A stretch of 64,000 nucleotides of DNA from Bacteroidota bacterium (GTDB lineage Bacteria; Bacteroidota; Bacteroidia; Bacteroidales; JAGONC01): contig JAPLDP010000064.1 of the NCBI GenBank assembly GCA_026391695.1, forward strand, positions 1-64,000, read 5' to 3'. Position numbers and translations under genes: made by a program. The notes under the pieces were generated by a model. The model made no database searches. It was not told the DNA's origin and saw nothing but the letters and a program-made list of their open reading frames with translations. How positions within the stretch are numbered: position 1 is the stretch's first letter; each line of letters opens with the position of its first letter. This document shows, one piece after another, positions 1 through 64,000 of this stretch.

Positions 1-138
1 GAAATGATGCAGATTTTAGGTATTTCTATTTTTGCCAAAACTCCAATAAATGAGCTACTTACCAAAACACAAATCAAACAAAATGTCAAAGAACAACTTA
101 ACTTATTTAATTTCAAAGAAATATTAACGCATCACTAA
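1..138 (+). CDS. C-terminal fragment of probable IS4-type (DUF4372-like) transposase, cut by window edge
   Basis: Frame 1 is open from the first base to a TAA at 136-138 and encodes the last 45 residues of a protein that starts outside the window. The tail contains ISIFAKTPINELL and QLNLFNF. These resemble the C-terminal end of Bacteroidota IS4-family transposases, which commonly end with a 'ISIFDKTP..ELL ... NQLNLF' pattern. This identification is from memory of the family and rests on a short stretch; the DDE residues are outside the window. It lies 34 bp before the next gene and fits the accessory character of the first 4 kb. It could instead be the tail of an unrelated protein. Confidence 0.5.
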   Translation, partial: EMMQILGISIFAKTPINELLTKTQIKQNVKEQLNLFNFKEILTHH

Positions 139-172
139 TGAAAAATAAACATTAATTAAAAACTATAATACA

Positions 173-790
173 ATGGCAACGATTAAAGATCTGGATACTA
201 TTCCCATAGAAGTTATTCAGGAATTCCGGGAAACTAAAACCTCAAAAATTATCCCTACTGATGTCCAGCGGTACATCATACACCTGGACCGGTCCTTTGA
301 ATTATTGCAGATCAAGAGCAGTTTACGCTCAGTAGCCCTCCAGCTTATGGGTGAATTCAAAGAAGATAAGCTAAGCTTCACTACAGCACGCCGTAGGATT
401 AACGACGCCGTTATATTTTTCAATGTGAATAGCGGTGTTAAAAACGAAGAGTGGGATAGCTACTATGCAGATCGATTTGAGGATTTGGCAAATAAGGCGC
501 TTGATGCCCGTAACTATACTGAAACCAGGCGATGTATGGAAAGAGCGCATACCTTACGCACTAAGCGGGATGAGAATGCTATAAGGCCGGAAGACCTACG
601 TATTAAGGATAATCTTATTAATCCCAATATATCTCCAGAACAACTTGGTCTCAAAAAAATTAATCTGAAAAAATTATGGGAAGACTCCAAAGATTTAATT
701 AATGGTCTCAACCTCGATTCTATTCAAAAAAATCAATTATTAAAAGAGACGGCTGAGACGCTTGATGTTGATAATTCTGATGATATTTGA
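173..790 (+). CDS. hypothetical protein, mostly helical, next to integrase
   Basis: A 205-residue protein that I do not recognise. It is charged, has no signal peptide or membrane segment, and is predicted largely helical by eye. The stretch around residues 50-85 (SLRSVALQLMGEF...TTARRRINDAVIFF) could hold a helix-turn-helix, which would suit a DNA-binding or small-terminase-like protein, but this is a guess. It begins with ATG after an A-rich leader and ends 62 bp before the ATG of a tyrosine recombinase in the same direction, so the two are probably co-transcribed. It sits between a transposase remnant and the integrase, which argues for a mobile-element accessory gene. Confidence 0.75.
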   Translation: MATIKDLDTIPIEVIQEFRETKTSKIIPTDVQRYIIHLDRSFELLQIKSSLRSVALQLMGEFKEDKLSFTTARRRINDAVIFFNVNSGVKNEEWDSYYADRFEDLANKALDARNYTETRRCMERAHTLRTKRDENAIRPEDLRIKDNLINPNISPEQLGLKKINLKKLWEDSKDLINGLNLDSIQKNQLLKETAETLDVDNSDDI

Positions 791-852
791 TATCTCTGGT
801 TTATATTTGTATAGTTTTTATCTATCTCATTTCACAAAAACTCACAGGATTA

Positions 853-2019
853 ATGCCAAAGATAAGAATCATTATCAGAGAAGATTATACTAAAACAGAT
901 GGCACCGCCCCTATCAACCTTCAATTTTTTCTTATGAAGAAAAGAATATTGGTGCCGACTCATATTTCTGTTGCTCCAGATGAATGGGATAAAGAAAAAG
1001 AGATGGTCAAAGCTAAGCATCCCAGGGCTTATGATTATAACTTGATAATCGAACAATGCCGGTCTCTGGCCAATAATATCCTGGTGAAATACCGTTTACA
1101 GAAGATAGAGCTCACTCGTGCTATATTCAAAACTGAATATGACAATCCTTCAAAATATGCCGACTTCTACCCCTGGCTGGAATCAGAAATAAGAGAAAGG
1201 GAGGGACTATTATCTCCTGGAACCATAAAACATCACTTCGTACTATTGCATTCATTGAAAAAATTTAAACCAAAACTTATATTCGCTGAAATAGATAGAT
1301 ACTTTATTGAGCAATATGAAAAATTTTTAAAAGTAACTGAGAAGAATGGATTGAATACGATCAGCAATAAATTAAAACAATTCAATTCCTATCTTACCCG
1401 GGCAGAAAAGCGCCAGCTTATCAGGGAGAATCCCTTTAAATCATTCCGTATAAGGCATGGAAGCAGCAGGATATCATTTCTCACCGAAAAAGAACTCGAA
1501 CTATTAATAGCTTTATACAAGCGTAAGGAAGCCCCACTCCACCTCAGAAAGGTATTGCGTTATTTCCTTTTTTCCTGTTTTACCGGCCTTCGTATCAGTG
1601 ATGTTAAACGTCTCGAATATCAGCAAATATTAAATAATACAATTGTTATTGTTCCCCATAAGCTGAAAAATGTCAATAATGAAGCTATTACTATCCCACT
1701 TTCAAAGTCGGCCTTGAAACTAATATCCGATGAAGGACCTCATAAGATATCCGGTAAAATATTCTCCACTTTCTATGATCAGAAAACAAATATACACCTT
1801 AAGACAGCAGCTAAATTAATTGGTATCAAAAAGGATCTCCATTTCCACATGGCCAGGCATACTTTCGCTACGCTCTTCCTGGAGAAAACAAATGATCTTA
1901 CCACCCTTCAAAAATTACTTGGGCATTCATCCATAACGCAAACCATGGTTTATGCACATATATCTGAAGGGAGAAAGAGGGATCAGATGAAGGTATTTGA
2001 TAAATTTTTTAACATTTGA
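853..2019 (+). CDS. tyrosine-type site-specific integrase
   Basis: This is a 388-residue tyrosine recombinase of the Bacteroidota integrase type. The N-terminal part (MPKIRIIIREDY...) is a beta-rich arm-DNA-binding domain, followed by a SAM-like core-binding domain (about residues 100-205) and the catalytic domain. Visible catalytic residues, counted from the ATG at 853, are R247 in TGLRIS, the HMAR box with R335, H358 in LGHSS and the nucleophile Y367 in MVYAHI, so the active site looks complete. The frame stays open upstream to a TTG at 787 overlapping the previous gene, but that extension is hydrophobic and unlike the family; the ATG at 853 gives a normal N-terminus. A second, diverged integrase lies 1 kb downstream in the opposite orientation. 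Confidence 0.92.
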   Translation: MPKIRIIIREDYTKTDGTAPINLQFFLMKKRILVPTHISVAPDEWDKEKEMVKAKHPRAYDYNLIIEQCRSLANNILVKYRLQKIELTRAIFKTEYDNPSKYADFYPWLESEIREREGLLSPGTIKHHFVLLHSLKKFKPKLIFAEIDRYFIEQYEKFLKVTEKNGLNTISNKLKQFNSYLTRAEKRQLIRENPFKSFRIRHGSSRISFLTEKELELLIALYKRKEAPLHLRKVLRYFLFSCFTGLRISDVKRLEYQQILNNTIVIVPHKLKNVNNEAITIPLSKSALKLISDEGPHKISGKIFSTFYDQKTNIHLKTAAKLIGIKKDLHFHMARHTFATLFLEKTNDLTTLQKLLGHSSITQTMVYAHISEGRKRDQMKVFDKFFNI

Positions 2020-2093
2020 ATAATAGAAAACAAAAGCAGTCGAAGCGGCTATTAAAAAAATGAAGTAATATCATAAGCTTTATTCATATAATT

Positions 2094-2115
2094 CCTGTCA
2101 GCTTGTCAGGATTTT
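2094..2115 (+). terminator. possible terminator after integrase
   Basis: CCTGTCA (2094-2100) pairs with TGTCAGG (2104-2110), with one internal T-T mismatch and a GCT loop. ATTTT follows. The position, 75 bp after the integrase stop, fits a weak intrinsic terminator. The short stem and short T-run keep confidence low. Confidence 0.3.
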
Positions 2116-2315
2116 GACCTGATCAGGGAGAATAATACCATCAAATAAAAAAGATCGTGCATTGTAGGGCCTTATTTTGAGGCGGAAGAATTATGTATTA
2201 AGTGCACTTGTTTACAAACTGAAAATATTTCAGAATTTTGTTGCATAAGATATTTTTAAGTACTATTTTTACTTCATATAAGTTTTGTGTGCGTAAAACT
2301 ATTCCTTATTCTTCA

Positions 2316-2323
2316 TAACTTTG
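2316..2323 (+). promoter_or_regulatory. Bacteroidota -7 element TAACTTTG
   Basis: TAACTTTG matches the Bacteroidota TAnnTTTG -7 consensus and lies 40 bp before the ATG of the membrane/coiled-coil gene. No TTTG lies at the usual 19-21 bp spacing; the nearest is about 28 bp upstream, so only half of the promoter is convincing. Confidence 0.45.
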
Positions 2324-2363
2324 TGCCCCTTTATACGTTAAAAGTACTAAAGAGGTAGTTATT

Positions 2364-2975
2364 ATGGACAACTTAATTATCTTACAAATAGATACTCCCA
2401 CTATCGTGGCGATTTGTGCGCTTGTTATAGTTATACTCGGGGGTGGCTATAAACTTTTCGAGAAGATAGGAGGTATTGGCCAAAAAACTATTGACATTAA
2501 AGAGGATATTGGACGAATTGATAATACTATTGATGGAATTCACACTGATATTAAGGAAATTCGTGAAAGTATTCAGCCTTTAATGCCAATAAAAGATTCA
2601 GTTTTTGCTATTCTTATGAGCAGGTTCAGTACTTCTCAATCTCCAAGAAAACTTAATGAAATGGGATTAAAAGTTTTCAAGGATTCCAAAATTGGAGAAA
2701 TCGTAGCGCCTTATATTGAAGAAATTACCCAAAAGGTAAAACTTGCAAGTCCTCCAAATGCTTATGTCGCTGAAAGTCTCCTTATTGAAGAGTTCAGTAA
2801 TTTACGAAACAAAGAAGAAATTAAAAATAAAATCGAACAAGCTGCTTTTTTAACCGGTCAAGAGGTTTCAATAATTTTGCTTATCGCAGCTCTTTACTTT
2901 AGAGACAAAATCTTTGAGAGTTTAGATTTAAAAATTGAGGATATCGATACATTCTCTCCGAAAAAGTCGGAATGA
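2364..2975 (+). CDS. membrane-anchored coiled-coil hypothetical protein
   Basis: A 203-residue protein of unknown function. Residues 11-30 form one hydrophobic segment (IVAICALVIVILGGG). After it comes a heptad-like region with repeated ID/IR spacing (about residues 40-70), consistent with a short coiled coil. The C-terminal half is helical and acidic, with a second, weaker hydrophobic patch near residues 165-180. The layout (one N-terminal membrane anchor, coiled coil, cytoplasmic helical domain) is common among accessory-region proteins but does not identify a family. It has its own -7 element upstream and ends 7 bp before an 11-bp copy of the tRNA-Phe 3' end, so it may mark the edge of an older insertion. 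Confidence 0.8.
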   Translation: MDNLIILQIDTPTIVAICALVIVILGGGYKLFEKIGGIGQKTIDIKEDIGRIDNTIDGIHTDIKEIRESIQPLMPIKDSVFAILMSRFSTSQSPRKLNEMGLKVFKDSKIGEIVAPYIEEITQKVKLASPPNAYVAESLLIEEFSNLRNKEEIKNKIEQAAFLTGQEVSIILLIAALYFRDKIFESLDLKIEDIDTFSPKKSE

Positions 2976-2982
2976 TTAAAGA

Positions 2983-2993
2983 TACCACCTGGA
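2983..2993. repeat. candidate attachment-site repeat (copy of tRNA-Phe 3' end)
   Basis: TACCACCTGGA here is identical to 4294-4304, which is the T-arm/acceptor 3' end of tRNA-Phe on the minus strand. The two copies bracket the minus-strand integrase. Short duplications of a tRNA 3' end flanking an integrase are the usual att signature of tRNA-targeting elements. The core is short, so chance is not excluded. Confidence 0.4.
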
Positions 2994-2999
2994 TATAAT

Positions 3000-4145
3000 T
3001 CATAGTTTCTCCCATTTATCCATTTCCCTTACTTTAACCTGATCAGAATATTTCGTGTAAATCTGAGTCGTTTTCAAATTTTTATGGCCAAGAATCTTAC
3101 CGATAACGTCAATAGGGATCCCTAAGTCAATTCCAATTGTGGCAAATGAATGCCTGGCACAATGGAAGCTTATCTCTTTAGATATCTTTGCTCCTGATAT
3201 TATATCCTTTAGATACCTATTAGTTGCCTGGCCAGTTAATACCTTAAAAACTTTTTGATTAGTGAAGGAGGGACTATGATCTATAAGCTTTAAGGACTGA
3301 CTGATCAAAGGGATCCTCACTTGATCTTTGGTCTTATGCATTACAACTGTAAGAATGTTTTCACTAATCTGATTGAATCTCAAATCCCTTAAATCCTGGT
3401 ATCTTAATCCGGTAAAGCAGGCAAATAAAAAGTACTTAAGCACATTTGATTTACTCCGTGGTAATTTACCAGATTCATAAAGCTCCTCTAAATTCAGTAA
3501 TTCATGCCTTGTTAATGCCTGCCGGTTGCTGGTAGTTTTACCTAACCTGAATTTATTGAAAACATTCTCTTTAACCATGCCCTGATTAATAGCTTTGTTT
3601 AAAATGACTCTCAGAACACGTAGGGACTTATTAGCCGTGTTTTCATTATTAAGCTGGTCACTGATCAAATATCCATAATAAGCCTGGATAAATGAATGAT
3701 TAAGATCATTAAATAACAATTCAGATCGATAATCTTTCAGCTTATTGATCTGAGATTGATAACTTTTCATTGTGGCGGGAGCCAGGATATCCTTTAATGA
3801 CTTTAATTCAGATTCTGCAAATTCAAAAAATGACTTACTGCCAAAGGAATCATTAATAAAATGCTGTTCAAAATTTGATGCTGTGATAGGGATATCCTTC
3901 ACTTGTAAGTCAAACAGGATATTATTAGCCTTATTTTCTGCTTTATCCAACAGCATATTCTTACGAAAATGATCAGGATCGGATTTTCGTACCCTGCCAT
4001 TTTTGAAGTCATCAGGTTTAACAAATATGTTTAGTGTGAAATAATGAGCCCTGCGATTTAACCATAATCTGAGACGTACATTCTTAGTGCCGTCTTTCCG
4101 AATGTAATCAGGCTTAAGAACGATTTTAATAGTAATAGTAGTCAT
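3000..4145 (-). CDS. tyrosine-type site-specific integrase adjacent to tRNA-Phe
   Basis: A 381-residue tyrosine recombinase with the same layout as the integrase at 853-2019: N-terminal arm-binding domain, SAM-like core-binding domain and catalytic domain. Catalytic residues visible are R248 in TGLRYQD, a K in HKTKDQVRIPL, H328 and R331 in FHCARHSFAT, H354 in LGHKN and Y363 in IYTKY. It is diverged from the other integrase, so this is not a recent duplication. Its 5' end faces the 3' end of tRNA-Phe 146 bp away, the classic arrangement for an integrase that uses a tRNA attachment site. The start codon is partly inside a 10-bp hairpin with tandem 12-bp repeats (4145-4190), suggesting control at the leader. 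Confidence 0.92.
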   Translation of the reverse strand: MTTITIKIVLKPDYIRKDGTKNVRLRLWLNRRAHYFTLNIFVKPDDFKNGRVRKSDPDHFRKNMLLDKAENKANNILFDLQVKDIPITASNFEQHFINDSFGSKSFFEFAESELKSLKDILAPATMKSYQSQINKLKDYRSELLFNDLNHSFIQAYYGYLISDQLNNENTANKSLRVLRVILNKAINQGMVKENVFNKFRLGKTTSNRQALTRHELLNLEELYESGKLPRSKSNVLKYFLFACFTGLRYQDLRDLRFNQISENILTVVMHKTKDQVRIPLISQSLKLIDHSPSFTNQKVFKVLTGQATNRYLKDIISGAKISKEISFHCARHSFATIGIDLGIPIDVIGKILGHKNLKTTQIYTKYSDQVKVREMDKWEKL

Positions 4146-4190
4146 TTTGGCAATAATTAAGTAAGCAATTAAGTAAGCGAATTGCCAAAA
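4145..4190 (-). promoter_or_regulatory. leader hairpin with tandem 12-bp repeats at integrase start
   Basis: TTTTGGCAAT (4145-4154) and ATTGCCAAAA (4181-4190) are perfect 10-bp inverted repeats. Between them are two directly adjacent copies of AATTAAGTAAGC (4155-4166 and 4167-4178). On the minus strand the 3' arm ends on the A of the integrase ATG, so an RNA hairpin would occlude the ribosome site. The direct repeats could be binding sites for the integrase arm domain or for a regulator. Confidence 0.5.
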
Positions 4191-4290
4191 GACATTGAAA
4201 TCAGGTGCTCAGATGTTACTTTTAAAAGCCATTAAATCGTTAAAAATGAAATATTTGAAATTTTTCACTTTAAAGGTTTAACGCTTCCTG

Positions 4291-4363
<73 letters not shown>

Positions 4364-4377
4364 ATAATTTGGGAGGC

Positions 4378-4385
4378 CAAAGATA
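4378..4385 (-). promoter_or_regulatory. -7 element of tRNA-Phe promoter
   Basis: CAAAGATA on the plus strand reads TATCTTTG on the minus strand, an exact TAnnTTTG match 15 bp before the tRNA 5' end. A well-spaced TTTG is not obvious. Confidence 0.5.
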
Positions 4386-4446
4386 AAGAAGATTTTTCAA
4401 AATTAAAATAATTCAAAAAAAACATTTAAGTTTCCCTGATACAATG

Positions 4447-4454
4447 TATCTTTG
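4447..4454 (+). promoter_or_regulatory. -7 element of coaX promoter
   Basis: TATCTTTG matches TAnnTTTG and lies 27 bp before the coaX ATG. A TTTA at 4425-4428 sits 18 bp upstream as a poor -33 element. It diverges from the tRNA-Phe promoter. Confidence 0.5.
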
Positions 4455-4480
4455 CACACTTTTCTGAAGCATTTTATCTC

Positions 4481-5209
4481 ATGAAGCTTGTCATTGATTA
4501 CGGTAACACACGTGTTAAAATAGCTGTATTTGACAAAAACCAGCTGCTAGATATCAGGGAACGCGAAAATCTTGATGCACATACCCTCCAGAATTTCATG
4601 AAAGATACTCCTGACGTCACCTCCGCTATCATTTCAGCTGTCAGGGATTATTCTCCTTCTCTCAAGGAGTATTTACAGAGCCGGTTTCATTTTATTGAAC
4701 TTGATGAGAATACTCCTCTTCCTATTAAAAATAACTATCTAAGCCCTCTGACCCTCGGTAAAGACCGGCTTGCTGCCGCCGTTGCTGCTAATGATATGTT
4801 CCGTGACCAGCATGTACTCATCATTGATGCCGGTACCTGCATAACTTACGATTTTATCGACAATACGAATGCTTTCATTGGTGGCGGTATATCACCAGGT
4901 ATCACAATGAGATTCAAGGCACTTCATACTTTCACCGGAAAACTTCCGTTAGTAACCATAGAGGACTTTGAAAAGCTCATTGGACAAAGCACATCAGAGT
5001 CAATATTGTCGGGTGTTTTAAATGGAGTGCTGGCTGAAGTGAACGGAATACTGCAAAAATATAGAGAAAAGTATTCTGATATCCGGATCATTTTGACTGG
5101 TGGTGATGCAAAATATTTTGATAAAAGATTAAAATATAACATCTTTGTATTTCCGAATCTTGTATTGTCAGGTTTAAACATAATTTTGGATAGCAATTTT
5201 GAAGAATAA
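4481..5209 (+). CDS. coaX: type III pantothenate kinase
   Basis: CoaX phosphorylates pantothenate with ATP in the first committed step of coenzyme A synthesis, in the cytoplasm. The 242-residue length is usual. The ASKHA-fold motifs are visible: D6-x-G8-N9-T10 in the phosphate-1 loop, the LGKDRLAAAVAA motif near residue 90, the phosphate-2 motif IIDAGTC, and FIGGGISPG with downstream K/L-P residues typical of type III enzymes. Unlike type I enzymes, this family is insensitive to CoA feedback (family knowledge). The stop codon overlaps the next gene's TTG start by 11 bp, so translation is probably coupled; this coaX plus outer-membrane protein neighbourhood is common in Bacteroidota. Confidence 0.95.
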   Translation: MKLVIDYGNTRVKIAVFDKNQLLDIRERENLDAHTLQNFMKDTPDVTSAIISAVRDYSPSLKEYLQSRFHFIELDENTPLPIKNNYLSPLTLGKDRLAAAVAANDMFRDQHVLIIDAGTCITYDFIDNTNAFIGGGISPGITMRFKALHTFTGKLPLVTIEDFEKLIGQSTSESILSGVLNGVLAEVNGILQKYREKYSDIRIILTGGDAKYFDKRLKYNIFVFPNLVLSGLNIILDSNFEE

Positions 5210-6485
5210 TATATTTCACAGACTTCTCTTACTTTTTATGTTCCTGCAGGTCATTTGCAGGCCTCTTTATGCACAGGTAGATATTAATTCCCCTTATTCT
5301 CATTTTGGCCTTGGTGAAATATATAATAACCGGACGGCCTTCAACATGTCGATGGGGGGCATAAGCTTTGCACTAAGTAATCCATTATATATTAACTATG
5401 CCAATCCTGCTTCATACAACGGCATCGATACAACCTCCTTCCTTTTTGAAGGCGGCCTTTTTGGTGACTTTGTCAAATCATCAACGGAAACACAAACTGC
5501 CAGGTTAAAAAACGTTTCACTGGGATATATTTTAATGGGATTTCCAATCACCAAATGGTGGAAAAACAGTATCGGCCTAACACCATATAGTTATCTCGGA
5601 TATGCAGTATCGGAGGTGAAATACCTCAATAATATCGGTAATATTTCTTATAATTATGAAGGTTATGGGGGCCTGAACCGGGTTTACTGGGGACATTCTT
5701 TCAGATTATTCAGAAACTTCTCTGCCGGTATCAATGCTTCTTATCTTTTCGGTAAACTCGATTATGATAAGGTGATTCACTTTCCTGACTCCGTTTATAT
5801 GGAGAGCTTCCGGGTAAGTAATAATACCAGGGTGAATGACTTTCTTTTCAATTTTGGTTTTCAATATCATCTCAAACTAAAAAAGGACCTGTCTATTACC
5901 ACTGGAGTCGTTTATAATGCTGCCACAAAGCTTAATGCCAATAGAGATATCCTGGCTGTGACATTTTTCCCTGGTAATGATCAGGTTGAATACATTAAGG
6001 ATACTATCGTTTATAAGCCAGGCGAAAAAGGAACCCTGAATGTCCCATACAGCATCGGTGTTGGATCTGTGATCCAAAATGGCACACAATGGCTGGTTGG
6101 CGCTGAATTTTTCTGGCAAAACTGGAAAAAGTATTCTTCTTATGGCCATTCCGATTCACTTGATAACAGTATGCGCATTTCATTCGGCGGACAATATAAA
6201 CCTTTTTCTGAAGGTGTTTCAAAGTATTGGGAAAGAATAGCCTACAGATTCGGTTTCCGGTTTGATAAAACATACCTGAAACTCAGAAGTAATACCATTA
6301 GTGAATTTGGCGTGACTTTTGGTGTTGGTCTGCCACTTAAAGGTACAATGTCGACTGTAAACCTTGGACTTGAGGTAGGACAGGGCGGAACAAAAAATAA
6401 TGGACTAATCAGGGAAAATTATTTTAGGTTTACGATTGGGATTGCACTCTATGAAAGATGGTTCATTAAATCTAAATTCTATTAA
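5199..6485 (+). CDS. outer-membrane beta-barrel protein
   Basis: A 428-residue secreted protein with an N-terminal signal peptide (MKNNIFHRLLLLF...PLYAQ), followed by alternating amphipathic strands rich in Tyr, Gly and Phe and ending in an aromatic C-terminal strand, as expected for an outer-membrane barrel. The N-terminal SPYSHFGLGEIYNNRTAFNM region resembles Bacteroidota proteins related to the FadL/OMPP1 group, but I cannot assign a substrate. The start is a TTG inside the end of coaX; the next in-frame ATG at 5238 would remove the basic N-region of the signal peptide, so the TTG is preferred. Its place ahead of TPR proteins and LptC suggests a role in envelope assembly. Confidence 0.85.
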   Translation: MKNNIFHRLLLLFMFLQVICRPLYAQVDINSPYSHFGLGEIYNNRTAFNMSMGGISFALSNPLYINYANPASYNGIDTTSFLFEGGLFGDFVKSSTETQTARLKNVSLGYILMGFPITKWWKNSIGLTPYSYLGYAVSEVKYLNNIGNISYNYEGYGGLNRVYWGHSFRLFRNFSAGINASYLFGKLDYDKVIHFPDSVYMESFRVSNNTRVNDFLFNFGFQYHLKLKKDLSITTGVVYNAATKLNANRDILAVTFFPGNDQVEYIKDTIVYKPGEKGTLNVPYSIGVGSVIQNGTQWLVGAEFFWQNWKKYSSYGHSDSLDNSMRISFGGQYKPFSEGVSKYWERIAYRFGFRFDKTYLKLRSNTISEFGVTFGVGLPLKGTMSTVNLGLEVGQGGTKNNGLIRENYFRFTIGIALYERWFIKSKFY

Positions 6486-6503
6486 ATCTAAATTGAAAAC
6501 AGA

Positions 6504-7886
6504 ATGAAAAGGATCTTCTTGTTATTAATAGCAAGTATCGTCACCACGTCCTTTTATTCGCAGGTAGTATATGCTCAGATCAACAATCAGAGTGCCCTGG
6601 GACCAAAATACGGGCAGGACAGTGCCAAATGTGTTATGGAGATTTCTTTATATCGGGAATTTTATAAACAATGGAGGTCAAGTAATTATAAACTGGCATT
6701 AAATGATGCACTCATCCACTGGCGGTGGGTGTTTGTATACTGCCCCCTGGGAACAGAAAACACATATGTGGATGGTGCTAAAATGTTTAACTTTCTTGCG
6801 CAATCCATCACAGATAATACACTAAAAGAAAAATTTATTGATACACTGATGATGATCTATGATCAGCGCATCAAATATTTCCCATTACATTATAAGGAAA
6901 AAAAACCACAGGAAGGTGAAATCCTGGGCCGTAAGGGCATAGATCTTTATCAGCTTAAACCATCTGCCTACGAAGAAACCTATAAAATTCTTAAACGTTC
7001 TGTTGACCTGCAAGGCGCCGGATCAGCCGCTGCGGTGCTGGTATATTATTTCATGGTAACAACGCAAATGGCTAATGATGGCAAAATTCCAAAAGAAATA
7101 GTATTGGATACTTACGACCAGGTAATAACTATTATTGATACAATTTTAAAAAACCAGACTAATCCTGAACAACTTACTGAACTCGAAGTAGTAAAAACAA
7201 ATATTGACCAAATGTTTGAACCTTTTGCCACCTGTAACGATCTGGTTAACATATACACTAAGAAATTCAACCAAAAGGGAGAAGACCCTGAGGTTCTTAA
7301 AAAAATTACCAGCATGTTATATAAAAAGAATTGTACAGATTCACAGTTATATTTCGATGCTACGAATAATTTATACAAACTGGAACCAACACCTGAATCG
7401 GCATATTTTATCGGTCGCATGCTGATAAAAAAACAAGAGTATAATGACGCAACTAAATTCCTGCTCAGCGCCACCAATATGTCAGATACTAACAGCAGAG
7501 CAGATTGTTACCTGTTATTGGCCGATACGTACCGCAACCTGAATGATTACCCCAAAGCACGGTCATTTGCATTTAAATCCGTAGAATTGCGTCCGAAGGA
7601 TGGAAATCCTTACATTCTGATAGGCGATCTGTATGCAACAAGCGCAAAGGATTGCAGTGAGGATGAATTCACTCAGAAAACAATCTATTGGACTGCCGTT
7701 GATAAATATATTAAAGCCAAAAACGTGGATCCTAAAATATCTGATGTAGCTGATGAAAGGATTTCCTCATATATGAAAGCATTTCCCAGTGCAGAAGCTA
7801 ATTTTTTTCATGACCTGAAAGAAGGAGACACGTATTTGGTAGAATGCTGGATAAATGAAACAACAACTGTAAGAGCGGCAAAATAA
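6504..7886 (+). CDS. secreted TPR-repeat protein, first of two paralogs
   Basis: A 460-residue protein with a signal peptide (MKRIFLLLIASIVTTSFYS...AQ) and, in the C-terminal half (about residues 280-430), tetratricopeptide-like helix pairs such as PESAYFIGRMLIKKQEYNDATKFLLSA and SRADCYLLLADTYRNLNDYPKARSFAFKSVEL. The protein is likely periplasmic or outer-membrane associated and acts as a protein-protein scaffold. It starts 18 bp after the barrel gene and is followed after 38 bp by a close paralog with the same layout, including the shared C-terminal motif W.NE.TTVRA.K. The pair looks like a tandem duplication that has diverged strongly. The exact function is unknown. Confidence 0.85.
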   Translation: MKRIFLLLIASIVTTSFYSQVVYAQINNQSALGPKYGQDSAKCVMEISLYREFYKQWRSSNYKLALNDALIHWRWVFVYCPLGTENTYVDGAKMFNFLAQSITDNTLKEKFIDTLMMIYDQRIKYFPLHYKEKKPQEGEILGRKGIDLYQLKPSAYEETYKILKRSVDLQGAGSAAAVLVYYFMVTTQMANDGKIPKEIVLDTYDQVITIIDTILKNQTNPEQLTELEVVKTNIDQMFEPFATCNDLVNIYTKKFNQKGEDPEVLKKITSMLYKKNCTDSQLYFDATNNLYKLEPTPESAYFIGRMLIKKQEYNDATKFLLSATNMSDTNSRADCYLLLADTYRNLNDYPKARSFAFKSVELRPKDGNPYILIGDLYATSAKDCSEDEFTQKTIYWTAVDKYIKAKNVDPKISDVADERISSYMKAFPSAEANFFHDLKEGDTYLVECWINETTTVRAAK

Positions 7887-7924
7887 ATATGTCGGAAATA
7901 CATAATTGTCACAATGTTTAAAAA

Positions 7925-9277
7925 ATGAAAAGACCATTGCTCATCACATTAATGACCATTATACTGGCTCTTCCCTCCATGTACGGTCAGAAATATGGAC
8001 AGGATAGTTTAGCCTGCATTGAAAATCTCTCGTTATACAGAATTAATTATAAGATTTGGAAAGATCATAATTTTGAAGAGAGAGTCATTCAGGAGGTGCC
8101 AATTTATACTCCATGGCACTGGGTTTTTTTTAATTGCCCTGAATCCAGCCAGAATATCTATGTGGATGGTGTGACTATATTAAAATATATAATTGATAAG
8201 GAAAAAAATCAAAGTATCAGACAACAATATATTGACACTCTGATGATGGTTTATGACCAGCGTATTAAATATTTCGGCAGTTCCAATACCAGCAGGGAGG
8301 GCCTTGTTCTTGGCCGTAAGGGTGTCGATCTTTACACTCTCAGTCCCGATCGATTCTTTGATGCTTTTCAGATTCTTAATAAATCCATCGAACTCGAAGG
8401 ATTAGAAACAACCGGACCTGTCCTTGTCTATTATTTCAATACTACCATCAACTCTGCTGTTAAGGGAGCTGTTGATTCTTCAGTCATCATTGACACGTAT
8501 GATAAAATCAGTGAGATCATTGACTACAATATTGAAAAAAACAAAGATAATCCCGAACAATTGACCGAATGGGAAAATGTAAAAGCTAATATTGAGAGCA
8601 CTTTTGAACCCTTTGCCACTTGTGATGACTTATTGTCCATTTATGAAAAAAAATTTAAGCTAACTCCCGACAATGTTGATCTCCTGAAAAAAATCACCAG
8701 GATCCTTGATAAAAAGAATTGTACGAATTCTGACCTGTTCTTTGAAGCCACAAAAAAATTATATGACCTTGAACCCACTCCTGAGTCTGGATACCTGATG
8801 GGTGTTATGAACCTGAGAAAAGAAAAATTCCAGGAAGCTTCCACTTATTTATTCGCATCAGTCGACAGTCTTAAGGATGTTAATAAAAAATCGAACACTT
8901 ACTTGCTCCTTGCTAATATCTATTTAAACCTCAATGACTTTCCCAAAGCCCGGTCATTTGCCTATAAAGGGCTCGAAATAAAACCGGATAACGGGAGTTT
9001 CTATATCCTCATCGGTGACCTGTATGCACGAAGTGCTATCCAATGCGGTGACAATGATCTGACCAAAAAAGTGGCATACTGGGCAGCTGTCGATAAATAT
9101 ATTAAGGCTAAAAACGTCGATAATACTGTTACAGACAATGCCAACGAGCGGATTTCAACATATTCCAGCTTTTTCCCCTCTACCGAAACTATTTTCTTTT
9201 ATGATCTGAAAGAGGGTGATCCCTATTCTGTTGGATGCTGGATCAATGAATCCACTACCGTCAGGGCAAGCAAATGA
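7925..9277 (+). CDS. secreted TPR-repeat protein, second of two paralogs
   Basis: A 450-residue paralog of the preceding gene, with a signal peptide (MKRPLLITLMTIILALPSMYG) and the same blocks in the same order: KYGQDS.AC near the mature N-terminus, DTLMM.YDQRIKYF, LGRKG.DLY, EPFATCDDLL and the C-terminal TPR-like helices. The duplication is therefore visible directly. The stop overlaps the ATG of the LptC gene in an ATGA quartet, indicating translational coupling with LptC and supporting a role at the envelope. Many Cys positions (for example in CDDL and KKNCT) are conserved between the two paralogs, which hints at a shared fold held by disulfides. Confidence 0.85.
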   Translation: MKRPLLITLMTIILALPSMYGQKYGQDSLACIENLSLYRINYKIWKDHNFEERVIQEVPIYTPWHWVFFNCPESSQNIYVDGVTILKYIIDKEKNQSIRQQYIDTLMMVYDQRIKYFGSSNTSREGLVLGRKGVDLYTLSPDRFFDAFQILNKSIELEGLETTGPVLVYYFNTTINSAVKGAVDSSVIIDTYDKISEIIDYNIEKNKDNPEQLTEWENVKANIESTFEPFATCDDLLSIYEKKFKLTPDNVDLLKKITRILDKKNCTNSDLFFEATKKLYDLEPTPESGYLMGVMNLRKEKFQEASTYLFASVDSLKDVNKKSNTYLLLANIYLNLNDFPKARSFAYKGLEIKPDNGSFYILIGDLYARSAIQCGDNDLTKKVAYWAAVDKYIKAKNVDNTVTDNANERISTYSSFFPSTETIFFYDLKEGDPYSVGCWINESTTVRASK

Positions 9278-9879
9278 CCAGCGTAAACATGTCAATCTTT
9301 ATCAGAACCTGGAATTTTATACGATCTCACATTGCCTGTAACCTTTTAGTATTACTCTCTATTCCTTTTTATCAGGCGTGTGAGAATGATATAAAAACCG
9401 TTGGGCTTTTTTCCAGAATAGACACTTTGCCCGTTGAATCGGTTAAGGAAATCCAAGTTATTCAAAGCGATTCAGGAAGGATAACTTTTATACTTACAAG
9501 TCAACAACTCAATCGTTATGAGGGAAATGATCCTTATATGGAATTCCCGAAAGGCTTCAAAATCATCTTTTATGACAGTGCGATGCAAATCAAATCACAA
9601 CTGACAGCTGACTATGGCGTAAGCTTTGAAAGACGAAAAATAATGGAGGCTAAAAATAATGTTGAGGTCATCAATTATCAAAAGAATGAAAAGCTGAATA
9701 CAGAGCATCTGGTATGGGATCAGAAAAAAAAACTCATTTACTCCGATGTATTTGTCAAAATCACTTCTCCGGATAAAACCATTTTTGGAGAAAATGGGCT
9801 GGAGGCCGATGAGCAGTTCAATAGCTATACGCTCAAGAAGGCTAAGGGTGAAATACGCTTTGATCAGGATAAATACTAA
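9274..9879 (+). CDS. lptC: LPS export protein LptC-like lipoprotein
   Basis: A 201-residue protein matching the LptC/YrbK family by its pattern: an N-terminal hydrophobic anchor ending in a lipoprotein-like cysteine (SIPFYQAC, about residue 36), then beta-jellyroll strands with typical phrases YMEFPKGFKIIFYD, LTADYGVSFE, EAKNNVEVIN and KLNTEHLVWDQKKKLIYSD. LptC links the inner-membrane LptBFG exporter to the periplasmic LptA bridge in LPS transport. Bacteroidota LptC forms are often annotated as lipoproteins. It is coupled to the upstream TPR gene by a 4-bp overlap and lies 44 bp before the CNNM gene, a neighbourhood seen in other Bacteroidales. An internal ATG at 9289 is an alternative start. 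Confidence 0.85.
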   Translation: MTSVNMSIFIRTWNFIRSHIACNLLVLLSIPFYQACENDIKTVGLFSRIDTLPVESVKEIQVIQSDSGRITFILTSQQLNRYEGNDPYMEFPKGFKIIFYDSAMQIKSQLTADYGVSFERRKIMEAKNNVEVINYQKNEKLNTEHLVWDQKKKLIYSDVFVKITSPDKTIFGENGLEADEQFNSYTLKKAKGEIRFDQDKY

Positions 9880-9923
9880 CGGAAGTATGTAATCTTTGTA
9901 TTACTATAATACAGATATTTCGA

Positions 9924-11189
9924 ATGCACCCCTGGTTAACGGTCATCATAACACTATTATTTTCCGCCTTCTTCTCGGGAATGGAAATTGCCTTTATCAC
10001 AGCTAACAAATTGAAAGTAGAACTGGATAAAAGCAAGGGATTGCTCTCTGCACAAATCATGTCGGATTTCAATAAGACACCCTCCCGTTTTATTGGAGCC
10101 ATGCTGTTAGGCAACAACATCGCCCTGGTTATATATGGCATAGCCATGGCTGCAATCCTCGATCCGTTTATCGCGCACATCCTGCCTTCTAAACTGCAAG
10201 GTGAGATCCTTAACCTCATTATCCAGGTCATCATGGCAACGCTGATTATCCTTATTGTCGCTGAATTCCTTCCGAAAGCCTTATTCCGTATTAATCCCAA
10301 CACGATTATCAACTACCTCGCAGTACCAGTATATCTGTTCTATTATCTTTTTTATCCGGTTATTTTCTTTTTCATTGGATTATCCGAGTTCATTCTTAAA
10401 AAAATATTCCATGTCAAGTTGTCAAAACAGACATATGATTTCACCCCTGTTGACCTGGATCATTTCCTGGCAGAATACTTTGCATACTTTAATAAAGACC
10501 TTGAACTTCCACGGGAAATACAGATGTTCAGAAATGTGATTGATTTTCGCAATATCAAGTTGCGTGAATGCATGGTGCCCCGAACCGAAATAGAAGCCAT
10601 TGAAGATAGTGACACTTTAACAAGGCTAAAACTGAAATTCATTGAAACAGGCTATTCACGTATCCTGGTCTATAACAGTTCTATCGATAACATTATCGGC
10701 TATGTCTATGCATTTGATCTTTTCAAAAATCCATCTGAAATCAAATCCATTACCAATCCGGTTATGATTGTACCTGAAACAATGTTGGCTAAAAAGGCAC
10801 TTACGACATTTATACAACAACATAAAAGCATAGCCGTCGTTGTAGATGAATTCGGCGGCACATCGGGTATGGTCACCATCGAAGACATTATAGAAGAAAT
10901 TTTAGGTGAAATAGAAGACGAATATGATTCCGGGGATCTACTGGATAAACAAATTAACGAAAACGAATATGTCTTTTCAGGAAGACTTGAACTGGATTAC
11001 CTGAATGAAAAATATAATCTGAATCTGCCCGCGTCAGACGAATATGAAACCCTTGCAGGATTCATTCTTCATCATTATGGCAGCATCCCTCAGCCAAAAG
11101 AGCAGATGACCATTGGCCCTTACGTATTTTACATCATTCAGTCAACAGCCTCCAGGATTAATAAAGTAAGGCTAATAAGAAAAGGATAA
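9924..11189 (+). CDS. CNNM/CorC-family membrane protein with CBS pair (HlyC/CorC hemolysin family)
   Basis: A 421-residue protein with a DUF21/CNNM domain of three to four membrane helices (residues 1-150), followed by a linker, a CBS pair (about 200-325, including CMVPRTEIEAI and VVVDEFGGTSGMVTIEDIIEEILGEIEDEYD) and a C-terminal CorC/HlyC transporter-associated domain (about 340-421). CNNM proteins are linked to magnesium and cobalt efflux; 'hemolysin' is a historical name. The VDEFGGTSG...EDI.EEI.GEI.DE signature is the strongest evidence. The gliding protein GldE belongs to the same family, but nothing here separates GldE from general CNNM members. It is followed by two palindromes in the intergenic space with the convergent elbB. 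Confidence 0.93.
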   Translation: MHPWLTVIITLLFSAFFSGMEIAFITANKLKVELDKSKGLLSAQIMSDFNKTPSRFIGAMLLGNNIALVIYGIAMAAILDPFIAHILPSKLQGEILNLIIQVIMATLIILIVAEFLPKALFRINPNTIINYLAVPVYLFYYLFYPVIFFFIGLSEFILKKIFHVKLSKQTYDFTPVDLDHFLAEYFAYFNKDLELPREIQMFRNVIDFRNIKLRECMVPRTEIEAIEDSDTLTRLKLKFIETGYSRILVYNSSIDNIIGYVYAFDLFKNPSEIKSITNPVMIVPETMLAKKALTTFIQQHKSIAVVVDEFGGTSGMVTIEDIIEEILGEIEDEYDSGDLLDKQINENEYVFSGRLELDYLNEKYNLNLPASDEYETLAGFILHHYGSIPQPKEQMTIGPYVFYIIQSTASRINKVRLIRKG

Positions 11190-11199
11190 CCTTAAATCA

Positions 11200-11247
11200 C
11201 CCACGACTTCAGTCGTGGGACTTGTAACTCACGACTTCAGTCGTGGG
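11200..11247. repeat. two tandem palindromes in a convergent gap (possible bidirectional terminator/REP-like)
   Basis: CCCACGACTTCAGTCGTGGG (11200-11219) is a hairpin with an 8-bp stem and TTCA loop. A second copy, CTCACGACTTCAGTCGTGGG (11228-11247), follows 8 bp later. They lie between the converging CNNM and elbB genes, 10 and 12 bp from the two stop codons. The arrangement suits a bidirectional transcription barrier, and the repeated unit is REP-like; without a T-run on the plus side, a pure terminator role is uncertain. Confidence 0.65.
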
Positions 11248-11259
11248 ATTTTGCTCAAT

Positions 11260-11907
11260 TTAAATTTCTCTAATTATTGCTTTAATAATATTCTCTGCTC
11301 CTTCGGCTATCTGAACTATATTAGCATCCAGCATATAACAAGGGGTAGTAAAGATTTTACGCTTCTTATCCATCACTACCTCTCCATGAGTTGTGATGAC
11401 ATGTTTCCCTCCCATTTTGACGATGGCTGAAGCTGATCCCTGATCCCTGCCAATCGTCAGTTCAACATCACCAAACAATCTTGCAGCAATCACCGGTGAA
11501 ATGCACATTAATCCGACAGGTTTTCCCAGTTTAACCATTTCCCTTATGGCTTTCTCAACCTCCGGATTAACAGAACATCTTTCACCCTCAACGGCGAATG
11601 TACATAAGTTCTTGGCTACACCAAAACCTCCGGGGAAGACGATGGCATCATAAGAATGAGGATTAAAATCCTTCAGCGGCTTGATTTTGCCTCTTGCTAT
11701 CCTTGCAGCTTCGACCAGTACATTTCTTGTTTCATTCATTACCTGACCTGAAATATGATTGATAACATGGTACTGCTGAATATCAGGAGCAAAAATCTGA
11801 TAATCGGCATTCTGCTTTTTAATAGCATAAATTGTCATGACGGCTTCATGGATTTCAGCGCCATCCATTACACCGCAACCTGCTAATACAACTGCAAATG
11901 TTTTCAT
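11260..11907 (-). CDS. elbB: isoprenoid biosynthesis glyoxalase ElbB
   Basis: A DJ-1/PfpI-superfamily protein, 215 residues from the ATG at 11907. Motifs typical of ElbB are visible: LAGCGVMDGAEIHEAV near the N-terminus, YDAIVFPGGFG, KPVGLMCISPV with the nucleophile-elbow cysteine, and TTPCYM...ANI. The E. coli homologue has glyoxalase activity and is named for an effect on isoprenoid synthesis; its real role is poorly known. The frame is open 25 codons upstream to 11982, but MKTFAVVLAGCGV matches the family start. It converges on the CNNM gene. Confidence 0.9.
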   Translation of the reverse strand: MKTFAVVLAGCGVMDGAEIHEAVMTIYAIKKQNADYQIFAPDIQQYHVINHISGQVMNETRNVLVEAARIARGKIKPLKDFNPHSYDAIVFPGGFGVAKNLCTFAVEGERCSVNPEVEKAIREMVKLGKPVGLMCISPVIAARLFGDVELTIGRDQGSASAIVKMGGKHVITTHGEVVMDKKRKIFTTPCYMLDANIVQIAEGAENIIKAIIREI

Positions 11908-12075
11908 GAATTCACTATTTGGTTTCGATGCTAATTTACTGATTATTTTATTAACTTTGATAAGGTTGCTGGTCAAAGGCATCCATTATGATTGACATTT
12001 AGCAATATGTTACCACATGCCTGCTTTCTGACTATCATGCAATCTGCGACCGGATATTGATTTAATATAGCACTA

Positions 12076-13356
12076 ATGCCCAAAACCTTTGCCCTCGTCG
12101 ACTGCAATAACTTTTATGCCTCCTGCGAACGCATTTTCAATCCACACCTGGAGGGCAAACCATTAGTTGTCCTGTCGAATAATGACGGCTGCATTATAGC
12201 CCGGTCAGACGAAGCAAAAAAATTGGGGGTTAAAATGGGGGTACCAGCTTTTGAGATAAAAGATGTGCTTGAAAAGAACAATATTCAGGTCTTCTCAACT
12301 AACTATGCTCTATATGGAGATATCTCACAACGGGTAATGACCATCTTGTCGCAATTCTCCCCTGCAATTGAAATTTATTCAATTGACGAAGCCTTTCTGG
12401 ATCTGACAAATATGATTGGGATTAATCTCCAGGAATATGGCGCCAAGATTGCCAGGACTGTTCTTCAATGGATAGGTATTCCTGTGACCATTGGTATTGC
12501 TCCGACAAAAACCCTTGCAAAGGCAGCGAACCATCTGGCAAAGGAACATCCAAACTGGAATGGTCTGCTGGACATGACTTCAGTTCATGACCCGGATGTT
12601 TTACTTCAAATGATCCCTGTTAAGGACATATGGGGAGTCGGGCCTCAATATGCCGAATTTTTAACTCATCATCATATTATTACAGCCCTGGACTTGAAAA
12701 ATTCACCGGAAAAATGGATCAGAAAATACATGGGTGTCGTTGGTGAAAGAACGGTCACTGAACTCAGAGGAATACCCTGCTTTCCTGTTGACAACAATCC
12801 TTCCGGGAAAAAAGGCATCTGTATATCCCGGTCATTCGGAAAACCCACCGATGATTATGATGAAATCGAACAGGCTACTTCAACATTCATCGTTTCAGCT
12901 GCTGTTAAGTTACGTAAACAAAAGTCATTGGCACAGGCCCTGACTGTCTTTGTGATGACCAATCGGTTTGCAAAAGGACCCCAATATGTCAATGGGATGA
13001 CTGTTCATCTGCCCATCGCTACAAATAATACAGCTGAGCTTATCCATCATACAATTAGGGCCCTGAGGAAAATATTCCGAAAAGGATACCAATATAAAAA
13101 GTCCGGAGTTATCGTCACGGATATTATTCCTGAACAAACGTTTCAATGCTCGTTATGGGATGATGTCGATAGATTGAAACAAAAAAAACTGACGATGATC
13201 ATTGATAGCATTAATACCAGTATGGGAAAAGGGAAAGTCAAATATGCCGTTCAGGGTACACAAAGACTATGGAAAATGAGACAGGAAAGGTTATCTCAGG
13301 GTTTTACGACAAATTGGGAGGAACTGCTTACTATTGACCTGGATAAAGTCGAGTAA
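12076..13356 (+). CDS. umuC: Y-family translesion DNA polymerase (UmuC-like)
   Basis: A 426-residue Y-family polymerase of UmuC size. Catalytic acids are visible: D9 in LVDCNNFYASCERIF, and D104-E105 in IYSIDEAFLDL. Other family blocks are NNDGCIIARSDEAKKLG in the fingers, VTIGIAPTKTLAKAAN, and a little-finger domain from about residue 235, with the UmuC-type C-terminal tail. UmuC is the catalytic part of Pol V and needs processed UmuD; no umuD is present beside it, so UmuD must be elsewhere or a different partner is used. An exact TAACTTTG lies at 11952-11959 on this strand, but 117 bp upstream. The gene is followed after 33 bp by an HMCES-type gene, making a likely DNA-damage operon. Confidence 0.94.
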   Translation: MPKTFALVDCNNFYASCERIFNPHLEGKPLVVLSNNDGCIIARSDEAKKLGVKMGVPAFEIKDVLEKNNIQVFSTNYALYGDISQRVMTILSQFSPAIEIYSIDEAFLDLTNMIGINLQEYGAKIARTVLQWIGIPVTIGIAPTKTLAKAANHLAKEHPNWNGLLDMTSVHDPDVLLQMIPVKDIWGVGPQYAEFLTHHHIITALDLKNSPEKWIRKYMGVVGERTVTELRGIPCFPVDNNPSGKKGICISRSFGKPTDDYDEIEQATSTFIVSAAVKLRKQKSLAQALTVFVMTNRFAKGPQYVNGMTVHLPIATNNTAELIHHTIRALRKIFRKGYQYKKSGVIVTDIIPEQTFQCSLWDDVDRLKQKKLTMIIDSINTSMGKGKVKYAVQGTQRLWKMRQERLSQGFTTNWEELLTIDLDKVE

Positions 13357-13389
13357 AAAATATTAAAACATCTTGAAAATTAAAGATAT

Positions 13390-14046
13390 ATGTGTGGAAG
13401 GTTTTCGTTTTCACCTAATGAAATAATTATCGAAGAACGATTTGATCTGGAGATCGAAGAGGGGACATACAAACCCCGGTACAATTGTGCTCCGTCACAG
13501 AATCTCGCAGTCATTTCAAATGCTGATCCGGGCAAACTGAGTTTTTATCGCTGGGGATTGATTCCGTTCTGGGCTCAGGATATGTCGATCGGCAACCGGA
13601 TGATTAATGCCAAAGCAGAGACAATTCTGGAAAAGACTTCGTTCAAAAATCCATTCCGGCATAAGAGATGTCTCGTGCCCGGCGATGGATTCTATGAATG
13701 GAAAAAGGAATCCTCCGGTAAAACACCCTACCGGATCGTCACGAAAGATCATGGGCTTTTTGCAATGGCAGGTATTTGGGATTCATGGAAAGATACAGAA
13801 GGGCGCATTATCAATTCCTTTGCGATTATCACAACTGCAGCCAATGTAATCATGAAGCCTATTCATGAGCGTATGCCGGTCATTCTTCTACCAGAACATG
13901 AAAAAGAATGGTTGTATCGTCAAGATAACTATGCCTTGCAGCAACTCCTGAAACCTTACCCTTCCAGGCTGATGGAAGCATATCAGGTTTCCAAACTAGT
14001 AAACTCTCCCTTGAACGATTCGCCTGAGGTTATTATCGGAGTATAA
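13390..14046 (+). CDS. abasic-site processing protein (SRAP/HMCES/YedK family)
   Basis: A 218-residue SRAP-domain protein. The catalytic Cys is C2, immediately after the initiator Met (MCGRFSF), as required for the thiazolidine DNA-protein crosslink with abasic sites after Met removal. Other active-site residues are N73 in NAKAET, E103 in DGFYEW and H159 in HERMP. The family shields abasic sites in single-stranded DNA during replication. Because C2 must be residue 2, the start codon is fixed. It lies downstream of umuC in the same orientation, which combines translesion synthesis and abasic-site protection. Confidence 0.94.
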   Translation: MCGRFSFSPNEIIIEERFDLEIEEGTYKPRYNCAPSQNLAVISNADPGKLSFYRWGLIPFWAQDMSIGNRMINAKAETILEKTSFKNPFRHKRCLVPGDGFYEWKKESSGKTPYRIVTKDHGLFAMAGIWDSWKDTEGRIINSFAIITTAANVIMKPIHERMPVILLPEHEKEWLYRQDNYALQQLLKPYPSRLMEAYQVSKLVNSPLNDSPEVIIGV

Positions 14047-14079
14047 ATTAAATTTTTATCTTCCGAAAATTGACATCTG

Positions 14080-15072
14080 TCAGACAATCATCAGGTTACA
14101 ACCTCTGATATCGCTGAAATCAAAACGTCCCAGCACTTCAAATGATCCGTCGATGTGCGTGATCCCAAGGTCCTGTGTGGCTACGAATGAACAGGAATAG
14201 AGGTTAGCCAGGTCAATGATGTTAATACCTCCTGTTTGTTCATCGCCAATTAATGTCAGCGGATCATTTATGTCTCGAATACATACCCTCATCCATGAAG
14301 GACAACGAAAGAATCCGTGACCCGTGGAATATGATTGCGATAATAACTCTGTCATGCCATATTCTGAATGAATGACCTCAACACCAAAGCCCTTACATAA
14401 CCGGCGGTGAAGTTCTGCCCTGACAAGCTCCTTTTGTCGGCCCTTCATACCACCGGTCTCCATGATAATCACATCAGAAAATTCAAAATTCCGCTTTTCA
14501 ATAAGATCAAGCAAAGCATACGATGCTCCCAAAAGAATGACCTTCTGATGCTGCTTCATCAACTTTACCAGATTGTCAATAAGCTTCTCTGTATCATATA
14601 AATAAAATCCACTTAAAGCGTGCCCTGTTTTTTGGATAAGAATATTCACCATATATACCAGCGACGATCCTTCACGTTCGAGATATGAAGGAAGCAGAGC
14701 CAGTAAAGTATAATCTCTGGCCGGACCATAGAAATATTCAAAACCCCTTAAAAGACTTGTATTGTATATAGTAATATCACAAATATGGTGTCGGGATATC
14801 TGAGACCCTGTGGTACCGCTGCTGGTGAAAATAACCTGATGATCCTGATCTCCGCTGACAATACGGTGGCTCTTGAAAAATTCTACAGGCAGGAAGGGAA
14901 CCTGTTCCGGAGTCCGGACTTTATCAATGGGTATACGCAAGGTATCAACATAACGCCTGTAAATCAGATTATTTGTATACTGAAAACGAAATATTTCAAT
15001 GATCAATGCGTTAATCTCTTCAGAAGAAAAAGAGTTGAATATTCGGCCTTTCAATTCATCCGGTAAAGACAT
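14080..15072 (-). CDS. LuxE-like acyl-protein synthetase / acyl-adenylating enzyme
   Basis: A 330-residue protein of the LuxE family (acyl-protein synthetase). The ATP-binding P-loop-like motif FTSSGTTGSQISRH lies near residues 84-97, and HSEYGMTELLSQ near residue 235 corresponds to the second adenylate-forming motif (YGxTE). LuxE activates a fatty acid as an acyl-AMP and carries it as a thioester in the bioluminescence system; stand-alone relatives in Bacteroidota have no lux genes and an unknown substrate. No acyl carrier, reductase or lux gene is nearby. It diverges from the lipoprotein at 15151. Confidence 0.85.
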   Translation of the reverse strand: MSLPDELKGRIFNSFSSEEINALIIEIFRFQYTNNLIYRRYVDTLRIPIDKVRTPEQVPFLPVEFFKSHRIVSGDQDHQVIFTSSGTTGSQISRHHICDITIYNTSLLRGFEYFYGPARDYTLLALLPSYLEREGSSLVYMVNILIQKTGHALSGFYLYDTEKLIDNLVKLMKQHQKVILLGASYALLDLIEKRNFEFSDVIIMETGGMKGRQKELVRAELHRRLCKGFGVEVIHSEYGMTELLSQSYSTGHGFFRCPSWMRVCIRDINDPLTLIGDEQTGGINIIDLANLYSCSFVATQDLGITHIDGSFEVLGRFDFSDIRGCNLMIV

Positions 15073-15090
15073 TGTATGGCAGAGTTATTG

Positions 15091-15121
15091 TTTGTTCGCG
15101 ATGCAATATTAAGTACCTTTG
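15091..15121 (+). promoter_or_regulatory. Bacteroidota promoter TTTG-N19-TACCTTTG
   Basis: TTTG at 15091-15094 and TACCTTTG at 15114-15121 have exactly 19 bp between them, a full consensus match. The -7 element ends 29 bp before the lipoprotein ATG at 15151, which fixes that start and rules out the earlier in-frame ATG at 15076. Confidence 0.75.
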
Positions 15122-15150
15122 CAATCTTCGGAGATCAAATCACGCGATCA

Positions 15151-15678
15151 ATGAAAACATTTTCAAAGTTACATCTATTTCTCCTGCTCTCTTTCGTCTT
15201 CACTTTTTCGGGCTGCATGAAAAAGGAAGAATTTCCTGTTGAACCGCAGATTGCTTTTAGTAGTTTTGTTAAAATCATTGATGGTTCCGGCATCGATAAC
15301 CGCGGCGTCCTGGAAATTTCCTATACCGATGGCGATGGCGATATTGGACTATCCCAGGGAGATACCCTACCCCCATATGATTATAACTTCTTCATGAAGT
15401 ATTATGAAAAACAAAACGGTGTTTTTAAAGAGGTTTTTATTACCTATTTTAATGAATATACACAAATGATTGACACACTGGATATGAATGCCCGCATACC
15501 TGTGCTGACGCCTCCGGGTCGCAATAAAGCCATTAAGGGGATTATCCAGGATACAATATTTATAAATAATTACGACTCTCCATATGATACCATCCGGTTT
15601 GAAGTCTTTATTAAGGATAGGGCATTACATGAAAGTAATACAGTCACAACACCGGAGATTGTTATTAAAAAGCAATAA
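15151..15678 (+). CDS. lipoprotein of unknown function
   Basis: A 175-residue protein with a type II signal peptide: MKTFSKLHLFLLLSFVFTFSGC, lipobox FSGC with Cys at residue 22. The mature part is beta-rich and contains repeated acidic turns such as SYTDGDGDIG, as in calcium-binding or beta-sandwich surface lipoproteins. I do not recognise a family. An earlier in-frame ATG (15076) lies upstream of a consensus promoter, so 15151 is chosen. It diverges from the LuxE-like gene. Confidence 0.85.
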   Translation: MKTFSKLHLFLLLSFVFTFSGCMKKEEFPVEPQIAFSSFVKIIDGSGIDNRGVLEISYTDGDGDIGLSQGDTLPPYDYNFFMKYYEKQNGVFKEVFITYFNEYTQMIDTLDMNARIPVLTPPGRNKAIKGIIQDTIFINNYDSPYDTIRFEVFIKDRALHESNTVTTPEIVIKKQ

Positions 15679-15684
15679 TTGATA

Positions 15685-15766
15685 AAGTCGGCAGTCGGCA
15701 GTTTGTCATAGGGATTCACCAAATATTATAATTTTTCGCTGACTGGTGACTGCTGACTGGCGACTT
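15685..15766. repeat. dispersed inverted repeat, copy 1 (AGTCGGCAG family)
   Basis: AAGTCGGCAGTCGGCAG at the left and an imperfect reverse complement CTGCTGACTGGCGACTT at the right bracket an AT-rich centre. A related copy lies at 17558-17637, so the ECF sigma operon is flanked by the two copies. Confidence 0.65.
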
Positions 15767-15836
15767 AAAACTAACATATGTAATCGATAACTTCCCATCC
15801 TGTAACCAAAGTGTAACTTAATCGTCTAACTGCTAC

Positions 15837-16403
15837 ATGGAACTCCCGGATGACCGCATAATCATTAAACATGTTCTCGCAGGGGATACCGCAGCCTATG
15901 CCCATCTGGTTGAAAAGCATAAAGATATGGCTTACAGCATGGCCCTTAAAATTACACGCAACCGTGAAGATGCCGAAGAGATCGCCCAGGATGCTTTTGT
16001 GAAGGCCTTCCATTCTCTCAGGAGCTTCAGGCAAGAATCCAGGTTTTCAACATGGCTATTCCGTATCGTATACAACACAGCCATCAGCAGGATGAGAAAA
16101 AGAAAAACTGAAACCATTACCCTTGATGATGATATCGTGGAGAATTTTACAACCGATGAGATCCATGAAGACATTAGGGCACTAAGCGATGATGAACAAC
16201 GCATACTGCTCAATAATGCCCTTGAAAAGCTGCCAGTAATAGATTATACGATTATTACGTTATTTTATATTGAGGACTGCCCGGTTGAGGAGATATCCCA
16301 AATCACCGGGCTGACAAACGTCAATGTCAAGGTCAGGTTGCACAGGATACGAAAAAGACTTTATGCTGAGCTTAACGAATCCTTTAAAAGAATTCTTAAC
16401 TAA
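15837..16403 (+). CDS. ECF-type RNA polymerase sigma factor
   Basis: A 188-residue sigma-70 family ECF factor. Region 2 spans about residues 25-95 (YAHLVEKHKDMAYSMALKI, DAEEIAQDAFVKAF, RFSTWLFRIVYNTAISRMRK) and region 4 about residues 130-182 (LEKLPVIDYTIITLFYIEDCPVEEISQITG...VKVRLHRIRKRLY). The gene is followed after 8 bp by a short membrane protein that is probably its anti-sigma factor and then, beyond a hairpin cluster, by a DUF6249 protein. This three-gene order is typical of Bacteroidota stress or envelope ECF systems. The target regulon cannot be deduced. Confidence 0.93.
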   Translation: MELPDDRIIIKHVLAGDTAAYAHLVEKHKDMAYSMALKITRNREDAEEIAQDAFVKAFHSLRSFRQESRFSTWLFRIVYNTAISRMRKRKTETITLDDDIVENFTTDEIHEDIRALSDDEQRILLNNALEKLPVIDYTIITLFYIEDCPVEEISQITGLTNVNVKVRLHRIRKRLYAELNESFKRILN

Positions 16404-16411
16404 AAGCCCAA

Positions 16412-16864
16412 ATGAACGATTTCACAAAACATAATGATGATTTTCTGAAAGACCTTTTTAAAAAGACAGGAATAGAAAAAGCACCTTCAGACTTTACCGG
16501 AAAGATAATGGAAAAGATTCAGGCCGAAGCAGTATATGATACAATCGGTACTTCACGGCTGATCACAATGAAAACGTGGTTATTCGTCGCTTTCGGCTTT
16601 GCAGGGTTGATCTGGCTCCTTTTCTTTTCGCACTGGTCAATAGCCAGTCTTGACTTTAGCCCGGAAAAAATGGATGCCAGGCAATACCAGCAGCTGCTGG
16701 GTTATTTTAAATCCACCTTCGAAGGCATCCTTTCCTTCTTCTCATTCTTTGGTACATCAAAAATTCCCCTGATTATCATTATTGGTGTCATATCATTAGT
16801 ACTTATTGACAGACTCTTACGCAAGTTAGTACCAAATAGAACTTTTCTGCTGATAGGATTTTAA
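16412..16864 (+). CDS. probable membrane anti-sigma factor
   Basis: A 150-residue protein. The first 45 residues are charged and cytoplasmic (FLKDLFKKTGIEKAPSDFTGKIMEKI), consistent with sigma binding. Two hydrophobic segments follow, at about 55-72 and 115-133. The APSDFTxKIMEKI phrase is common in Bacteroidota ECF-linked membrane proteins. The gene starts 8 bp after the sigma factor, which is the main reason for the assignment; it lacks a recognisable zinc-binding anti-sigma motif. A perfect 21-bp inverted repeat starts at the base right after its stop codon. Confidence 0.75.
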   Translation: MNDFTKHNDDFLKDLFKKTGIEKAPSDFTGKIMEKIQAEAVYDTIGTSRLITMKTWLFVAFGFAGLIWLLFFSHWSIASLDFSPEKMDARQYQQLLGYFKSTFEGILSFFSFFGTSKIPLIIIIGVISLVLIDRLLRKLVPNRTFLLIGF

Positions 16865-17119
16865 TCAATGAGACTCAATTTTTTCGAGCGCAGTGAAGAA
16901 AAAATTGAGTCTCATTGATCCCGATGAACGAGGTGAAATCGGGATCCTGGTCAGATTCCCCGTCCCTTGGGGTGGAATTAATGTCCAGGGCTTGCTCTGG
17001 ACTCAAATTCCGCAGCAAGCTGCGGAGTATTTAACCGATCCCGACTCGCTTCGCAGTCGGGATTAATTCGACTTACAAATTTTACTGCACTTTGTTTGTA
17101 AAATTTGAGTCTCATTAAT
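16865..17119. repeat. cluster of about seven consecutive hairpins in a 362-bp gene-free stretch
   Basis: Inverted repeats follow each other almost without a gap: 16865-16885/16898-16918 (perfect 21-bp stem, 12-nt loop), 16917-16925/16938-16946 (GATCCCGAT/ATCGGGATC, 12-nt loop), an imperfect stem near 16955-16978, GTCCAG 16983-16988/CTGGAC 16997-17002, TCCGCAGC 17009-17016/GCTGCGGA 17019-17026, ATCCCGACT 17038-17046/AGTCGGGAT 17055-17063, and CAAATTTTAC 17076-17085/GTAAAATTTG 17098-17107. GAGTCTCATT occurs in the first stem and again at 17107-17116. The loops of the first two contain related words (gagcgcagtgaa, gaacgaggtgaa). The first stem may act as terminator for the sigma/anti-sigma genes; the rest resembles nested REP-like insertions. 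Confidence 0.75.
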
Positions 17120-17226
17120 AAAAATAATTTTATGACGAATCAGATGTCTAATTTGTAACCTGCATATATCACCTGCGTCAAATGAATGGATACTAAAATT
17201 AATGTTGAACTTAAAAAATAATTAAC

Positions 17227-17556
17227 ATGACAGAATTCATGGTTCCCATCAGTGTCTTTGCAATGATTTTCGGCATTGTATATATTGTCAGCCGCCGCAA
17301 AGAGCGTATGTATATGATGGATAAAGGAATTACTCCCGACACCTTCAAGACTGAATCCCGTTCTCAGACGAATCTTAAATGGGGTTTGTTCCTTGTTGCA
17401 ATCGGCATTGGTTTGATTCTTGCAAACTGGCTCGCCGAAAGCGGCGCAATGAGCGAAGAGGCAGCATATTTTTCGATGATATTTCTCTTTGGAGGTGTGG
17501 CCCTTGTTGTCAGCCATTTTCTTGGTAAAAATAAGACAACAGGCGGGGAAAAGTAA
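17227..17556 (+). CDS. DUF6249-type small membrane protein
   Basis: A 109-residue protein with three hydrophobic segments: about residues 5-22, 50-66 and 80-97. The RRKERMYMMDKGI motif after the first helix is typical of the Bacteroidota DUF6249 family, whose genes frequently follow ECF sigma/anti-sigma pairs. The biochemical function is unknown. The hairpin cluster upstream separates it from the anti-sigma gene, so it may be differentially expressed. Confidence 0.8.
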   Translation: MTEFMVPISVFAMIFGIVYIVSRRKERMYMMDKGITPDTFKTESRSQTNLKWGLFLVAIGIGLILANWLAESGAMSEEAAYFSMIFLFGGVALVVSHFLGKNKTTGGEK

Positions 17557-17557
17557 T

Positions 17558-17637
17558 TAGTCGGCAGTAGGCAGTCGACAGTCAGCAGGATGCATCAGGT
17601 CAACTAATAATTTACTGGTTACTGCCAACTGCCGACT
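17558..17637. repeat. dispersed inverted repeat, copy 2 (AGTCGGCAG family)
   Basis: TAGTCGGCAGTAGGCAGTC at the left and CTGCCAACTGCCGACTT at the right form an imperfect inverted repeat related to 15685-15766. It starts 2 bp after the DUF6249 stop and ends at the stop codon of the convergent thpR gene, so it could serve as a two-way terminator. Confidence 0.65.
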
Positions 17638-18195
17638 TTATTTAAACAGCGGAAACGATTTAATTGCCGAATAAATCGGTCCTTCCGAACGGAGAATGCT
17701 CTCGTATAGATGGATGTTTTCAACAGAAGATTTCTGAATGAAAACATCCTTTTGTTTTTCAATCACCTGCGAAAAATATCTTTTATCAGTGATATACTTA
17801 ATCCTGCCGATTGTCAGGTGTGGTGTAAATTCTTCTTCACCTGAGTATCCGATATTTTGAAGATTTGTCATGATATTGTTGGCAAGAATCAGCAACTCTT
17901 CCGACCTTTCAATGCCAATCCATACCACTCTTGGCTTGTAGAAGCCTCCAAAAACACCGACATGGCTGAGGGTGAGATCAAACGGCTGCGATTTGGAGGC
18001 TGCATCTTTTAAAGCCAAGCTAATTGTCTGGATCTTTTCTTCGTGTGTTTCTCCGAAAAACTTTAATGTGATATGTATGTTTTCAATTTCTACCCATTTG
18101 ATTTTATCATCCCTGAGCTTTGATTTGAGGTCATAAAAAATATTCAGAAAGTTTGGTGAGGGCTGGATATCGATGGCGGTAAAAATGCGTTTCAT
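17638..18195 (-). CDS. thpR: RNA 2',3'-cyclic phosphodiesterase (2'-5' RNA ligase family)
   Basis: A 185-residue 2H phosphoesterase. The two catalytic HxTx motifs are visible: H41-I-T-L and H126-L-T-I. MKRIFTAIDI at the N-terminus and TPHLTIGRIK are family hallmarks. The E. coli homologue hydrolyses RNA 2',3'-cyclic phosphates and has weak 2'-5' ligase activity in vitro. The gene is convergent with the ECF operon and stands alone. Confidence 0.92.
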   Translation of the reverse strand: MKRIFTAIDIQPSPNFLNIFYDLKSKLRDDKIKWVEIENIHITLKFFGETHEEKIQTISLALKDAASKSQPFDLTLSHVGVFGGFYKPRVVWIGIERSEELLILANNIMTNLQNIGYSGEEEFTPHLTIGRIKYITDKRYFSQVIEKQKDVFIQKSSVENIHLYESILRSEGPIYSAIKSFPLFK

Positions 18196-18245
18196 GAGGC
18201 TTCAAGCTACAAGCTGCAAGATAAGAAGAAAATAGAAAATAGAAA

Positions 18246-18275
18246 TTGGAAATCAGGGTAATTTGTCTATCTTTG
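18246..18275 (+). promoter_or_regulatory. tRNA-Ala promoter TTG-N19-TATCTTTG
   Basis: TTG at 18246-18248 (in ATTG) and TATCTTTG at 18268-18275 are 19 bp apart, a full Bacteroidota consensus. The tRNA 5' end follows 56 bp later, after a CACACTC/CACCCAC-rich leader. Confidence 0.7.
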
Positions 18276-18331
18276 CACACCTATTTCAAAATTGAGATAT
18301 TCACACTCACACTGACACCCACACCCACGCC

Positions 18332-18405
18332 GGGGCATTAGCTCAGATGGCTAGAGCGTTTGACTGGCAGTCAAGAGGTCACCGGTTCGATTCCGGTATG
18401 CTCCA
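18332..18405 (+). tRNA. tRNA-Ala (GGC)
   Basis: A 74-nt cloverleaf: acceptor GGGGCAT pairs with ATGCTCC and carries the G3:U70 identity pair of tRNA-Ala. The anticodon loop CTGGCAG holds GGC, decoding GCC/GCU. D-arm TAGCTCAGATGGCTAGAGC and T-arm GGTTCGATTCC are normal. Discriminator A is at 18405; CCA is not encoded. Confidence 0.95.
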
Positions 18406-18427
18406 CATCATATACTGAATCCATCCC

Positions 18428-18455
18428 GATATTCCTCTTTGGAGAATATCTTTTT
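18428..18455 (+). terminator. intrinsic terminator after tRNA-Ala
   Basis: GATATTC (18428-18434) pairs with GAATATC (18444-18450), followed directly by TTTTT at 18451-18455. Position 23 bp after the tRNA fits termination of the tRNA transcript. Confidence 0.6.
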
Positions 18456-18611
18456 CGTTTATCATTGTCATTCTCATGGTAAATTGAATATTGAAGTGGG
18501 ATTTGGTTATTGGATATTCACAAAATTCACTCCTTCACAATCTTCCCCGTACTTGCCCGGGTGCCGGGTTAGGCCAGATCCTGAATATACTATATTTAAA
18601 GACATGGAGTA

Positions 18612-18743
18612 TATGAAAAGAAAAGAGCGTGCACCCGCACACGCTCTTTTTGTAACCCAAAATCTTAAAATTACGAAACAGAAGAGAATAAGATTTTGTT
18701 GTTCACCAAATCCGGGGTTTAATCCTAAAAATCCAAAAAGGTA
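18612..18743 (-). ncRNA. candidate small RNA, tandem copy 1
   Basis: No credible protein is encoded. Read on the minus strand, the unit has a TACCTTTT -7-like box (18736-18743), a stem of TA-rich arms CAAAATCTTA/TAAGATTTTG (18658-18667/18689-18698), and a GC-rich 11-bp hairpin (18621-18631/18640-18650) followed by TTTTCTTTT-type sequence, a layout like promoter-body-terminator of an RNA of about 110 nt. A second copy is at 18822-18953, and the two terminator hairpins differ by a compensatory base pair (A-T against G-C). The short ORFs across both copies share a peptide only because of the DNA repeat. A repetitive non-transcribed element remains possible. Together with copy 2 and the tRNA terminator, this accounts for the gene-free 18406-19069 region. 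Confidence 0.4.
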
Positions 18744-18821
18744 ATATATGTTTTCAAATTTTTTTTATCTTGGTCTGTCACTTTTCATGCTTCATCAAAA
18801 ACAGTATAATTTTAGCTTTTC

Positions 18822-18953
18822 CTAAAAAAGAAGAGAGCGTGACCCCTCACGCTCTCTATGTAACCCAAAATCTTAAAATTACGAAACAGAAGAGAATTAA
18901 AGATTTTGTTGTTCACCCAATCTGGAGTTTAATCAGATTTATTACAAAAGGTA
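18822..18953 (-). ncRNA. candidate small RNA, tandem copy 2
   Basis: This is the second copy of the unit at 18612-18743, with about 57 nearly identical central bases. On the minus strand it has TACCTTTT at 18946-18953, arms CAAAATCTT/AAGATTTTG around the same loop, and a terminator-like hairpin GAGAGCGTG/CACGCTCTC (18833-18841/18848-18856), followed by TTCTTTTTT. A T-run follows the hairpin on the minus strand in both copies, but on the plus strand only in copy 1, which favours minus-strand transcription. Beyond 18955 to the DUF1573 stop nothing else is evident except AT-rich sequence. Confidence 0.4.
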
Positions 18954-19069
18954 ATACACCTTTAAACGATTTTTTTTGAAAAGTTACAAAAAATGTTCTG
19001 AAAATATTAAAAAATGGTGATATTAGATTGAATATCAAATATTTAAAATATAAAATTTCTTTTATTTTT

Positions 19070-19480
19070 TTATTCCTTTATCATGACAATCCCCTTGATG
19101 GTCAACTTATGCTGATCGGTTTCGTTTAAAAAAACCGTGATTGTTTTATTAAAAGCTCCGCCTTTTTGTGCATTGTAAGTGATTGAAATGGTCGAAGATT
19201 CGCCAGGAAGTATTGGCTTTTTAGAATAATCGGCCACCGTACAGCCACATGAGGACCTGACATTTGATATGAGTACAGGCTCATTGGAAGAATTTTTAAA
19301 CTCGAACGTAGCTAATACAGGGCTCCCCTGTTTGATCTCGCCAAAATCATACTCAACAAATTTCCAGATTATCTTCGATGCATTAGTCGCACCTTGCAAA
19401 TCACTTGTGTTCTGAGCAAAATTATGAGTCAACATAAAAAGACTCATTGATAACAATAGGCAAAATCGTGTTGTTTTCAT
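19070..19480 (-). CDS. DUF1573 secreted protein
   Basis: A 136-residue protein from the ATG at 19480 with a signal peptide (MKTTRFCLLLSMSLFMLTHNFAQ). The mature part is a single immunoglobulin-like DUF1573 domain with the characteristic phrases YDFGEIKQG, FEFKNSSNEPVLISNVRSSCGCTVADY and ILPGESSTISITYN. The SSCGC motif is diagnostic. Function of the family is unknown; members are abundant periplasmic or surface proteins in Bacteroidota. An upstream extension to 19570 is open but lacks a signal peptide and covers the presumed promoter. It diverges from the two-component system at 19653. Confidence 0.9.
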   Translation of the reverse strand: MKTTRFCLLLSMSLFMLTHNFAQNTSDLQGATNASKIIWKFVEYDFGEIKQGSPVLATFEFKNSSNEPVLISNVRSSCGCTVADYSKKPILPGESSTISITYNAQKGGAFNKTITVFLNETDQHKLTIKGIVMIKE

Positions 19481-19524
19481 AAGGTGTTTTTTTAAGTATA
19501 AATCAGTCAAATAAAACAGACGTA

Positions 19525-19532
19525 CAAATTTA
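19525..19532 (-). promoter_or_regulatory. -7 element for DUF1573 gene
   Basis: CAAATTTA on the plus strand reads TAAATTTG on the minus strand, matching TAnnTTTG 45 bp before the ATG at 19480. No well-placed -33 element; the phased direct repeats at 19574 start about 42 bp upstream of it. Confidence 0.4.
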
Positions 19533-19573
19533 TCCCGGCCACACTGATAATAGGATAAAAAATAGTTCAATAA

Positions 19574-19616
19574 ATGTAAATGAAATGTAAATTTTTGTTA
19601 ATGAGATGTAAATGCC
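19574..19616. promoter_or_regulatory. helically phased direct repeats, candidate OmpR-type operator
   Basis: ATGTAAATGAA (19574), ATGTAAATTTT (19585), TTGTTAATGAG (19595) and ATGTAAATGCC (19606) are four direct repeats at 11-, 10- and 11-bp steps, and a partial fifth ATGTAATTTT lies at 19637. Direct repeats with one-turn spacing are the known binding pattern of OmpR/PhoB regulators. They lie between the divergent DUF1573 and histidine kinase genes, whose own response regulator is of that class. Confidence 0.5.
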
Positions 19617-19652
19617 GGTAAAATCATAGAACAATTATGTAATTTTAATCTT

Positions 19653-20960
19653 ATGAAAAACCGGGCTATACGAATCGTCGTATTATTAGGAACATTCTCC
19701 ATTGTGTGCATGATTGTTTTCCAGGTATTCTGGGTCTATCAGACCTATCTTACAAGTGAGAAACAATTCAATCAGCGTGTAAAAATAGCCCTATATGATG
19801 TAGCTGAGAAACTGGCAGAATTTAACAAATCACAGCTGCCTTTCAGTAATCCCGTCGAACAGGTTTCTTCTAATTACTTCATTGTGAATGTTGAAAATGT
19901 GATAGATCCCATAATTCTTGAACATTTTCTAAAAACCGGATTTGATCACAGCAACATCACATTGGATTATGAATATGCTATTTACGACTGTGAAAGCAAA
20001 GAAATGGTCTATGGAAATTACATCAGTCCTGTTTCAGATCATACATCCCCAAGCAATCTCAGGACCTTTAAGAAAGATGATATGCTGGTTTATTATTTTG
20101 GGGTGAACTTCCCAACAAAAACCACATATATTATCGAGAATATGAACATTTGGTTCATTTCATCCCTTATTATACTAACTGCTCTATCATTTTTTGCATA
20201 TTCACTATTTATAATTCTGAAACAACGGAAACTATCCGATGTACAAAAAGACTTCATTAATAATATGACACATGAATTCAAAACTCCCATTTCCACCATC
20301 GCCATAGCCTCCGGAGTTCTTTCTGATCCGCTCATTGTCAATGACCCGCAACGTCTTCACAATTACGCCACAATCATCAGTGAACAAAATGCCCGGCTTG
20401 AGCATCATATCCAAAAAGTACTTCAGGAAGCAGGTAGTGATAAAAGTTCCATTAAATTAAAACTGGAACAAATTGAAATTCATGATTTGATTACACATGT
20501 GGTCAGTAACTTTAAAATGAATCAGGCACAAATAAATATGACCATTAACTGTGAACTTCCGGTAAATTCGATTTATTTTCATGGTGACAAACTTCATCTT
20601 TCCAATGTTATTTATAATTTGTTGGATAATGCAGTAAAATATTGTGACACAGATCCTGTCATTCATGTCGTAGCCGGTAATAAAAAGAATGCCCATTTTA
20701 TTTCAGTCATGGATAATGGCAGGGGTATTGAAAAACAATACCTTAACAAGATCTTTGAGAGGTTCTTCAGGATCCCGACCGGAGATGTTCATACTGTAAA
20801 AGGCTTCGGCCTGGGATTGAATTATGTAAAAAATATTATTGATTCGCATAAATGGAAAATTCACGTTATAAGCCAGATTGGAATAGGTAGCATTTTTACC
20901 ATCCTGATTGAAAATAAACATTCTGGAAATGCAAAAAAAAGCACATATTCTGTACGTTGA
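19653..20960 (+). CDS. membrane sensor histidine kinase (RprX-like)
   Basis: A 435-residue kinase with two membrane helices (about residues 8-30 and 170-190) bracketing a periplasmic sensor, then a HisKA domain with the phosphoacceptor H207 in MTHEFKTPI, and an HATPase domain showing the N-box (NVIYNLLDNAVKYC), G1 (DNGRGIE), F-box (FFRIP) and G2 (GFGLGLNYVKNII). The layout equals that of Bacteroides RprX. Its last codons overlap the response regulator start by 32 bp, so the two are co-translated. The signal is unknown. Phased repeats upstream suggest autoregulation. Confidence 0.93.
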   Translation: MKNRAIRIVVLLGTFSIVCMIVFQVFWVYQTYLTSEKQFNQRVKIALYDVAEKLAEFNKSQLPFSNPVEQVSSNYFIVNVENVIDPIILEHFLKTGFDHSNITLDYEYAIYDCESKEMVYGNYISPVSDHTSPSNLRTFKKDDMLVYYFGVNFPTKTTYIIENMNIWFISSLIILTALSFFAYSLFIILKQRKLSDVQKDFINNMTHEFKTPISTIAIASGVLSDPLIVNDPQRLHNYATIISEQNARLEHHIQKVLQEAGSDKSSIKLKLEQIEIHDLITHVVSNFKMNQAQINMTINCELPVNSIYFHGDKLHLSNVIYNLLDNAVKYCDTDPVIHVVAGNKKNAHFISVMDNGRGIEKQYLNKIFERFFRIPTGDVHTVKGFGLGLNYVKNIIDSHKWKIHVISQIGIGSIFTILIENKHSGNAKKSTYSVR

Positions 20961-21636
20961 AGATGATCGTTATCTGAGTTTTGTCACCAAAGATAATCTA
21001 GAGCTAATGGGATATAATATAACCTGCTGCGAAGATGGGGAGCAGGCAATAGATCTCTTTATCAGGAACCATTTTGATATCTGCATAATCGACATTATGC
21101 TCCCTAAAATCGATGGATTTACAGTTGCTACAAAAATCAGAGATATGGACCATCATATACCGATCATTTTTCTGACGGCTAAAACAATGAAAGAAGACCG
21201 TATCAAGGGATTGACAATAGGCGGGGACGATTATATGACAAAACCTTTTAATATTGAGGAATTGGTACTGAAAATCGAAATCTTCCTTAGGAGAAACCGC
21301 GTCAAAGAAGAGCATTCTGAATGTTTTTCACCTTTGAGAATAGGATCTTTCATTTTCGATTATAAAAATCAGCTGTTGAATTTAAAGGGGGAACAAATCC
21401 GGTTAACACAGAAAGAAGCTGATCTTCTTAAATTCTTAAATGAAAACCGGAATAGGGTGTTAAAGAGGGAGGATATATTAATATCGGTTTGGGGGAACGA
21501 CAGTTATTACCTCAGCCGTAGTCTCGATGTTTTTATATCCCGACTGCGAAAGATCCTCAGAAAGGACAGACGAATTAAGATTAAAAATATACACGGTACT
21601 GGCTTTGCACTGACTGTTGCTGCTGATGCCGATTAA
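20929..21636 (+). CDS. OmpR-family response regulator (RprY-like)
   Basis: A 235-residue regulator from the ATG at 20929. The receiver domain has the acidic pair in YVEDD (residues 11-13), phosphoacceptor D55 in IIDIMLPKIDG, and the K in MTKPFN; the C-terminal winged-helix domain (about 135-232) contains LTQKEADLLKFL and SRSLDVFISRLRKIL. An upstream TTG at 20908 is possible but gives no family extension. It pairs with the kinase just upstream. The last 56 bp of the gene are also the antisense 3' end of the U32 peptidase gene, an unusual tail-to-tail overlap. Confidence 0.93.
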   Translation: MQKKAHILYVEDDRYLSFVTKDNLELMGYNITCCEDGEQAIDLFIRNHFDICIIDIMLPKIDGFTVATKIRDMDHHIPIIFLTAKTMKEDRIKGLTIGGDDYMTKPFNIEELVLKIEIFLRRNRVKEEHSECFSPLRIGSFIFDYKNQLLNLKGEQIRLTQKEADLLKFLNENRNRVLKREDILISVWGNDSYYLSRSLDVFISRLRKILRKDRRIKIKNIHGTGFALTVAADAD

Positions 21637-22864
21637 CCAGATATACCTTGTCTGAACGACGGACAGGATTTCCGATCGGGAAGGAGCATGTATCTCCCTT
21701 TCTGGCTTCGCTGGTTAACTGGTTATTTCCTATACGTATTTCGGTAATATTATCCTCAACAACACCTGTTGTCGGCCCGATGATTAGTATCTCATCGCCG
21801 ATATGCAGGGACTTGTTTTCAATTTTCACTTCAGCGACACCGATTTTAACATAATAATTCACCACTTTACCCAGAAAGGTTTTGCGTTTTGTGGCAATGG
21901 ATCCCTCCTGGTTGTGCCATTCACCAACTTTCCGGCCAAGGTAATAGCCATCCCAGAAACCACGGTTATAAACGGTTGCAAGGCGTTGGTTCCATCTTTC
22001 AATATTCGAAGGAGTATATCTCCCGCTAAAACAGGCATCTATCGCTTCACGATAACACTGTGTGACGGTTTTTACATACTCAGGTGAGCGTCCACGTCCC
22101 TCGATTTTCAAAACTGTTACACCAGCTTTTATGATTTTATCCAAAAAACCAATTGTCTTAAGATCTCTGGGCGACATAATGAATTTATTGTCAACAACCA
22201 TTTCTACTTCACCGTCGGTATCGAAGACGCGGTAAGGTCTGCGGCATAGCTGGTAGCAGGATCCACGGTTGGCTGAGGCATTGTAATTGTCGAGGCTCAA
22301 ATAGCACTTGCCTGAAATGGCCATGCACAAGGCACCATGGGCAAATATTTCAACCTGTAACAGCCTGCCTGATGGCCCTGTGATCCGATCCTTTTTGATC
22401 CTGCGAATGATTGAAGCTACCTGGACAAGGCTGAGTTCCCGTGCAGTGACGATGACATCAGCATACCTTGCATAGAATCTTACCGCCTCAATATTGGTAA
22501 TATTGGTTTGAGTAGACATATGGACTTCCATTGAAGCCTGCCTGGCATATTCCATTACTGCCAGGTCGGAAGCAATAATTGCGGTAATCCCATTACGTTT
22601 TGCTGCATCAATAATCGCCCTCATACGTGCCAACTCCTTGTCGTAAATGACTGCATTAAGTGTGATATATGACCGGACATTGCGTTGCTGACACACGGAA
22701 GATATTTTAGCTAGGTCACGGAGTGTAAAGTTTTGTGAGGATCGCGCCCTCATGTTGAGATTACCGATGCCAAAATATACAGAATTGGCTCCGCTTTGTA
22801 TCGCAGCCATGAGTGACTCGTAGGAGCCAACAGGGGACATGATTTCAATTGTATGGGATGTCAT
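21581..22864 (-). CDS. peptidase U32-family protein (tRNA/rRNA hydroxylation type)
   Basis: A 427-residue U32-family protein. Family marks include the N-terminal IEIMSPVGSYESLMAAIQSGANSVYFG, the cysteine-containing signature EIFAHGALCMAISGKCYLS, and NRGSCYQLCRRPY. Relatives such as TrhP/YegQ and RlhA are now linked to tRNA or 23S rRNA hydroxylation, so 'peptidase' may be historical; the clustered cysteines suit an iron-sulfur cofactor. A C-terminal beta domain with HIGDEILIIGPTTG follows. The last 18 codons (rich in Gln and His) lie antisense to the response regulator gene. The gene starts 29 bp after aspS and is probably co-transcribed with it. Confidence 0.9.
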   Translation of the reverse strand: MTSHTIEIMSPVGSYESLMAAIQSGANSVYFGIGNLNMRARSSQNFTLRDLAKISSVCQQRNVRSYITLNAVIYDKELARMRAIIDAAKRNGITAIIASDLAVMEYARQASMEVHMSTQTNITNIEAVRFYARYADVIVTARELSLVQVASIIRRIKKDRITGPSGRLLQVEIFAHGALCMAISGKCYLSLDNYNASANRGSCYQLCRRPYRVFDTDGEVEMVVDNKFIMSPRDLKTIGFLDKIIKAGVTVLKIEGRGRSPEYVKTVTQCYREAIDACFSGRYTPSNIERWNQRLATVYNRGFWDGYYLGRKVGEWHNQEGSIATKRKTFLGKVVNYYVKIGVAEVKIENKSLHIGDEILIIGPTTGVVEDNITEIRIGNNQLTSEARKGDTCSFPIGNPVRRSDKVYLVNRHQQQQSVQSQYRVYF

Positions 22865-22893
22865 ATGTCGATTGTTTCACCTCCGGGGATGCG

Positions 22894-24639
22894 TCACATA
22901 TCCAGCTTTATATGCAGTTCTTTCAACTGTTCCTCACTGATTGCCGATGGTGAATCAATCATGACATCCCTGCCGGCATTATTTTTAGGGAAAGCCATAC
23001 AGTCACGTATAGAGTCAATCCCGGCAAATATGGCAACCCACCGGTCAAAACCAAAAGCAATGCCACCATGTGGTGGAGCTCCATATTCAAAAGCGTTCAT
23101 CAGAAAACCGAATTGCTCCTGAGCCTGGTCATCCGTAAAACCTAAAACCTTAAACATCATCTTCTGTAAATTCTTATTATGGATACGGATAGATCCACCT
23201 CCTATTTCCACACCGTTTATGACCATGTCATAGGCATTGGCCCTTACAGCGCCAGGATCAGAACTCAATAAAGGAATATCCTCAGGTTTTGGTGATGTGA
23301 AAGGGTGATGCATAGCATACCACCGACTGGTATCGTTGTCCCATTCAAGCAGAGGAAAATCCACCACCCACAGGGGCTTGAATACCCCAGGTGTCCGTAA
23401 TCCCAAACGGTTGCCCATCTCAAGACGAAGCTCATTAAGAGCTTTGCGTGTACTCTTGCTTTCCCCGGCCATGATCAGCATCAGGTCATTAGGCTTGGCA
23501 TGAAAGCGCTCAGCCCAAATTTTAAATTCATCCTGCGTGAAAAATTTTTCAAGAGATGATTTAAAAGTCCCATCCGAACTATATTTAACAGAAAGCAGTC
23601 TCTTGGCACCTATTTGGGGACGAGTGACGAATTCCGTGAGTTCATCAAGCTGTTTACGCGTATATTCCCCGCACCTTTCAGCACATATGCCAACAATCAG
23701 CTCGCCCTCATCAAAGACCCTGAAACCTTTTCCCTTTACCAGGTCATTCAGCTCGACGAACCTCATGTCGAAGCGGATATCTGGTTTGTCGGAACCAAAA
23801 TGCGCCATAGCATCCTGGTACGACATCCTTGGGAAATCGCCCATGTCACAATTTTTTATAGTTCTGAATAGATGCTTGGATAAGCCTTCAAATGTACTGA
23901 GGACATCATTTTGTTCGACGAAGGCCATTTCACAGTCGATCTGAGTAAATTCAGGCTGGCGGTCAGCACGCAGGTCTTCATCACGAAAGCATCTTACAAG
24001 CTGGAAATAGCGATCATAGCCTGCAACCATGAGGATCTGCTTGAAAGTTTGAGGAGACTGCGGCAAAGCATAAAACTGCCCGGCATTAACACGTGATGGC
24101 ACCACAAAGTCACGAGCGCCTTCAGGTGTAGATTTAATCAGAAATGGGGTCTCAATTTCAATAAATCCTTTATCGCTGAGATACCGGCGTGTTTCCATCG
24201 CCATGGTATGTCGTAGTTCCAGGTTTTTACGGTTAGGAGTACGACGTAAATCAAGATAGCGGTATTTCATGCGCAACTCTTCACCACCATCAGTATGGTC
24301 TTCGATAGTGAAGGGTGGGGTCTTAGCAGGGTTCAAAATTATTAACTCCTCTACAATAATTTCAACCTCACCTGTTGGCATTTTAAGATTCTTGTTGCTA
24401 CGTTCGGTGACTTTGCCGCTTGCTTTGATGACATATTCCCTGCCTAATTTACGTGCTTCCAGGCAAAGTACGCTGTTGGTTTCCATGTTAAAGACCAGTT
24501 GGGTGATGCCATAGCGGTCGCGTAAATCAACGAAGGTCATACCACCAAGATCTCTGGAACGTTGCATCCAGCCTGAAAGGGTGACGGTTAAGCCCTTATG
24601 GGCAAGCGTGAGCTCTCCGCAAGTATGGGTTCGGTACAT
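22894..24639 (-). CDS. aspS: aspartyl-tRNA synthetase
   Basis: A 581-residue class IIb synthetase that charges tRNA-Asp. The N-terminal OB-fold anticodon domain ([26 protein letters not shown]) is followed by motif 2 (about [18 protein letters not shown]), a bacterial GAD insertion domain around residues 290-420, and motif 3 ([16 protein letters not shown]). The length and the GAD domain indicate the bacterial type; whether it is discriminating or also acts on Asn cannot be told here. It precedes the U32 gene by 29 bp. A TAACTTTG element lies 29 bp upstream of the ATG. Confidence 0.96.
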
Positions 24640-24667
24640 AAAAGGTTATTTACATTAATCAAGGCTG

Positions 24668-24675
24668 CAAAGTTA
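24668..24675 (-). promoter_or_regulatory. -7 element of aspS promoter
   Basis: CAAAGTTA on the plus strand reads TAACTTTG on the minus strand, an exact TAnnTTTG match 29 bp before the aspS ATG. No clear TTTG at the normal spacing. Confidence 0.45.
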
Positions 24676-24741
24676 AAAAAAAGAGAATGGAGCGGGAAAA
24701 ATGAGTCAGGCGAAAGAACTATGGATAACTGTATTATTTTA

Positions 24742-24749
24742 TACTTTTG
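24742..24749 (+). promoter_or_regulatory. -7 element of C1B peptidase promoter
   Basis: TACTTTTG fits TAnnTTTG and lies 41 bp before the ATG at 24791. No -33 element is evident. Confidence 0.4.
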
Positions 24750-24790
24750 TCTGGAATTGATAGGTTTTGTTTAACATTAACAACAAAAAA

Positions 24791-26005
24791 ATGAAGTATT
24801 ACATCACAACATTAATGGTTTTCATTTTGGGGGCAGGACTTTTAGCCCCCAATATCAGCTATGCACAGGATGAAGCTAAAAAAACCGATGAAGGTTACCA
24901 GTTCACCATTATAAAACAGCTTCCTGCAACCCCCGTCGAAAACCAGTATAAATCGAGTACATGCTGGAGCTATGCAACAATTTCTTTCCTGGAGTCTGAA
25001 TTATTGAGAACGGGACATGGCGAATATGATCTCTCCGAAATGTTCATCGTCCGGCATACTTATCCTGAAAAGGCTGAAAAATATGTCAGGGTGCATGGCA
25101 AAATGGAATTTGGTCCAGGTGGAGCATCCCATGATGTGACTGAAGAGATTAAAAAATATGGCATTGTTCCGGAAGAGATCTATAGTGGGATGACTATCGG
25201 AGAAAAGAACCCTGTTCATAATGAAATGGATGCTGTTTTGAAAGCTTATGTGGATGCGATTGTTCAGAATCCGAATAATAAATTGTCGCCTGTATGGCAT
25301 GACGGATTTGAAGCTGTCGTTGATGCCTATCTTGGTAGACTTCCCGAAAAATTTGATTACAAGGGCAAGGAATATACACCCATAAGTTTTGCTGGATCAC
25401 TGGGATTGAATCTGGATGATTATATTGAACTGGCATCCTTTTCACATCATCCCTTCTATGAAAAATTTGTTCTTGAGGTTCCCGATAACTGGATGGGTGA
25501 TGAAATATATAACATCCCATTGGATGACCTGGAAAAAGTGATTGATTATTCTCTTGAAAACGGTTATACTGTCGCCTGGGGGGCTGATATGAGCGAAAAA
25601 GGATTCTCCTGGAAGAATGGTGTAGCCATAGTCCCTGAAGCCCGGCCTGATAAAATGACCATTGAAGAAAAAGAAAAATGGGAGAAGATGACTGATTCGG
25701 AAAAAGATGCCTCGCTTTACAAATTTGATAAACCCGGATTTGAAAAAACGATCACCCAGGTTATACACCAACAGGCCTTTGACAATTACAACATGACTGA
25801 CGATCATGGGATGCATATTACCGGAATAGCCAAAGACCAGAATGGTAACCTGTACTATATTGTTAAAAACTCCTGGGGAACCGATGCCAAATATAAAGGG
25901 TATATGTATGCTTCCAAGCCTTATGTGCTCATGAACACCCTTGATATCATGGTGAATAAGGATGGGATTCCGAAGGAGATAAAAACCAAACTGGGAATAA
26001 AATAG
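24791..26005 (+). CDS. secreted C1B papain-like peptidase (aminopeptidase C/bleomycin hydrolase type)
   Basis: A 404-residue cysteine peptidase from the ATG at 24791, with a signal peptide (MKYYITTLMVFILGAGLLAPNISYA). The catalytic triad is visible: C58 in SSTCWSYA, H339 in DDHGMHITG and N360 in VKNSWGT. The length and order match PepC/bleomycin hydrolase; cytoplasmic PepC lacks a signal peptide, so this is an exported variant, as known in Bacteroidota. An extra in-frame ATG 24 bp upstream would place charged residues before the signal peptide and is less likely. It likely trims peptides in the periplasm or outside. Confidence 0.93.
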   Translation: MKYYITTLMVFILGAGLLAPNISYAQDEAKKTDEGYQFTIIKQLPATPVENQYKSSTCWSYATISFLESELLRTGHGEYDLSEMFIVRHTYPEKAEKYVRVHGKMEFGPGGASHDVTEEIKKYGIVPEEIYSGMTIGEKNPVHNEMDAVLKAYVDAIVQNPNNKLSPVWHDGFEAVVDAYLGRLPEKFDYKGKEYTPISFAGSLGLNLDDYIELASFSHHPFYEKFVLEVPDNWMGDEIYNIPLDDLEKVIDYSLENGYTVAWGADMSEKGFSWKNGVAIVPEARPDKMTIEEKEKWEKMTDSEKDASLYKFDKPGFEKTITQVIHQQAFDNYNMTDDHGMHITGIAKDQNGNLYYIVKNSWGTDAKYKGYMYASKPYVLMNTLDIMVNKDGIPKEIKTKLGIK

Positions 26006-26030
26006 CTCTGTTTCTGCAATTTGTTTAACG

Positions 26031-26062
26031 TTGAGCGTTGGTTATACCTGCGCTCAATTTTA
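26031..26062 (+). terminator. possible terminator after C1B peptidase
   Basis: TTGAGCG (26031-26037) pairs with CGCTCAA (26051-26057), 13-nt loop, followed by TTTTA. The gap is convergent with the next gene, so this may also block antisense reading. Confidence 0.4.
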
Positions 26063-26088
26063 GTACGTAGAATTCTTTTACACAATAA

Positions 26089-27591
26089 TTATACTCTCAT
26101 CAGTATGATAGAATAATCATCGTTGTATACCACCTTCCACCCCGAATCCTTCAGGCGTTGCTCCAGAAAAGACTTTTCATAATCAGTCATTATCACTTTA
26201 TAGAAAAAAATGACATTAAACTTATATTTTTCCAGGCCCTCATTCCATTTTTCAGGTTTCTGCATGATTTGGCGGTAATTGTCCCTGATGAATGTTGAGG
26301 GGTATGCTTCCGGGCGTGCATCATAGAAAACCTTTTCCTGAGGAAAAAGATGAAAGATCAGATAGCTGCCGATATTCATATTATTCAGTATTGGACCTGA
26401 AAGTTTATTTTTCCTGAAAAAATAAGCGGCATTGTTCATTTTTTCATTTTCGATGCCTAATCCTGATATCTTGAGCATTGAAAAAGAATGAATTATAAAA
26501 AAGTTGATGATCACGTAAGATATCATGCAATATAAGATGGTCTGAAGCCGAATATTGTAATTTTCAACAATGATTTTGTGATTCAGGGCCATGATTGGGA
26601 TCATCATCAAACCAAATATACATTCAAAGCGGTTCATTCTCCAGGCCAATATACTGATGAATAAAAACAATAGTAAATAAACGCACAGTGATCTAAGATT
26701 TTTCTTGATAAGCACCAAAACCAAGTTCACCGCTGCTATTAAGAAAATGAGCTTGAAATAGAAAAAGTAGACATTCTGAAATAAATGACCTTCCTCCAAA
26801 AAGGGAACCGGAAAATTTTCGGTGATCTGCATATCAAAATTGTGAAAGATTGTCAAGGGTTCTAAGAGAGCCTTGACATGGAACGGGCTTACCATACTCG
26901 ACAGGACCAAAGCACCCAGAAGGATGGAATGGTTTTTAATCGATTTATGATTGATAAGGTTATGAAGCCAGAACGCACCAACAAAGACAAAATTGAAAAC
27001 GAAGAAGATATGTATATTCACCCAGAGGATCTGAATGATGACAAGTGTAATCAAAAGCCATTTAAAACCGATCTCTTTGAGATCAAACCTGATCAACATA
27101 AAGAAAGCTATGCCAGAGAATAGGTAGCTGAAATTCTCCGGCCTCACCTCCACCCTGGACATTAGCAAGGGAACGACAAGTAGAGAGAATAAAAAAGCTA
27201 ATTTGAAACCGACTAATCTTTCGGCTGATTTGTAGAAGAAAAATAAAGCTAAAACTATTAACAGAGTGTTAAAAGCTGATAGTACTTCGAAGCCTGACAT
27301 CTTCCAAATGACATAATATATAACTCCCACACCCCAGTGATGGGTGGGAAATAGGAAATTGGTGTTGGTATATGAATAATAATTTGTGGAAAGGATTTTA
27401 TGCTCTTTGAAAAAGATTTCGCCATTTTTGATGTGCCTTCCTGCATCTGAAACCATAAAATTGATCTTCCGGGAATATAGGAAAGCCACCCATATCAGAA
27501 AGATGAGAAGCAAAAGGTATTTCCAGTACCTGGAATATTTTTTAATAAATTTGTTAACTGTATTCCATATCGATTTGACCAATAATTTCAT
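26089..27591 (-). CDS. GT-C-like polytopic glycosyltransferase
   Basis: A 500-residue protein from the ATG at 27591 with about 10-12 membrane helices. The first extracytoplasmic loop carries an acidic motif [11 protein letters not shown], which is the place of the catalytic Asp in GT-C enzymes using polyprenyl-phosphate sugars, and the C-terminal soluble part has [10 protein letters not shown]...[11 protein letters not shown], common in bacterial GT39/GT83-like membrane proteins. Acceptor and sugar cannot be told. It diverges from the GT2 gene at 27638 with only 46 bp between the start codons; that GT2 could make its lipid-linked donor. Confidence 0.75.
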
Positions 27592-27637
27592 ATGGATCCT
27601 TTCTGCAATACTACACAAAAATAAATTTAATCATTCT

Positions 27638-28372
27638 ATGAATCACAAAAAACTTTCTGTCATCATTCCGGCATATAATGAAGCTAAAACTATTCATTTG
27701 ATAATGGATAAAGTGTGCCGGGTGACACTGAGCGGTGATCTGTCGAAAGAGCTTATTGTTGTGAATGATTATTCCGGGGATGATACGGCAACTGTTGTTG
27801 AAGCTTATATTGATCTGCATAAAGATCACACGATTAAATTATTCAACCAGCCTGTGAACATGGGTAAAGGGGCTGCATTGCACAGGGGAATTCAGGAGGC
27901 TACAGGTGATTATATAATCATTCAGGATGCCGACCTGGAATATGATCCTGAAGAATATAACATCCTTCTGAAACCGATGCTTGAAGGATACGCCGATGTG
28001 GTTTACGGATCGCGATTCATAGGTGGTAATCCCCACCGCATTCTGTTTTTCTGGCATACCATCGGCAACAGGCTTCTCACCTTTATCTCAAACATGTTCA
28101 CTAATCTGAATCTGACCGATATGGAAACCTGTTACAAGCTATTCAGGGCGGAAATCATTAAGAAGATTCTATTCAAAGAGAACCGTTTTGGATTTGAACC
28201 GGAGGTGACTGCTAAGATTGCCAGATTCTCTGGTATCAGGATATATGAAGTTGGTATTTCTTACTATGGCAGGACGTATGAGGAGGGGAAGAAGATCGGC
28301 GCCAAAGACGGTTTCCGGGCGATATATTGCATCCTGAAATACAACATCTTCAGCCGAAGATACCTCAAATAA
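27638..28372 (+). CDS. GT2 polyprenyl-phosphate glycosyltransferase (DPM-like)
   Basis: A 244-residue GT-A enzyme from the ATG at 27638. Visible motifs are [24 protein letters not shown] (nucleotide-binding Asp), and [14 protein letters not shown] (DxD) followed by YGSRFIGGN and a C-terminal [13 protein letters not shown]. The pattern matches dolichol-phosphate-mannose-synthase-like enzymes that load a sugar on undecaprenyl phosphate at the cytoplasmic face; the absence of C-terminal membrane helices matches the soluble DPM1 type. The longer open frame upstream to 27386 runs antisense through the divergent GT-C gene and is rejected. Confidence 0.9.
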
Positions 28373-28373
28373 A

Positions 28374-28474
28374 CTCTCTGTGCCCACTGTGCCTCCTCTG
28401 TGTTCTCTGTGATACTTGTATTTATTTAAAAGTGACACAGAGAGCCACAGAGAAAGCACAGTGAAACACAGAGG
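28374..28474. repeat. dispersed CTCTGTG/CACAGAG palindromic repeat, copy A
   Basis: CTCTGTG words on the left are mirrored by CACAGAG words on the right around a core GATACTTGTATTTAT. The same core recurs at 29281-29357 (B) and 30701-30792 (C), and a diverged relative at 48020-48100 (D). It lies between the GT2 and the methyltransferase genes. Confidence 0.75.
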
Positions 28475-28543
28475 TAATATTGGGTTTTAGTTATTTGCGA
28501 CTCATAGTTAAACTTTTTTTAATCTTAAAATTTTACATCAGAC

Positions 28544-29278
28544 ATGGAAGATCCCTCACAACCTAAAGGAATTCTGTCAGGCAATTATGCACTTGAAAGA
28601 AAAAATAAACCTGAATTGATCTTTCGTTATAAAACCCGTGCCAGGGTGGTCGTTAATTCAGCAAGTAGATATTTGAAAAAATCAAAGGGCTTACATGTCC
28701 TTGATATGGGATCAGCCGAAGGTCTTACCTTGCAGGAGATGGACAGGCTAATGCCCGAAAGTGATTTTATCGGAATTGAATTCTCCAAAGAACTTATTGA
28801 ATCTGCATCTTACATCCCTTTTAATATAAAAATCATTCAGGGAGATGTAACTTGTCTTCCTGCTGAATTACCCAGAAACTTCTACGATATAGTATCTGCA
28901 CTTGCGCTTCTTGAACATTTAAATAATCCTGTCAAGGCCATTCAAGAAGCGTATGAAGTTTTAAAACCGGGCGGGATATTTGTGGCTACCTGCCCGGTCC
29001 CCTCCTGGGATAATCTCTCAAATAAAATAGGGCTGTTAAAAGAAGACCATCATGAATCTGATATGTATAAGAAGGAATTAGTTAATACCTTGCAGATGGG
29101 TGGTTTTGAAATCCTTGAATACCGACGTTTCATGTTTGCCCCGGTTTCATTTTTACCTTATTTACATATTTATCCCCCTCCGCATATATCACTTAAACTA
29201 GACAAGATCATTGAAACTCTTCGATTATTCAATTTTCTATTTGTAAATCAAATGATTATTGGGGAAAAAGCTATTTAA
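28544..29278 (+). CDS. class I SAM-dependent methyltransferase
   Basis: A 244-residue methyltransferase with the Rossmann motifs VLDMGSAEGL (motif I), DFIGIEFS (motif II acidic), GDVTCLP and FYDIVSALALLEHL (motif post-II), then LKPGGIFVATCP. Such proteins in polysaccharide loci often methylate a sugar or a lipid-linked intermediate, but the substrate is not evident. The gene is bracketed by repeat copies A and B and has the opposite orientation to the next genes. Confidence 0.88.
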   Translation: MEDPSQPKGILSGNYALERKNKPELIFRYKTRARVVVNSASRYLKKSKGLHVLDMGSAEGLTLQEMDRLMPESDFIGIEFSKELIESASYIPFNIKIIQGDVTCLPAELPRNFYDIVSALALLEHLNNPVKAIQEAYEVLKPGGIFVATCPVPSWDNLSNKIGLLKEDHHESDMYKKELVNTLQMGGFEILEYRRFMFAPVSFLPYLHIYPPPHISLKLDKIIETLRLFNFLFVNQMIIGEKAI

Positions 29279-29280
29279 CT

Positions 29281-29357
29281 TTGTGCCCTCTATGTCTCTC
29301 TGTGATACTTGTATTTATAAAAAAAGTGACATAGAGAGGCACAGAAAATCACAGAAG
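29281..29357. repeat. dispersed CTCTGTG/CACAGAG palindromic repeat, copy B
   Basis: It shares the core GTGATACTTGTATTTAT and flanking inverted words with copies A and C. It lies between the convergent methyltransferase and FrhB-like genes and ends 6 bp before the FrhB-like stop codon. Confidence 0.75.
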
Positions 29358-29363
29358 AGCATT

Positions 29364-30674
29364 TTAAAGATCCTCCCTCTTAACAGAGAATGTGATTCTC
29401 TTCCAGAACACTTTAAATGAATTGAATGTCTTTCCGACAAAACCGGAAGGCAGCATATCCACCACCCAGGTCACCAAACGGGTCCGCAGGATCACCAAGA
29501 TGACACTCATCGTAAATTCGAACACACGTCGCTTGAAATTGATATTAGATGGAAATGACAGATTGTAATCAGGCCGGAATTTCCGGCGTTTCATCCGGAT
29601 AAAGGCACCCCTTTTCTTGTTATCATACATGTGCGAGTGCATCTTCACCGCCTCCTGCTCCGTTAAAGGTAGTACCTCCACCACGCCTTCATCGATCATT
29701 TGATCCAGGATGGCTTTTCCGGCTTTCGAACGGGCCATGACGATCGAGAAGCCCTTGCCTCTCTCTTCATATACCGGCGCCCAGGCATCCCCGACGGATA
29801 TATCCGCGAACTCATTGGCAACATCGATGCACACCCTGCAGCGGTCCATCATGTGAAAAGGGATCAGGTAGTTTGCGTGGAATTTGGGAAGCTGGTATAC
29901 CCTGCCACTTTTCATCTCCACGCGCATATTCCCCGGCCATTCGCCATGCCTGAACTGCAGGTCGGCGATCTCCCTGTAGTCTTTCTCGCCATGTGAGCGG
30001 AGAAAACTCCTTATGGACGAAAAATGCAGGTTTAGTCCGCAATAGGGAGCGATGATACAGCCGATTTTTTTAACTGAAGGATGCCCGGCCATCTGCAATT
30101 TGCGGATCGAATGCACCTGGCATGGAAGGCCTACATACGTCAACGTGCCATTGAACTGTTCCATCTCTGGCAAAAGCTCGTTTACCGGCGTTACCAGGTA
30201 CTTGCTCTGGGCAGCCGACAGTACCTCTTCGCGAGTGGTGGCTATGAATGGCCTGGGCAGCCAGGGCTCTTTGGCCGACATACCCAAAACCACTGCACCT
30301 TGGATCATGTTCCTTTCCAGCAACCAGATCAGGGCTGTAGAGATCACGCCGGCACTGCCTCCCCGCCTGCGGATAGTGGGATCGGAAGAGAACGCGATGA
30401 GTAGGTTGCGATAGGTACCGAAATAGGGATGGTGGATGCCCTTTCCGCCGAAAACAAATTGATTCAGCGCCGGAAAGTTCACCTCCTCACCGGAGCAGGC
30501 CGTCCAGAGATCCCGGGCAAGGGTATCGCTCAGTTTCTGCTCAATCTGGGGCAATATCGTTCCTATGCGATCGGTGAACCGCATCTGGCCCTGGCTTAGC
30601 CCTATGCAGCTACCGCAGCGGGTACAGAGGCCGTGATCAATCACATGCTGGATTTTCTGCAAATCCGTCATCAT
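29364..30674 (-). CDS. coenzyme F420 hydrogenase/dehydrogenase beta subunit-like protein (FrhB family)
   Basis: A 436-residue FrhB-family protein from the ATG at 30674 (an upstream TTG at 30683 is less likely). The N-terminus has CTRCGSC, a reduced iron-sulfur motif lacking the fourth cysteine of a full cluster, then the FrhB core with RRGGSAGVISTALIWLLE and YVGLPCQVHSIRKLQ, and a second CRVC pair. In polysaccharide clusters FrhB-like proteins accompany pyruvyl or glycosyl transfer genes with unknown redox chemistry. No pyruvyltransferase is present here. The gene appears more GC-rich than its neighbours, suggesting separate acquisition. Repeats B and C bracket it. Confidence 0.85.
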   Translation of the reverse strand: MMTDLQKIQHVIDHGLCTRCGSCIGLSQGQMRFTDRIGTILPQIEQKLSDTLARDLWTACSGEEVNFPALNQFVFGGKGIHHPYFGTYRNLLIAFSSDPTIRRRGGSAGVISTALIWLLERNMIQGAVVLGMSAKEPWLPRPFIATTREEVLSAAQSKYLVTPVNELLPEMEQFNGTLTYVGLPCQVHSIRKLQMAGHPSVKKIGCIIAPYCGLNLHFSSIRSFLRSHGEKDYREIADLQFRHGEWPGNMRVEMKSGRVYQLPKFHANYLIPFHMMDRCRVCIDVANEFADISVGDAWAPVYEERGKGFSIVMARSKAGKAILDQMIDEGVVEVLPLTEQEAVKMHSHMYDNKKRGAFIRMKRRKFRPDYNLSFPSNINFKRRVFEFTMSVILVILRTRLVTWVVDMLPSGFVGKTFNSFKVFWKRITFSVKREDL

Positions 30675-30700
30675 CCGAATCAAATTATATCTCCGTATAT

Positions 30701-30792
30701 CACTGTGCCTCTCCTCTGTGACCTCTGTGATACTTGCATTTATTAAAAGGCGACACAGAGATGCACAGAGAAGGCACGGAGGGCCACAGAGA
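30701..30792. repeat. dispersed CTCTGTG/CACAGAG palindromic repeat, copy C
   Basis: Same core as copies A and B (GTGATACTTGCATTTATT). It lies between the FrhB-like and alpha/alpha-toroid genes. Confidence 0.75.
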
Positions 30793-30818
30793 AAAAATAT
30801 TAGTGGTTTACAAAATTT

Positions 30819-32423
30819 TTAAAACTCAATTTCTGATTTAATTTTTATTTCATTCACTCCAGGTTTTAATCTGATTCTATCTTCACTTAGCACAATCATC
30901 TCCTCAGGGACGAAATTCCCGGCACTCGCCACATGCCGCAACGAATAATGCGGCGCACGGTAAAGCTCCAATCCCTTCAAACCACCACCCGTAAACGTGT
31001 CCTCAATAACAACTTGATCGTTTTTCAATTCAACGGTGCGGACAAATTCTACATCGATTGACGGACTTGAAAAGATCATCGCTTTTCTCAGCCAGGTCAT
31101 CAACCGGTGTCCAAACAGGTAACTGACCACCCTCAGGATCACATGCCTTAAAGGCGACGATTTCATCCAACCATGTTTTGACAACCGTCCCCTGATGATG
31201 ATCTTATCCTCCGCTGATCTCTCAACCTGATATCCGGCATCCAGCCAGTGGGTCACCCCCACCTTACCTTTTCCCAGTCTTGCCCGCCATCCAAAATTAA
31301 CCTCCCTGATCCCTTTCCTGTCAAAGACATTGACAATTCCCCCCTTCTTTGCATACACATACATACTTTTCACCCCGGCATAATGCCGGATCCAGATACC
31401 GGCCTGTTCCAGGTATTGGTTGAAAAGCTTATCAGCGGGTAACTGTATGCTTTGCTCGGTCATTTTTTCCAGATAAGGAAGGCTGCGGTAACACGATTGA
31501 TACACATAGTGACACGTATACCGGTCATCAGTCCGGTGAAGGAAATGTCCCGGATCAGATGTCTGGCTAAAAAGAGTCCGGACAATTTTTGCCGTCAGTG
31601 GGCTTTTCTCAGCCATCCTGATAAGTCCGTAAGGAACAATATAATCCGTATTTCGCGCGTTGATCATCACCGGTGTATGCCCTGACACGGATATCAGCTT
31701 TGAAATGTAATCGGCTGCTTTTTCCAACGCCAGCGATATCTTCTTATCACCGGTTATTTCATAGATATCCCAGAGACAGTCTATAGTAACGGATAAATAA
31801 CCGGCATCCGTACCCCCGTATTCCGGGAACCAACCTTCAGGTGACTGACCATTAAGAAATTCATCCAATCGGTTTCTAAGCTTAGCCAGATCGATCTGTA
31901 TGCCCGGAATTCCTCTGCAAAGAAACAAACCTGCCAATCCGGCAGCTTCTTGGTTAAAGGCTTGAACCTCGCGGTGCGACATCAGCCAATTAGCTGCTTT
32001 CTGTATGGCCTTCTTTACCTGCTCATTTTCAATATTGTACTGCCTTTCCCGGGCGACGAGTCCGACAGCATATAAACTGAATGCCGTTGGGGGATAGCCC
32101 GATTCATAAGGATAATATTCATTGAATGCCCCGCTGCGAAGTTGCTGCGATGCCCAGAAAATAAGTGCGCCATCCACCCATTTCAGGGCATACGGATGCA
32201 GATACAATGGATTGCCGGGAAAATCAAGGTGATAAAGAGTGTGTGGGATCAGCATGCCTTGTTGCAGGATCATCGACGAAAAGTCCCTTATCTTGTAATG
32301 CCAGAAATTCCTGTCAAAGCATCCGAAAGTGCATGAATCCTCATCCCTGTCGAGCTGAGTGAGAATTCCCTGTAACCGGGTAAGCAGGTAGCTTCGGAAT
32401 TGATGTATATTGAAATTCGTCAT
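30819..32423 (-). CDS. alpha/alpha-toroid protein, heparinase/lyase-like, function uncertain
   Basis: A 534-residue protein. The first part (about 1-350) consists of repeated helices with aromatic motifs (ALKWVDGALIFWASQQLRSGAFNEYYPYESG, TAFSLYAVGLV), similar to alpha/alpha-toroid domains of polysaccharide lyases and GH enzymes; the last 180 residues are beta-rich, as in heparinase-II-type C-terminal domains. No signal peptide is visible, which is unusual for a degradative lyase and suggests a cytoplasmic step such as epimerisation or processing in glycan synthesis. Its ATG at 32423 directly abuts the stop of the next upstream gene. Confidence 0.7.
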   Translation of the reverse strand: MTNFNIHQFRSYLLTRLQGILTQLDRDEDSCTFGCFDRNFWHYKIRDFSSMILQQGMLIPHTLYHLDFPGNPLYLHPYALKWVDGALIFWASQQLRSGAFNEYYPYESGYPPTAFSLYAVGLVARERQYNIENEQVKKAIQKAANWLMSHREVQAFNQEAAGLAGLFLCRGIPGIQIDLAKLRNRLDEFLNGQSPEGWFPEYGGTDAGYLSVTIDCLWDIYEITGDKKISLALEKAADYISKLISVSGHTPVMINARNTDYIVPYGLIRMAEKSPLTAKIVRTLFSQTSDPGHFLHRTDDRYTCHYVYQSCYRSLPYLEKMTEQSIQLPADKLFNQYLEQAGIWIRHYAGVKSMYVYAKKGGIVNVFDRKGIREVNFGWRARLGKGKVGVTHWLDAGYQVERSAEDKIIIRGRLSKHGWMKSSPLRHVILRVVSYLFGHRLMTWLRKAMIFSSPSIDVEFVRTVELKNDQVVIEDTFTGGGLKGLELYRAPHYSLRHVASAGNFVPEEMIVLSEDRIRLKPGVNEIKIKSEIEF

Positions 32424-33374
32424 TTACGACTCCTTTGTTTGTATAAAAAAGAAAGGCAATCCAACCAGTGCAGCAATGATAATCCTGAATAGCGACATAA
32501 GTCCGACTCCAGCCAATGTGGCATAAGATGCTGCCCCTTTAAAAAATGTGATGATTACTGCATCGCGGGGGCCCAGCCCGGCAATGGAAACCGGAAGAGC
32601 TCCCGCAAGCAGGGCCAGGAAACAACCAGTATACACGTTTACCAGCGATATCCTGATACCGAACATCCAGAAAATAATAAAAAATTCAAATCCCTGTACC
32701 AGCCATAACAGGATGGATATCAACAGATACCACTGGATATGCTGATCAAAATGCCCGATGACCTGCTTCCATCTGAAATAAAAAAAGTCACCGCTTTTTT
32801 TATTCAGATAGCCTTTAAACCTCTTTTCAATCCATGAAGATATCCCTTTTCTGAAATAATAGAGCAGGACAACTGTCATTATGAACAGTCCAAGGATTAG
32901 AGTAATGAGGTTCAGGATAGATAAGTTGTTGTCTGTTAACATAATATAAACAACAAGGAATATAAAGAGGTTCATGATGACAGCTAGCAAATCAAGTGAT
33001 TTTTCGAGCATTACCAGAATCAACACAGGCGTATTGAGTGGAAGCTTCCGCATCCAGGGTATACGGACAAACTCTCCCATCTTCCCTGGGATCACAAGGT
33101 TGGCGCTGTAACTTCCGACTACCTGTTGAAAGGATTTGTAAAAAGTTTGTGTTACGCCTCCGATGCGTCGTACCATGACTTTCCAACGCACGGTGGCCAA
33201 GAAGAACTGGGGAATGAATGACAAAAGGAACACAAGGGCTGGAAGGAGCCTTATTTGCCTGAATGTGGCAGCCAGCTGTACAAAATCCATTTTCCGGTAA
33301 ATCAGCCACAGGATTACACCGCTTAGCAAAATCGAAAGAAAAAGTTTGATATACTTTTTTAATTGATCCTTCAT
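32424..33374 (-). CDS. lysylphosphatidylglycerol synthase TM/AglD-like flippase-domain protein (UPF0104)
   Basis: A 316-residue polytopic protein with about eight membrane helices and typical LPG_synthase_TM phrases such as RWKVMVRRIGG near residue 62 and GALPVSIAGLGPRDAVIITFF near residue 265. Proteins of this family (archaeal AglD, MprF relatives) are found in loci for surface glycans, where they may flip lipid-linked sugars or transfer groups to lipids. It lies between the GT2 gene and the toroid gene with no gap to the latter, so the four genes 30819-35812 form one transcription unit. Confidence 0.85.
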   Translation of the reverse strand: MKDQLKKYIKLFLSILLSGVILWLIYRKMDFVQLAATFRQIRLLPALVFLLSFIPQFFLATVRWKVMVRRIGGVTQTFYKSFQQVVGSYSANLVIPGKMGEFVRIPWMRKLPLNTPVLILVMLEKSLDLLAVIMNLFIFLVVYIMLTDNNLSILNLITLILGLFIMTVVLLYYFRKGISSWIEKRFKGYLNKKSGDFFYFRWKQVIGHFDQHIQWYLLISILLWLVQGFEFFIIFWMFGIRISLVNVYTGCFLALLAGALPVSIAGLGPRDAVIITFFKGAASYATLAGVGLMSLFRIIIAALVGLPFFFIQTKES

Positions 33375-33398
33375 ATATGGACTATCCCACAGGAGATA

Positions 33399-34382
33399 TT
33401 ATTTCTTATTTCCAGATTTCACAGGTTCCTTTTTCTGAACTTCAGCTTCCAATTCAAGTTTCCGTAAGCGATACTGGTTCTCCTCTAAAATTTTCCGGTT
33501 AACTGCAATAAGATCGGCTACAAAACCCAGAAAAAAGAAAAATACGCCGGTCAGGATCAGGATCGCGGTCAGTATGAGACTGGGCAACCGGGTCCGTTCG
33601 GTACCAATGATAAAAAATATCAGCCATCTCAGGCCCAGGATAAATCCGGCAGTAAAGGTGATGGATCCGAAAAAGACAAAAAACTTCAGCGGTTGATATG
33701 TGATGAATATCCTGAGTATAGTGAGGATAGATATCTTGATGTATGCCGGAATGCTTTTTACCAGGCGCGATGGTCTCAAGTCTTCATTCACGCTGACAGG
33801 GACCCATGTGATGGCCATATTTTTTCTCCCCGCCTGGATAATCGTCTCGAGTGTGTATGTATAGTCGTTGAATACATTAATCTGCATAGCTGCATTACGC
33901 GAAAAAGCACGGAATCCGCTAGGCGCATCAGGTATGTCGGTGGCACTTGCCTTTCTCACCACCCAAGAACCCAACCGCTGCATCTGTTTCTTGATCCACG
34001 AAAAATGTTTGATCTGCTGGATGGGGCGCACACCGATCACCATATCAGCTTTCCCGTCAAGGATGGGACGTGTCAGTGCAGGAATGTCATCGGCATTGTA
34101 TTGATTATCGGCATCCGTGTTGACGATCACATCAGCTCCTAACTTCATACAAGCCTCGGTACCGGCCATAAATACTTTGGCAAGACCCTGATTTTTTTTG
34201 AAAGAAATGATATGATCTACACCAAATTCCTCAGCTACTTTAACAGTATCATCAGTACTCCCATCGTCGATAATTAAAATTTCAGTGCAATCGAATCCCT
34301 CAACTATTTTGGGTAACGCATTTAAGGTAATTGCCAGAGTTTTAGCTTCGTTATAACAGGGTATTTGTATGATTAGTTTCAT
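33399..34382 (-). CDS. GT2 glycosyltransferase with C-terminal membrane anchor
   Basis: A 327-residue enzyme: GT-A domain with LIIQIPCYNEAKTL, LIIDDGSTDDT and VNTDADNQYNADD (DxD), then DAPSGFRAFSR, and two C-terminal membrane helices (about residues 230-255 and 270-295). The anchor and sequence pattern fit polyprenyl-phosphate glucosyl/mannosyl transferases of the GtrB/Dpm1 group. It overlaps the GT-C-like gene upstream by 4 bp (ATGA), so the two are translationally coupled; the pair could be a donor-maker and donor-user. Confidence 0.9.
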   Translation of the reverse strand: MKLIIQIPCYNEAKTLAITLNALPKIVEGFDCTEILIIDDGSTDDTVKVAEEFGVDHIISFKKNQGLAKVFMAGTEACMKLGADVIVNTDADNQYNADDIPALTRPILDGKADMVIGVRPIQQIKHFSWIKKQMQRLGSWVVRKASATDIPDAPSGFRAFSRNAAMQINVFNDYTYTLETIIQAGRKNMAITWVPVSVNEDLRPSRLVKSIPAYIKISILTILRIFITYQPLKFFVFFGSITFTAGFILGLRWLIFFIIGTERTRLPSLILTAILILTGVFFFFLGFVADLIAVNRKILEENQYRLRKLELEAEVQKKEPVKSGNKK

Positions 34383-35812
34383 AGATTTTCTGACTGATCG
34401 TGAGGTTTTGATGATAACTGGTCTTTAATCCGTAAAAGTCTGAGATATATAATGATCATTGCAATTAAATCAACTAGCCAGGCAACCCTTGGCTGAAAAC
34501 GGTTTGAAACATCAGCAAGACTTGATGTAACTGCCGCGTTATACAGATACCCCAGTCCACAAATGATAATTAAAAGTATCATCCTGTCCGAGATCTTCCT
34601 ATTATAACAGGCCCAGAAGATAATGATGACGGAGAATCCAAGAGTAAAGTAATTTATCAGATCACTGGTATTGAATTTTAACATTCCCCAGCTCTGACGC
34701 GTGTTCATAAACTCATCGATTTCATTCTTTAAATGATGTTTTATCGGGTAATATGGTGCAGAATTTTCCCGGTAAGAGTCCACTCCACAGCCAAGTCCAA
34801 GGCTGAAAAGCTGACGGCATGTACCTTTAATATCTTCCCAAATGTATAACTTAAGATATCTTGGTGTTGTGAGAATATCACGCACCACTGGTGCAAATAT
34901 ACTATCCGCTTTCTCCCATTGGGGCATAGGATAACCAATACCTCCAAGATAGGATTTCTTTGCCCAGAGGAAGTCGTTAAAAGAGGTTGGTAATAATTCA
35001 ATGCTATCACACAGGATACTATTAATACTGCTAACCTTTCCGCAATTTTCAACCAGGTACTTTTTTAAAATGCCATCCTCTGCGAGCCGTGCTGATAAGA
35101 AAACATTGGATGTCAGACTTAATCGGAATCCTTTCCCATGATAATAATGATTAGACATTAGAAATAAAACTGAACACATCAATCCGGTTGTCAATAATGC
35201 CAACCTCCTGACTGCTTTTCTCCTGCTTATAAATAGCTTTGATTTGAATAAAATGATAACTGAAAATGTGAGTATCAGCAAAAAGGAAATAAGGATATTA
35301 CTAAAGTGAGAAATCAGAAAAAAGAATAATACAGTCAAATAGATTATTGCGTCAAATAGGGTCAACTTCTTTTCAGATAGAACTATGAAAAAAACCATAA
35401 AAACTCCTGCGGTAAAAATGTCCGGCATAAGTTGAGAACAATACCATCCAAAACCTGATATTAATACTAAAATTATGATGATTGAAAAATGCATGAAATA
35501 TATTCTCCTATTGGGTATTAACAGACTAATTACTTTAAAGATGAGAAGATTCATAATTAGAGACTGAGCATATATAACCGTCCACATAGTAAACTGCCAT
35601 GAAAAAATCCTGATAAACAAACCATAACCGATAGGTCGTGTATTAGGAGGTATTAGTGTAAAGGATGAAAGCATATATGTTCCGGAATCAGAAGTCACTA
35701 AGGGATACCCATTATAGAAAGCCGGACCACAGATTACCAGGGTTGACAGCAAAAAATAAAGAATGCTTTTAAACGTATTTGCTGAGACCAACGGGTTTGA
35801 TTTATGAATCAT
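34379..35812 (-). CDS. polytopic GT-C-like membrane protein
   Basis: A 477-residue protein with about ten membrane helices. The first periplasmic loop carries YPLVTSDSGTYMLSS with an Asp suited to GT-C catalysis, and a long loop follows around residues 220-370 with W- and Y-rich stretches. I do not recognise a precise family. It is coupled by ATGA to the GT2 gene, which favours a glycan transferase that uses the lipid-linked sugar made by that GT2. The coupling is the main evidence. Confidence 0.75.
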   Translation of the reverse strand: MIHKSNPLVSANTFKSILYFLLSTLVICGPAFYNGYPLVTSDSGTYMLSSFTLIPPNTRPIGYGLFIRIFSWQFTMWTVIYAQSLIMNLLIFKVISLLIPNRRIYFMHFSIIIILVLISGFGWYCSQLMPDIFTAGVFMVFFIVLSEKKLTLFDAIIYLTVLFFFLISHFSNILISFLLILTFSVIILFKSKLFISRRKAVRRLALLTTGLMCSVLFLMSNHYYHGKGFRLSLTSNVFLSARLAEDGILKKYLVENCGKVSSINSILCDSIELLPTSFNDFLWAKKSYLGGIGYPMPQWEKADSIFAPVVRDILTTPRYLKLYIWEDIKGTCRQLFSLGLGCGVDSYRENSAPYYPIKHHLKNEIDEFMNTRQSWGMLKFNTSDLINYFTLGFSVIIIFWACYNRKISDRMILLIIICGLGYLYNAAVTSSLADVSNRFQPRVAWLVDLIAMIIIYLRLLRIKDQLSSKPHDQSENL

Positions 35813-35945
35813 ACTTTTATATTATTTGGTATCTCTAATTTCCTGCTTATAGGGTGATGAATCTGAGGATTATCCATCTTTTATCTGGATATAAAGATAA
35901 GATAATATGATTAAAGCCACTAGAATCTGGAGCCAAGATAGTCTT

Positions 35946-37262
35946 TTATTTCTTATTATGATTCTCTTTCATATAAACCCATTTGGCATCTAACTTTAAC
36001 ATTTCTTCGACCGTAATACCCTTCTTAATGGCTTTCTGTTTTATCTCGTTAAACCAGGTACTGTCATTTCGGATATCCAACTCAATAGTGCGAATCCTAT
36101 CCTCATCCAATTCTTGATTCACTGCCAGTTCCTGCTTTTGCTTTATCAGATTATACACATCTTCCTCAAATCCGAAAGCAAATTTATAAAGATTAGCATC
36201 GGTTGATAAGATGACCACCACATCACAACGTTCAATTTCATCTAAAACATTGATCTGTTTGATATCTTTCCCTCCCGGATAACCGGTACCATAGGCGATA
36301 TTGAAATAGTACCAAAACTTATCAGAATTATATATCCTTTGAGTGATGCCAGAACCATGGAGATTCCAGTAATAGCTGTCGGCAATAGTGATAACATTGG
36401 GCTTATAAGTTAAAGAATCTTCCCTGAAATAGAGTTTTGGATATGCCATTGGGTAGTAAGGAATATTAAATAATAAATTCATTCCTTCAGCAAGATCATA
36501 ATCTGGCACACGAAGGCTATCACTTACTTCGACAACATTCCAGCCAAAGTCAACCATGTTTTTCTGTTTCAGGTTCTCAATATATCGGATGATTGAATCC
36601 ATAGCAATAGCAACTCCATAAGAACTCCAATGGATACCACATTGGGGATACAGCGGATAAGTCACAGTATCCTTCATTGCGACAAAATATTCATCAAAAT
36701 CAATGAAATTAATGTGCTGATTCTGGAAGGTCTTAACAAGGTATTCACGGTTGGATATTGATTTTGCTTCAGGATGATAATGACGTGGAATGTACTCAGG
36801 GAAAAAAGTTGCTTTTCCGGGTGCAAAAATAACTATCAGATCAACACCTACTTTTTTTAGTTCATCCTGAATGAATTTTATTTTATATGTTTTGTCGTCC
36901 CAATACTCTTTGCCTTTGAAGTCCAGACCAAGATAAGCCTTAATATAATTTTTTTCATATAAATAGTTCTTCTTGCCAACAACCACCTCGCTGGCATTGG
37001 CCATTCCGAATAAAGTAAAGGAAATCTGGTTGTTCAATCTGACCAATATTGGATGGAAACCGATGTTTTCTTCCAGATATTTATTGAAGGGATCCTGGAA
37101 AACACCTGCAAAGAAATCCTTAAAAGTAAATATAGGTTCCTTAATTGGCTGATAATAACCGTTTAAAGGATTAATCCTGAATAATTGGAATGTCTTCTGG
37201 ATAACTGGAAAGAACAGTAAAATCACAATAATGAAATACCCGATATATTTTACTCTGGTCAT
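35946..37262 (-). CDS. AlgJ/AlgX-like SGNH O-acetylation protein
   Basis: A 438-residue membrane-anchored protein from the ATG at 37262 (an upstream GTG at 37319 overlaps the MBOAT gene). One N-terminal helix (YIGYFIIVILLFF) anchors a periplasmic SGNH-like domain in which S296 in ADSYYW and H211 in GIHWSSYG are candidate catalytic residues, as in AlgJ/AlgX. These proteins receive acetyl groups exported by an MBOAT and transfer them to polysaccharide. It directly follows an AlgI-like MBOAT gene with a 7-bp gap, an arrangement that strongly supports paired function. Confidence 0.85.
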   Translation of the reverse strand: MTRVKYIGYFIIVILLFFPVIQKTFQLFRINPLNGYYQPIKEPIFTFKDFFAGVFQDPFNKYLEENIGFHPILVRLNNQISFTLFGMANASEVVVGKKNYLYEKNYIKAYLGLDFKGKEYWDDKTYKIKFIQDELKKVGVDLIVIFAPGKATFFPEYIPRHYHPEAKSISNREYLVKTFQNQHINFIDFDEYFVAMKDTVTYPLYPQCGIHWSSYGVAIAMDSIIRYIENLKQKNMVDFGWNVVEVSDSLRVPDYDLAEGMNLLFNIPYYPMAYPKLYFREDSLTYKPNVITIADSYYWNLHGSGITQRIYNSDKFWYYFNIAYGTGYPGGKDIKQINVLDEIERCDVVVILSTDANLYKFAFGFEEDVYNLIKQKQELAVNQELDEDRIRTIELDIRNDSTWFNEIKQKAIKKGITVEEMLKLDAKWVYMKENHNKK

Positions 37263-37269
37263 TAAATCC

Positions 37270-38691
37270 CTAAAATCTGAAATAAATGAACGGATTAAAT
37301 CCAGTAGAGGTGATGGCACTTAAACTGATAATAAATAAAATGAAAGAAGCGACAACCATCGTGATTATAGTACTGTTCTTCTGAATTTTACCAAAGATTA
37401 TTTCTTGCCATTTTTCAATTTTACTGAATGCAGCCCAGAAGGCGAAGATTACCGCAAAAACCATCATTGTCCAGAAACGGGCATCAAAGGACATCCCTGT
37501 GTTACTGAAATTAAAGTTGAACATGGTTTTAAGATACATCCATGCATGATCCAAGGTGTTAGCGCGGAAAAAAACCCATCCAATCAGGATTATGAAAAAA
37601 GTTATAGTCATGCTTGGTATTTTACCAATCCTATTATAAAACCTGACCAGGAATAAACGGTCAGCAACAAGGAATACCCCCTGATAGGCTCCCCAGAGAA
37701 CGAAGTTCCAGGCTGCTCCGTGCCACAAACCCGATAAGAGAAAAACAACCCATAGGTTGAAGTATAACCTTGCAGTCGACACTTTGTTTCCTCCAAGCGG
37801 GATATAAAGATAATCTTTCATGAACCTACCCAGTGTCATATGCCACCGTCTCCAGAATTCGGTTATACTTTGGGAAATATATGGATTGTTGAAATTCTCA
37901 GGGAAGTCAAATCCAATCATTCTTGCCAGTCCGATGGTCATATCTGAATAACCGGAGAAATCATAATAAATCTGAAATGCATAAGCCACAATCCCAATCC
38001 ATGCCGTCGAGGAAGTCAAATCTCCTCCACTGAGGGCAAAAATCCTATCGACCTGCTCTCCGAGAACATTGGCTATTAGTACTTTTTTTGCTAAACCAAT
38101 GGTAAAACGGAAAAGGCCGGTTAATCGGTTGTCTATTGTTTCATTATATCCGCGATCTTCGATCTGGTCGGCAATTAAATTAAACCTCACAATAGGCCCA
38201 GCTATAAGATGCGGAAACATGAGAATATAAAAAGCATAATCCCATACTTTTTTAAGTGGGGCATGAATTTTCCGGTAAACATCAACAGTATAGGTGATCT
38301 TCTGAAACGTAAAAAACGAAATACCAATCGGAAGAGCGATTTTAGTCCAGAGTACAGATTTTAATCCAAAACTATTCAGGATAGCATCAAGATTTTCGAT
38401 AAAGAAGTTCGCATATTTAAAATAAACCAGAAGACCTAAATTAAGAATGAGTGAAAGCGTCAGAAAGAATTTTCTTCTCCTGCCTTCAGCAGCCGACATG
38501 TAATTGACTAAGTAAAACTCAATCAGTATGGAAGCCAATACTATAAATATGAACTTGGGAGCACCCCACGCAAAAAAGAAAATACTCGCTAAAAGAGTAA
38601 ATACATTCTTATACTTTGGGTCAACGATGAAGTATATCAGTAAATAGAAGGGAAGGAAATATAAAAGAAAAAGGCTACTACTGAAAACCAT
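37270..38691 (-). CDS. MBOAT O-acyltransferase (AlgI/DltB-like)
   Basis: A 473-residue polytopic enzyme with about ten membrane helices. Family blocks include VFSSSLFLLYFLPFYLLIYF, LPIGISFFTFQKITYTVDVYR, FPHLIAGPIVR and the catalytic H324 in LSGLWHGAAWNF. It moves acyl (usually acetyl) groups across the inner membrane for transfer to a surface polymer by the adjacent AlgJ-like protein. A CAAATTTA element at 38734-38741 reads TAAATTTG on this strand and may mark its promoter, 43 bp upstream. Confidence 0.93.
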   Translation of the reverse strand: MVFSSSLFLLYFLPFYLLIYFIVDPKYKNVFTLLASIFFFAWGAPKFIFIVLASILIEFYLVNYMSAAEGRRRKFFLTLSLILNLGLLVYFKYANFFIENLDAILNSFGLKSVLWTKIALPIGISFFTFQKITYTVDVYRKIHAPLKKVWDYAFYILMFPHLIAGPIVRFNLIADQIEDRGYNETIDNRLTGLFRFTIGLAKKVLIANVLGEQVDRIFALSGGDLTSSTAWIGIVAYAFQIYYDFSGYSDMTIGLARMIGFDFPENFNNPYISQSITEFWRRWHMTLGRFMKDYLYIPLGGNKVSTARLYFNLWVVFLLSGLWHGAAWNFVLWGAYQGVFLVADRLFLVRFYNRIGKIPSMTITFFIILIGWVFFRANTLDHAWMYLKTMFNFNFSNTGMSFDARFWTMMVFAVIFAFWAAFSKIEKWQEIIFGKIQKNSTIITMVVASFILFIISLSAITSTGFNPFIYFRF

Positions 38692-38751
38692 ATCAAACTA
38701 TATCATTCCAAACATGCGGATAAATGAAAATGGCAAATTTAGTAAATTTTA

Positions 38752-40164
38752 TCAAATCCCCTTTTCCCTCTCCCGTTTCATTTTTGCTTCATGAATTTTC
38801 TCTTCAACGCCTTTATAATCAGGAAATTCAAGATACTTGTAGAACATTGGCGTTGGTTTTAGTTTCCCAAATGACTCCCAATAAGCCTTCTTGGTCATTG
38901 AAACATAATGGATAGCACCATTCCTATACTGGGCTATTTGGAAAAGATTATGTGCGATCATTAACGTAATCAGAAAAAGAAATGAAATTCTAACAACAAT
39001 TCTCCGGTCAAAGACCCATTGTATGAATGCGGCAAAAGGTAATGCCAGCAGACCGTAAGAATCTACGAAAGCTCTCAAACCAAAACTACCACCATACCAC
39101 CAGAAACACCAGGAAGAAATTATATAAATATTTATAACTATAAAAACCAGAACAGGAAGAAAGGCTTCTTTCCAATATTTAATTAAAAAAGGTATGCCTG
39201 TTAATGAAAATATCATAATAGGTGTATATAACAGCCACCCTTTCCGATAGCTGAACAACACATTGATGATTTGGGGATCATTGAAAAAGAACCATGCCCT
39301 GTCACCATATGAGAAATAGAAAAATGAACCTGTGATCTTATGCCAATAGAGGAATTGTGGAATCCACATGACGAAAAAAGCAACCATCATGATAAGAATC
39401 TTCCAATAAGACTTCATTAAGTAAATGAGTCGGTTAAGGAATGAACTCCAAGAAGTTATTCCCCATAAGAAAAATAGAATGATAATCAATCCGTTTGTAG
39501 GACGTATCAGGGTGATTAATCCTATCACAAGGCCGAGAAGCACACTGTTAAGAGCCGAGGATTTCTCTAACCATTTTATTAATAAATACAAATAGATAAT
39601 GATAAAAGAGAAATTATAAGCATGTGACATGGGGGCTTCATATGTCGAATAGTATAAAAGATTGGTACCAATAACAACGGCAAACAGTGTTATTGAAGTG
39701 ACTAATGGCGAGAAATGTCTTGATAAAATCTTTCTTAAGCAATACAATCCTATTGCCAGATAAAAGACGCAACTGACTAATAAAGCTATTTTATAAGGAA
39801 TCGAATAACCATTGGCATCATACCCAAACAAGGGTGCCGATACATGAGCAATGGTAAAAAAAGGAGAATAGAGAAGCGATAGTCCATATGTAAATTGAAT
39901 GAGTTTCTTATTTTCAGGCGTAATAAGAACCCATAGCTTGTCCCTATAAAAGTCAATATCCTTGTATGCCCAATCAAGAGTGACATCGTTGTGAATTATG
40001 ACAGCTGGCAGATATAAATAATAGGCCAGAACATCACTTTCAATTACTCTCTTTGGTTTATTCCAATCTTGTGTAATTCCAATATAGAAAATGACGATAA
40101 TAATAATAATCCAATTTGTGATTCTGGGCAAACGATTCAGAAAAACAGGTTTATTAACTTTCAT
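38752..40164 (-). CDS. polytopic GT-C-like glycosyltransferase, paralog 1
   Basis: A 470-residue protein with about eleven membrane helices. ESDVLAYYLYLPAVIIHND in the first extracytoplasmic loop carries the catalytic Asp typical of GT-C/PMT-like proteins. It shares the same order of motifs with the next gene at 40199-42043, for example YAYYLWLP-like, RPTNG/SRPPE, KGWLLYTPIMIF and SSWCFWWYGGSFG/SSWSTCWGESLG, so the two are paralogs. Sugar and acceptor are unknown. It is separated by 34 bp from that paralog. Confidence 0.82.
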   Translation of the reverse strand: MKVNKPVFLNRLPRITNWIIIIIVIFYIGITQDWNKPKRVIESDVLAYYLYLPAVIIHNDVTLDWAYKDIDFYRDKLWVLITPENKKLIQFTYGLSLLYSPFFTIAHVSAPLFGYDANGYSIPYKIALLVSCVFYLAIGLYCLRKILSRHFSPLVTSITLFAVVIGTNLLYYSTYEAPMSHAYNFSFIIIYLYLLIKWLEKSSALNSVLLGLVIGLITLIRPTNGLIIILFFLWGITSWSSFLNRLIYLMKSYWKILIMMVAFFVMWIPQFLYWHKITGSFFYFSYGDRAWFFFNDPQIINVLFSYRKGWLLYTPIMIFSLTGIPFLIKYWKEAFLPVLVFIVINIYIISSWCFWWYGGSFGLRAFVDSYGLLALPFAAFIQWVFDRRIVVRISFLFLITLMIAHNLFQIAQYRNGAIHYVSMTKKAYWESFGKLKPTPMFYKYLEFPDYKGVEEKIHEAKMKREREKGI

Positions 40165-40198
40165 AGAGCCATTGCTTTAATAATGATGGGGTATCGAA

Positions 40199-42043
40199 TT
40201 AATAGTTTCTCTCAAACACTTCTACCATAAAATCATCTACAAATACTTCTGCTTTTCCGGGATTCCATAAATATACATTCAGGTCATCTCTTTTAGTCCG
40301 GGGAAATGGAGTCATATAATCCATTGTAACTCGGTTCCATTCATTCATCTTCAGATCCAGATCGGAAATATTCAAAGTCTTGTATTGATAGTTTGCGCCT
40401 TTATGTGAGAAAGTCATAACAAGAAACAAGGGTTTGCCCTTTAGCTCTGAGACTGGATAAATGTATGCACTTGCTCGTATCCAGGCATGGTCCTTACTGG
40501 TCAGATCCTTGAATTTTGCGGCAATGTTAGGTGAGAATTCAACAGTACTATCCATTTTTAAAGATGAATGTCCTGAATGTGCGAAAGATGTGATATAATG
40601 CTTTGTGGCAAAGTCTGACCCATCCATCTCAAAATCAAGATTGCGCAAAATCCTCCCGTTGTAATCCTGTTGATTGGTAAAAATTTCAGTACCTGTATAT
40701 GATCGTTCGACTAACAGAAGCTTTTTATCTTCCTGGCTGACCTTTGTTTTGCCGAAAATCCTGAAATAGTAAGATCTGGTCATCCTCGATGGATCAAGAA
40801 CACCATAAAGGATTTGCCAGGTCTGAAAAAGATTAAGAAAGATCAGAAATGAAAAGACAATGCCAACACTAATCCGTACTAATTTCTTTGAAACAGTGAG
40901 AGCAGAAAGAAAATAGCCCATTGGCAGTGCGAGAATGGCATAGGACTGAATGACATTTTTCTGGCCGAGGCTCTCACCCCAACAAGTCGACCAACTTGAT
41001 ACAATATACAGGTTTACAATGAAATAAATGAACGAAGCATAAAAGGCATACTTATTTTTTTTGTAGAAGAAATAAAAACCAGAAATGGCAAAAATCATAA
41101 TAGGTGTATAGATAAGCCATCCTTTTGTGAAACCGAATAAAAATGTCAACGTCGGGGGGTTCAGGAACTCGAATCCCTCACCAGCATTGCCACTATAACT
41201 GTAAAACAGGAATTTACCAGTGAAAACCTTATAATAAATAAGCTGCATGAATAAAATCAATCCTGCAATTAATACTGCGATTATTACTTGTCTTTTATTT
41301 TGACTTATCAGGTTTAGTTTTTCCCTGATGGATTGTTTGTCGATTATTCCCCATAATAATGGTATCAGGACACACGCAATTTCCGGAGGTCTACTGAGAA
41401 TAATAATACCAATAATAATACCTATAGAAACAGCATATCTGAATCTTGGGGTCTCATGCCATTTCAATGTTGACCATATAAGTGAAGCATATAAAGTGAA
41501 CAGGTAATTATGGTTCATGGCATTGGCACCATAAAACGCATTATGATAAAAGAAATTGGTGCCAATAATCAGAATGATCAAGACAAAAGTCGTGATACGG
41601 TCATTAAAATAATTCAACAGAACCTTTCTGAGAACGAATAGACCGGTCAGAGTAAAGATAATGCCCCATATAAGTATCGCATACTGATAAGGTGCAGAGA
41701 AACCATCAGGAGTGAAACCAAAAAGCAGTGCTATAATATGTCCGGCAAAAAATGCCGGAGAATAGATGAGGGCCATCCCCATAGAATAGCGCATAACCCA
41801 TTCACCGGATGGCAACTGAACAGCTTGATAAAATGTGGCTGTACTATGATATATATCAATTATGTGCTGAACAACGGAAATATCTTTTAAACCTAAATCA
41901 CCATACAGGAACAATTCAGGTAACCATAAGTAGTAGCCGAAAACATCCCACGACAAAATATTTGAAGGCAGGTATAAAAAATTAAACAGGATGATAATGA
42001 TCCCAAGGAAGATGGTGACAGTGAGTGAAAGACGATTTTTCAT
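40199..42043 (-). CDS. polytopic GT-C-like glycosyltransferase, paralog 2, with C-terminal beta-sandwich
   Basis: A 614-residue protein. Residues 1-430 are a membrane domain like that of the neighbouring gene (SWDVFGYYLWLPELFLYGD, KGWLIYTPIMIFA, SSWSTCWGESLGQKN). Residues about 450-614 form an additional beta-rich region (LDFEMDGSDFATKHYITSFAHSGHSSLKMD...WIRASAYIYPV...VYLWNPGKAEVFVDDFMVEVFE) resembling a carbohydrate-binding or choice-of-anchor jellyroll, presumably periplasmic. The extra domain is absent from the 38752-40164 paralog. It could bind the growing glycan or the target protein. It follows the GT2 gene at 42046 with 2 bp. Confidence 0.82.
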   Translation of the reverse strand: MKNRLSLTVTIFLGIIIILFNFLYLPSNILSWDVFGYYLWLPELFLYGDLGLKDISVVQHIIDIYHSTATFYQAVQLPSGEWVMRYSMGMALIYSPAFFAGHIIALLFGFTPDGFSAPYQYAILIWGIIFTLTGLFVLRKVLLNYFNDRITTFVLIILIIGTNFFYHNAFYGANAMNHNYLFTLYASLIWSTLKWHETPRFRYAVSIGIIIGIIILSRPPEIACVLIPLLWGIIDKQSIREKLNLISQNKRQVIIAVLIAGLILFMQLIYYKVFTGKFLFYSYSGNAGEGFEFLNPPTLTFLFGFTKGWLIYTPIMIFAISGFYFFYKKNKYAFYASFIYFIVNLYIVSSWSTCWGESLGQKNVIQSYAILALPMGYFLSALTVSKKLVRISVGIVFSFLIFLNLFQTWQILYGVLDPSRMTRSYYFRIFGKTKVSQEDKKLLLVERSYTGTEIFTNQQDYNGRILRNLDFEMDGSDFATKHYITSFAHSGHSSLKMDSTVEFSPNIAAKFKDLTSKDHAWIRASAYIYPVSELKGKPLFLVMTFSHKGANYQYKTLNISDLDLKMNEWNRVTMDYMTPFPRTKRDDLNVYLWNPGKAEVFVDDFMVEVFERNY

Positions 42044-42045
42044 AA

Positions 42046-42801
42046 TCAGCTATTGGATGTACTCTTGAACCGCTTTGTATTTAATAGTCCTATCTTGTTC
42101 AGAAAATAGCTGAGCGACACCATTAAAACACCGAAGGCGTAAATTGTAGCGTTTCTCAGGTTGATGGATGATGCTTCTTTAAAATATTTTGTAGGACATG
42201 TAATTTCAGCTATTTCATATCCGGCATAGAATATCTGTGCCAGCAGCTGGTTATCAAATACAAAATTATCAGAATTAGCTTCGTAATTGATATTTTCAAG
42301 GACTTCCCGCGAAAAAGCCCTAAAGCCTGTATGATACTCCGAAAGTTTTTGATTAAGTAATAAATTCTGAACTAATGTGAGAAAACGGTTGGAAACGTAC
42401 TTAATCCATGGCATTCCTCCTTTTAAGGCTCCTTTGCCCAGAATACGTGAGCCAAGAACAACGGGATAAAGACCTGTAGCGATAATGTAAGCCATCGAAG
42501 GGATCAGCAATGGCGTGTACTGGTAATCGGGATGCAGCATGATAATAATGTCGGCACCAATTTCCAGGGCCTTGTTGTAACAGGTCTTCTGATTACTGCC
42601 GTATCCTTTATTTATTTCATGGACAATGATATGATGAATTCCAATTTCATGCGCCAGACGAACTGTTTCATCAGTACTCTTATCATCAACCAGAATCACC
42701 TCATCCACGATGTCAAAGGGTATCTCATGGTAGGTTTGCTTAAGTGTCTGCTCGGCATTGTATGCTGGCAGGACAATAACCACTTTTTTACCGTATATCA
42801 T
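42046..42801 (-). CDS. GT2 polyprenyl-phosphate glycosyltransferase
   Basis: A 251-residue GT-A enzyme with KVVIVLPAYNAEQTL, VDEVILVDDKSTDET, IHHIIVHEINKGYGSNQ, IIIMLHPDYQYTP (a DxD-type position with HPD) and GSRILGKGALKGGMP, then YHTGFRAFSREVLE. This matches bacterial DPM-like transferases that lack a full membrane anchor; one hydrophobic helix ends the protein (FGVLMVSLSYFLNKIG). It is followed after 2 bp by a GT-C gene, again suggesting a donor-maker/donor-user pair. It starts 276 bp before the end of the PBP1A gene region's upstream limit in the same direction. Confidence 0.9.
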   Translation of the reverse strand: MIYGKKVVIVLPAYNAEQTLKQTYHEIPFDIVDEVILVDDKSTDETVRLAHEIGIHHIIVHEINKGYGSNQKTCYNKALEIGADIIIMLHPDYQYTPLLIPSMAYIIATGLYPVVLGSRILGKGALKGGMPWIKYVSNRFLTLVQNLLLNQKLSEYHTGFRAFSREVLENINYEANSDNFVFDNQLLAQIFYAGYEIAEITCPTKYFKEASSINLRNATIYAFGVLMVSLSYFLNKIGLLNTKRFKSTSNS

Positions 42802-42819
42802 TCCTGATCCAGTTTCAGA

Positions 42820-45078
42820 TTAAAAGTCTTCCTCATCAAAGCGATTTTTTACTGTATTTCTGGTTTTTTGCTTTGTACAATCTATATCTACCGAAAGTGG
42901 CTTTAATGGCCTTTCAAAATCACCCCGGGAAATATTCAACAAGGGATCTGCATAGATTTTTTTCATATATATGGCCCAGATAGGTAATGCCATATTGGCA
43001 CCCTGGCCGAGAGCCATTGAGCGGAAATGGGCTGCACGATCTTCACAACCCACCCATATACCAGTGACCAGGTCGGGTGTAATACCCATGAACCATCCAT
43101 CAGAGTAATTCTGAGTGGTTCCTGTTTTACCTGCTATTGGATTAATAAACCTATATTTCAACCGTAGCCGGATGCCAGTGCCTGTCTCAACCACCCCTTT
43201 CATCAAAGCCAGCATGAGATATGCCGTTTCTTCACTCATGGCCTCCTGCTGTTTGGGAATAAAAGTTTCGATCACATTCCCATGCTTATCCTCAATACGC
43301 GTTATAAAAATGGGTTCTTTATATATTCCCTTACTGGCAAAAACGTTAAAGGCACCTGTCATTTCATACAATGACAGATCGGCTGAGCCGAGAGCAATAG
43401 AATATACCGGAGGAATTTCGCTGGTAATACCCATCTTCTGTGCCATCACGATGACAGCCTGTGGTGTATAGCGCTTCATCAGGTAGGCAGATATCCAATT
43501 GTTGGAGTGGGCCAGCGCTTCCTTTAATGTTATCATCTGTCCCATTTTGTATTCAGAGGTATTTTCTGGGGACCAAATATCACCGTTTTCCAATGTGATA
43601 CTATACTGAATATTCGGAACCTCGGTACATGGCGAATATTCGCCTTCCTGCATAGCCAGACTGTAAAGGATCGGTTTAAAGGTCGATCCAACCTGACGTT
43701 TGCCATAAATGACATTATCGAATTTGAAATACAGGTAATCCGGAGCACATACATAAGCCCTGACAAAACCGGTGTTCGGTTCTATCGACATCATGCCTGC
43801 CCGTAAAAAGAACTTATAATACCGTATAGAATCCATTGGAGCCATCACGGTATCAAAGTCCCCTTTCCACGAGAAAACATTCATTTTTACCGGTGTCCTG
43901 AATGATAGCATTATAGAGTCTTCAGCCATGCCGGCCTCTTTCAGGGTTCGATACCTATCGCTGCGTTTGACAGCTTGCATCATAAGGCTGTTGATCTCTT
44001 TTGTGGCCTCACCAAGTTCAAACACAAAGGGAGCATTATAGTGACGTTTCCAGTGATCATAGAATGCAGGCTGCAGATCCTTGCCAAGATGCTCATTCAC
44101 AGCTTCCTCAGCGTAAATCTGCATCTTCGAATTAATAGTTGTATATATCCTCAGACCGTCTTTATATAAATTGTACGGTGTGCCATCCGTTTTGTAATGT
44201 TCTTCGCACCATTTAGCCAGTTTGCCCCTGAGGTATTCCCGAAAATGTTTGGCTAGTCCTGCAGTATGATCCTGAATTGTATATTTCGACATATCCAATG
44301 GCGAAGCCATCAACGTTTCATACTGCTCACTAGTGATGAAATTATATTTTGCCATCTGATGTAACACTGTCTCCCTTCTTTTCAGTGCGCGGTCGGGATG
44401 GGTGATAGGGCTGTACCAGGATGGCGCCTTTAAAATACCGATAAGCAATGCGGATTCATCAATGGTCAGCTCTCCGGATTCTTTATTAAAAAATGTTTTA
44501 GCTGCCGACTTTATTCCATAGGCCTGGCTCCCAAAAGGAACAGTATTGAAATACATGGCAATAATCTCTTCCTTTGTATAATTGCGTTCCAGTTTCACTG
44601 CAGTGACCCACTCCTTCAGCTTGACAAAAATGGTCTCAATCAGGGTGCGGTCGGGCTTACGGGGAAAAAGATTCTTTGCCAGCTGTTGAGTGATGGTGCT
44701 ACCCCCTCCTTTCTGTTTGCCTGTCAGGACACCAAACATCACTCTGAATACCGCCTTGACATCTACACCGGAGTGCCTGGTAAACCTGATATCCTCCGTG
44801 GCAATGAGTGCCTGAACAAGGCTTGGTGACAACTCTGTATAGGTCACGTTGGAGCGGTTCTCTATATAATATGTTCCGAGGACCTGCTGGTCAGCAGAGA
44901 TGATTTCCGATGCCAGATTACTCCTTGGATTCTCCAATTCCTCGAAGGAGGGCATAAAACCCAGCCATCCCAGCGAAATGATTGCAAAAAGGAGAATGAT
45001 AAACAGTAACACACCTCCATAGAAGAACCAGAAGTACTTCACATATTTTTTAACGTTATTATGGTTTTTTTTATCCAT
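42820..45078 (-). CDS. class A penicillin-binding protein (PBP1A-type)
   Basis: A 752-residue bifunctional murein synthase from the ATG at 45078 (an upstream TTG at 45123 overlaps gldH). One N-terminal membrane helix (residues 20-41), a GT51 transglycosylase domain with E95 in ATEDIRFTRHSG and GGGSTITQQLAKNLF, and a transpeptidase domain with nucleophile S465 in GSTFKP, an SNN triad member (SNNWISAYL) and KTGTT. It polymerises and crosslinks peptidoglycan in the periplasm. The holB-ricT-gldH-PBP1A order is conserved in Bacteroidota, so this is a core gene. Confidence 0.95.
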   Translation of the reverse strand: MDKKNHNNVKKYVKYFWFFYGGVLLFIILLFAIISLGWLGFMPSFEELENPRSNLASEIISADQQVLGTYYIENRSNVTYTELSPSLVQALIATEDIRFTRHSGVDVKAVFRVMFGVLTGKQKGGGSTITQQLAKNLFPRKPDRTLIETIFVKLKEWVTAVKLERNYTKEEIIAMYFNTVPFGSQAYGIKSAAKTFFNKESGELTIDESALLIGILKAPSWYSPITHPDRALKRRETVLHQMAKYNFITSEQYETLMASPLDMSKYTIQDHTAGLAKHFREYLRGKLAKWCEEHYKTDGTPYNLYKDGLRIYTTINSKMQIYAEEAVNEHLGKDLQPAFYDHWKRHYNAPFVFELGEATKEINSLMMQAVKRSDRYRTLKEAGMAEDSIMLSFRTPVKMNVFSWKGDFDTVMAPMDSIRYYKFFLRAGMMSIEPNTGFVRAYVCAPDYLYFKFDNVIYGKRQVGSTFKPILYSLAMQEGEYSPCTEVPNIQYSITLENGDIWSPENTSEYKMGQMITLKEALAHSNNWISAYLMKRYTPQAVIVMAQKMGITSEIPPVYSIALGSADLSLYEMTGAFNVFASKGIYKEPIFITRIEDKHGNVIETFIPKQQEAMSEETAYLMLALMKGVVETGTGIRLRLKYRFINPIAGKTGTTQNYSDGWFMGITPDLVTGIWVGCEDRAAHFRSMALGQGANMALPIWAIYMKKIYADPLLNISRGDFERPLKPLSVDIDCTKQKTRNTVKNRFDEEDF

Positions 45079-45109
45079 AATATCCTTTGTGTTATCCAGT
45101 ATCGCTATG

Positions 45110-45589
45110 TCAGTGTTTTTCAATCCGGAGCCCGATATCTGTAATGCCCTGCAGGTCTACGACTCTCATTGCCTGCTCGACAGAGAACAAATATGTACCA
45201 CTTCTGGGAAACCGAACCATGCTCTTAAAGCGAATACGGTTATCCTTAATCTTTCCTATTCCTTTTCCAAGCCACCTACCCTGTAAATCAGCCAGCTGGC
45301 ATTCCAGCGTGTCGCGAAAAAGCTGACCATCGGGAAACTGTGTATTGAAAAAGATGAACATATTGCTATACGGATAATCGGTTGTGTTGCGTATGTTTAT
45401 ATAAAAATCATAGAAGATCGTCGTATCCTTTATCTGAACGTCAAATTTCTTTATATCATATCTGTTCCAAAGATTTTTATCAGTTGGCAGGTAATTCTCA
45501 TATACTCTTTTTGGATCGCACGAGGTCAGTAATATAAGGATGATCAAAGGTAAGAGGTGACGATATTTTATTTGAGGATGCACGATCAT
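45110..45589 (-). CDS. gldH: gliding motility lipoprotein GldH
   Basis: A 159-residue lipoprotein with lipobox LLTSC (Cys about residue 24) and the GldH phrases SCDPKRVYENY, TDYPYSNMFIFFNTQFPDG and GIGKIKDNRIRFKSMVRFPRSGTY. GldH is needed for Flavobacterium gliding but is widespread in non-gliding Bacteroidota, where the role is not known. It sits between ricT and the PBP1A gene, the usual order. Short distance to both supports one operon. Confidence 0.9.
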   Translation of the reverse strand: MIVHPQIKYRHLLPLIILILLTSCDPKRVYENYLPTDKNLWNRYDIKKFDVQIKDTTIFYDFYINIRNTTDYPYSNMFIFFNTQFPDGQLFRDTLECQLADLQGRWLGKGIGKIKDNRIRFKSMVRFPRSGTYLFSVEQAMRVVDLQGITDIGLRIEKH

Positions 45590-45622
45590 GAATGTGGGTT
45601 ATCAGGTGATAAGTGGAGATGG

Positions 45623-46759
45623 TCATTTTCGTCTCTCTTCACGGTCTAAATCATCGAATCGCCGCAGGTCATCCTGGCCGACAACATTCTCGAAGTCAAC
45701 AGCTTTCTGTTCTTTTAAATCGGAAAAGTTTTCCAATTTTTCCGGGAAATTACCCTTTGCATTACGCTCGATGATCTCGCGGACTTTATCAACCGGGATA
45801 GCCAGTACATTAGCCTGATCATTCACATAGGAATACCACATCACTTTACGGAAAATGTCGGTTTTCTGGTGTATAGCTTCACCTTTTTGGGTTTTAAGAA
45901 TGATTTCGTTGTTAGGGAATTCTTTAAGGGCGTCGAGATAAGTTTCAAATTCGTAGTTGAGACAGCATTTAAGCTTGCTGCATTGGCCGGTAAGTTTTTG
46001 TGGATTGGGAGAAAGCTGCTGGACCCTGGCAGCAGTGGTGGTGACAGAACGGAAGCTGGTAAGCCACGTGGAGCAACACAATTCTCTGCCGCATGTGCCG
46101 ATACCTCCCAGCCTGCTTGACTCCTGCCTTACACCTATCTGGCGCATCTCAATGCGCACTTTGAATTCTTCAGCAAGTACCTTGATCAATTCCCTGAAAT
46201 CAACACGTTCCTCGGCTGTATAATAAAAAATAGCTTTTGTACCATCACCCTGGTATTCCACATCGTTTACTTTCATTTTTAAGTTAAGCTGGCCAGCCAT
46301 TTTTCTTGCCTTGAACATCGTTATGTCCTCATTCTCAACAGCTGTTATCCATTTTTCAATATCCGATGTACGGGCTTTCCTGTATACCTTCTTGATATCT
46401 TCTGAAGCGGGATTTATCTTCCTTTTCTTCATCTGAATACGAACAACCTCGCCGGTGAGCGTAACGATACCCAGATCATGCCCCGGTGCAGCTTCAACAG
46501 CAACAATATCACCTGTATGAAGATCAATGCCTTCCGGCACACGGAAATAATCTTTCCGGCTGTTCTTGAACCTGACTTCAATGCAATCGAAAAGCTTATA
46601 ACCACCCGGGAATACAAGGTCTTTCAACCAGTCATAAGTGTCCAGTTTACTGCAACCATGGCTATAAATGGTATCATTTTTCTGGTAAAGCTGTGGCTCT
46701 GCGGAGCAACCTCTCGATAAAAAATTATTCTTCCTGACTTCCTGTGGATTCTCTTCCAT
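45623..46759 (-). CDS. ricT: RicT/YaaT-like PSP1-domain protein
   Basis: A 378-residue PSP1 C-terminal domain protein. The conserved cysteine pattern is visible: GIGTCGRELCCSTWL and QCSKLKCCLNYEFETY, which in Bacillus RicT help carry iron-sulfur clusters in the Ric complex that regulates RNA maturation and development. In Bacteroidota the gene lies in the holB-gldH cluster and its role is not settled. The C-terminal tail is charged and variable. Confidence 0.9.
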   Translation of the reverse strand: MEENPQEVRKNNFLSRGCSAEPQLYQKNDTIYSHGCSKLDTYDWLKDLVFPGGYKLFDCIEVRFKNSRKDYFRVPEGIDLHTGDIVAVEAAPGHDLGIVTLTGEVVRIQMKKRKINPASEDIKKVYRKARTSDIEKWITAVENEDITMFKARKMAGQLNLKMKVNDVEYQGDGTKAIFYYTAEERVDFRELIKVLAEEFKVRIEMRQIGVRQESSRLGGIGTCGRELCCSTWLTSFRSVTTTAARVQQLSPNPQKLTGQCSKLKCCLNYEFETYLDALKEFPNNEIILKTQKGEAIHQKTDIFRKVMWYSYVNDQANVLAIPVDKVREIIERNAKGNFPEKLENFSDLKEQKAVDFENVVGQDDLRRFDDLDREERRK

Positions 46760-46806
46760 TTATATGATCCGTTAAGGAAACAAAATTATAAAAAATTTCC
46801 TTATGA

Positions 46807-47949
46807 TCAGGATGCCTTCATTTTAAGTAACTGGCTAATCTTCAGCGACAGGTCCATAAACAGGATGGAAGGATTGGCATTCCGTTCAATATGAAATATA
46901 GCTTTATTCAGCTCATCATAAAATAAATCGGCATTGGCAGCATTGATATAAGGCGCAAAGTTTAAAGCAAATTTCTGCTCTAAAGGATTCAGCCTTGTCA
47001 TTTCCGATTTCCCGAATTGCATCACCAGGCATTCCCTTACAAATTTTAAGGTATAAACCATAAACTCTTTCTGCTTTTCGCGGCCTATGCCGGCTATCTC
47101 CTCAACAAATTTTTCGATATCGGCAATCTTGCGCTGGTAGCACATCCTCATCCAGGTACTGAAGTTATTGAAATGACTTATTGCGTTTTCAGGCTCGCCG
47201 AGCAACCTGATGGCCTGATGAAAATTCCCGTCAACAAGACTCACAATATCGATAACTTCCTCCTCTTTCCTGTTTCTAAACCTCATTTTCAAAACGTCAT
47301 AAAGCTCTGCATCTGTCAGTTTCGGAATCTTGACAAGATGAGTCCGGGATAGAATTGTATTGATAATTTGGTCTTGATTTTCCGAGACAAGGAGAAACAG
47401 GGTTTTATCAGGCGGCTCTTCAAGGATCTTCAGGATTTTCGGTGCTGCAGCATGATAGAGCTTTTCAACCATCCAAATGATCATCACTTTGTATTCCGAT
47501 TCATAGGATTTGTAGCTCAGGGTGCGGAGTATCTCATTGCAGTCATCAGCATTGATGATGCCCTGCCTGTTCTCTATCTCAATTTTTTCATACCAGTCGC
47601 CCAAGGATATATAACCGTTATTTTCGATCAGGAGTTCACGCCAGTCTCTGAGGAAATTATTGCTTACCGGATCTTTGGGAACTTCTTTTGTCGCTGCCAC
47701 CGGGAAAATGAAATGCAGATCAGGATGGATAAGCTTATTGTATTTAATACATGAAGGGCAATGGCCGCAAGAATCGCCATTTTCCCTTTTTTCACAATTA
47801 ATATACTGGGCATAAGCGATAGCTAAAGCCAGCTTACCACTGCCTTCCGGTCCGAGAAAAAGCTGAGCATGGCTGATGCGGCTGTCTCTGACCGTTTGGA
47901 TAAGACGCTGCTTAAGAGTTTTCTGGCCGATGATATCACTAAACCGCAT
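46807..47949 (-). CDS. holB: DNA polymerase III delta' subunit
   Basis: A 380-residue clamp-loader subunit. AAA+ features include FLGPEGSGKLALA (Walker A-like), the zinc-binding CGHCPSC near residue 60, and the sensor-1 motif TILSRT. It loads the sliding clamp with DnaX and HolA. The delta' subunit normally has a degenerate ATP site, and here the P-loop GPEGSGK is nevertheless intact, so an alternative dnaX-like assignment was considered; length and location beside ricT favour holB. Confidence 0.9.
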   Translation of the reverse strand: MRFSDIIGQKTLKQRLIQTVRDSRISHAQLFLGPEGSGKLALAIAYAQYINCEKRENGDSCGHCPSCIKYNKLIHPDLHFIFPVAATKEVPKDPVSNNFLRDWRELLIENNGYISLGDWYEKIEIENRQGIINADDCNEILRTLSYKSYESEYKVMIIWMVEKLYHAAAPKILKILEEPPDKTLFLLVSENQDQIINTILSRTHLVKIPKLTDAELYDVLKMRFRNRKEEEVIDIVSLVDGNFHQAIRLLGEPENAISHFNNFSTWMRMCYQRKIADIEKFVEEIAGIGREKQKEFMVYTLKFVRECLVMQFGKSEMTRLNPLEQKFALNFAPYINAANADLFYDELNKAIFHIERNANPSILFMDLSLKISQLLKMKAS

Positions 47950-48019
47950 CAGGGTATATTATATTCAACGATACCTTCTGTATATAGGATTGTCTTAAAA
48001 GTGTTTTGACCTTGCATTT

Positions 48020-48100
48020 ATGCCTCTGTGTTCCTCTGTGTCTTCTTTGTGAATCTTTGTGTTATAATTAGTTAGATTAACCACTGAGAAACACGGAGGT
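48020..48100. repeat. dispersed CTCTGTG-type repeat, copy D (diverged)
   Basis: CCTCTGTG words on the left are mirrored by ACACGGAGG on the right around an AT-rich centre. It is related to copies A-C but lacks their conserved core. It lies in the 242-bp gap between holB and the large exoprotein; nothing else is seen in that gap. Confidence 0.6.
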
Positions 48101-48191
48101 AATCACCTAGCACCACAAAGTTATGCGCTTTTTTAATCTGAAAAAGGAAATACGAAAAGGTTAGCGAAACGAATCCTTAAACCAAGATTTT

Positions 48192-51100
48192 TCACCGGTT
48201 AATGACTAGTTTCCTTATCACTGAATTACCATTGCTCATCCTGCACCTGATCAGATAAATGCCATTACTGAATCCTGATGTGTTTATCTGAAAATAACGT
48301 GTACCTTCCGTTTCTGTTTCAAAAAGTGTCTTTCCAATGTAATTGGTAATTGTCAGTAGGTTGATATCCTGTTCCGATTCAATGATGATATAATCTTTTG
48401 ACGGATTCGGATAAATCCTGATCAGATCATTATGGTCCACTTCTCCGATTCCTGTTAACAGCATGAAACCGACATTGACCACTTTAGTGCCATAATCGGG
48501 TACAGATGTAAAAATTATGTTGGCTTCATAGACTATACCCTCTTCTAGGTCTTCACCGTTAAAGTTGACCGCGATTTCTTCAATTTCACCTGGCACAATG
48601 ATATCAGATGAATCCCCAAGTGAAAGCCATTCCATTGATTGCTTGTCAAAATTTATAGTAATATCCTGATTTTTATTAAGGTAATCAATTTCAACCATCC
48701 AGGTCATTGTTTCCGGACCAGAGTTTTCAATGATGATATAACGTGTTTCATAACCCTCAAATGATTCAACATAAATTGACATCGGGTCAACAAGCATCAG
48801 ATTACAGGGTAATACGATTTCCAGGTAAGTTTGATTCTCAAGATGAACTTCTTGAGTGAACGGCAGGCACCCCTCTGCATTAATAGAAAGAACATATGAG
48901 CCTTCTTCCAAATGTACAGAGAAGTAACCATTTTCATCGGTATATGTTACCAAATCGCCAACATCTATAGTAGCATAAACCGGGCTGCTATATTGGTCTA
49001 AAACCTGCCCCGACAGAATTCTCATGACAGCTTCCCTCATGATGATATTATCAACTTGCCAATAATCAATATTTTGTATGCTTGTGCCATGAGCAGTGAA
49101 TTGAATCCTGGTTATCTTACCCTGGGCATAATCCGTAACATCATAATGTTGGTGCTCCCACTCAAGTAAAGTGGCATTTGAAAACTCATCAATTTCAATC
49201 CATTCATCTCCTTCCCAAACATCCACTGTCAGCATTTCCGTTCCCGTAAGGTTAGACGAATACATATTCAAGTCAAATTCAAGGATTACGTTACTTTCAA
49301 TTCCCAAAACATCAATAAAAGGACTGACAAGTGAATAGCAGTAATCATTCATTGGTTCGGAAGATTCAAACTGTGCTGAGGGTGCAGGATGTCCTTCCAT
49401 AGTATTGATCTGCCAACCCACCTGTTCAGGAAAAAATGTCCATTGCTGTGTTTCAAAAGCCCCTCCATCCCAAGATTCCACAAAGGGAAATGTAAAAAGT
49501 GAAGTATCTACCATGCGGATGTCCAGATCCATAATTGTATAACTTGGTAACCACGTAGATTGAATAAAAGGCTTATAACCTTCAGCCTCTGCCGTAACGG
49601 TCTTGGTACCGATGCCTATATGATAAAAACCATACTGCCCATCAACACGCGTTATCATTTCCTCACCATATCCTAACTCAACAGTTACTCCACTTAAAGG
49701 TTTTTCAGTTCTGGCATCATATACTAATCCCTGTATACCACTTGTACAGCAGTCTTGAACAACTGCCGGACCATCTTTGCAGGACTCACCTCCATCGTAA
49801 ACAGCAGTAACATAGTACTCATAGGTATCCGGAAACAAAGGGGGCGTTATATAGAAAGTATCCTCAGTAAAAGCCATGACCTCATCGAAGAGATAGATAT
49901 TATAACCCAATAAATCATACCTGTCGGCCTCCGGAGTAACATAGCCCCAGATATTCCAGTTATAATCGAGGCCAAGTGCCGTAAGTGTTGTCCACTCACC
50001 ATTATCAACTGAGATCATATCCCCTTTGCCTTGGATAGCCGGTCCTGCATCGTATCCTGCCGGGTATTCTCCTGCAGGTTGGCCTGTGATAGCATAACCA
50101 AACCACAGCTCCTGTGTGGCATCTATCTGTACCGGTGTTGTCAATGTTACTGTATTCCACTGATCAAGTACCACAGCGCTCAGTTCCTGATCCAATACCA
50201 GTATGCCGGCAGTATCGCCTGTCCATACCTTCAGGGCATATTCCGGTGTGGCTCCCCGAGGATAGAAAGCGATCTTCGTAAGGTACATACCATCATATGG
50301 CACCAGATCCACCACTTCCCATCTGGATGCCACTTCGAAGTCTCCTCCTGATGTTAATCCAAAGCTATCATAATTCTCGCCATCATCCCAATGGATCCAC
50401 TCACCAGTATCGTTCCCCGGAGGATTCCAGGTCAATAACACATGATCACCTTCAAGAATCTCAGCTGTCAGTCCTTCAGGCGGATCAGGCATGGGACAAA
50501 TCGCCTCAAATGAAGGATCAATTAAGCATGATTCACCTTCATGATACACTGCCGTAACATTGTACCGAAGAATTAAATAGCTTTCACCCTCCCAAGCATA
50601 GCAATTTTCCGGAAAAAATATTGTGTCTGTGTATTCATTAACTGAAGCAGGAATAAATGCCCATTTCCTATCATTCTTCCAGATATAATATCCCCACAGT
50701 TCAAAACGTGAATAGTCGTTTGAATACTCCTGATTTGGGGGTTTCATCGTTTCAGGTGGCTCCCAGGATAAGGTTACCACCATACCATTCACCAATCCAT
50801 GAAAATTCTGCGGTTGAGCCAGAGAGTCACACGGATAATAATAGAAACCGCATTCAGCATAATAGGATTCAACTCCAAAATATGTTGCCCATACTCCTGC
50901 AACATGAAAACCATAAGACACATCACCTAAAGAATGACAGCCTGCTGTATCATAAGTTCCCAGTTGGGTTTCATCCAAATAAAGATGATATCCGGTAAAA
51001 TCTTCATTTTCATAAGGTCCGTCCGGTTCCAGTGCCGAAGTTACCTCGATATCATCCAGACAAATACCTCCTCCTGACGGATTATTTGATTCAGCGACAA

Positions 51101-52502
51101 AAGCAATACGGTAATATTCCGTAACCTCCGGCAGACTTATTACCTTTCTCACCCAAAATGGGTAATTGTTATCATACGAATCAAATAAATTATGCCAGGG
51201 ACCACCCGGGGAATTCCTGTAATAGCCTTTTAGATGATTCCATTCATTGGTGTCCTGTGACTGGCAATACCAAAAAATAAGCTTGGGGAGAAGAGCATTG
51301 GCAAGGTTAATAGGCGGCGTCATGATCAAGGTCTGGGCAGAATCACCGCTGAAAGAGATATTATAGTCCCCTGAATGAGCATATGAGGGAATCCCCGATG
51401 GACTTCCTGTACCTATTTCCCAGGACACGGTATCTTCGATGAAAACCTCCTGCCAGGTGGTTGGAATATATCCATGCTCGAAATTTTCCTTGAAGAGGGT
51501 CTGATATTTTGGTTCCGGATCAAGCCAGCAGGCTTCCATCGTTGCAGTATCCACATGGAGATTCTTCGGGGAAAGGTCACAACAGAATGAAATATTACAG
51601 GTAATATCTTGTATTATAGATATATGCCGCAATTCATAAAAGGGATAATAATTATATAGAATTGTCAGCGTATAGATACCCTGATAAACATCATAAAATG
51701 TCACTTTGCCATCAAAAGGAGTTATGTCCTGGTAATAATAATCCGGATTGATATCCTCATTAATTAAAGTAATGAGCGCTCCGGCTTCACCCTGTCCGTC
51801 GATCCTGAAATTTGCCACAACCTGAAAACCTCTGACAATAGTATTTGAAAATGCCGGTTCTGAAAAATTATAGCCACTATAACCAATTACAGCATATTCA
51901 TAAAGACCGGAATCAAGTTCGGGCCAGAATAAGTCCAAAAAACAGGTATCCACAACATTGTCATCTAACAGTGTCCACATTCCGGGCTCGGTTTCTTCCC
52001 CTTCATGGAGACGGTATATTTCATAATGGTCTATATCGACGCCCTCGGGTTCGTTCCATTGAATTGCAGCCGATGTATGTGTAAAATCAAAATACCCGGC
52101 TGTCACACCTGTCGGAGGATTAATATACTGAATGAGGGCAAAATCTATTTCAACAACTTCACCATCGTTGACAACAATATTATCAACAACTTGCGGAGCA
52201 TAGCCCTCTGCATTGCAGGTAATTGTATACATTCCCTCGGCGACATTTTCAAGGCTGTACAAACCGACCTGATTTGAAGTCGTTGAATATGTATTCAGAT
52301 CATTTGAGGCTGTTATTGTTGCCCCGGATATGGGCATAGGCATGGGACCACTTTCGAGGACATAACCTGTGATGGTTCCTTCACCTCTCTGATTAAAAAT
52401 GAATCTGTTCCCTGATTCGGATTGAATTTTCAGGACAGAGAAAAAGAGGATGAAAAATAGAATACCCACGGAAAGGAGGCTGGTTCTGGCAATTATTTTC
52501 AT
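48192..52502 (-). CDS. large multidomain exoprotein with type IX sorting domain, paralog 1
   Basis: A 1436-residue secreted protein. After a signal-anchor-like N-terminus come a carboxypeptidase-regulatory-like domain (about 41-128, VLESGPMPMPISGATITAS), a fibronectin-III-like segment (about 130-225), a choice-of-anchor J/MAM-like jellyroll (about 335-490), a WIHWDDG module (about 695-855), another CarboxypepD_reg domain (about 910-985), a second jellyroll (about 995-1150), a third regulatory-like domain (about 1155-1230) and a type IX C-terminal domain (about 1360-1436, IRIYPNPSKDYIIIE...NGIYLIRC). Domains are adhesin- or cell-surface-like and no catalytic motif is visible. It follows the 1697-residue paralog by 44 bp, without an obvious promoter between. 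Confidence 0.9.
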   Translation of the reverse strand: MKIIARTSLLSVGILFFILFFSVLKIQSESGNRFIFNQRGEGTITGYVLESGPMPMPISGATITASNDLNTYSTTSNQVGLYSLENVAEGMYTITCNAEGYAPQVVDNIVVNDGEVVEIDFALIQYINPPTGVTAGYFDFTHTSAAIQWNEPEGVDIDHYEIYRLHEGEETEPGMWTLLDDNVVDTCFLDLFWPELDSGLYEYAVIGYSGYNFSEPAFSNTIVRGFQVVANFRIDGQGEAGALITLINEDINPDYYYQDITPFDGKVTFYDVYQGIYTLTILYNYYPFYELRHISIIQDITCNISFCCDLSPKNLHVDTATMEACWLDPEPKYQTLFKENFEHGYIPTTWQEVFIEDTVSWEIGTGSPSGIPSYAHSGDYNISFSGDSAQTLIMTPPINLANALLPKLIFWYCQSQDTNEWNHLKGYYRNSPGGPWHNLFDSYDNNYPFWVRKVISLPEVTEYYRIAFVAESNNPSGGGICLDDIEVTSALEPDGPYENEDFTGYHLYLDETQLGTYDTAGCHSLGDVSYGFHVAGVWATYFGVESYYAECGFYYYPCDSLAQPQNFHGLVNGMVVTLSWEPPETMKPPNQEYSNDYSRFELWGYYIWKNDRKWAFIPASVNEYTDTIFFPENCYAWEGESYLILRYNVTAVYHEGESCLIDPSFEAICPMPDPPEGLTAEILEGDHVLLTWNPPGNDTGEWIHWDDGENYDSFGLTSGGDFEVASRWEVVDLVPYDGMYLTKIAFYPRGATPEYALKVWTGDTAGILVLDQELSAVVLDQWNTVTLTTPVQIDATQELWFGYAITGQPAGEYPAGYDAGPAIQGKGDMISVDNGEWTTLTALGLDYNWNIWGYVTPEADRYDLLGYNIYLFDEVMAFTEDTFYITPPLFPDTYEYYVTAVYDGGESCKDGPAVVQDCCTSGIQGLVYDARTEKPLSGVTVELGYGEEMITRVDGQYGFYHIGIGTKTVTAEAEGYKPFIQSTWLPSYTIMDLDIRMVDTSLFTFPFVESWDGGAFETQQWTFFPEQVGWQINTMEGHPAPSAQFESSEPMNDYCYSLVSPFIDVLGIESNVILEFDLNMYSSNLTGTEMLTVDVWEGDEWIEIDEFSNATLLEWEHQHYDVTDYAQGKITRIQFTAHGTSIQNIDYWQVDNIIMREAVMRILSGQVLDQYSSPVYATIDVGDLVTYTDENGYFSVHLEEGSYVLSINAEGCLPFTQEVHLENQTYLEIVLPCNLMLVDPMSIYVESFEGYETRYIIIENSGPETMTWMVEIDYLNKNQDITINFDKQSMEWLSLGDSSDIIVPGEIEEIAVNFNGEDLEEGIVYEANIIFTSVPDYGTKVVNVGFMLLTGIGEVDHNDLIRIYPNPSKDYIIIESEQDINLLTITNYIGKTLFETETEGTRYFQINTSGFSNGIYLIRCRMSNGNSVIRKLVINR

Positions 52503-52546
52503 GACATTTTTTATTTATACGTGTATTTGTATTCAGATACTTAAGG

Positions 52547-55500
52547 TCATCTCATAATTACAAATTTTTTAATAAGGTACTCACTATTAGTCGTCCTACA
52601 GGTAATTAGATAAATTCCATTATTGAACTTTGTTGTATTGATTTGTAAATGAAAAGGTAACGCTAAGTCTGATTCGTAAATGACTTGTCCGGTATAGTTG
52701 GTTATTTTCAATTCGTTGATATCTACATCCGATTCAATTGTAATATTATCCTGGGCAGGATTAGGATAAATTTTTAGCACGGTTGCATTTATAATTTCTT
52801 TAATATCCTCCACGATAATTATACTCAGCTCCACAGTCTCATCCCCAACATTTGGATCAGAAGTCACGTTAACATTGGCTTCATATAAATACATCCAGTT
52901 TAAATTCCCTGGGTCCACAAAATAAACCGGCACATCTTGTGACTGTCCTGGTTGAAGAGTGCCAGAATTACAGCCCAGAATAGCCCAGTCATCAGCACCC
53001 CAGGCATATAACTCATATCCAAGAATCCAATCATCAACACCCTGAACCAACCCACCAATAATGATCCTGCCCGGTAAATAGTCTCTTGTTATGAATGCAC
53101 CTCCGGCCATACCCGCTCCCCATCCAGGTATATCATCGAGTACATCGTGTGCGATACCAGTCATTTGCCCCGTAAATACATCTATCTGAATTAAATCGGC
53201 TCCTCCAAAATCCTGGCTAAAAGCCCACAGGTAAGGTACTCCCGAAAAATCATCGTAAGCCAGACCATATACCGCTTCTAAACCAGGATTAGATATTTCG
53301 GCCAATGTATTACCGTTGCGGCCGACAAGATAAAAGTCACTGGACAAGTCACTTATCCAGAACGCATCCTGCGAATTGTCATAAGCAATTCCCCGCACGT
53401 TTTCAGGGGCATCAATGGAATTGACAACGTGCATATTGACCGGATCGATGATATAAATGAGAGGCGTGGCTGAACCGCCATACAGGTACTGTCCGTCCCA
53501 TGCCAGATCACGGATTGTCGAAGCCCCGACAATGGGATAGGTGCCAATATATGTTCCATCCCTGTTGTATTTATTTATACTGGCTCCATTGGACAGTGTC
53601 GTATAAAAATATGTCCCATCAAATTCCACACCCGCTTGTGATGAATTCCCTCCGGAAGCATCGGTGATGTTGTATCTAAAGGCTATGTCCCATACTTCAC
53701 AAATACTCTGTTTGTTGTCATTTTCATTAAGAAAATCAATAGAAGCCTGCCACCCAAGAAGCCCATTTCCATCATTGGAAATGTTGATATACCTGATTTC
53801 AGTACCCCAAAATGGATATGTTTCAACATATATTGACAAAGGGTCAAGGCGAAGAACAGGTTGGGTCATCTCTATATCTAATTCAGTTGTATCCGTGACA
53901 AAAACATTACTTTCGTTATGGGTGTTGTACGCATCCCTGGTAAAAGATATCTCATAAAATCCCTTTTCGAGAATGAGGGAATAATGACCATTTGTGTCAG
54001 TATAAGCAGGTTCATAGTCGTCAGCTTTAACTTCTACGCCCTGAATTGGATTCCCGGTTGCCAATTCAGTCACGGTTCCATTAATTCTTGCTATCTCCGG
54101 AAAATCGATACTGATGTTATCAATGCCCCAGTAATCAAGGTCGCTGGAATTTGAGCCTGTGGCAATGAATCTGAATTTTATAAGACTTCCTACGTCCTTC
54201 TTTGAAATAAAATAGGTAAATGTTGACCAGCCGGTATTCATATCATTGGAAAATTCAGCTAATTCTATCCAGCTTGTATCGTTCCAGATTTCTACTTTAA
54301 GAAACTCATTATCTGTAGGATTGTTAATGGCCTTTTTTAGATCAAAAGCCATTTCAAAACCATGAACGGGATCGGTGACATTGATTAACGGACTGGTGAG
54401 ACAGAAAGAATAGTTGGTGTAGTGGGGAAATCCATTGAATTCAGCAGCAGGAGCATTATTCCCCTCATCGTCATGGATGCACCAGTTGCCCAATGATGGT
54501 TCAAATGTCCAATCCTGTGGTACAAATGATGCTGAATCCCAGGCTTCGGAGAAAGGCATTATATAAACTGTTTCATCCGACATACCGATATCCAGAATTA
54601 ATGTTTGCCCATAATTAATTCTGACATTAGAAATGGTATCGGTTTTATATCCATCTGCTTGCGTTATGATCTGATGCCATCCTGCCGGTAAATTGATAAT
54701 GGAATAGCTGCCATCGTATGCCGAAACAGAGGAAAATCCTGATGGATAAATACTTATTATAGCGCCTTCGACCGGATCATTGGTTTTCAAATCAAATATG
54801 ATTCCCTCTATTCTCGCTGGTGCGACGGTAATTATTGCCGGACCTGCTTCACAGGATTCTCCCGCATCATAAATCGCTGAAAGATGATATTCTGTTTTTC
54901 CTGGTGGCGGCAAGATGTCCATGTAACTGTTATCTGCAGGGGAAATAAATTGGTATTCCACACCATTCTTATACAGGTTGTAACCCAGAAGTGAATCCGC
55001 CCTTGGATATATAAATTTTGCATTTGGTGAAGGAGCCAATCTTACTGCCTTCAACTCATTGCAGCTATTATTTTGAATTTGTTTCTTTGGTATTTGAGTC
55101 AATGGTACCTGATTTGACAACCAAACCACGCCACCCTGCAGGTTCCAATTATAATTCAGTCCATAAGAAGATAATGGAGCCCAATTACTACCATCTGTAG
55201 AAACCAGATCTCCTTTGCCAATAATAGCAGGTCCGCTATCACAACCAGCAGGACGCTCGCCGGGTGGCTGACCTGAGCATGTATATCCGAACCACAATTC
55301 TTCAGAGGCATCTATTAAAACAAAATTTGGTAAATCAATAATATTCCATGCGTCCATATTCAGACCACTTAATGGATATTCTATTACTAAATTAGCTGCA
55401 TTATCACCTTTCCACACTTTCAGGATGTATTCTGTTACATTTGAACTTGGGAAAAAGGCTATCTTAATTAATGATTGTCCGGAATAGGGTTGGAGATCTT

Positions 55501-57640
55501 CTTCATCCCACCTGGAAGCCACAGAAAAGGTACCCCCTGAAGTTAATCCTATGGCAGTGCAATTTACACCATCATCCCAGTGAATCCACACAGGAGGTGG
55601 TGGCGAATGCCAAGTTAAAATAATAGAATCATCATTTCCTATGCAGGCAGTTAAATCCCAAGGGGGACTAAAATTATTATCAAAAGTCAACTTTACAGAC
55701 GGATCTATAAAACATGATTCACCCCCAATATATACAGCCGTCATATTATAATAAAATGTGCCGCATGGCCAGGGATGATCATAATATGGCGATTCAGTTA
55801 TAAGCTCTTTATTAATCACTTCGCCATTACGCCAAATTTTATAACCAAGAAAATCCCAACGATCTACTTCAGTAGGACATCCCCAAGTAAGTAATGCTGA
55901 GCCTTGATATACAAATCCCTCAAAACACCCAGGTGGATTAAAGTAATCACAGGTATAATATGTTATTGAATCCTGTATTACACTTGAGTGACCTGTTGAA
56001 TATTGTGCATCAACACCGACAATATGGGTTTGCCCGATACCGAGTAAGTCATGATAATAATAATATGTTTCTGTTGTAGAAGCAATCCATACACTATCAA
56101 GATATACATTATAGCATTCGAATGATCTTTCATTATTGTCATTATCGGGAACATAACCGGATGTTATTCCCACATCATCAATACATATTCCCGGATTGCC
56201 ATATTGAGTTATTTTACCAGTAAATCCTATGTAATAATTATCTGTTGGATCCGGCAGGTCGATAACACATTCAGTCCATTCGTGTACACTATCGGTGATC
56301 GTTTCCAAGTGATGCCATGGACCATTGGGAGACCGCTTATAGTACATAATGAGTTCGCTTGAAGCACTGCCGGATAGTTTTGTATACCAGAAATGAAGCC
56401 TCGGAAGCATGGCATTGCCAAGATGAATTCCGGATGTGATTAACTTTGTTGTACCGGGCTCACCAAAAAAGGAAAGATTATACTGACCTGAATAGGCCGC
56501 ATCAGGGATGCCTGAAGGACTTCCGCCATAGACTTCCCATCCCGTTGATCCCTGCAAATAATCCTGCAACCAACCTAATGGGATTTCTCCACCTTCAATA
56601 CAATTAAAATAAACCGATGTATCAAGCAACAGAGGCGGGAGCCATCTTATTGTACCAATCATGGAATTACAAATAAGATTTTGCGGTGGTAATAAAAATT
56701 CATAAAGTGTAATATTAATAACAACCTCACCTGTTATCACGAGCGGAAAGCCTTGACCTGAATAACCCGGTTTTTCATAGCTTACATTATAGATTCCTGA
56801 AGGTAAGTCTATATGATATCCTCCCAAGTCATTGGTGTAGGTTGTGTAATTATCAGCTTCTACCCAGACTCCTGCAAGAGGTAATAGCGTCCCTCCCTGC
56901 CTGACAACACCATAAAAACTAACTATTAAAGGCGTTTCACATACTACCGGACCCTCTTTCATTGATTCACCGGGTGTCGGCTGGCCATATACAGCAGTCA
57001 CATGATAGGAATTATATCCCGGAACACAGTCATAGTCATAATATTCAAAAACATCACTATACGTACTCCCAATCATATTCCCAAAGCGATAAATATTATA
57101 GGCTATTATAGTTCCATAATTTACTCCATATTTATTATAAGTATACACCGGTGGGTCCCATCTCAGTTGTGGAATAGTTGCCATAGCAGGAATCTGTAAA
57201 TTGACAGGTGGTGGTAAATAAACCGAAACCCAGGAATAATAAATTTTATCCGAAATGCCCGAATCATAAACAGCACTCACAGCAGAAATATATGCCTGCC
57301 CCCAGGCAATATATGCAGGATCATACTGAAAAAGAGTATCAGTAGTAAAACCGGCGAGTGAATCATCGAGATAAACATTGTATCCAAGTAAGACGTATTC
57401 ATTGGTTTCCAGATCACCTGAGTTTCTGGTTTTATTCATGAACATACCAACCGGAGCTTGCCAGGTGGAAATCAGAGTTAAAGGATCAACATTCAGAGAA
57501 GCAGGAGGAAATAATGTGTCAGATAAAGCAGGAGTATCAGGATAACTGATTAAAAGACGTCTTTGATTAACTTTTCCCGCTGAGAAAAGTGATACAAAAA
57601 AAATGATGATTAAAACACCTGATGCGTAGAGAGATTTCAT
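52547..57640 (-). CDS. large multidomain exoprotein with type IX sorting domain, paralog 2
   Basis: A 1697-residue secreted protein with signal peptide (MKSLYASGVLIIIFFVSLFSAG), several FN3-like segments, a carboxypeptidase-regulatory-like domain (VRQGGTLLPLAGVWVEAD), a choice-of-anchor J jellyroll (FNCIEGGEIPLGW...GICIDDVGI), a WIHWDDG module also found in the paralog, a further regulatory domain and jellyroll, a beta-propeller-like insert near residues 1320-1560 with WDGQYLYGGS and YDNSQDAFWISDL repeats that the paralog lacks, and a type IX C-terminal domain (LKIYPNPAQDNITIE...). The two proteins clearly arose by duplication with domain gain or loss. The propeller could bind a ligand, but no specificity can be seen. 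Confidence 0.9.
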   Translation of the reverse strand: MKSLYASGVLIIIFFVSLFSAGKVNQRRLLISYPDTPALSDTLFPPASLNVDPLTLISTWQAPVGMFMNKTRNSGDLETNEYVLLGYNVYLDDSLAGFTTDTLFQYDPAYIAWGQAYISAVSAVYDSGISDKIYYSWVSVYLPPPVNLQIPAMATIPQLRWDPPVYTYNKYGVNYGTIIAYNIYRFGNMIGSTYSDVFEYYDYDCVPGYNSYHVTAVYGQPTPGESMKEGPVVCETPLIVSFYGVVRQGGTLLPLAGVWVEADNYTTYTNDLGGYHIDLPSGIYNVSYEKPGYSGQGFPLVITGEVVINITLYEFLLPPQNLICNSMIGTIRWLPPLLLDTSVYFNCIEGGEIPLGWLQDYLQGSTGWEVYGGSPSGIPDAAYSGQYNLSFFGEPGTTKLITSGIHLGNAMLPRLHFWYTKLSGSASSELIMYYKRSPNGPWHHLETITDSVHEWTECVIDLPDPTDNYYIGFTGKITQYGNPGICIDDVGITSGYVPDNDNNERSFECYNVYLDSVWIASTTETYYYYHDLLGIGQTHIVGVDAQYSTGHSSVIQDSITYYTCDYFNPPGCFEGFVYQGSALLTWGCPTEVDRWDFLGYKIWRNGEVINKELITESPYYDHPWPCGTFYYNMTAVYIGGESCFIDPSVKLTFDNNFSPPWDLTACIGNDDSIILTWHSPPPPVWIHWDDGVNCTAIGLTSGGTFSVASRWDEEDLQPYSGQSLIKIAFFPSSNVTEYILKVWKGDNAANLVIEYPLSGLNMDAWNIIDLPNFVLIDASEELWFGYTCSGQPPGERPAGCDSGPAIIGKGDLVSTDGSNWAPLSSYGLNYNWNLQGGVVWLSNQVPLTQIPKKQIQNNSCNELKAVRLAPSPNAKFIYPRADSLLGYNLYKNGVEYQFISPADNSYMDILPPPGKTEYHLSAIYDAGESCEAGPAIITVAPARIEGIIFDLKTNDPVEGAIISIYPSGFSSVSAYDGSYSIINLPAGWHQIITQADGYKTDTISNVRINYGQTLILDIGMSDETVYIMPFSEAWDSASFVPQDWTFEPSLGNWCIHDDEGNNAPAAEFNGFPHYTNYSFCLTSPLINVTDPVHGFEMAFDLKKAINNPTDNEFLKVEIWNDTSWIELAEFSNDMNTGWSTFTYFISKKDVGSLIKFRFIATGSNSSDLDYWGIDNISIDFPEIARINGTVTELATGNPIQGVEVKADDYEPAYTDTNGHYSLILEKGFYEISFTRDAYNTHNESNVFVTDTTELDIEMTQPVLRLDPLSIYVETYPFWGTEIRYINISNDGNGLLGWQASIDFLNENDNKQSICEVWDIAFRYNITDASGGNSSQAGVEFDGTYFYTTLSNGASINKYNRDGTYIGTYPIVGASTIRDLAWDGQYLYGGSATPLIYIIDPVNMHVVNSIDAPENVRGIAYDNSQDAFWISDLSSDFYLVGRNGNTLAEISNPGLEAVYGLAYDDFSGVPYLWAFSQDFGGADLIQIDVFTGQMTGIAHDVLDDIPGWGAGMAGGAFITRDYLPGRIIIGGLVQGVDDWILGYELYAWGADDWAILGCNSGTLQPGQSQDVPVYFVDPGNLNWMYLYEANVNVTSDPNVGDETVELSIIIVEDIKEIINATVLKIYPNPAQDNITIESDVDINELKITNYTGQVIYESDLALPFHLQINTTKFNNGIYLITCRTTNSEYLIKKFVIMR

Positions 57641-57696
57641 AAGAGGAGATTAATTCACAAATCAAACTGATTCATTTAAGCACCTTTTAAATCTCC

Positions 57697-57727
57697 CAAA
57701 TATAATTAATTATTTTGAATATATCAA
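57697..57727 (-). promoter_or_regulatory. promoter TTG-N20-TATATTTG for the exoprotein genes
   Basis: On the minus strand TTG (57725-57727) is followed after 20 bp by TATATTTG (57697-57704), a good consensus. It lies 57 bp upstream of the exoprotein ATG at 57640. Nothing comparable lies in the 44 bp between the two exoprotein genes, so both probably use it. Confidence 0.6.
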
Positions 57728-57742
57728 GTAATTTTTTTAAAC

Positions 57743-57793
57743 TATAAAAAAAATGGGATTCTCGCCCGGCTCTCACCCGGATTAAATCCCATT
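57743..57793 (-). terminator. intrinsic terminator after sdhB
   Basis: On the minus strand AATGGGATT (57785-57793) pairs with AATCCCATT (57752-57760) and is followed by a T-run (plus-strand A at 57745-57753). A shorter inner CCGG-type stem adds stability. This fits termination of the sdhCAB transcript. Confidence 0.75.
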
Positions 57794-57814
57794 ATTTTAT
57801 AAATTCATATCAAA

Positions 57815-57837
57815 TATCAGATATCAGGTATCTGATA
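57815..57837. repeat. short palindrome between sdhB and terminator
   Basis: ATCAGATA and TATCTGAT (57816-57823/57829-57836) form an 8-bp stem with a 5-nt loop. It may be a second hairpin of the sdh terminator region or an mRNA 3'-end protector. Confidence 0.4.
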
Positions 57838-57853
57838 TCTTAGTTGGTCATCA

Positions 57854-58618
57854 TCATATGCCTACATCTTCCTTTTGTGCGGCTATCTTAGCTTTAAAGA
57901 ACTCCCTGTTCATGCGGGCAATATTGGTGATCTTTATTCCTTTAGGACATTCGGCTTCGCAGGCATAAGTGTTGGTACAGTTACCGAATCCCAGTTCGTC
58001 CATCTTGGCTACCATGCGCTGCACTCTGTCCATCGCTTCTACCTGTCCCTGCGGTAAAAGCGCATATTGCGATATTTTAGCCGACACGAAGAGCATGGCT
58101 GAGGCATTCTTACAGGCCGCCACGCATGCGCCGCAACCGACACATGTTGCTGCGTCGTAGGCTTCGTCGGCTTTGTCTTTTCGTACAAGGAATGAATTGG
58201 CTTCAGGTGCTTGGCCTGCATCAACGCTGATGAAACCACCTGCTATCAAAATCTTTTCAAAGGCGCTCCTGTCGACAATAAGGTCTTTTATGACCGGAAA
58301 TGCCCTGGCACGCCATGGTTCGACAATGATGGTCGCTCCGTCCCTGAATGACCGCATGTGCAGCTCGCAGGTGGTCACATGTTTCTCAGGGCCATGCGGT
58401 CTCCCGTTTATATATAAACCACAACACCCGCATATACCCTCACGGCAATCGTAATCAAATGCCACCGGCTCTTCCCCTTTCTCGATCAGCTTCTTATTCA
58501 GTGCATCCAACATCTCGAGGAATGACATTTCCGGTGATGCGTCATCCAGGATATAATCCATAAATTTACCCTTGGCCTTAGCGCTTTTCTGCCGCCAGAT
58601 TCTCAGTTTTACCTTCAT
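57854..58618 (-). CDS. sdhB: succinate dehydrogenase/fumarate reductase iron-sulfur subunit
   Basis: A 254-residue SdhB/FrdB. The 2Fe-2S cysteines are in [13 protein letters not shown] plus a later Cys in [10 protein letters not shown], and the [4Fe-4S] motif [13 protein letters not shown] and a [11 protein letters not shown] box serve the other clusters. It transfers electrons from the flavin subunit to quinone. It is the last gene of sdhCAB and is followed by a terminator hairpin. Confidence 0.96.
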
Positions 58619-58633
58619 GGTATGTATGATTAA

Positions 58634-60553
58634 TTATTTATAACTTCTTTCTTTCAACTCAACATTTTCGAACACAAGCGGTTCCTTGTGCAGCTTTGGT
58701 GGTTGATCTTTACCCTGGTATTCCCAAGCAGCCACATAGGCATAATGATGGTCGTCGCGTTTGGCCTCTCCGGTTTCAGTCTGGCTCTCTTCACGGAAAT
58801 GCGCGCCGCATGATTCCTTCCGGTCAAGACCGTCGGTGATCATAAGTTTAGCCAGCTCGAAGAAATCGGCTATCCTGCCTGCTTTCTCCAACTCCTGGTT
58901 CAAATCTTCAGCTGTACCAGGAACTCGTACATCATGCCAAAACCCCTTTTCCAACTCCGCCACCATCGCCAATGCTTTCTTTAATCCTTCCTCATTTCGG
59001 GCCATGCCGCAATAATCCCACATGATCTTGCCCAGCCGCCTGGCAAAAGAAGTGACAGTCTGTTTCCCATTAACTGCAAATAATCTTTCTATCTTTCCCT
59101 TTGCCGATTTTTCAGCTTCGTCGAATTCCGGCGTCTGTGTTGAAAATCCCGGGGTCCGGATTTCTCCGGCAAGGTAATCGCTAATCGTATAGGGGAGGAT
59201 AAAATAACCGTCCCCGGCACACTGCATCAAAGAGCTGGCTCCCAATCGATTGGCACCATGATCGGAAAAATTTGATTCACCTATGGCAAAAAGGCCGGGT
59301 ACAGTGGTCATGAGGCTGTAATCTACCCATAGTCCCCCCATGGTATAATGTCCTGCAGGATAGATGCGCATGGGCTCCTCGTAAGGATTCATACCGGTAA
59401 TCGTTTCATACAATTCGAAAAGATTACCGTAATTATCTTCAATGACTTTCTTCCCTTTTTTCTTTATGGCATCTCTAAAATCCAGATATACGGCCAAACC
59501 GGTGTCACCAATGCCATAACCAGCATCACAGCGTTCCTTTGCTGCACGTGAACCGACATCGCGCGGGACAAGGTTCCCATAAGTAGGATACCTTCTTTCA
59601 AGGTAATAATCCCTTTCCTCTTCGGGAATATCATTCGGTTTACGCTTATCGCCTTTCTCTTTTGGAACCCAAATCCTTCCGTCATTCCTGAGCGACTCCG
59701 ACATCAGGGTGAGCTTGGATTGATATTCATTTAAAACCGGGATACTGGTAGGATGTATCTGGACAAAGCTTGGATTACCAAAGAAAGCACCCCGTTTATG
59801 AGCGGCCCATGCAGCGCTGGCATTGGAGTTAACAGCGAGGGTCGACAGATAGTAGATCGTACCATAACCACCTGTGGCCAGAACGACAGCATGTGCCGAA
59901 TGGCGCTCGATTTCTCCTGTGACAAGGTTTCTGGTAATGATGCCCCGTGCTTTTCCATCGATAACAACCAGGTCAAGCATATCACGACGCGGGTACATGG
60001 TCACGGTGCCTTGGCTTATCTGCCTGCAAAGGCCCGAATAAGTGCCAAGCAATACCTGTTGACCTGTCTGCCCTTTGGCATAAAATGTACGTGACACCTG
60101 CACTCCACCAAAGGACCTGTTGGCAAGCGTCCCGCCATATTCCCTTCCCCAGGGAACTCCCTGGGCTGTAAGATGATCAATAGTGTCATTACTGACTTCT
60201 GCGGCACGGTATACATTGGCCTCCCTGGCACGGTAATCCCCGCCCTTGATCATATCATAAAATAACCTGTACACACTGTCACCGTCATTCTTATAGTTCT
60301 TGGCAGCATTGATGCCTCCCTGGGCAGCAACGGAATGGGCTCTGCGGGGCATATCCTGAAAACAGAAAACCTTAACGTTATATCCCAACTCTCCAAGAGA
60401 CGATGCGGCAGCGCTTCCGGCTATGCCGGTTCCCACAACGATGATGTCAAGCCTCTTGCGGTTAGCAGGATTGACCAGCCTGGCCGAGTTCTTGTATCGC
60501 GTCCACTTTTCTGCCAAGGGGCCTTCAGGTATTCTAGCATCAAGTTTTGTCAT
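58634..60553 (-). CDS. sdhA: succinate dehydrogenase/fumarate reductase flavoprotein subunit
   Basis: A 639-residue flavoprotein that interconverts succinate and fumarate. The FAD-binding Rossmann motif [23 protein letters not shown] and [14 protein letters not shown], with the flavin-linked His position, are visible, along with HPTSIPV and [23 protein letters not shown]. The length matches the single-cytochrome (type B) enzymes found in Bacteroidota, which serve in fumarate respiration or a reverse step. It is 34 bp after sdhC and 15 bp before sdhB. Confidence 0.96.
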
Positions 60554-60587
60554 GGTTTCTGATTTTGAAAATTTTAATTATAAACTA

Positions 60588-61256
60588 TCAGGAAATAATG
60601 AAATATAAAGGAATAACTATAAATCCGACGGTAATGACGATGGAGTAGATATTCCCTATCCATTTTATCGCCGGAGTGTACTTGCTGTGATTCAGACCCA
60701 ATGACTGAAAAGCCGACTGGATAGAATGGTTCAGGTGAAATCCCACAAACAGGAGCAGGAGGATATATAAAACGGAATAGCCCGTATTTGAAAAAAGATT
60801 AACGGCCATATTGTAAAAATCATGTTTTGAAACAACGACAGCATCGCCCTGTGGTGGTTGGGTTATGCCCAGTTTAACGAAATAAAAATTAATAAAATGA
60901 ATTATAAGGAAGATGAAAATAATAACACCTGTATGTATCATGAATTTTGAGAAAAAAGAGGTGTGTGACCAGCCCTCCACTTTATAACGTTTGGGCCTTG
61001 CCCGCCAGTTCTGGATTTGTAAGACCACACCATAAAAAATATGAATGATAAAGCCGGCAAATAAAAATATCTCAAACACTTTAGTTAACAGGTTCGTGGT
61101 CATAAATTTTACTGCTACATCAAATAGCTCCCGATGATTTTCCGTAATAGGTAATATCAATAAATTGATGCCGAGATGAACAGGAAGGAAAAGGATCAGG
61201 AAAAGCCCCGCAAAGGCCATGATAAACTTTTTAGTCAGTGAAGAATATCTTATCAT
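60588..61256 (-). CDS. sdhC: succinate dehydrogenase cytochrome b subunit
   Basis: A 222-residue membrane protein of the b558-type family with about five helices (MAFAGLFLILFLPVHLGINLLIL, FEIFLFAGFIIHIFYGVV, FMIHTGVIIFIFLIIHFINFYFV, TGYSVLYILLLLFVGFHLNH, GNIYSIVITVGFIVIPLYF). Histidines in several helices fit haem ligands. No sdhD gene is present, consistent with a type B enzyme that binds two haems in one subunit. The start is the ATG at 61256; an upstream ATG at 61346 overlaps the promoter's -7 element and is ruled out. Confidence 0.93.
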   Translation of the reverse strand: MIRYSSLTKKFIMAFAGLFLILFLPVHLGINLLILPITENHRELFDVAVKFMTTNLLTKVFEIFLFAGFIIHIFYGVVLQIQNWRARPKRYKVEGWSHTSFFSKFMIHTGVIIFIFLIIHFINFYFVKLGITQPPQGDAVVVSKHDFYNMAVNLFSNTGYSVLYILLLLFVGFHLNHSIQSAFQSLGLNHSKYTPAIKWIGNIYSIVITVGFIVIPLYFIIS

Positions 61257-61343
61257 AGGATTTATACTTTTAATTATCAAAAATTTATCGGATAGAATAG
61301 CCCGTATGTATTGAAAATTTAGTTCTTTTGTAACTAGGGGAGG

Positions 61344-61374
61344 CAAATTTATGTAATGTTAATTTATTAACAAA
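61344..61374 (-). promoter_or_regulatory. sdh operon promoter TTTG-N19-TAAATTTG
   Basis: On the minus strand TTTG (61371-61374) precedes TAAATTTG (61344-61351) by exactly 19 bp, a perfect Bacteroidota consensus. The leader to the sdhC ATG is about 80 nt. Confidence 0.8.
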
Positions 61375-61418
61375 TATAATCGGTAATTTTTAAACAGTAT
61401 AAATAGATTATAGACATT

Positions 61419-62717
61419 ATGAGATATACGGCAATAAATAAAAACCTGTTCATCCGGAACAGAGAAAAATTGATAAAGATGATTAAATCGAATGCATTGG
61501 TAGTGATGCATTCCAATGATGAACTGCTAAGAAACGGCGATCAGTATTTTCCGTTTCGGCAGCATTCTGATATTTTTTACCTTACCGGACTGGACCAAGA
61601 AAAATGCATCCTTACGATATGTCCGAACCATCCCAATGTGAAATTCCGCGAAATCATCTTCACCATCAAAGCAGATGAACAATTGACGACATGGCAGGGC
61701 CATAAATATACTGAACGGGAGATCCAGGAAATATCAGGTATTAAAACGGTGATGTGGCTCGACGACTTTGAGATCACTTTCCGCGACCTGATGTATTATG
61801 CCAATACGGTGTATCTGAATCAGAATGAGTACATTAAGCTCTCTACAGAAGTCCCATCAAAAGATCTGCGTTTTGCCAGATATTTGAAGGACAATTTTCC
61901 GGTTTACACCTATGAAAGGCTGGCCCCTATGCTCACTTCCCTGCGACTTGTAAAAGAACCGGAAGAGGTGGCACTGATCCAGATCGCTTGTGATCTGACT
62001 GAAAAAGCTTTCCGGCGTCTGCTTCGGTTTGTCAGACCGGGTATCATGGAATATGAAGTGGAAGCCGAGATCACACACGAATTTATCCGTAATGGCTCTA
62101 ACGGTCACGCTTACCAGCCGATCATTGCCTCAGGGAAAAATGCCCTGGCTTTGCATTATCACCAAAATGACAATATTTGTCAAAATGGCGATTTGTTACT
62201 GATGGATTTTGGAGCTGAATATGCCAATTATGCTGCCGACTGCACACGCACTATCCCGGTTAACGGAAAATTCAGCATGCGCCAGCATCAGGTTTATGAT
62301 GCCGTTTTAAGAGTCCAGCAAAATGCAACCGGCCTGTATGTTCCCGGTAACAGTATTGACGAAATAAACCATGAAGTCAACCGTTTGACTGAAAAGGAAC
62401 TGATTGGTCTTGGGCTGTTCAGCGATGAAGATGTTCAAAATCAGAATCCCGACAAACCGTTGTTCAGCAAATACCTGATGCACGGTGTGTGTCATCCTGT
62501 TGGCCTGGATGTTCATGACCCAGGGGGCAAATATGTGCCATTCTGTAAAGGAATGATACTGACACTGGAACCAGCTATTTACATCCCTGAAGAAAATATT
62601 GGCGTCAGGCTGGAAAATAACATCATGGTAGGAGATATCCCGGTTAATCTGATGAAAAACATTCCAATCGAAGCTAATGAAATTGAATCCCTGATGACTA
62701 ACCATAAAAATCAATGA
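61419..62717 (+). CDS. aminopeptidase P family protein, paralog 1
   Basis: A 432-residue M24B metallopeptidase that removes the N-terminal residue from Xaa-Pro peptides. The N-terminal domain (FPFRQHSDIFYLTGLDQEKCIL) is followed by the pita-bread domain with metal ligands in LLMDFGAEYANYAADCTRTIP (two Asp), HGVCHPVGLDVHD (His), LTLEPAIYIPEE (Glu) and GVRLENNIMV (Glu). The set of five ligands looks complete. Cytoplasmic location is likely (no signal peptide). A second family member starts 60 bp after its stop in the same direction. Confidence 0.94.
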   Translation: MRYTAINKNLFIRNREKLIKMIKSNALVVMHSNDELLRNGDQYFPFRQHSDIFYLTGLDQEKCILTICPNHPNVKFREIIFTIKADEQLTTWQGHKYTEREIQEISGIKTVMWLDDFEITFRDLMYYANTVYLNQNEYIKLSTEVPSKDLRFARYLKDNFPVYTYERLAPMLTSLRLVKEPEEVALIQIACDLTEKAFRRLLRFVRPGIMEYEVEAEITHEFIRNGSNGHAYQPIIASGKNALALHYHQNDNICQNGDLLLMDFGAEYANYAADCTRTIPVNGKFSMRQHQVYDAVLRVQQNATGLYVPGNSIDEINHEVNRLTEKELIGLGLFSDEDVQNQNPDKPLFSKYLMHGVCHPVGLDVHDPGGKYVPFCKGMILTLEPAIYIPEENIGVRLENNIMVGDIPVNLMKNIPIEANEIESLMTNHKNQ

Positions 62718-62777
62718 CATCGGACAACTATTGAACTGAATTTGGATAACAATTAAGTAACTAAATCATTAACTATT

Positions 62778-64000
62778 ATGTTTGATAAAAAAGTTTATAT
62801 CGACCGTAGAAGCCGCTTACGGTCACAGCTGAAATCAGGCCTGGTTTTATTACTCGGCAACAGTGAATCGGCTATGAATTATACTGGAAATACTTATCCT
62901 TTCCGTCAGGACAGCAATTTTCTTTATTTCTTCGGTCTGGATCATCCTGACATGGCCGGAATAATGGATATTGAAAATGATAAGGATTATATTTTCGGAA
63001 ATGATGTCACCATGGATGACATCATCTGGATGGGGCCACAGCCCCTTATAAAGAACTTGGCTAAAAAAGTGGGGATTAATTACACAGCTCCTTTTGGCGA
63101 ACTTGGGGCCTTCCTCCAGCAGGCTATAACAAGCGGCAGAAAAATCCATTTCCTTCCTCCTTACAGGGGTGAACATACCATTCTGCTGAAACAACTTCTT
63201 GGTCTCCTTACGGCCCGGGTAAGGGACTATGTTTCAGAGGAACTGATAAAAGCTGTAGTCACTCTCAGGTCAGTTAAAGACGAAGGTGAGATCATCGAGA
63301 TTGAAAAAGCCCTGGATGTGACGTATGAAATGTATATTACTGCCATGAAAATGGCTATGCCCGGTGTTTACGAACGCGAAATTGCCGGAGTTATGGAGGG
63401 AATATCCCTGTCTAAATGTGGTCCGGTATCTTTTCCAATAATTCTCACTATCAACGGGCAAACGTTGCATAACCATTATCACGGGAACAAACTCATAAAG
63501 GACAAAATGGTGGTCATTGATTCCGGAGCTGAATCAGAACTCCATTACTCCAGCGACATCACCAGGACAGTTCCCGTTGGAGGTATTTTTAATCCAAAAC
63601 AAAAAGCCATTTATCAAATCGTGCTCGACGCCAATTTGAAGGCAATCGGGGCCATAAAACCCGGAATATATTATAAAGAAGTCCATCTCCTGGCCGCCAA
63701 AACAGTTGCATCAGGATTAAAAGAGCTGGGCATCATGAAGGGTAATGTGGAAGAAGCTGTCAGTAATGGAGCCCATTCCCTTTTCTTCCCCCATGGACTG
63801 GGTCACATGATGGGTCTTGACGTGCATGATATGGAAAACCTTGGAGAGAATTTTGTAGGGTACGACAACACTGTAAACCGTAGCGAACAATTTGGACTCG
63901 CCTTTCTGCGTCTGGCTAGAAAACTCCAGCCCGGCTTTGTACTGACGGTTGAACCAGGCATTTATTTCATACCTGAACTGATTGAGCAATGGAAATCAGA
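62778..64000 (+). CDS. aminopeptidase P family protein, paralog 2 (3' end outside window)
   Basis: The frame is open from the ATG at 62778 to the window edge, 407 complete codons. It is a second M24B peptidase: YPFRQDSNFLYFFGLDHPDM in the N-terminal domain, then VVIDSGAESELHYSSDITRTVP (two Asp ligands), FFPHGLGHMMGLDVHDME (His ligand) and LTVEPGIYFIPELI (Glu ligand); the final Glu ligand would lie past the edge. It is diverged from the preceding paralog, so the pair is an old duplication. It is likely in the same operon. Confidence 0.93.
   Translation, partial: MFDKKVYIDRRSRLRSQLKSGLVLLLGNSESAMNYTGNTYPFRQDSNFLYFFGLDHPDMAGIMDIENDKDYIFGNDVTMDDIIWMGPQPLIKNLAKKVGINYTAPFGELGAFLQQAITSGRKIHFLPPYRGEHTILLKQLLGLLTARVRDYVSEELIKAVVTLRSVKDEGEIIEIEKALDVTYEMYITAMKMAMPGVYEREIAGVMEGISLSKCGPVSFPIILTINGQTLHNHYHGNKLIKDKMVVIDSGAESELHYSSDITRTVPVGGIFNPKQKAIYQIVLDANLKAIGAIKPGIYYKEVHLLAAKTVASGLKELGIMKGNVEEAVSNGAHSLFFPHGLGHMMGLDVHDMENLGENFVGYDNTVNRSEQFGLAFLRLARKLQPGFVLTVEPGIYFIPELIEQWKS

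Follow-up and report, generated by a model that had tools for sequence, protein, structure and literature searches.

Tandem predicted small RNAs of Bacteroidales carrying a putative start-codon-pairing seed

The 64,000-nt stretch of Bacteroidota DNA analysed here (the window) contains two closely similar structured elements side by side, which raises the question whether they are genes for a regulatory RNA and which mRNAs such an RNA would control. In Bacteroidota, where most mRNAs have no Shine-Dalgarno site, few trans-acting small RNAs (sRNAs) are understood. On the sequence data, the reading that we favour, with a probability of roughly 0.6, is that the elements are tandem trans-acting sRNAs of ~115 nt, which would block translation of secreted- and surface-protein mRNAs by pairing with the start codon, in the manner of FopS and GibS. 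Each copy would be a gene of its own on the minus strand, ending at its own intrinsic terminator and probably having its own promoter (the TACCTTTT box). A seed of ~30 nt would be complementary to a leader of the type AACC(C)AAAATCT..AATT followed by AUG and then AAA, and its pairing across the start codon would prevent translation of these mRNAs. We infer transcription, translational repression and the identity of the targets.

The two copies in the window are direct repeats (n = 2) with a spacing of 208-210 bp and 86% identity across 131 nt. On the minus strand each reads in the order TATTACCTTTT, GATTAA-N6 box, variable middle, CTGTTTCGTAATTTTAAGATTTTGGGTTAC, G+C-rich hairpin and T-rich tail (Table 1), with the second half of the 5' box being GATTGGGTGAA in copy 2 and GATTTGGTGAA in copy 1. 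An earlier note on this DNA had described two copies about 210 bp apart with a nearly identical core, a T-rich tail on the minus strand, a box at the opposite end and a compensatory pair in the terminator stem. All of these were recovered: the near-identical core and both tails are present, the box opposite the tail is TACCTTTT, and at the same pair position of the terminator stem copy 1 has A-U and copy 2 has G-C. Two stems had been taken to be under selection, of which the terminator helix stood, with compensatory changes, whereas the second stem is identical in both window copies and therefore carries no covariation.

Table 1. Coordinates of the predicted sRNA genes, their parts and the neighbouring genes in the window.
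Feature	Position	Strand	Remarks
sRNA gene, copy 2	18824..18960	-	R1 model match 18827-18960, 111.1 bits; homologues in 5/5 family genomes; precedes copy 1 in reading order on the minus strand
sRNA gene, copy 1	18614..18750	-	R1 model match 18617-18750, 122.3 bits
TACCTTTT box, copy 2	18946..18953	-	Probable -7 promoter element or RNA 5' end; near-invariant in family
TACCTTTT box, copy 1	18736..18743	-	
5' conserved box GATTAA-N6-GATTGGGTGAA, copy 2	18912..18934	-	Alignments A2, A7; weak consensus helix
Proposed seed CTGTTTCGTAATTTTAAGATTTTGGGTTAC, copy 2	18860..18889	-	Complementary to translation-initiation regions
Proposed seed, copy 1	18652..18681	-	Same letters as copy 2
Central stem CAAAATCTT/AAGATTTTG, window copies	18866..18908	-	Absent from most relatives
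Intrinsic terminator, copy 2	18824..18857	-	11/11 pairs with compensatory changes in family; tail CTTTTTT
Intrinsic terminator, copy 1	18614..18650	-	
DUF1573 gene, upstream on the sRNA strand	19070..19480	-	
U32 peptidase-family gene	21581..22864	-	In several relatives, orthologues lie beside the sRNA

Judged from the alignment of 22 copies, the helix of the terminator truly covaries: all of its 11 pairs have changed on both sides, and 95.3% of the cells are paired. The score of the whole structure was reached by none of 500 shuffles, and slid controls did not come close either. At 78%, the model's 5' helix is weaker, and the alignment itself imposes part of it. Two further pairings were rejected: a conserved central stem, since the helix partner changes between families and relatives form other hairpins there, and a UUACC/GGGUGA pairing near the 5' end, which is a wobble fit in the window's family and has no partner in family f47. 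Fold stability on the minus strand exceeded that of dinucleotide shuffles in the two copies (z -2.6 and -3.5), but plus-strand folds likewise beat such shuffles, so the strand is undecided by folding alone. In the 12 bases past the stem, the sense side has 5-11 T against 1-5 on the other side and is richer in every copy; a short plus-strand T run occurs in copy 1 only. Because the family tail is T-richer on the minus-strand side, the strand is fixed as minus. A covarying G+C hairpin that leads into a U tract on one strand is the mark of an sRNA gene ended by an intrinsic terminator, and the element shows both.

None of the 4227 models of Rfam release 15 gave a match over threshold at 18600-18960, either at gathering or at E<=10, and the sub-threshold matches there were weak and of the type attracted by a terminator hairpin. 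Covariance-model searches, a check of the kind proposed in the earlier note, recovered homologues in other genomes. Across 393 genomes of the order, a first model (nine copies) matched 10; these fall in families f1, f47 and f102, with one doubtful match in f80. A second model, from which locus L025 (G083) was excluded as weak and possibly false (38 bits, E 0.009 in the 393-genome search), matched six of nine genomes in f102, including all four near-complete ones, and two of three in f47. A 26-nt match in G043 (L005) was judged to be chance. The class-wide search (395 genomes) matched the window's own genome alone, under stricter filters by which weak matches may be lost. All five genomes of the window's family carry the element, most of them as two or three copies side by side, and two contig ends in G003 suggest that an assembly break probably runs through the first copy; tandem pairs occur in f102 in G105, G350 and G395. 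The earlier reading as an undescribed minus-strand sRNA is thus supported by the Rfam null result, homologues in three families, the covarying terminator, the strand-specific U tails and the lack of a common open reading frame. On these sequence comparisons the sRNA reading is well supported, and the locus, with homologues in several Bacteroidales families, appears not to have been described before.

The ~30 nt before the terminator appear to form the functional core. Their reverse complement resembles a translation-initiation region, AACCCAAAATCTTAAAATT-AUG-AAA, and reads AACCCAAAATCTTAAAATTACGAAACAG in the window (where the AUG would pair via one G-U), AAACCCAAAATCATGAAAAAACAA in f47 and AACCCAAATCTAATAAATTATCAAAATGAAAAAA in f102. 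Targets were sought in sampled stretches totalling ~0.85 Mb for G000, the window's genome, and ~0.8 Mb for its relative G004, and by whole-genome pattern searches. In G000 (541 start regions), the preference of the seed for starts over ORF interiors exceeded that of 60 out of 60 shuffles, and when seven intervals along the RNA were compared, start preference was found in the pre-terminator one only (0/25 shuffles). The best seed partners in this genome were enriched in AUGAAA starts (p 0.0009) and in signal-like N-termini (p 0.03). The preference recurs with G004 copy 4b (0/60 shuffles), f47 (1/80) and f102 copy b (2/80), and was not significant with G004 copy 4a (11/60) and f102 copy a (18/80). 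Start regions are generally A-rich, so any UUUCAU-like stretch pairs with them to some extent.

One predicted pairing comes from G004, in which the single pattern match genome-wide, AACCCAAATCTTAGAATTATGAAA, lies at the start of a gene for a secreted beta-helix protein. Copy 4b of that genome is complementary to this site along 24 nt that include the AUG, where the one G-U lies; the predicted duplex energy is -34.6 kcal/mol, and the runner-up among the 531 start regions reaches -22. For copy 4a, the best start among the 531 is AACCCAGUU-AUGAAACAG, belonging to a 1008-aa secreted LTD protein and matched by the variant seed in two blocks. If the proposed mechanism is true, the 24-bp pair and the two-block pair of the sister copy are precise and testable sRNA-target predictions. 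Only G004 has the 24-bp target; the seed pattern is absent from G001 and G003, and the single matches in G000 and G002 differ from the full seed. For the seed core, the best match at a start anywhere in the G000 genome lies at a SusD-like gene and has 2 mismatches, and pattern matches near starts across whole genomes include SusD-like genes in G000, G001 and G004.

FopS (Rfam RF04319) comprises paralogous sRNAs of Bacteroides and many other Bacteroidales; in Bacteroides a seed of this type blocks susC translation and the RRM-1 protein RbpB is the antagonist (PMC11697453). GibS, a 145-nt sRNA of Bacteroides, acts similarly from a non-canonical promoter (PMC7366714). By analogy, the element described here likely works like FopS. 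Both are short, multicopy and terminator-ended, with a seed that is single-stranded and complementary to AUGAAA and to the A-rich leaders of mRNAs for surface proteins; complementarity of the seed to translation-initiation regions, as in FopS, was found computationally. The seed letters UUUCAU..UUAGAUUU..GGUUA are similar, and RRM-1 genes are present in all five genomes of the window's family (1-3 per genome), where these RbpB-like proteins may have some role with the sRNAs. The differences lie in architecture and arrangement. FopS is 65-70 nt long with the seed at its 5' end, whereas in the window sRNA, ~115 nt long, a conserved 5' box comes ahead of the seed; FopS is dispersed in 12-15 copies, whereas the window sRNA occurs in tandem copies, often near U32. 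GibS, compared by description, has its seeds R1 and R2 in the 5' part, in contrast to a seed adjoining the terminator, and a different gene neighbourhood; no family named GibS turned up in the Rfam searches of the window elements. If the proposed mechanism holds, start-codon pairing on exported-protein mRNAs would be a recurrent design rather than a peculiarity of FopS, present also in FopS-less lineages.

This likeness could also reflect descent, with the window sRNA as a highly diverged member of the FopS/GibS group, which we regard as unlikely. The best matches of the window-sRNA model in 30 FopS loci are the FopS genes themselves, with a collinear UUUC[AG]U..AUU..GGUU and a terminator, and pairwise alignments with FopS beat shuffles for f47 and some f102 members. 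The window copies alone did not beat the shuffles (p about 0.1), and terminators by themselves attract the models. The FopS model weakly picked both window copies (21.2 and 19.7 bits) and locus L021 (30.5 bits), all below its gathering cut-off of 56 bits, and no FopS over the cut-off was found in the five genomes of the window's family. FopS has a near-invariant 5'-end seed, GTGTTTTTCATGGTATTAGATTTAAGGTTAA, to which the element shows a loose collinear likeness only. FopS membership was rejected on score and the analogy retained; since the seeds of FopS and of the window sRNA complement the same type of start region, convergence explains the likeness. Of the 393 genomes of the order, 75 from many families have FopS itself over the cut-off, with at most 12 matches each.

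The gene neighbourhood bears on another explanation, in which the element would belong to the mRNA of the gene upstream (U32 in relatives, DUF1573 in the window), either as an RNA derived from its 3' UTR or simply as its terminator, cleaved from it or lacking a function in trans. A U32 gene precedes the element at every locus examined in f102, and in the window's family copies stand directly after U32 in G002 and G004. In G350 and G004 the element begins a few tens of bases past the U32 stop codon, and reading of the window sequence revealed no separate terminator between DUF1573 and copy 2. However, tandem second copies retain TACCTTTT and the internal boxes, and the conserved 5' box and seed extend far past a terminator. 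The copies in G001, G003 and f47 do not adjoin U32, and the upstream gene varies while the element remains. These points make this explanation unlikely. A search that started from U32 orthologues in 80 named genome contigs found the RNA beside just one (L065, a Bacteroidales MAG); thus, the U32 linkage is not general. In f102 (L023, L024, L163-L165), a gene for a PHP-domain histidinol-phosphatase-like protein lies downstream in most cases, and the order U32, sRNA, PHP is conserved. In the window, U32 is 2.6 kb upstream of the sRNA pair, with the DUF1573 gene and a histidine-kinase/response-regulator pair between them (19070-21636), in contrast to the directly adjoining U32 of G002 and G004; this interval may be an insertion or rearrangement in this lineage. 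A tentative evolutionary picture, which we hold as a possibility rather than an expectation, is a mostly vertically inherited locus, often beside U32, in which paralogues keep a generic anti-start seed while one copy per species becomes a near-perfect antisense of one surface-protein mRNA (24 bp in G004), so that dedicated repressors would arise from a general one.

The 5' conserved box is unaccounted for by the anti-start-codon mechanism. It carries one of three UGGGU-like stretches per RNA in the window's family, the others being in the pre-terminator box and the terminator loop, and in f102 copies CUGGUCAA is common to the 5' box and the terminator loop. Such repeated motifs could titrate an RNA-binding protein, the RNA then being a sponge, but they are lost in f47, where the 5' box has GATTGAAG and the loop CCGGGG or CCGCCA, and we consider a sponge very improbable. 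An inert repeat, mobile-element remnant or small plus-strand ORF is hardly credible: repeats are common beside tRNA genes and, on the plus strand, frames of 101 and 69 codons run across the copies, but these frames are closed by stops and a 2-nt indel between the window copies, none is open across all members, the stem covaries, and instead of the many copies with broken stems that were to betray an inert repeat, whole-genome DNA searches of the window's genome found none beyond 18614-18750 and 18824-18960.

TACCTTTT is probably the -7 promoter element of each copy. It is nearly invariant, with GTAT or GGGT ahead of it in most copies, and resembles the Bacteroidota -7 box TAnnTTTG, but no -33 TTTG partner box is conserved. 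FopS differs in having a canonical TAnnTTTG promoter a few bases before the RNA. In some copies TACCTTTT is able to pair with AAAAGGTA, and in one f102 copy a better canonical promoter lies ~20 nt further upstream, so TACCTTTT could instead sit in the 5' end of the RNA. In G001 and G003 (L006:1465-1500, L010:1475-1510, L013:190-225), a palindrome such as CTCTCGATAAAATTTTTTAAAAAAATTTTATCGAGAG lies directly before TATTACCTTTT, and is possibly a regulator site or a terminator. In many Bacteroidales genomes, FopS promoters (L139, L143, L144, L147, L148, L150 and others) contain the dyad ATGTTnnnnAACAT around 28 nt ahead of the RNA, its centre falling at about -27 to -31 relative to the start of FopS. 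At least six of its seven pairs are formed in 14 of 30 loci, compared to 16% of shuffles, and the dyad is a candidate operator for a bile-responsive regulator.
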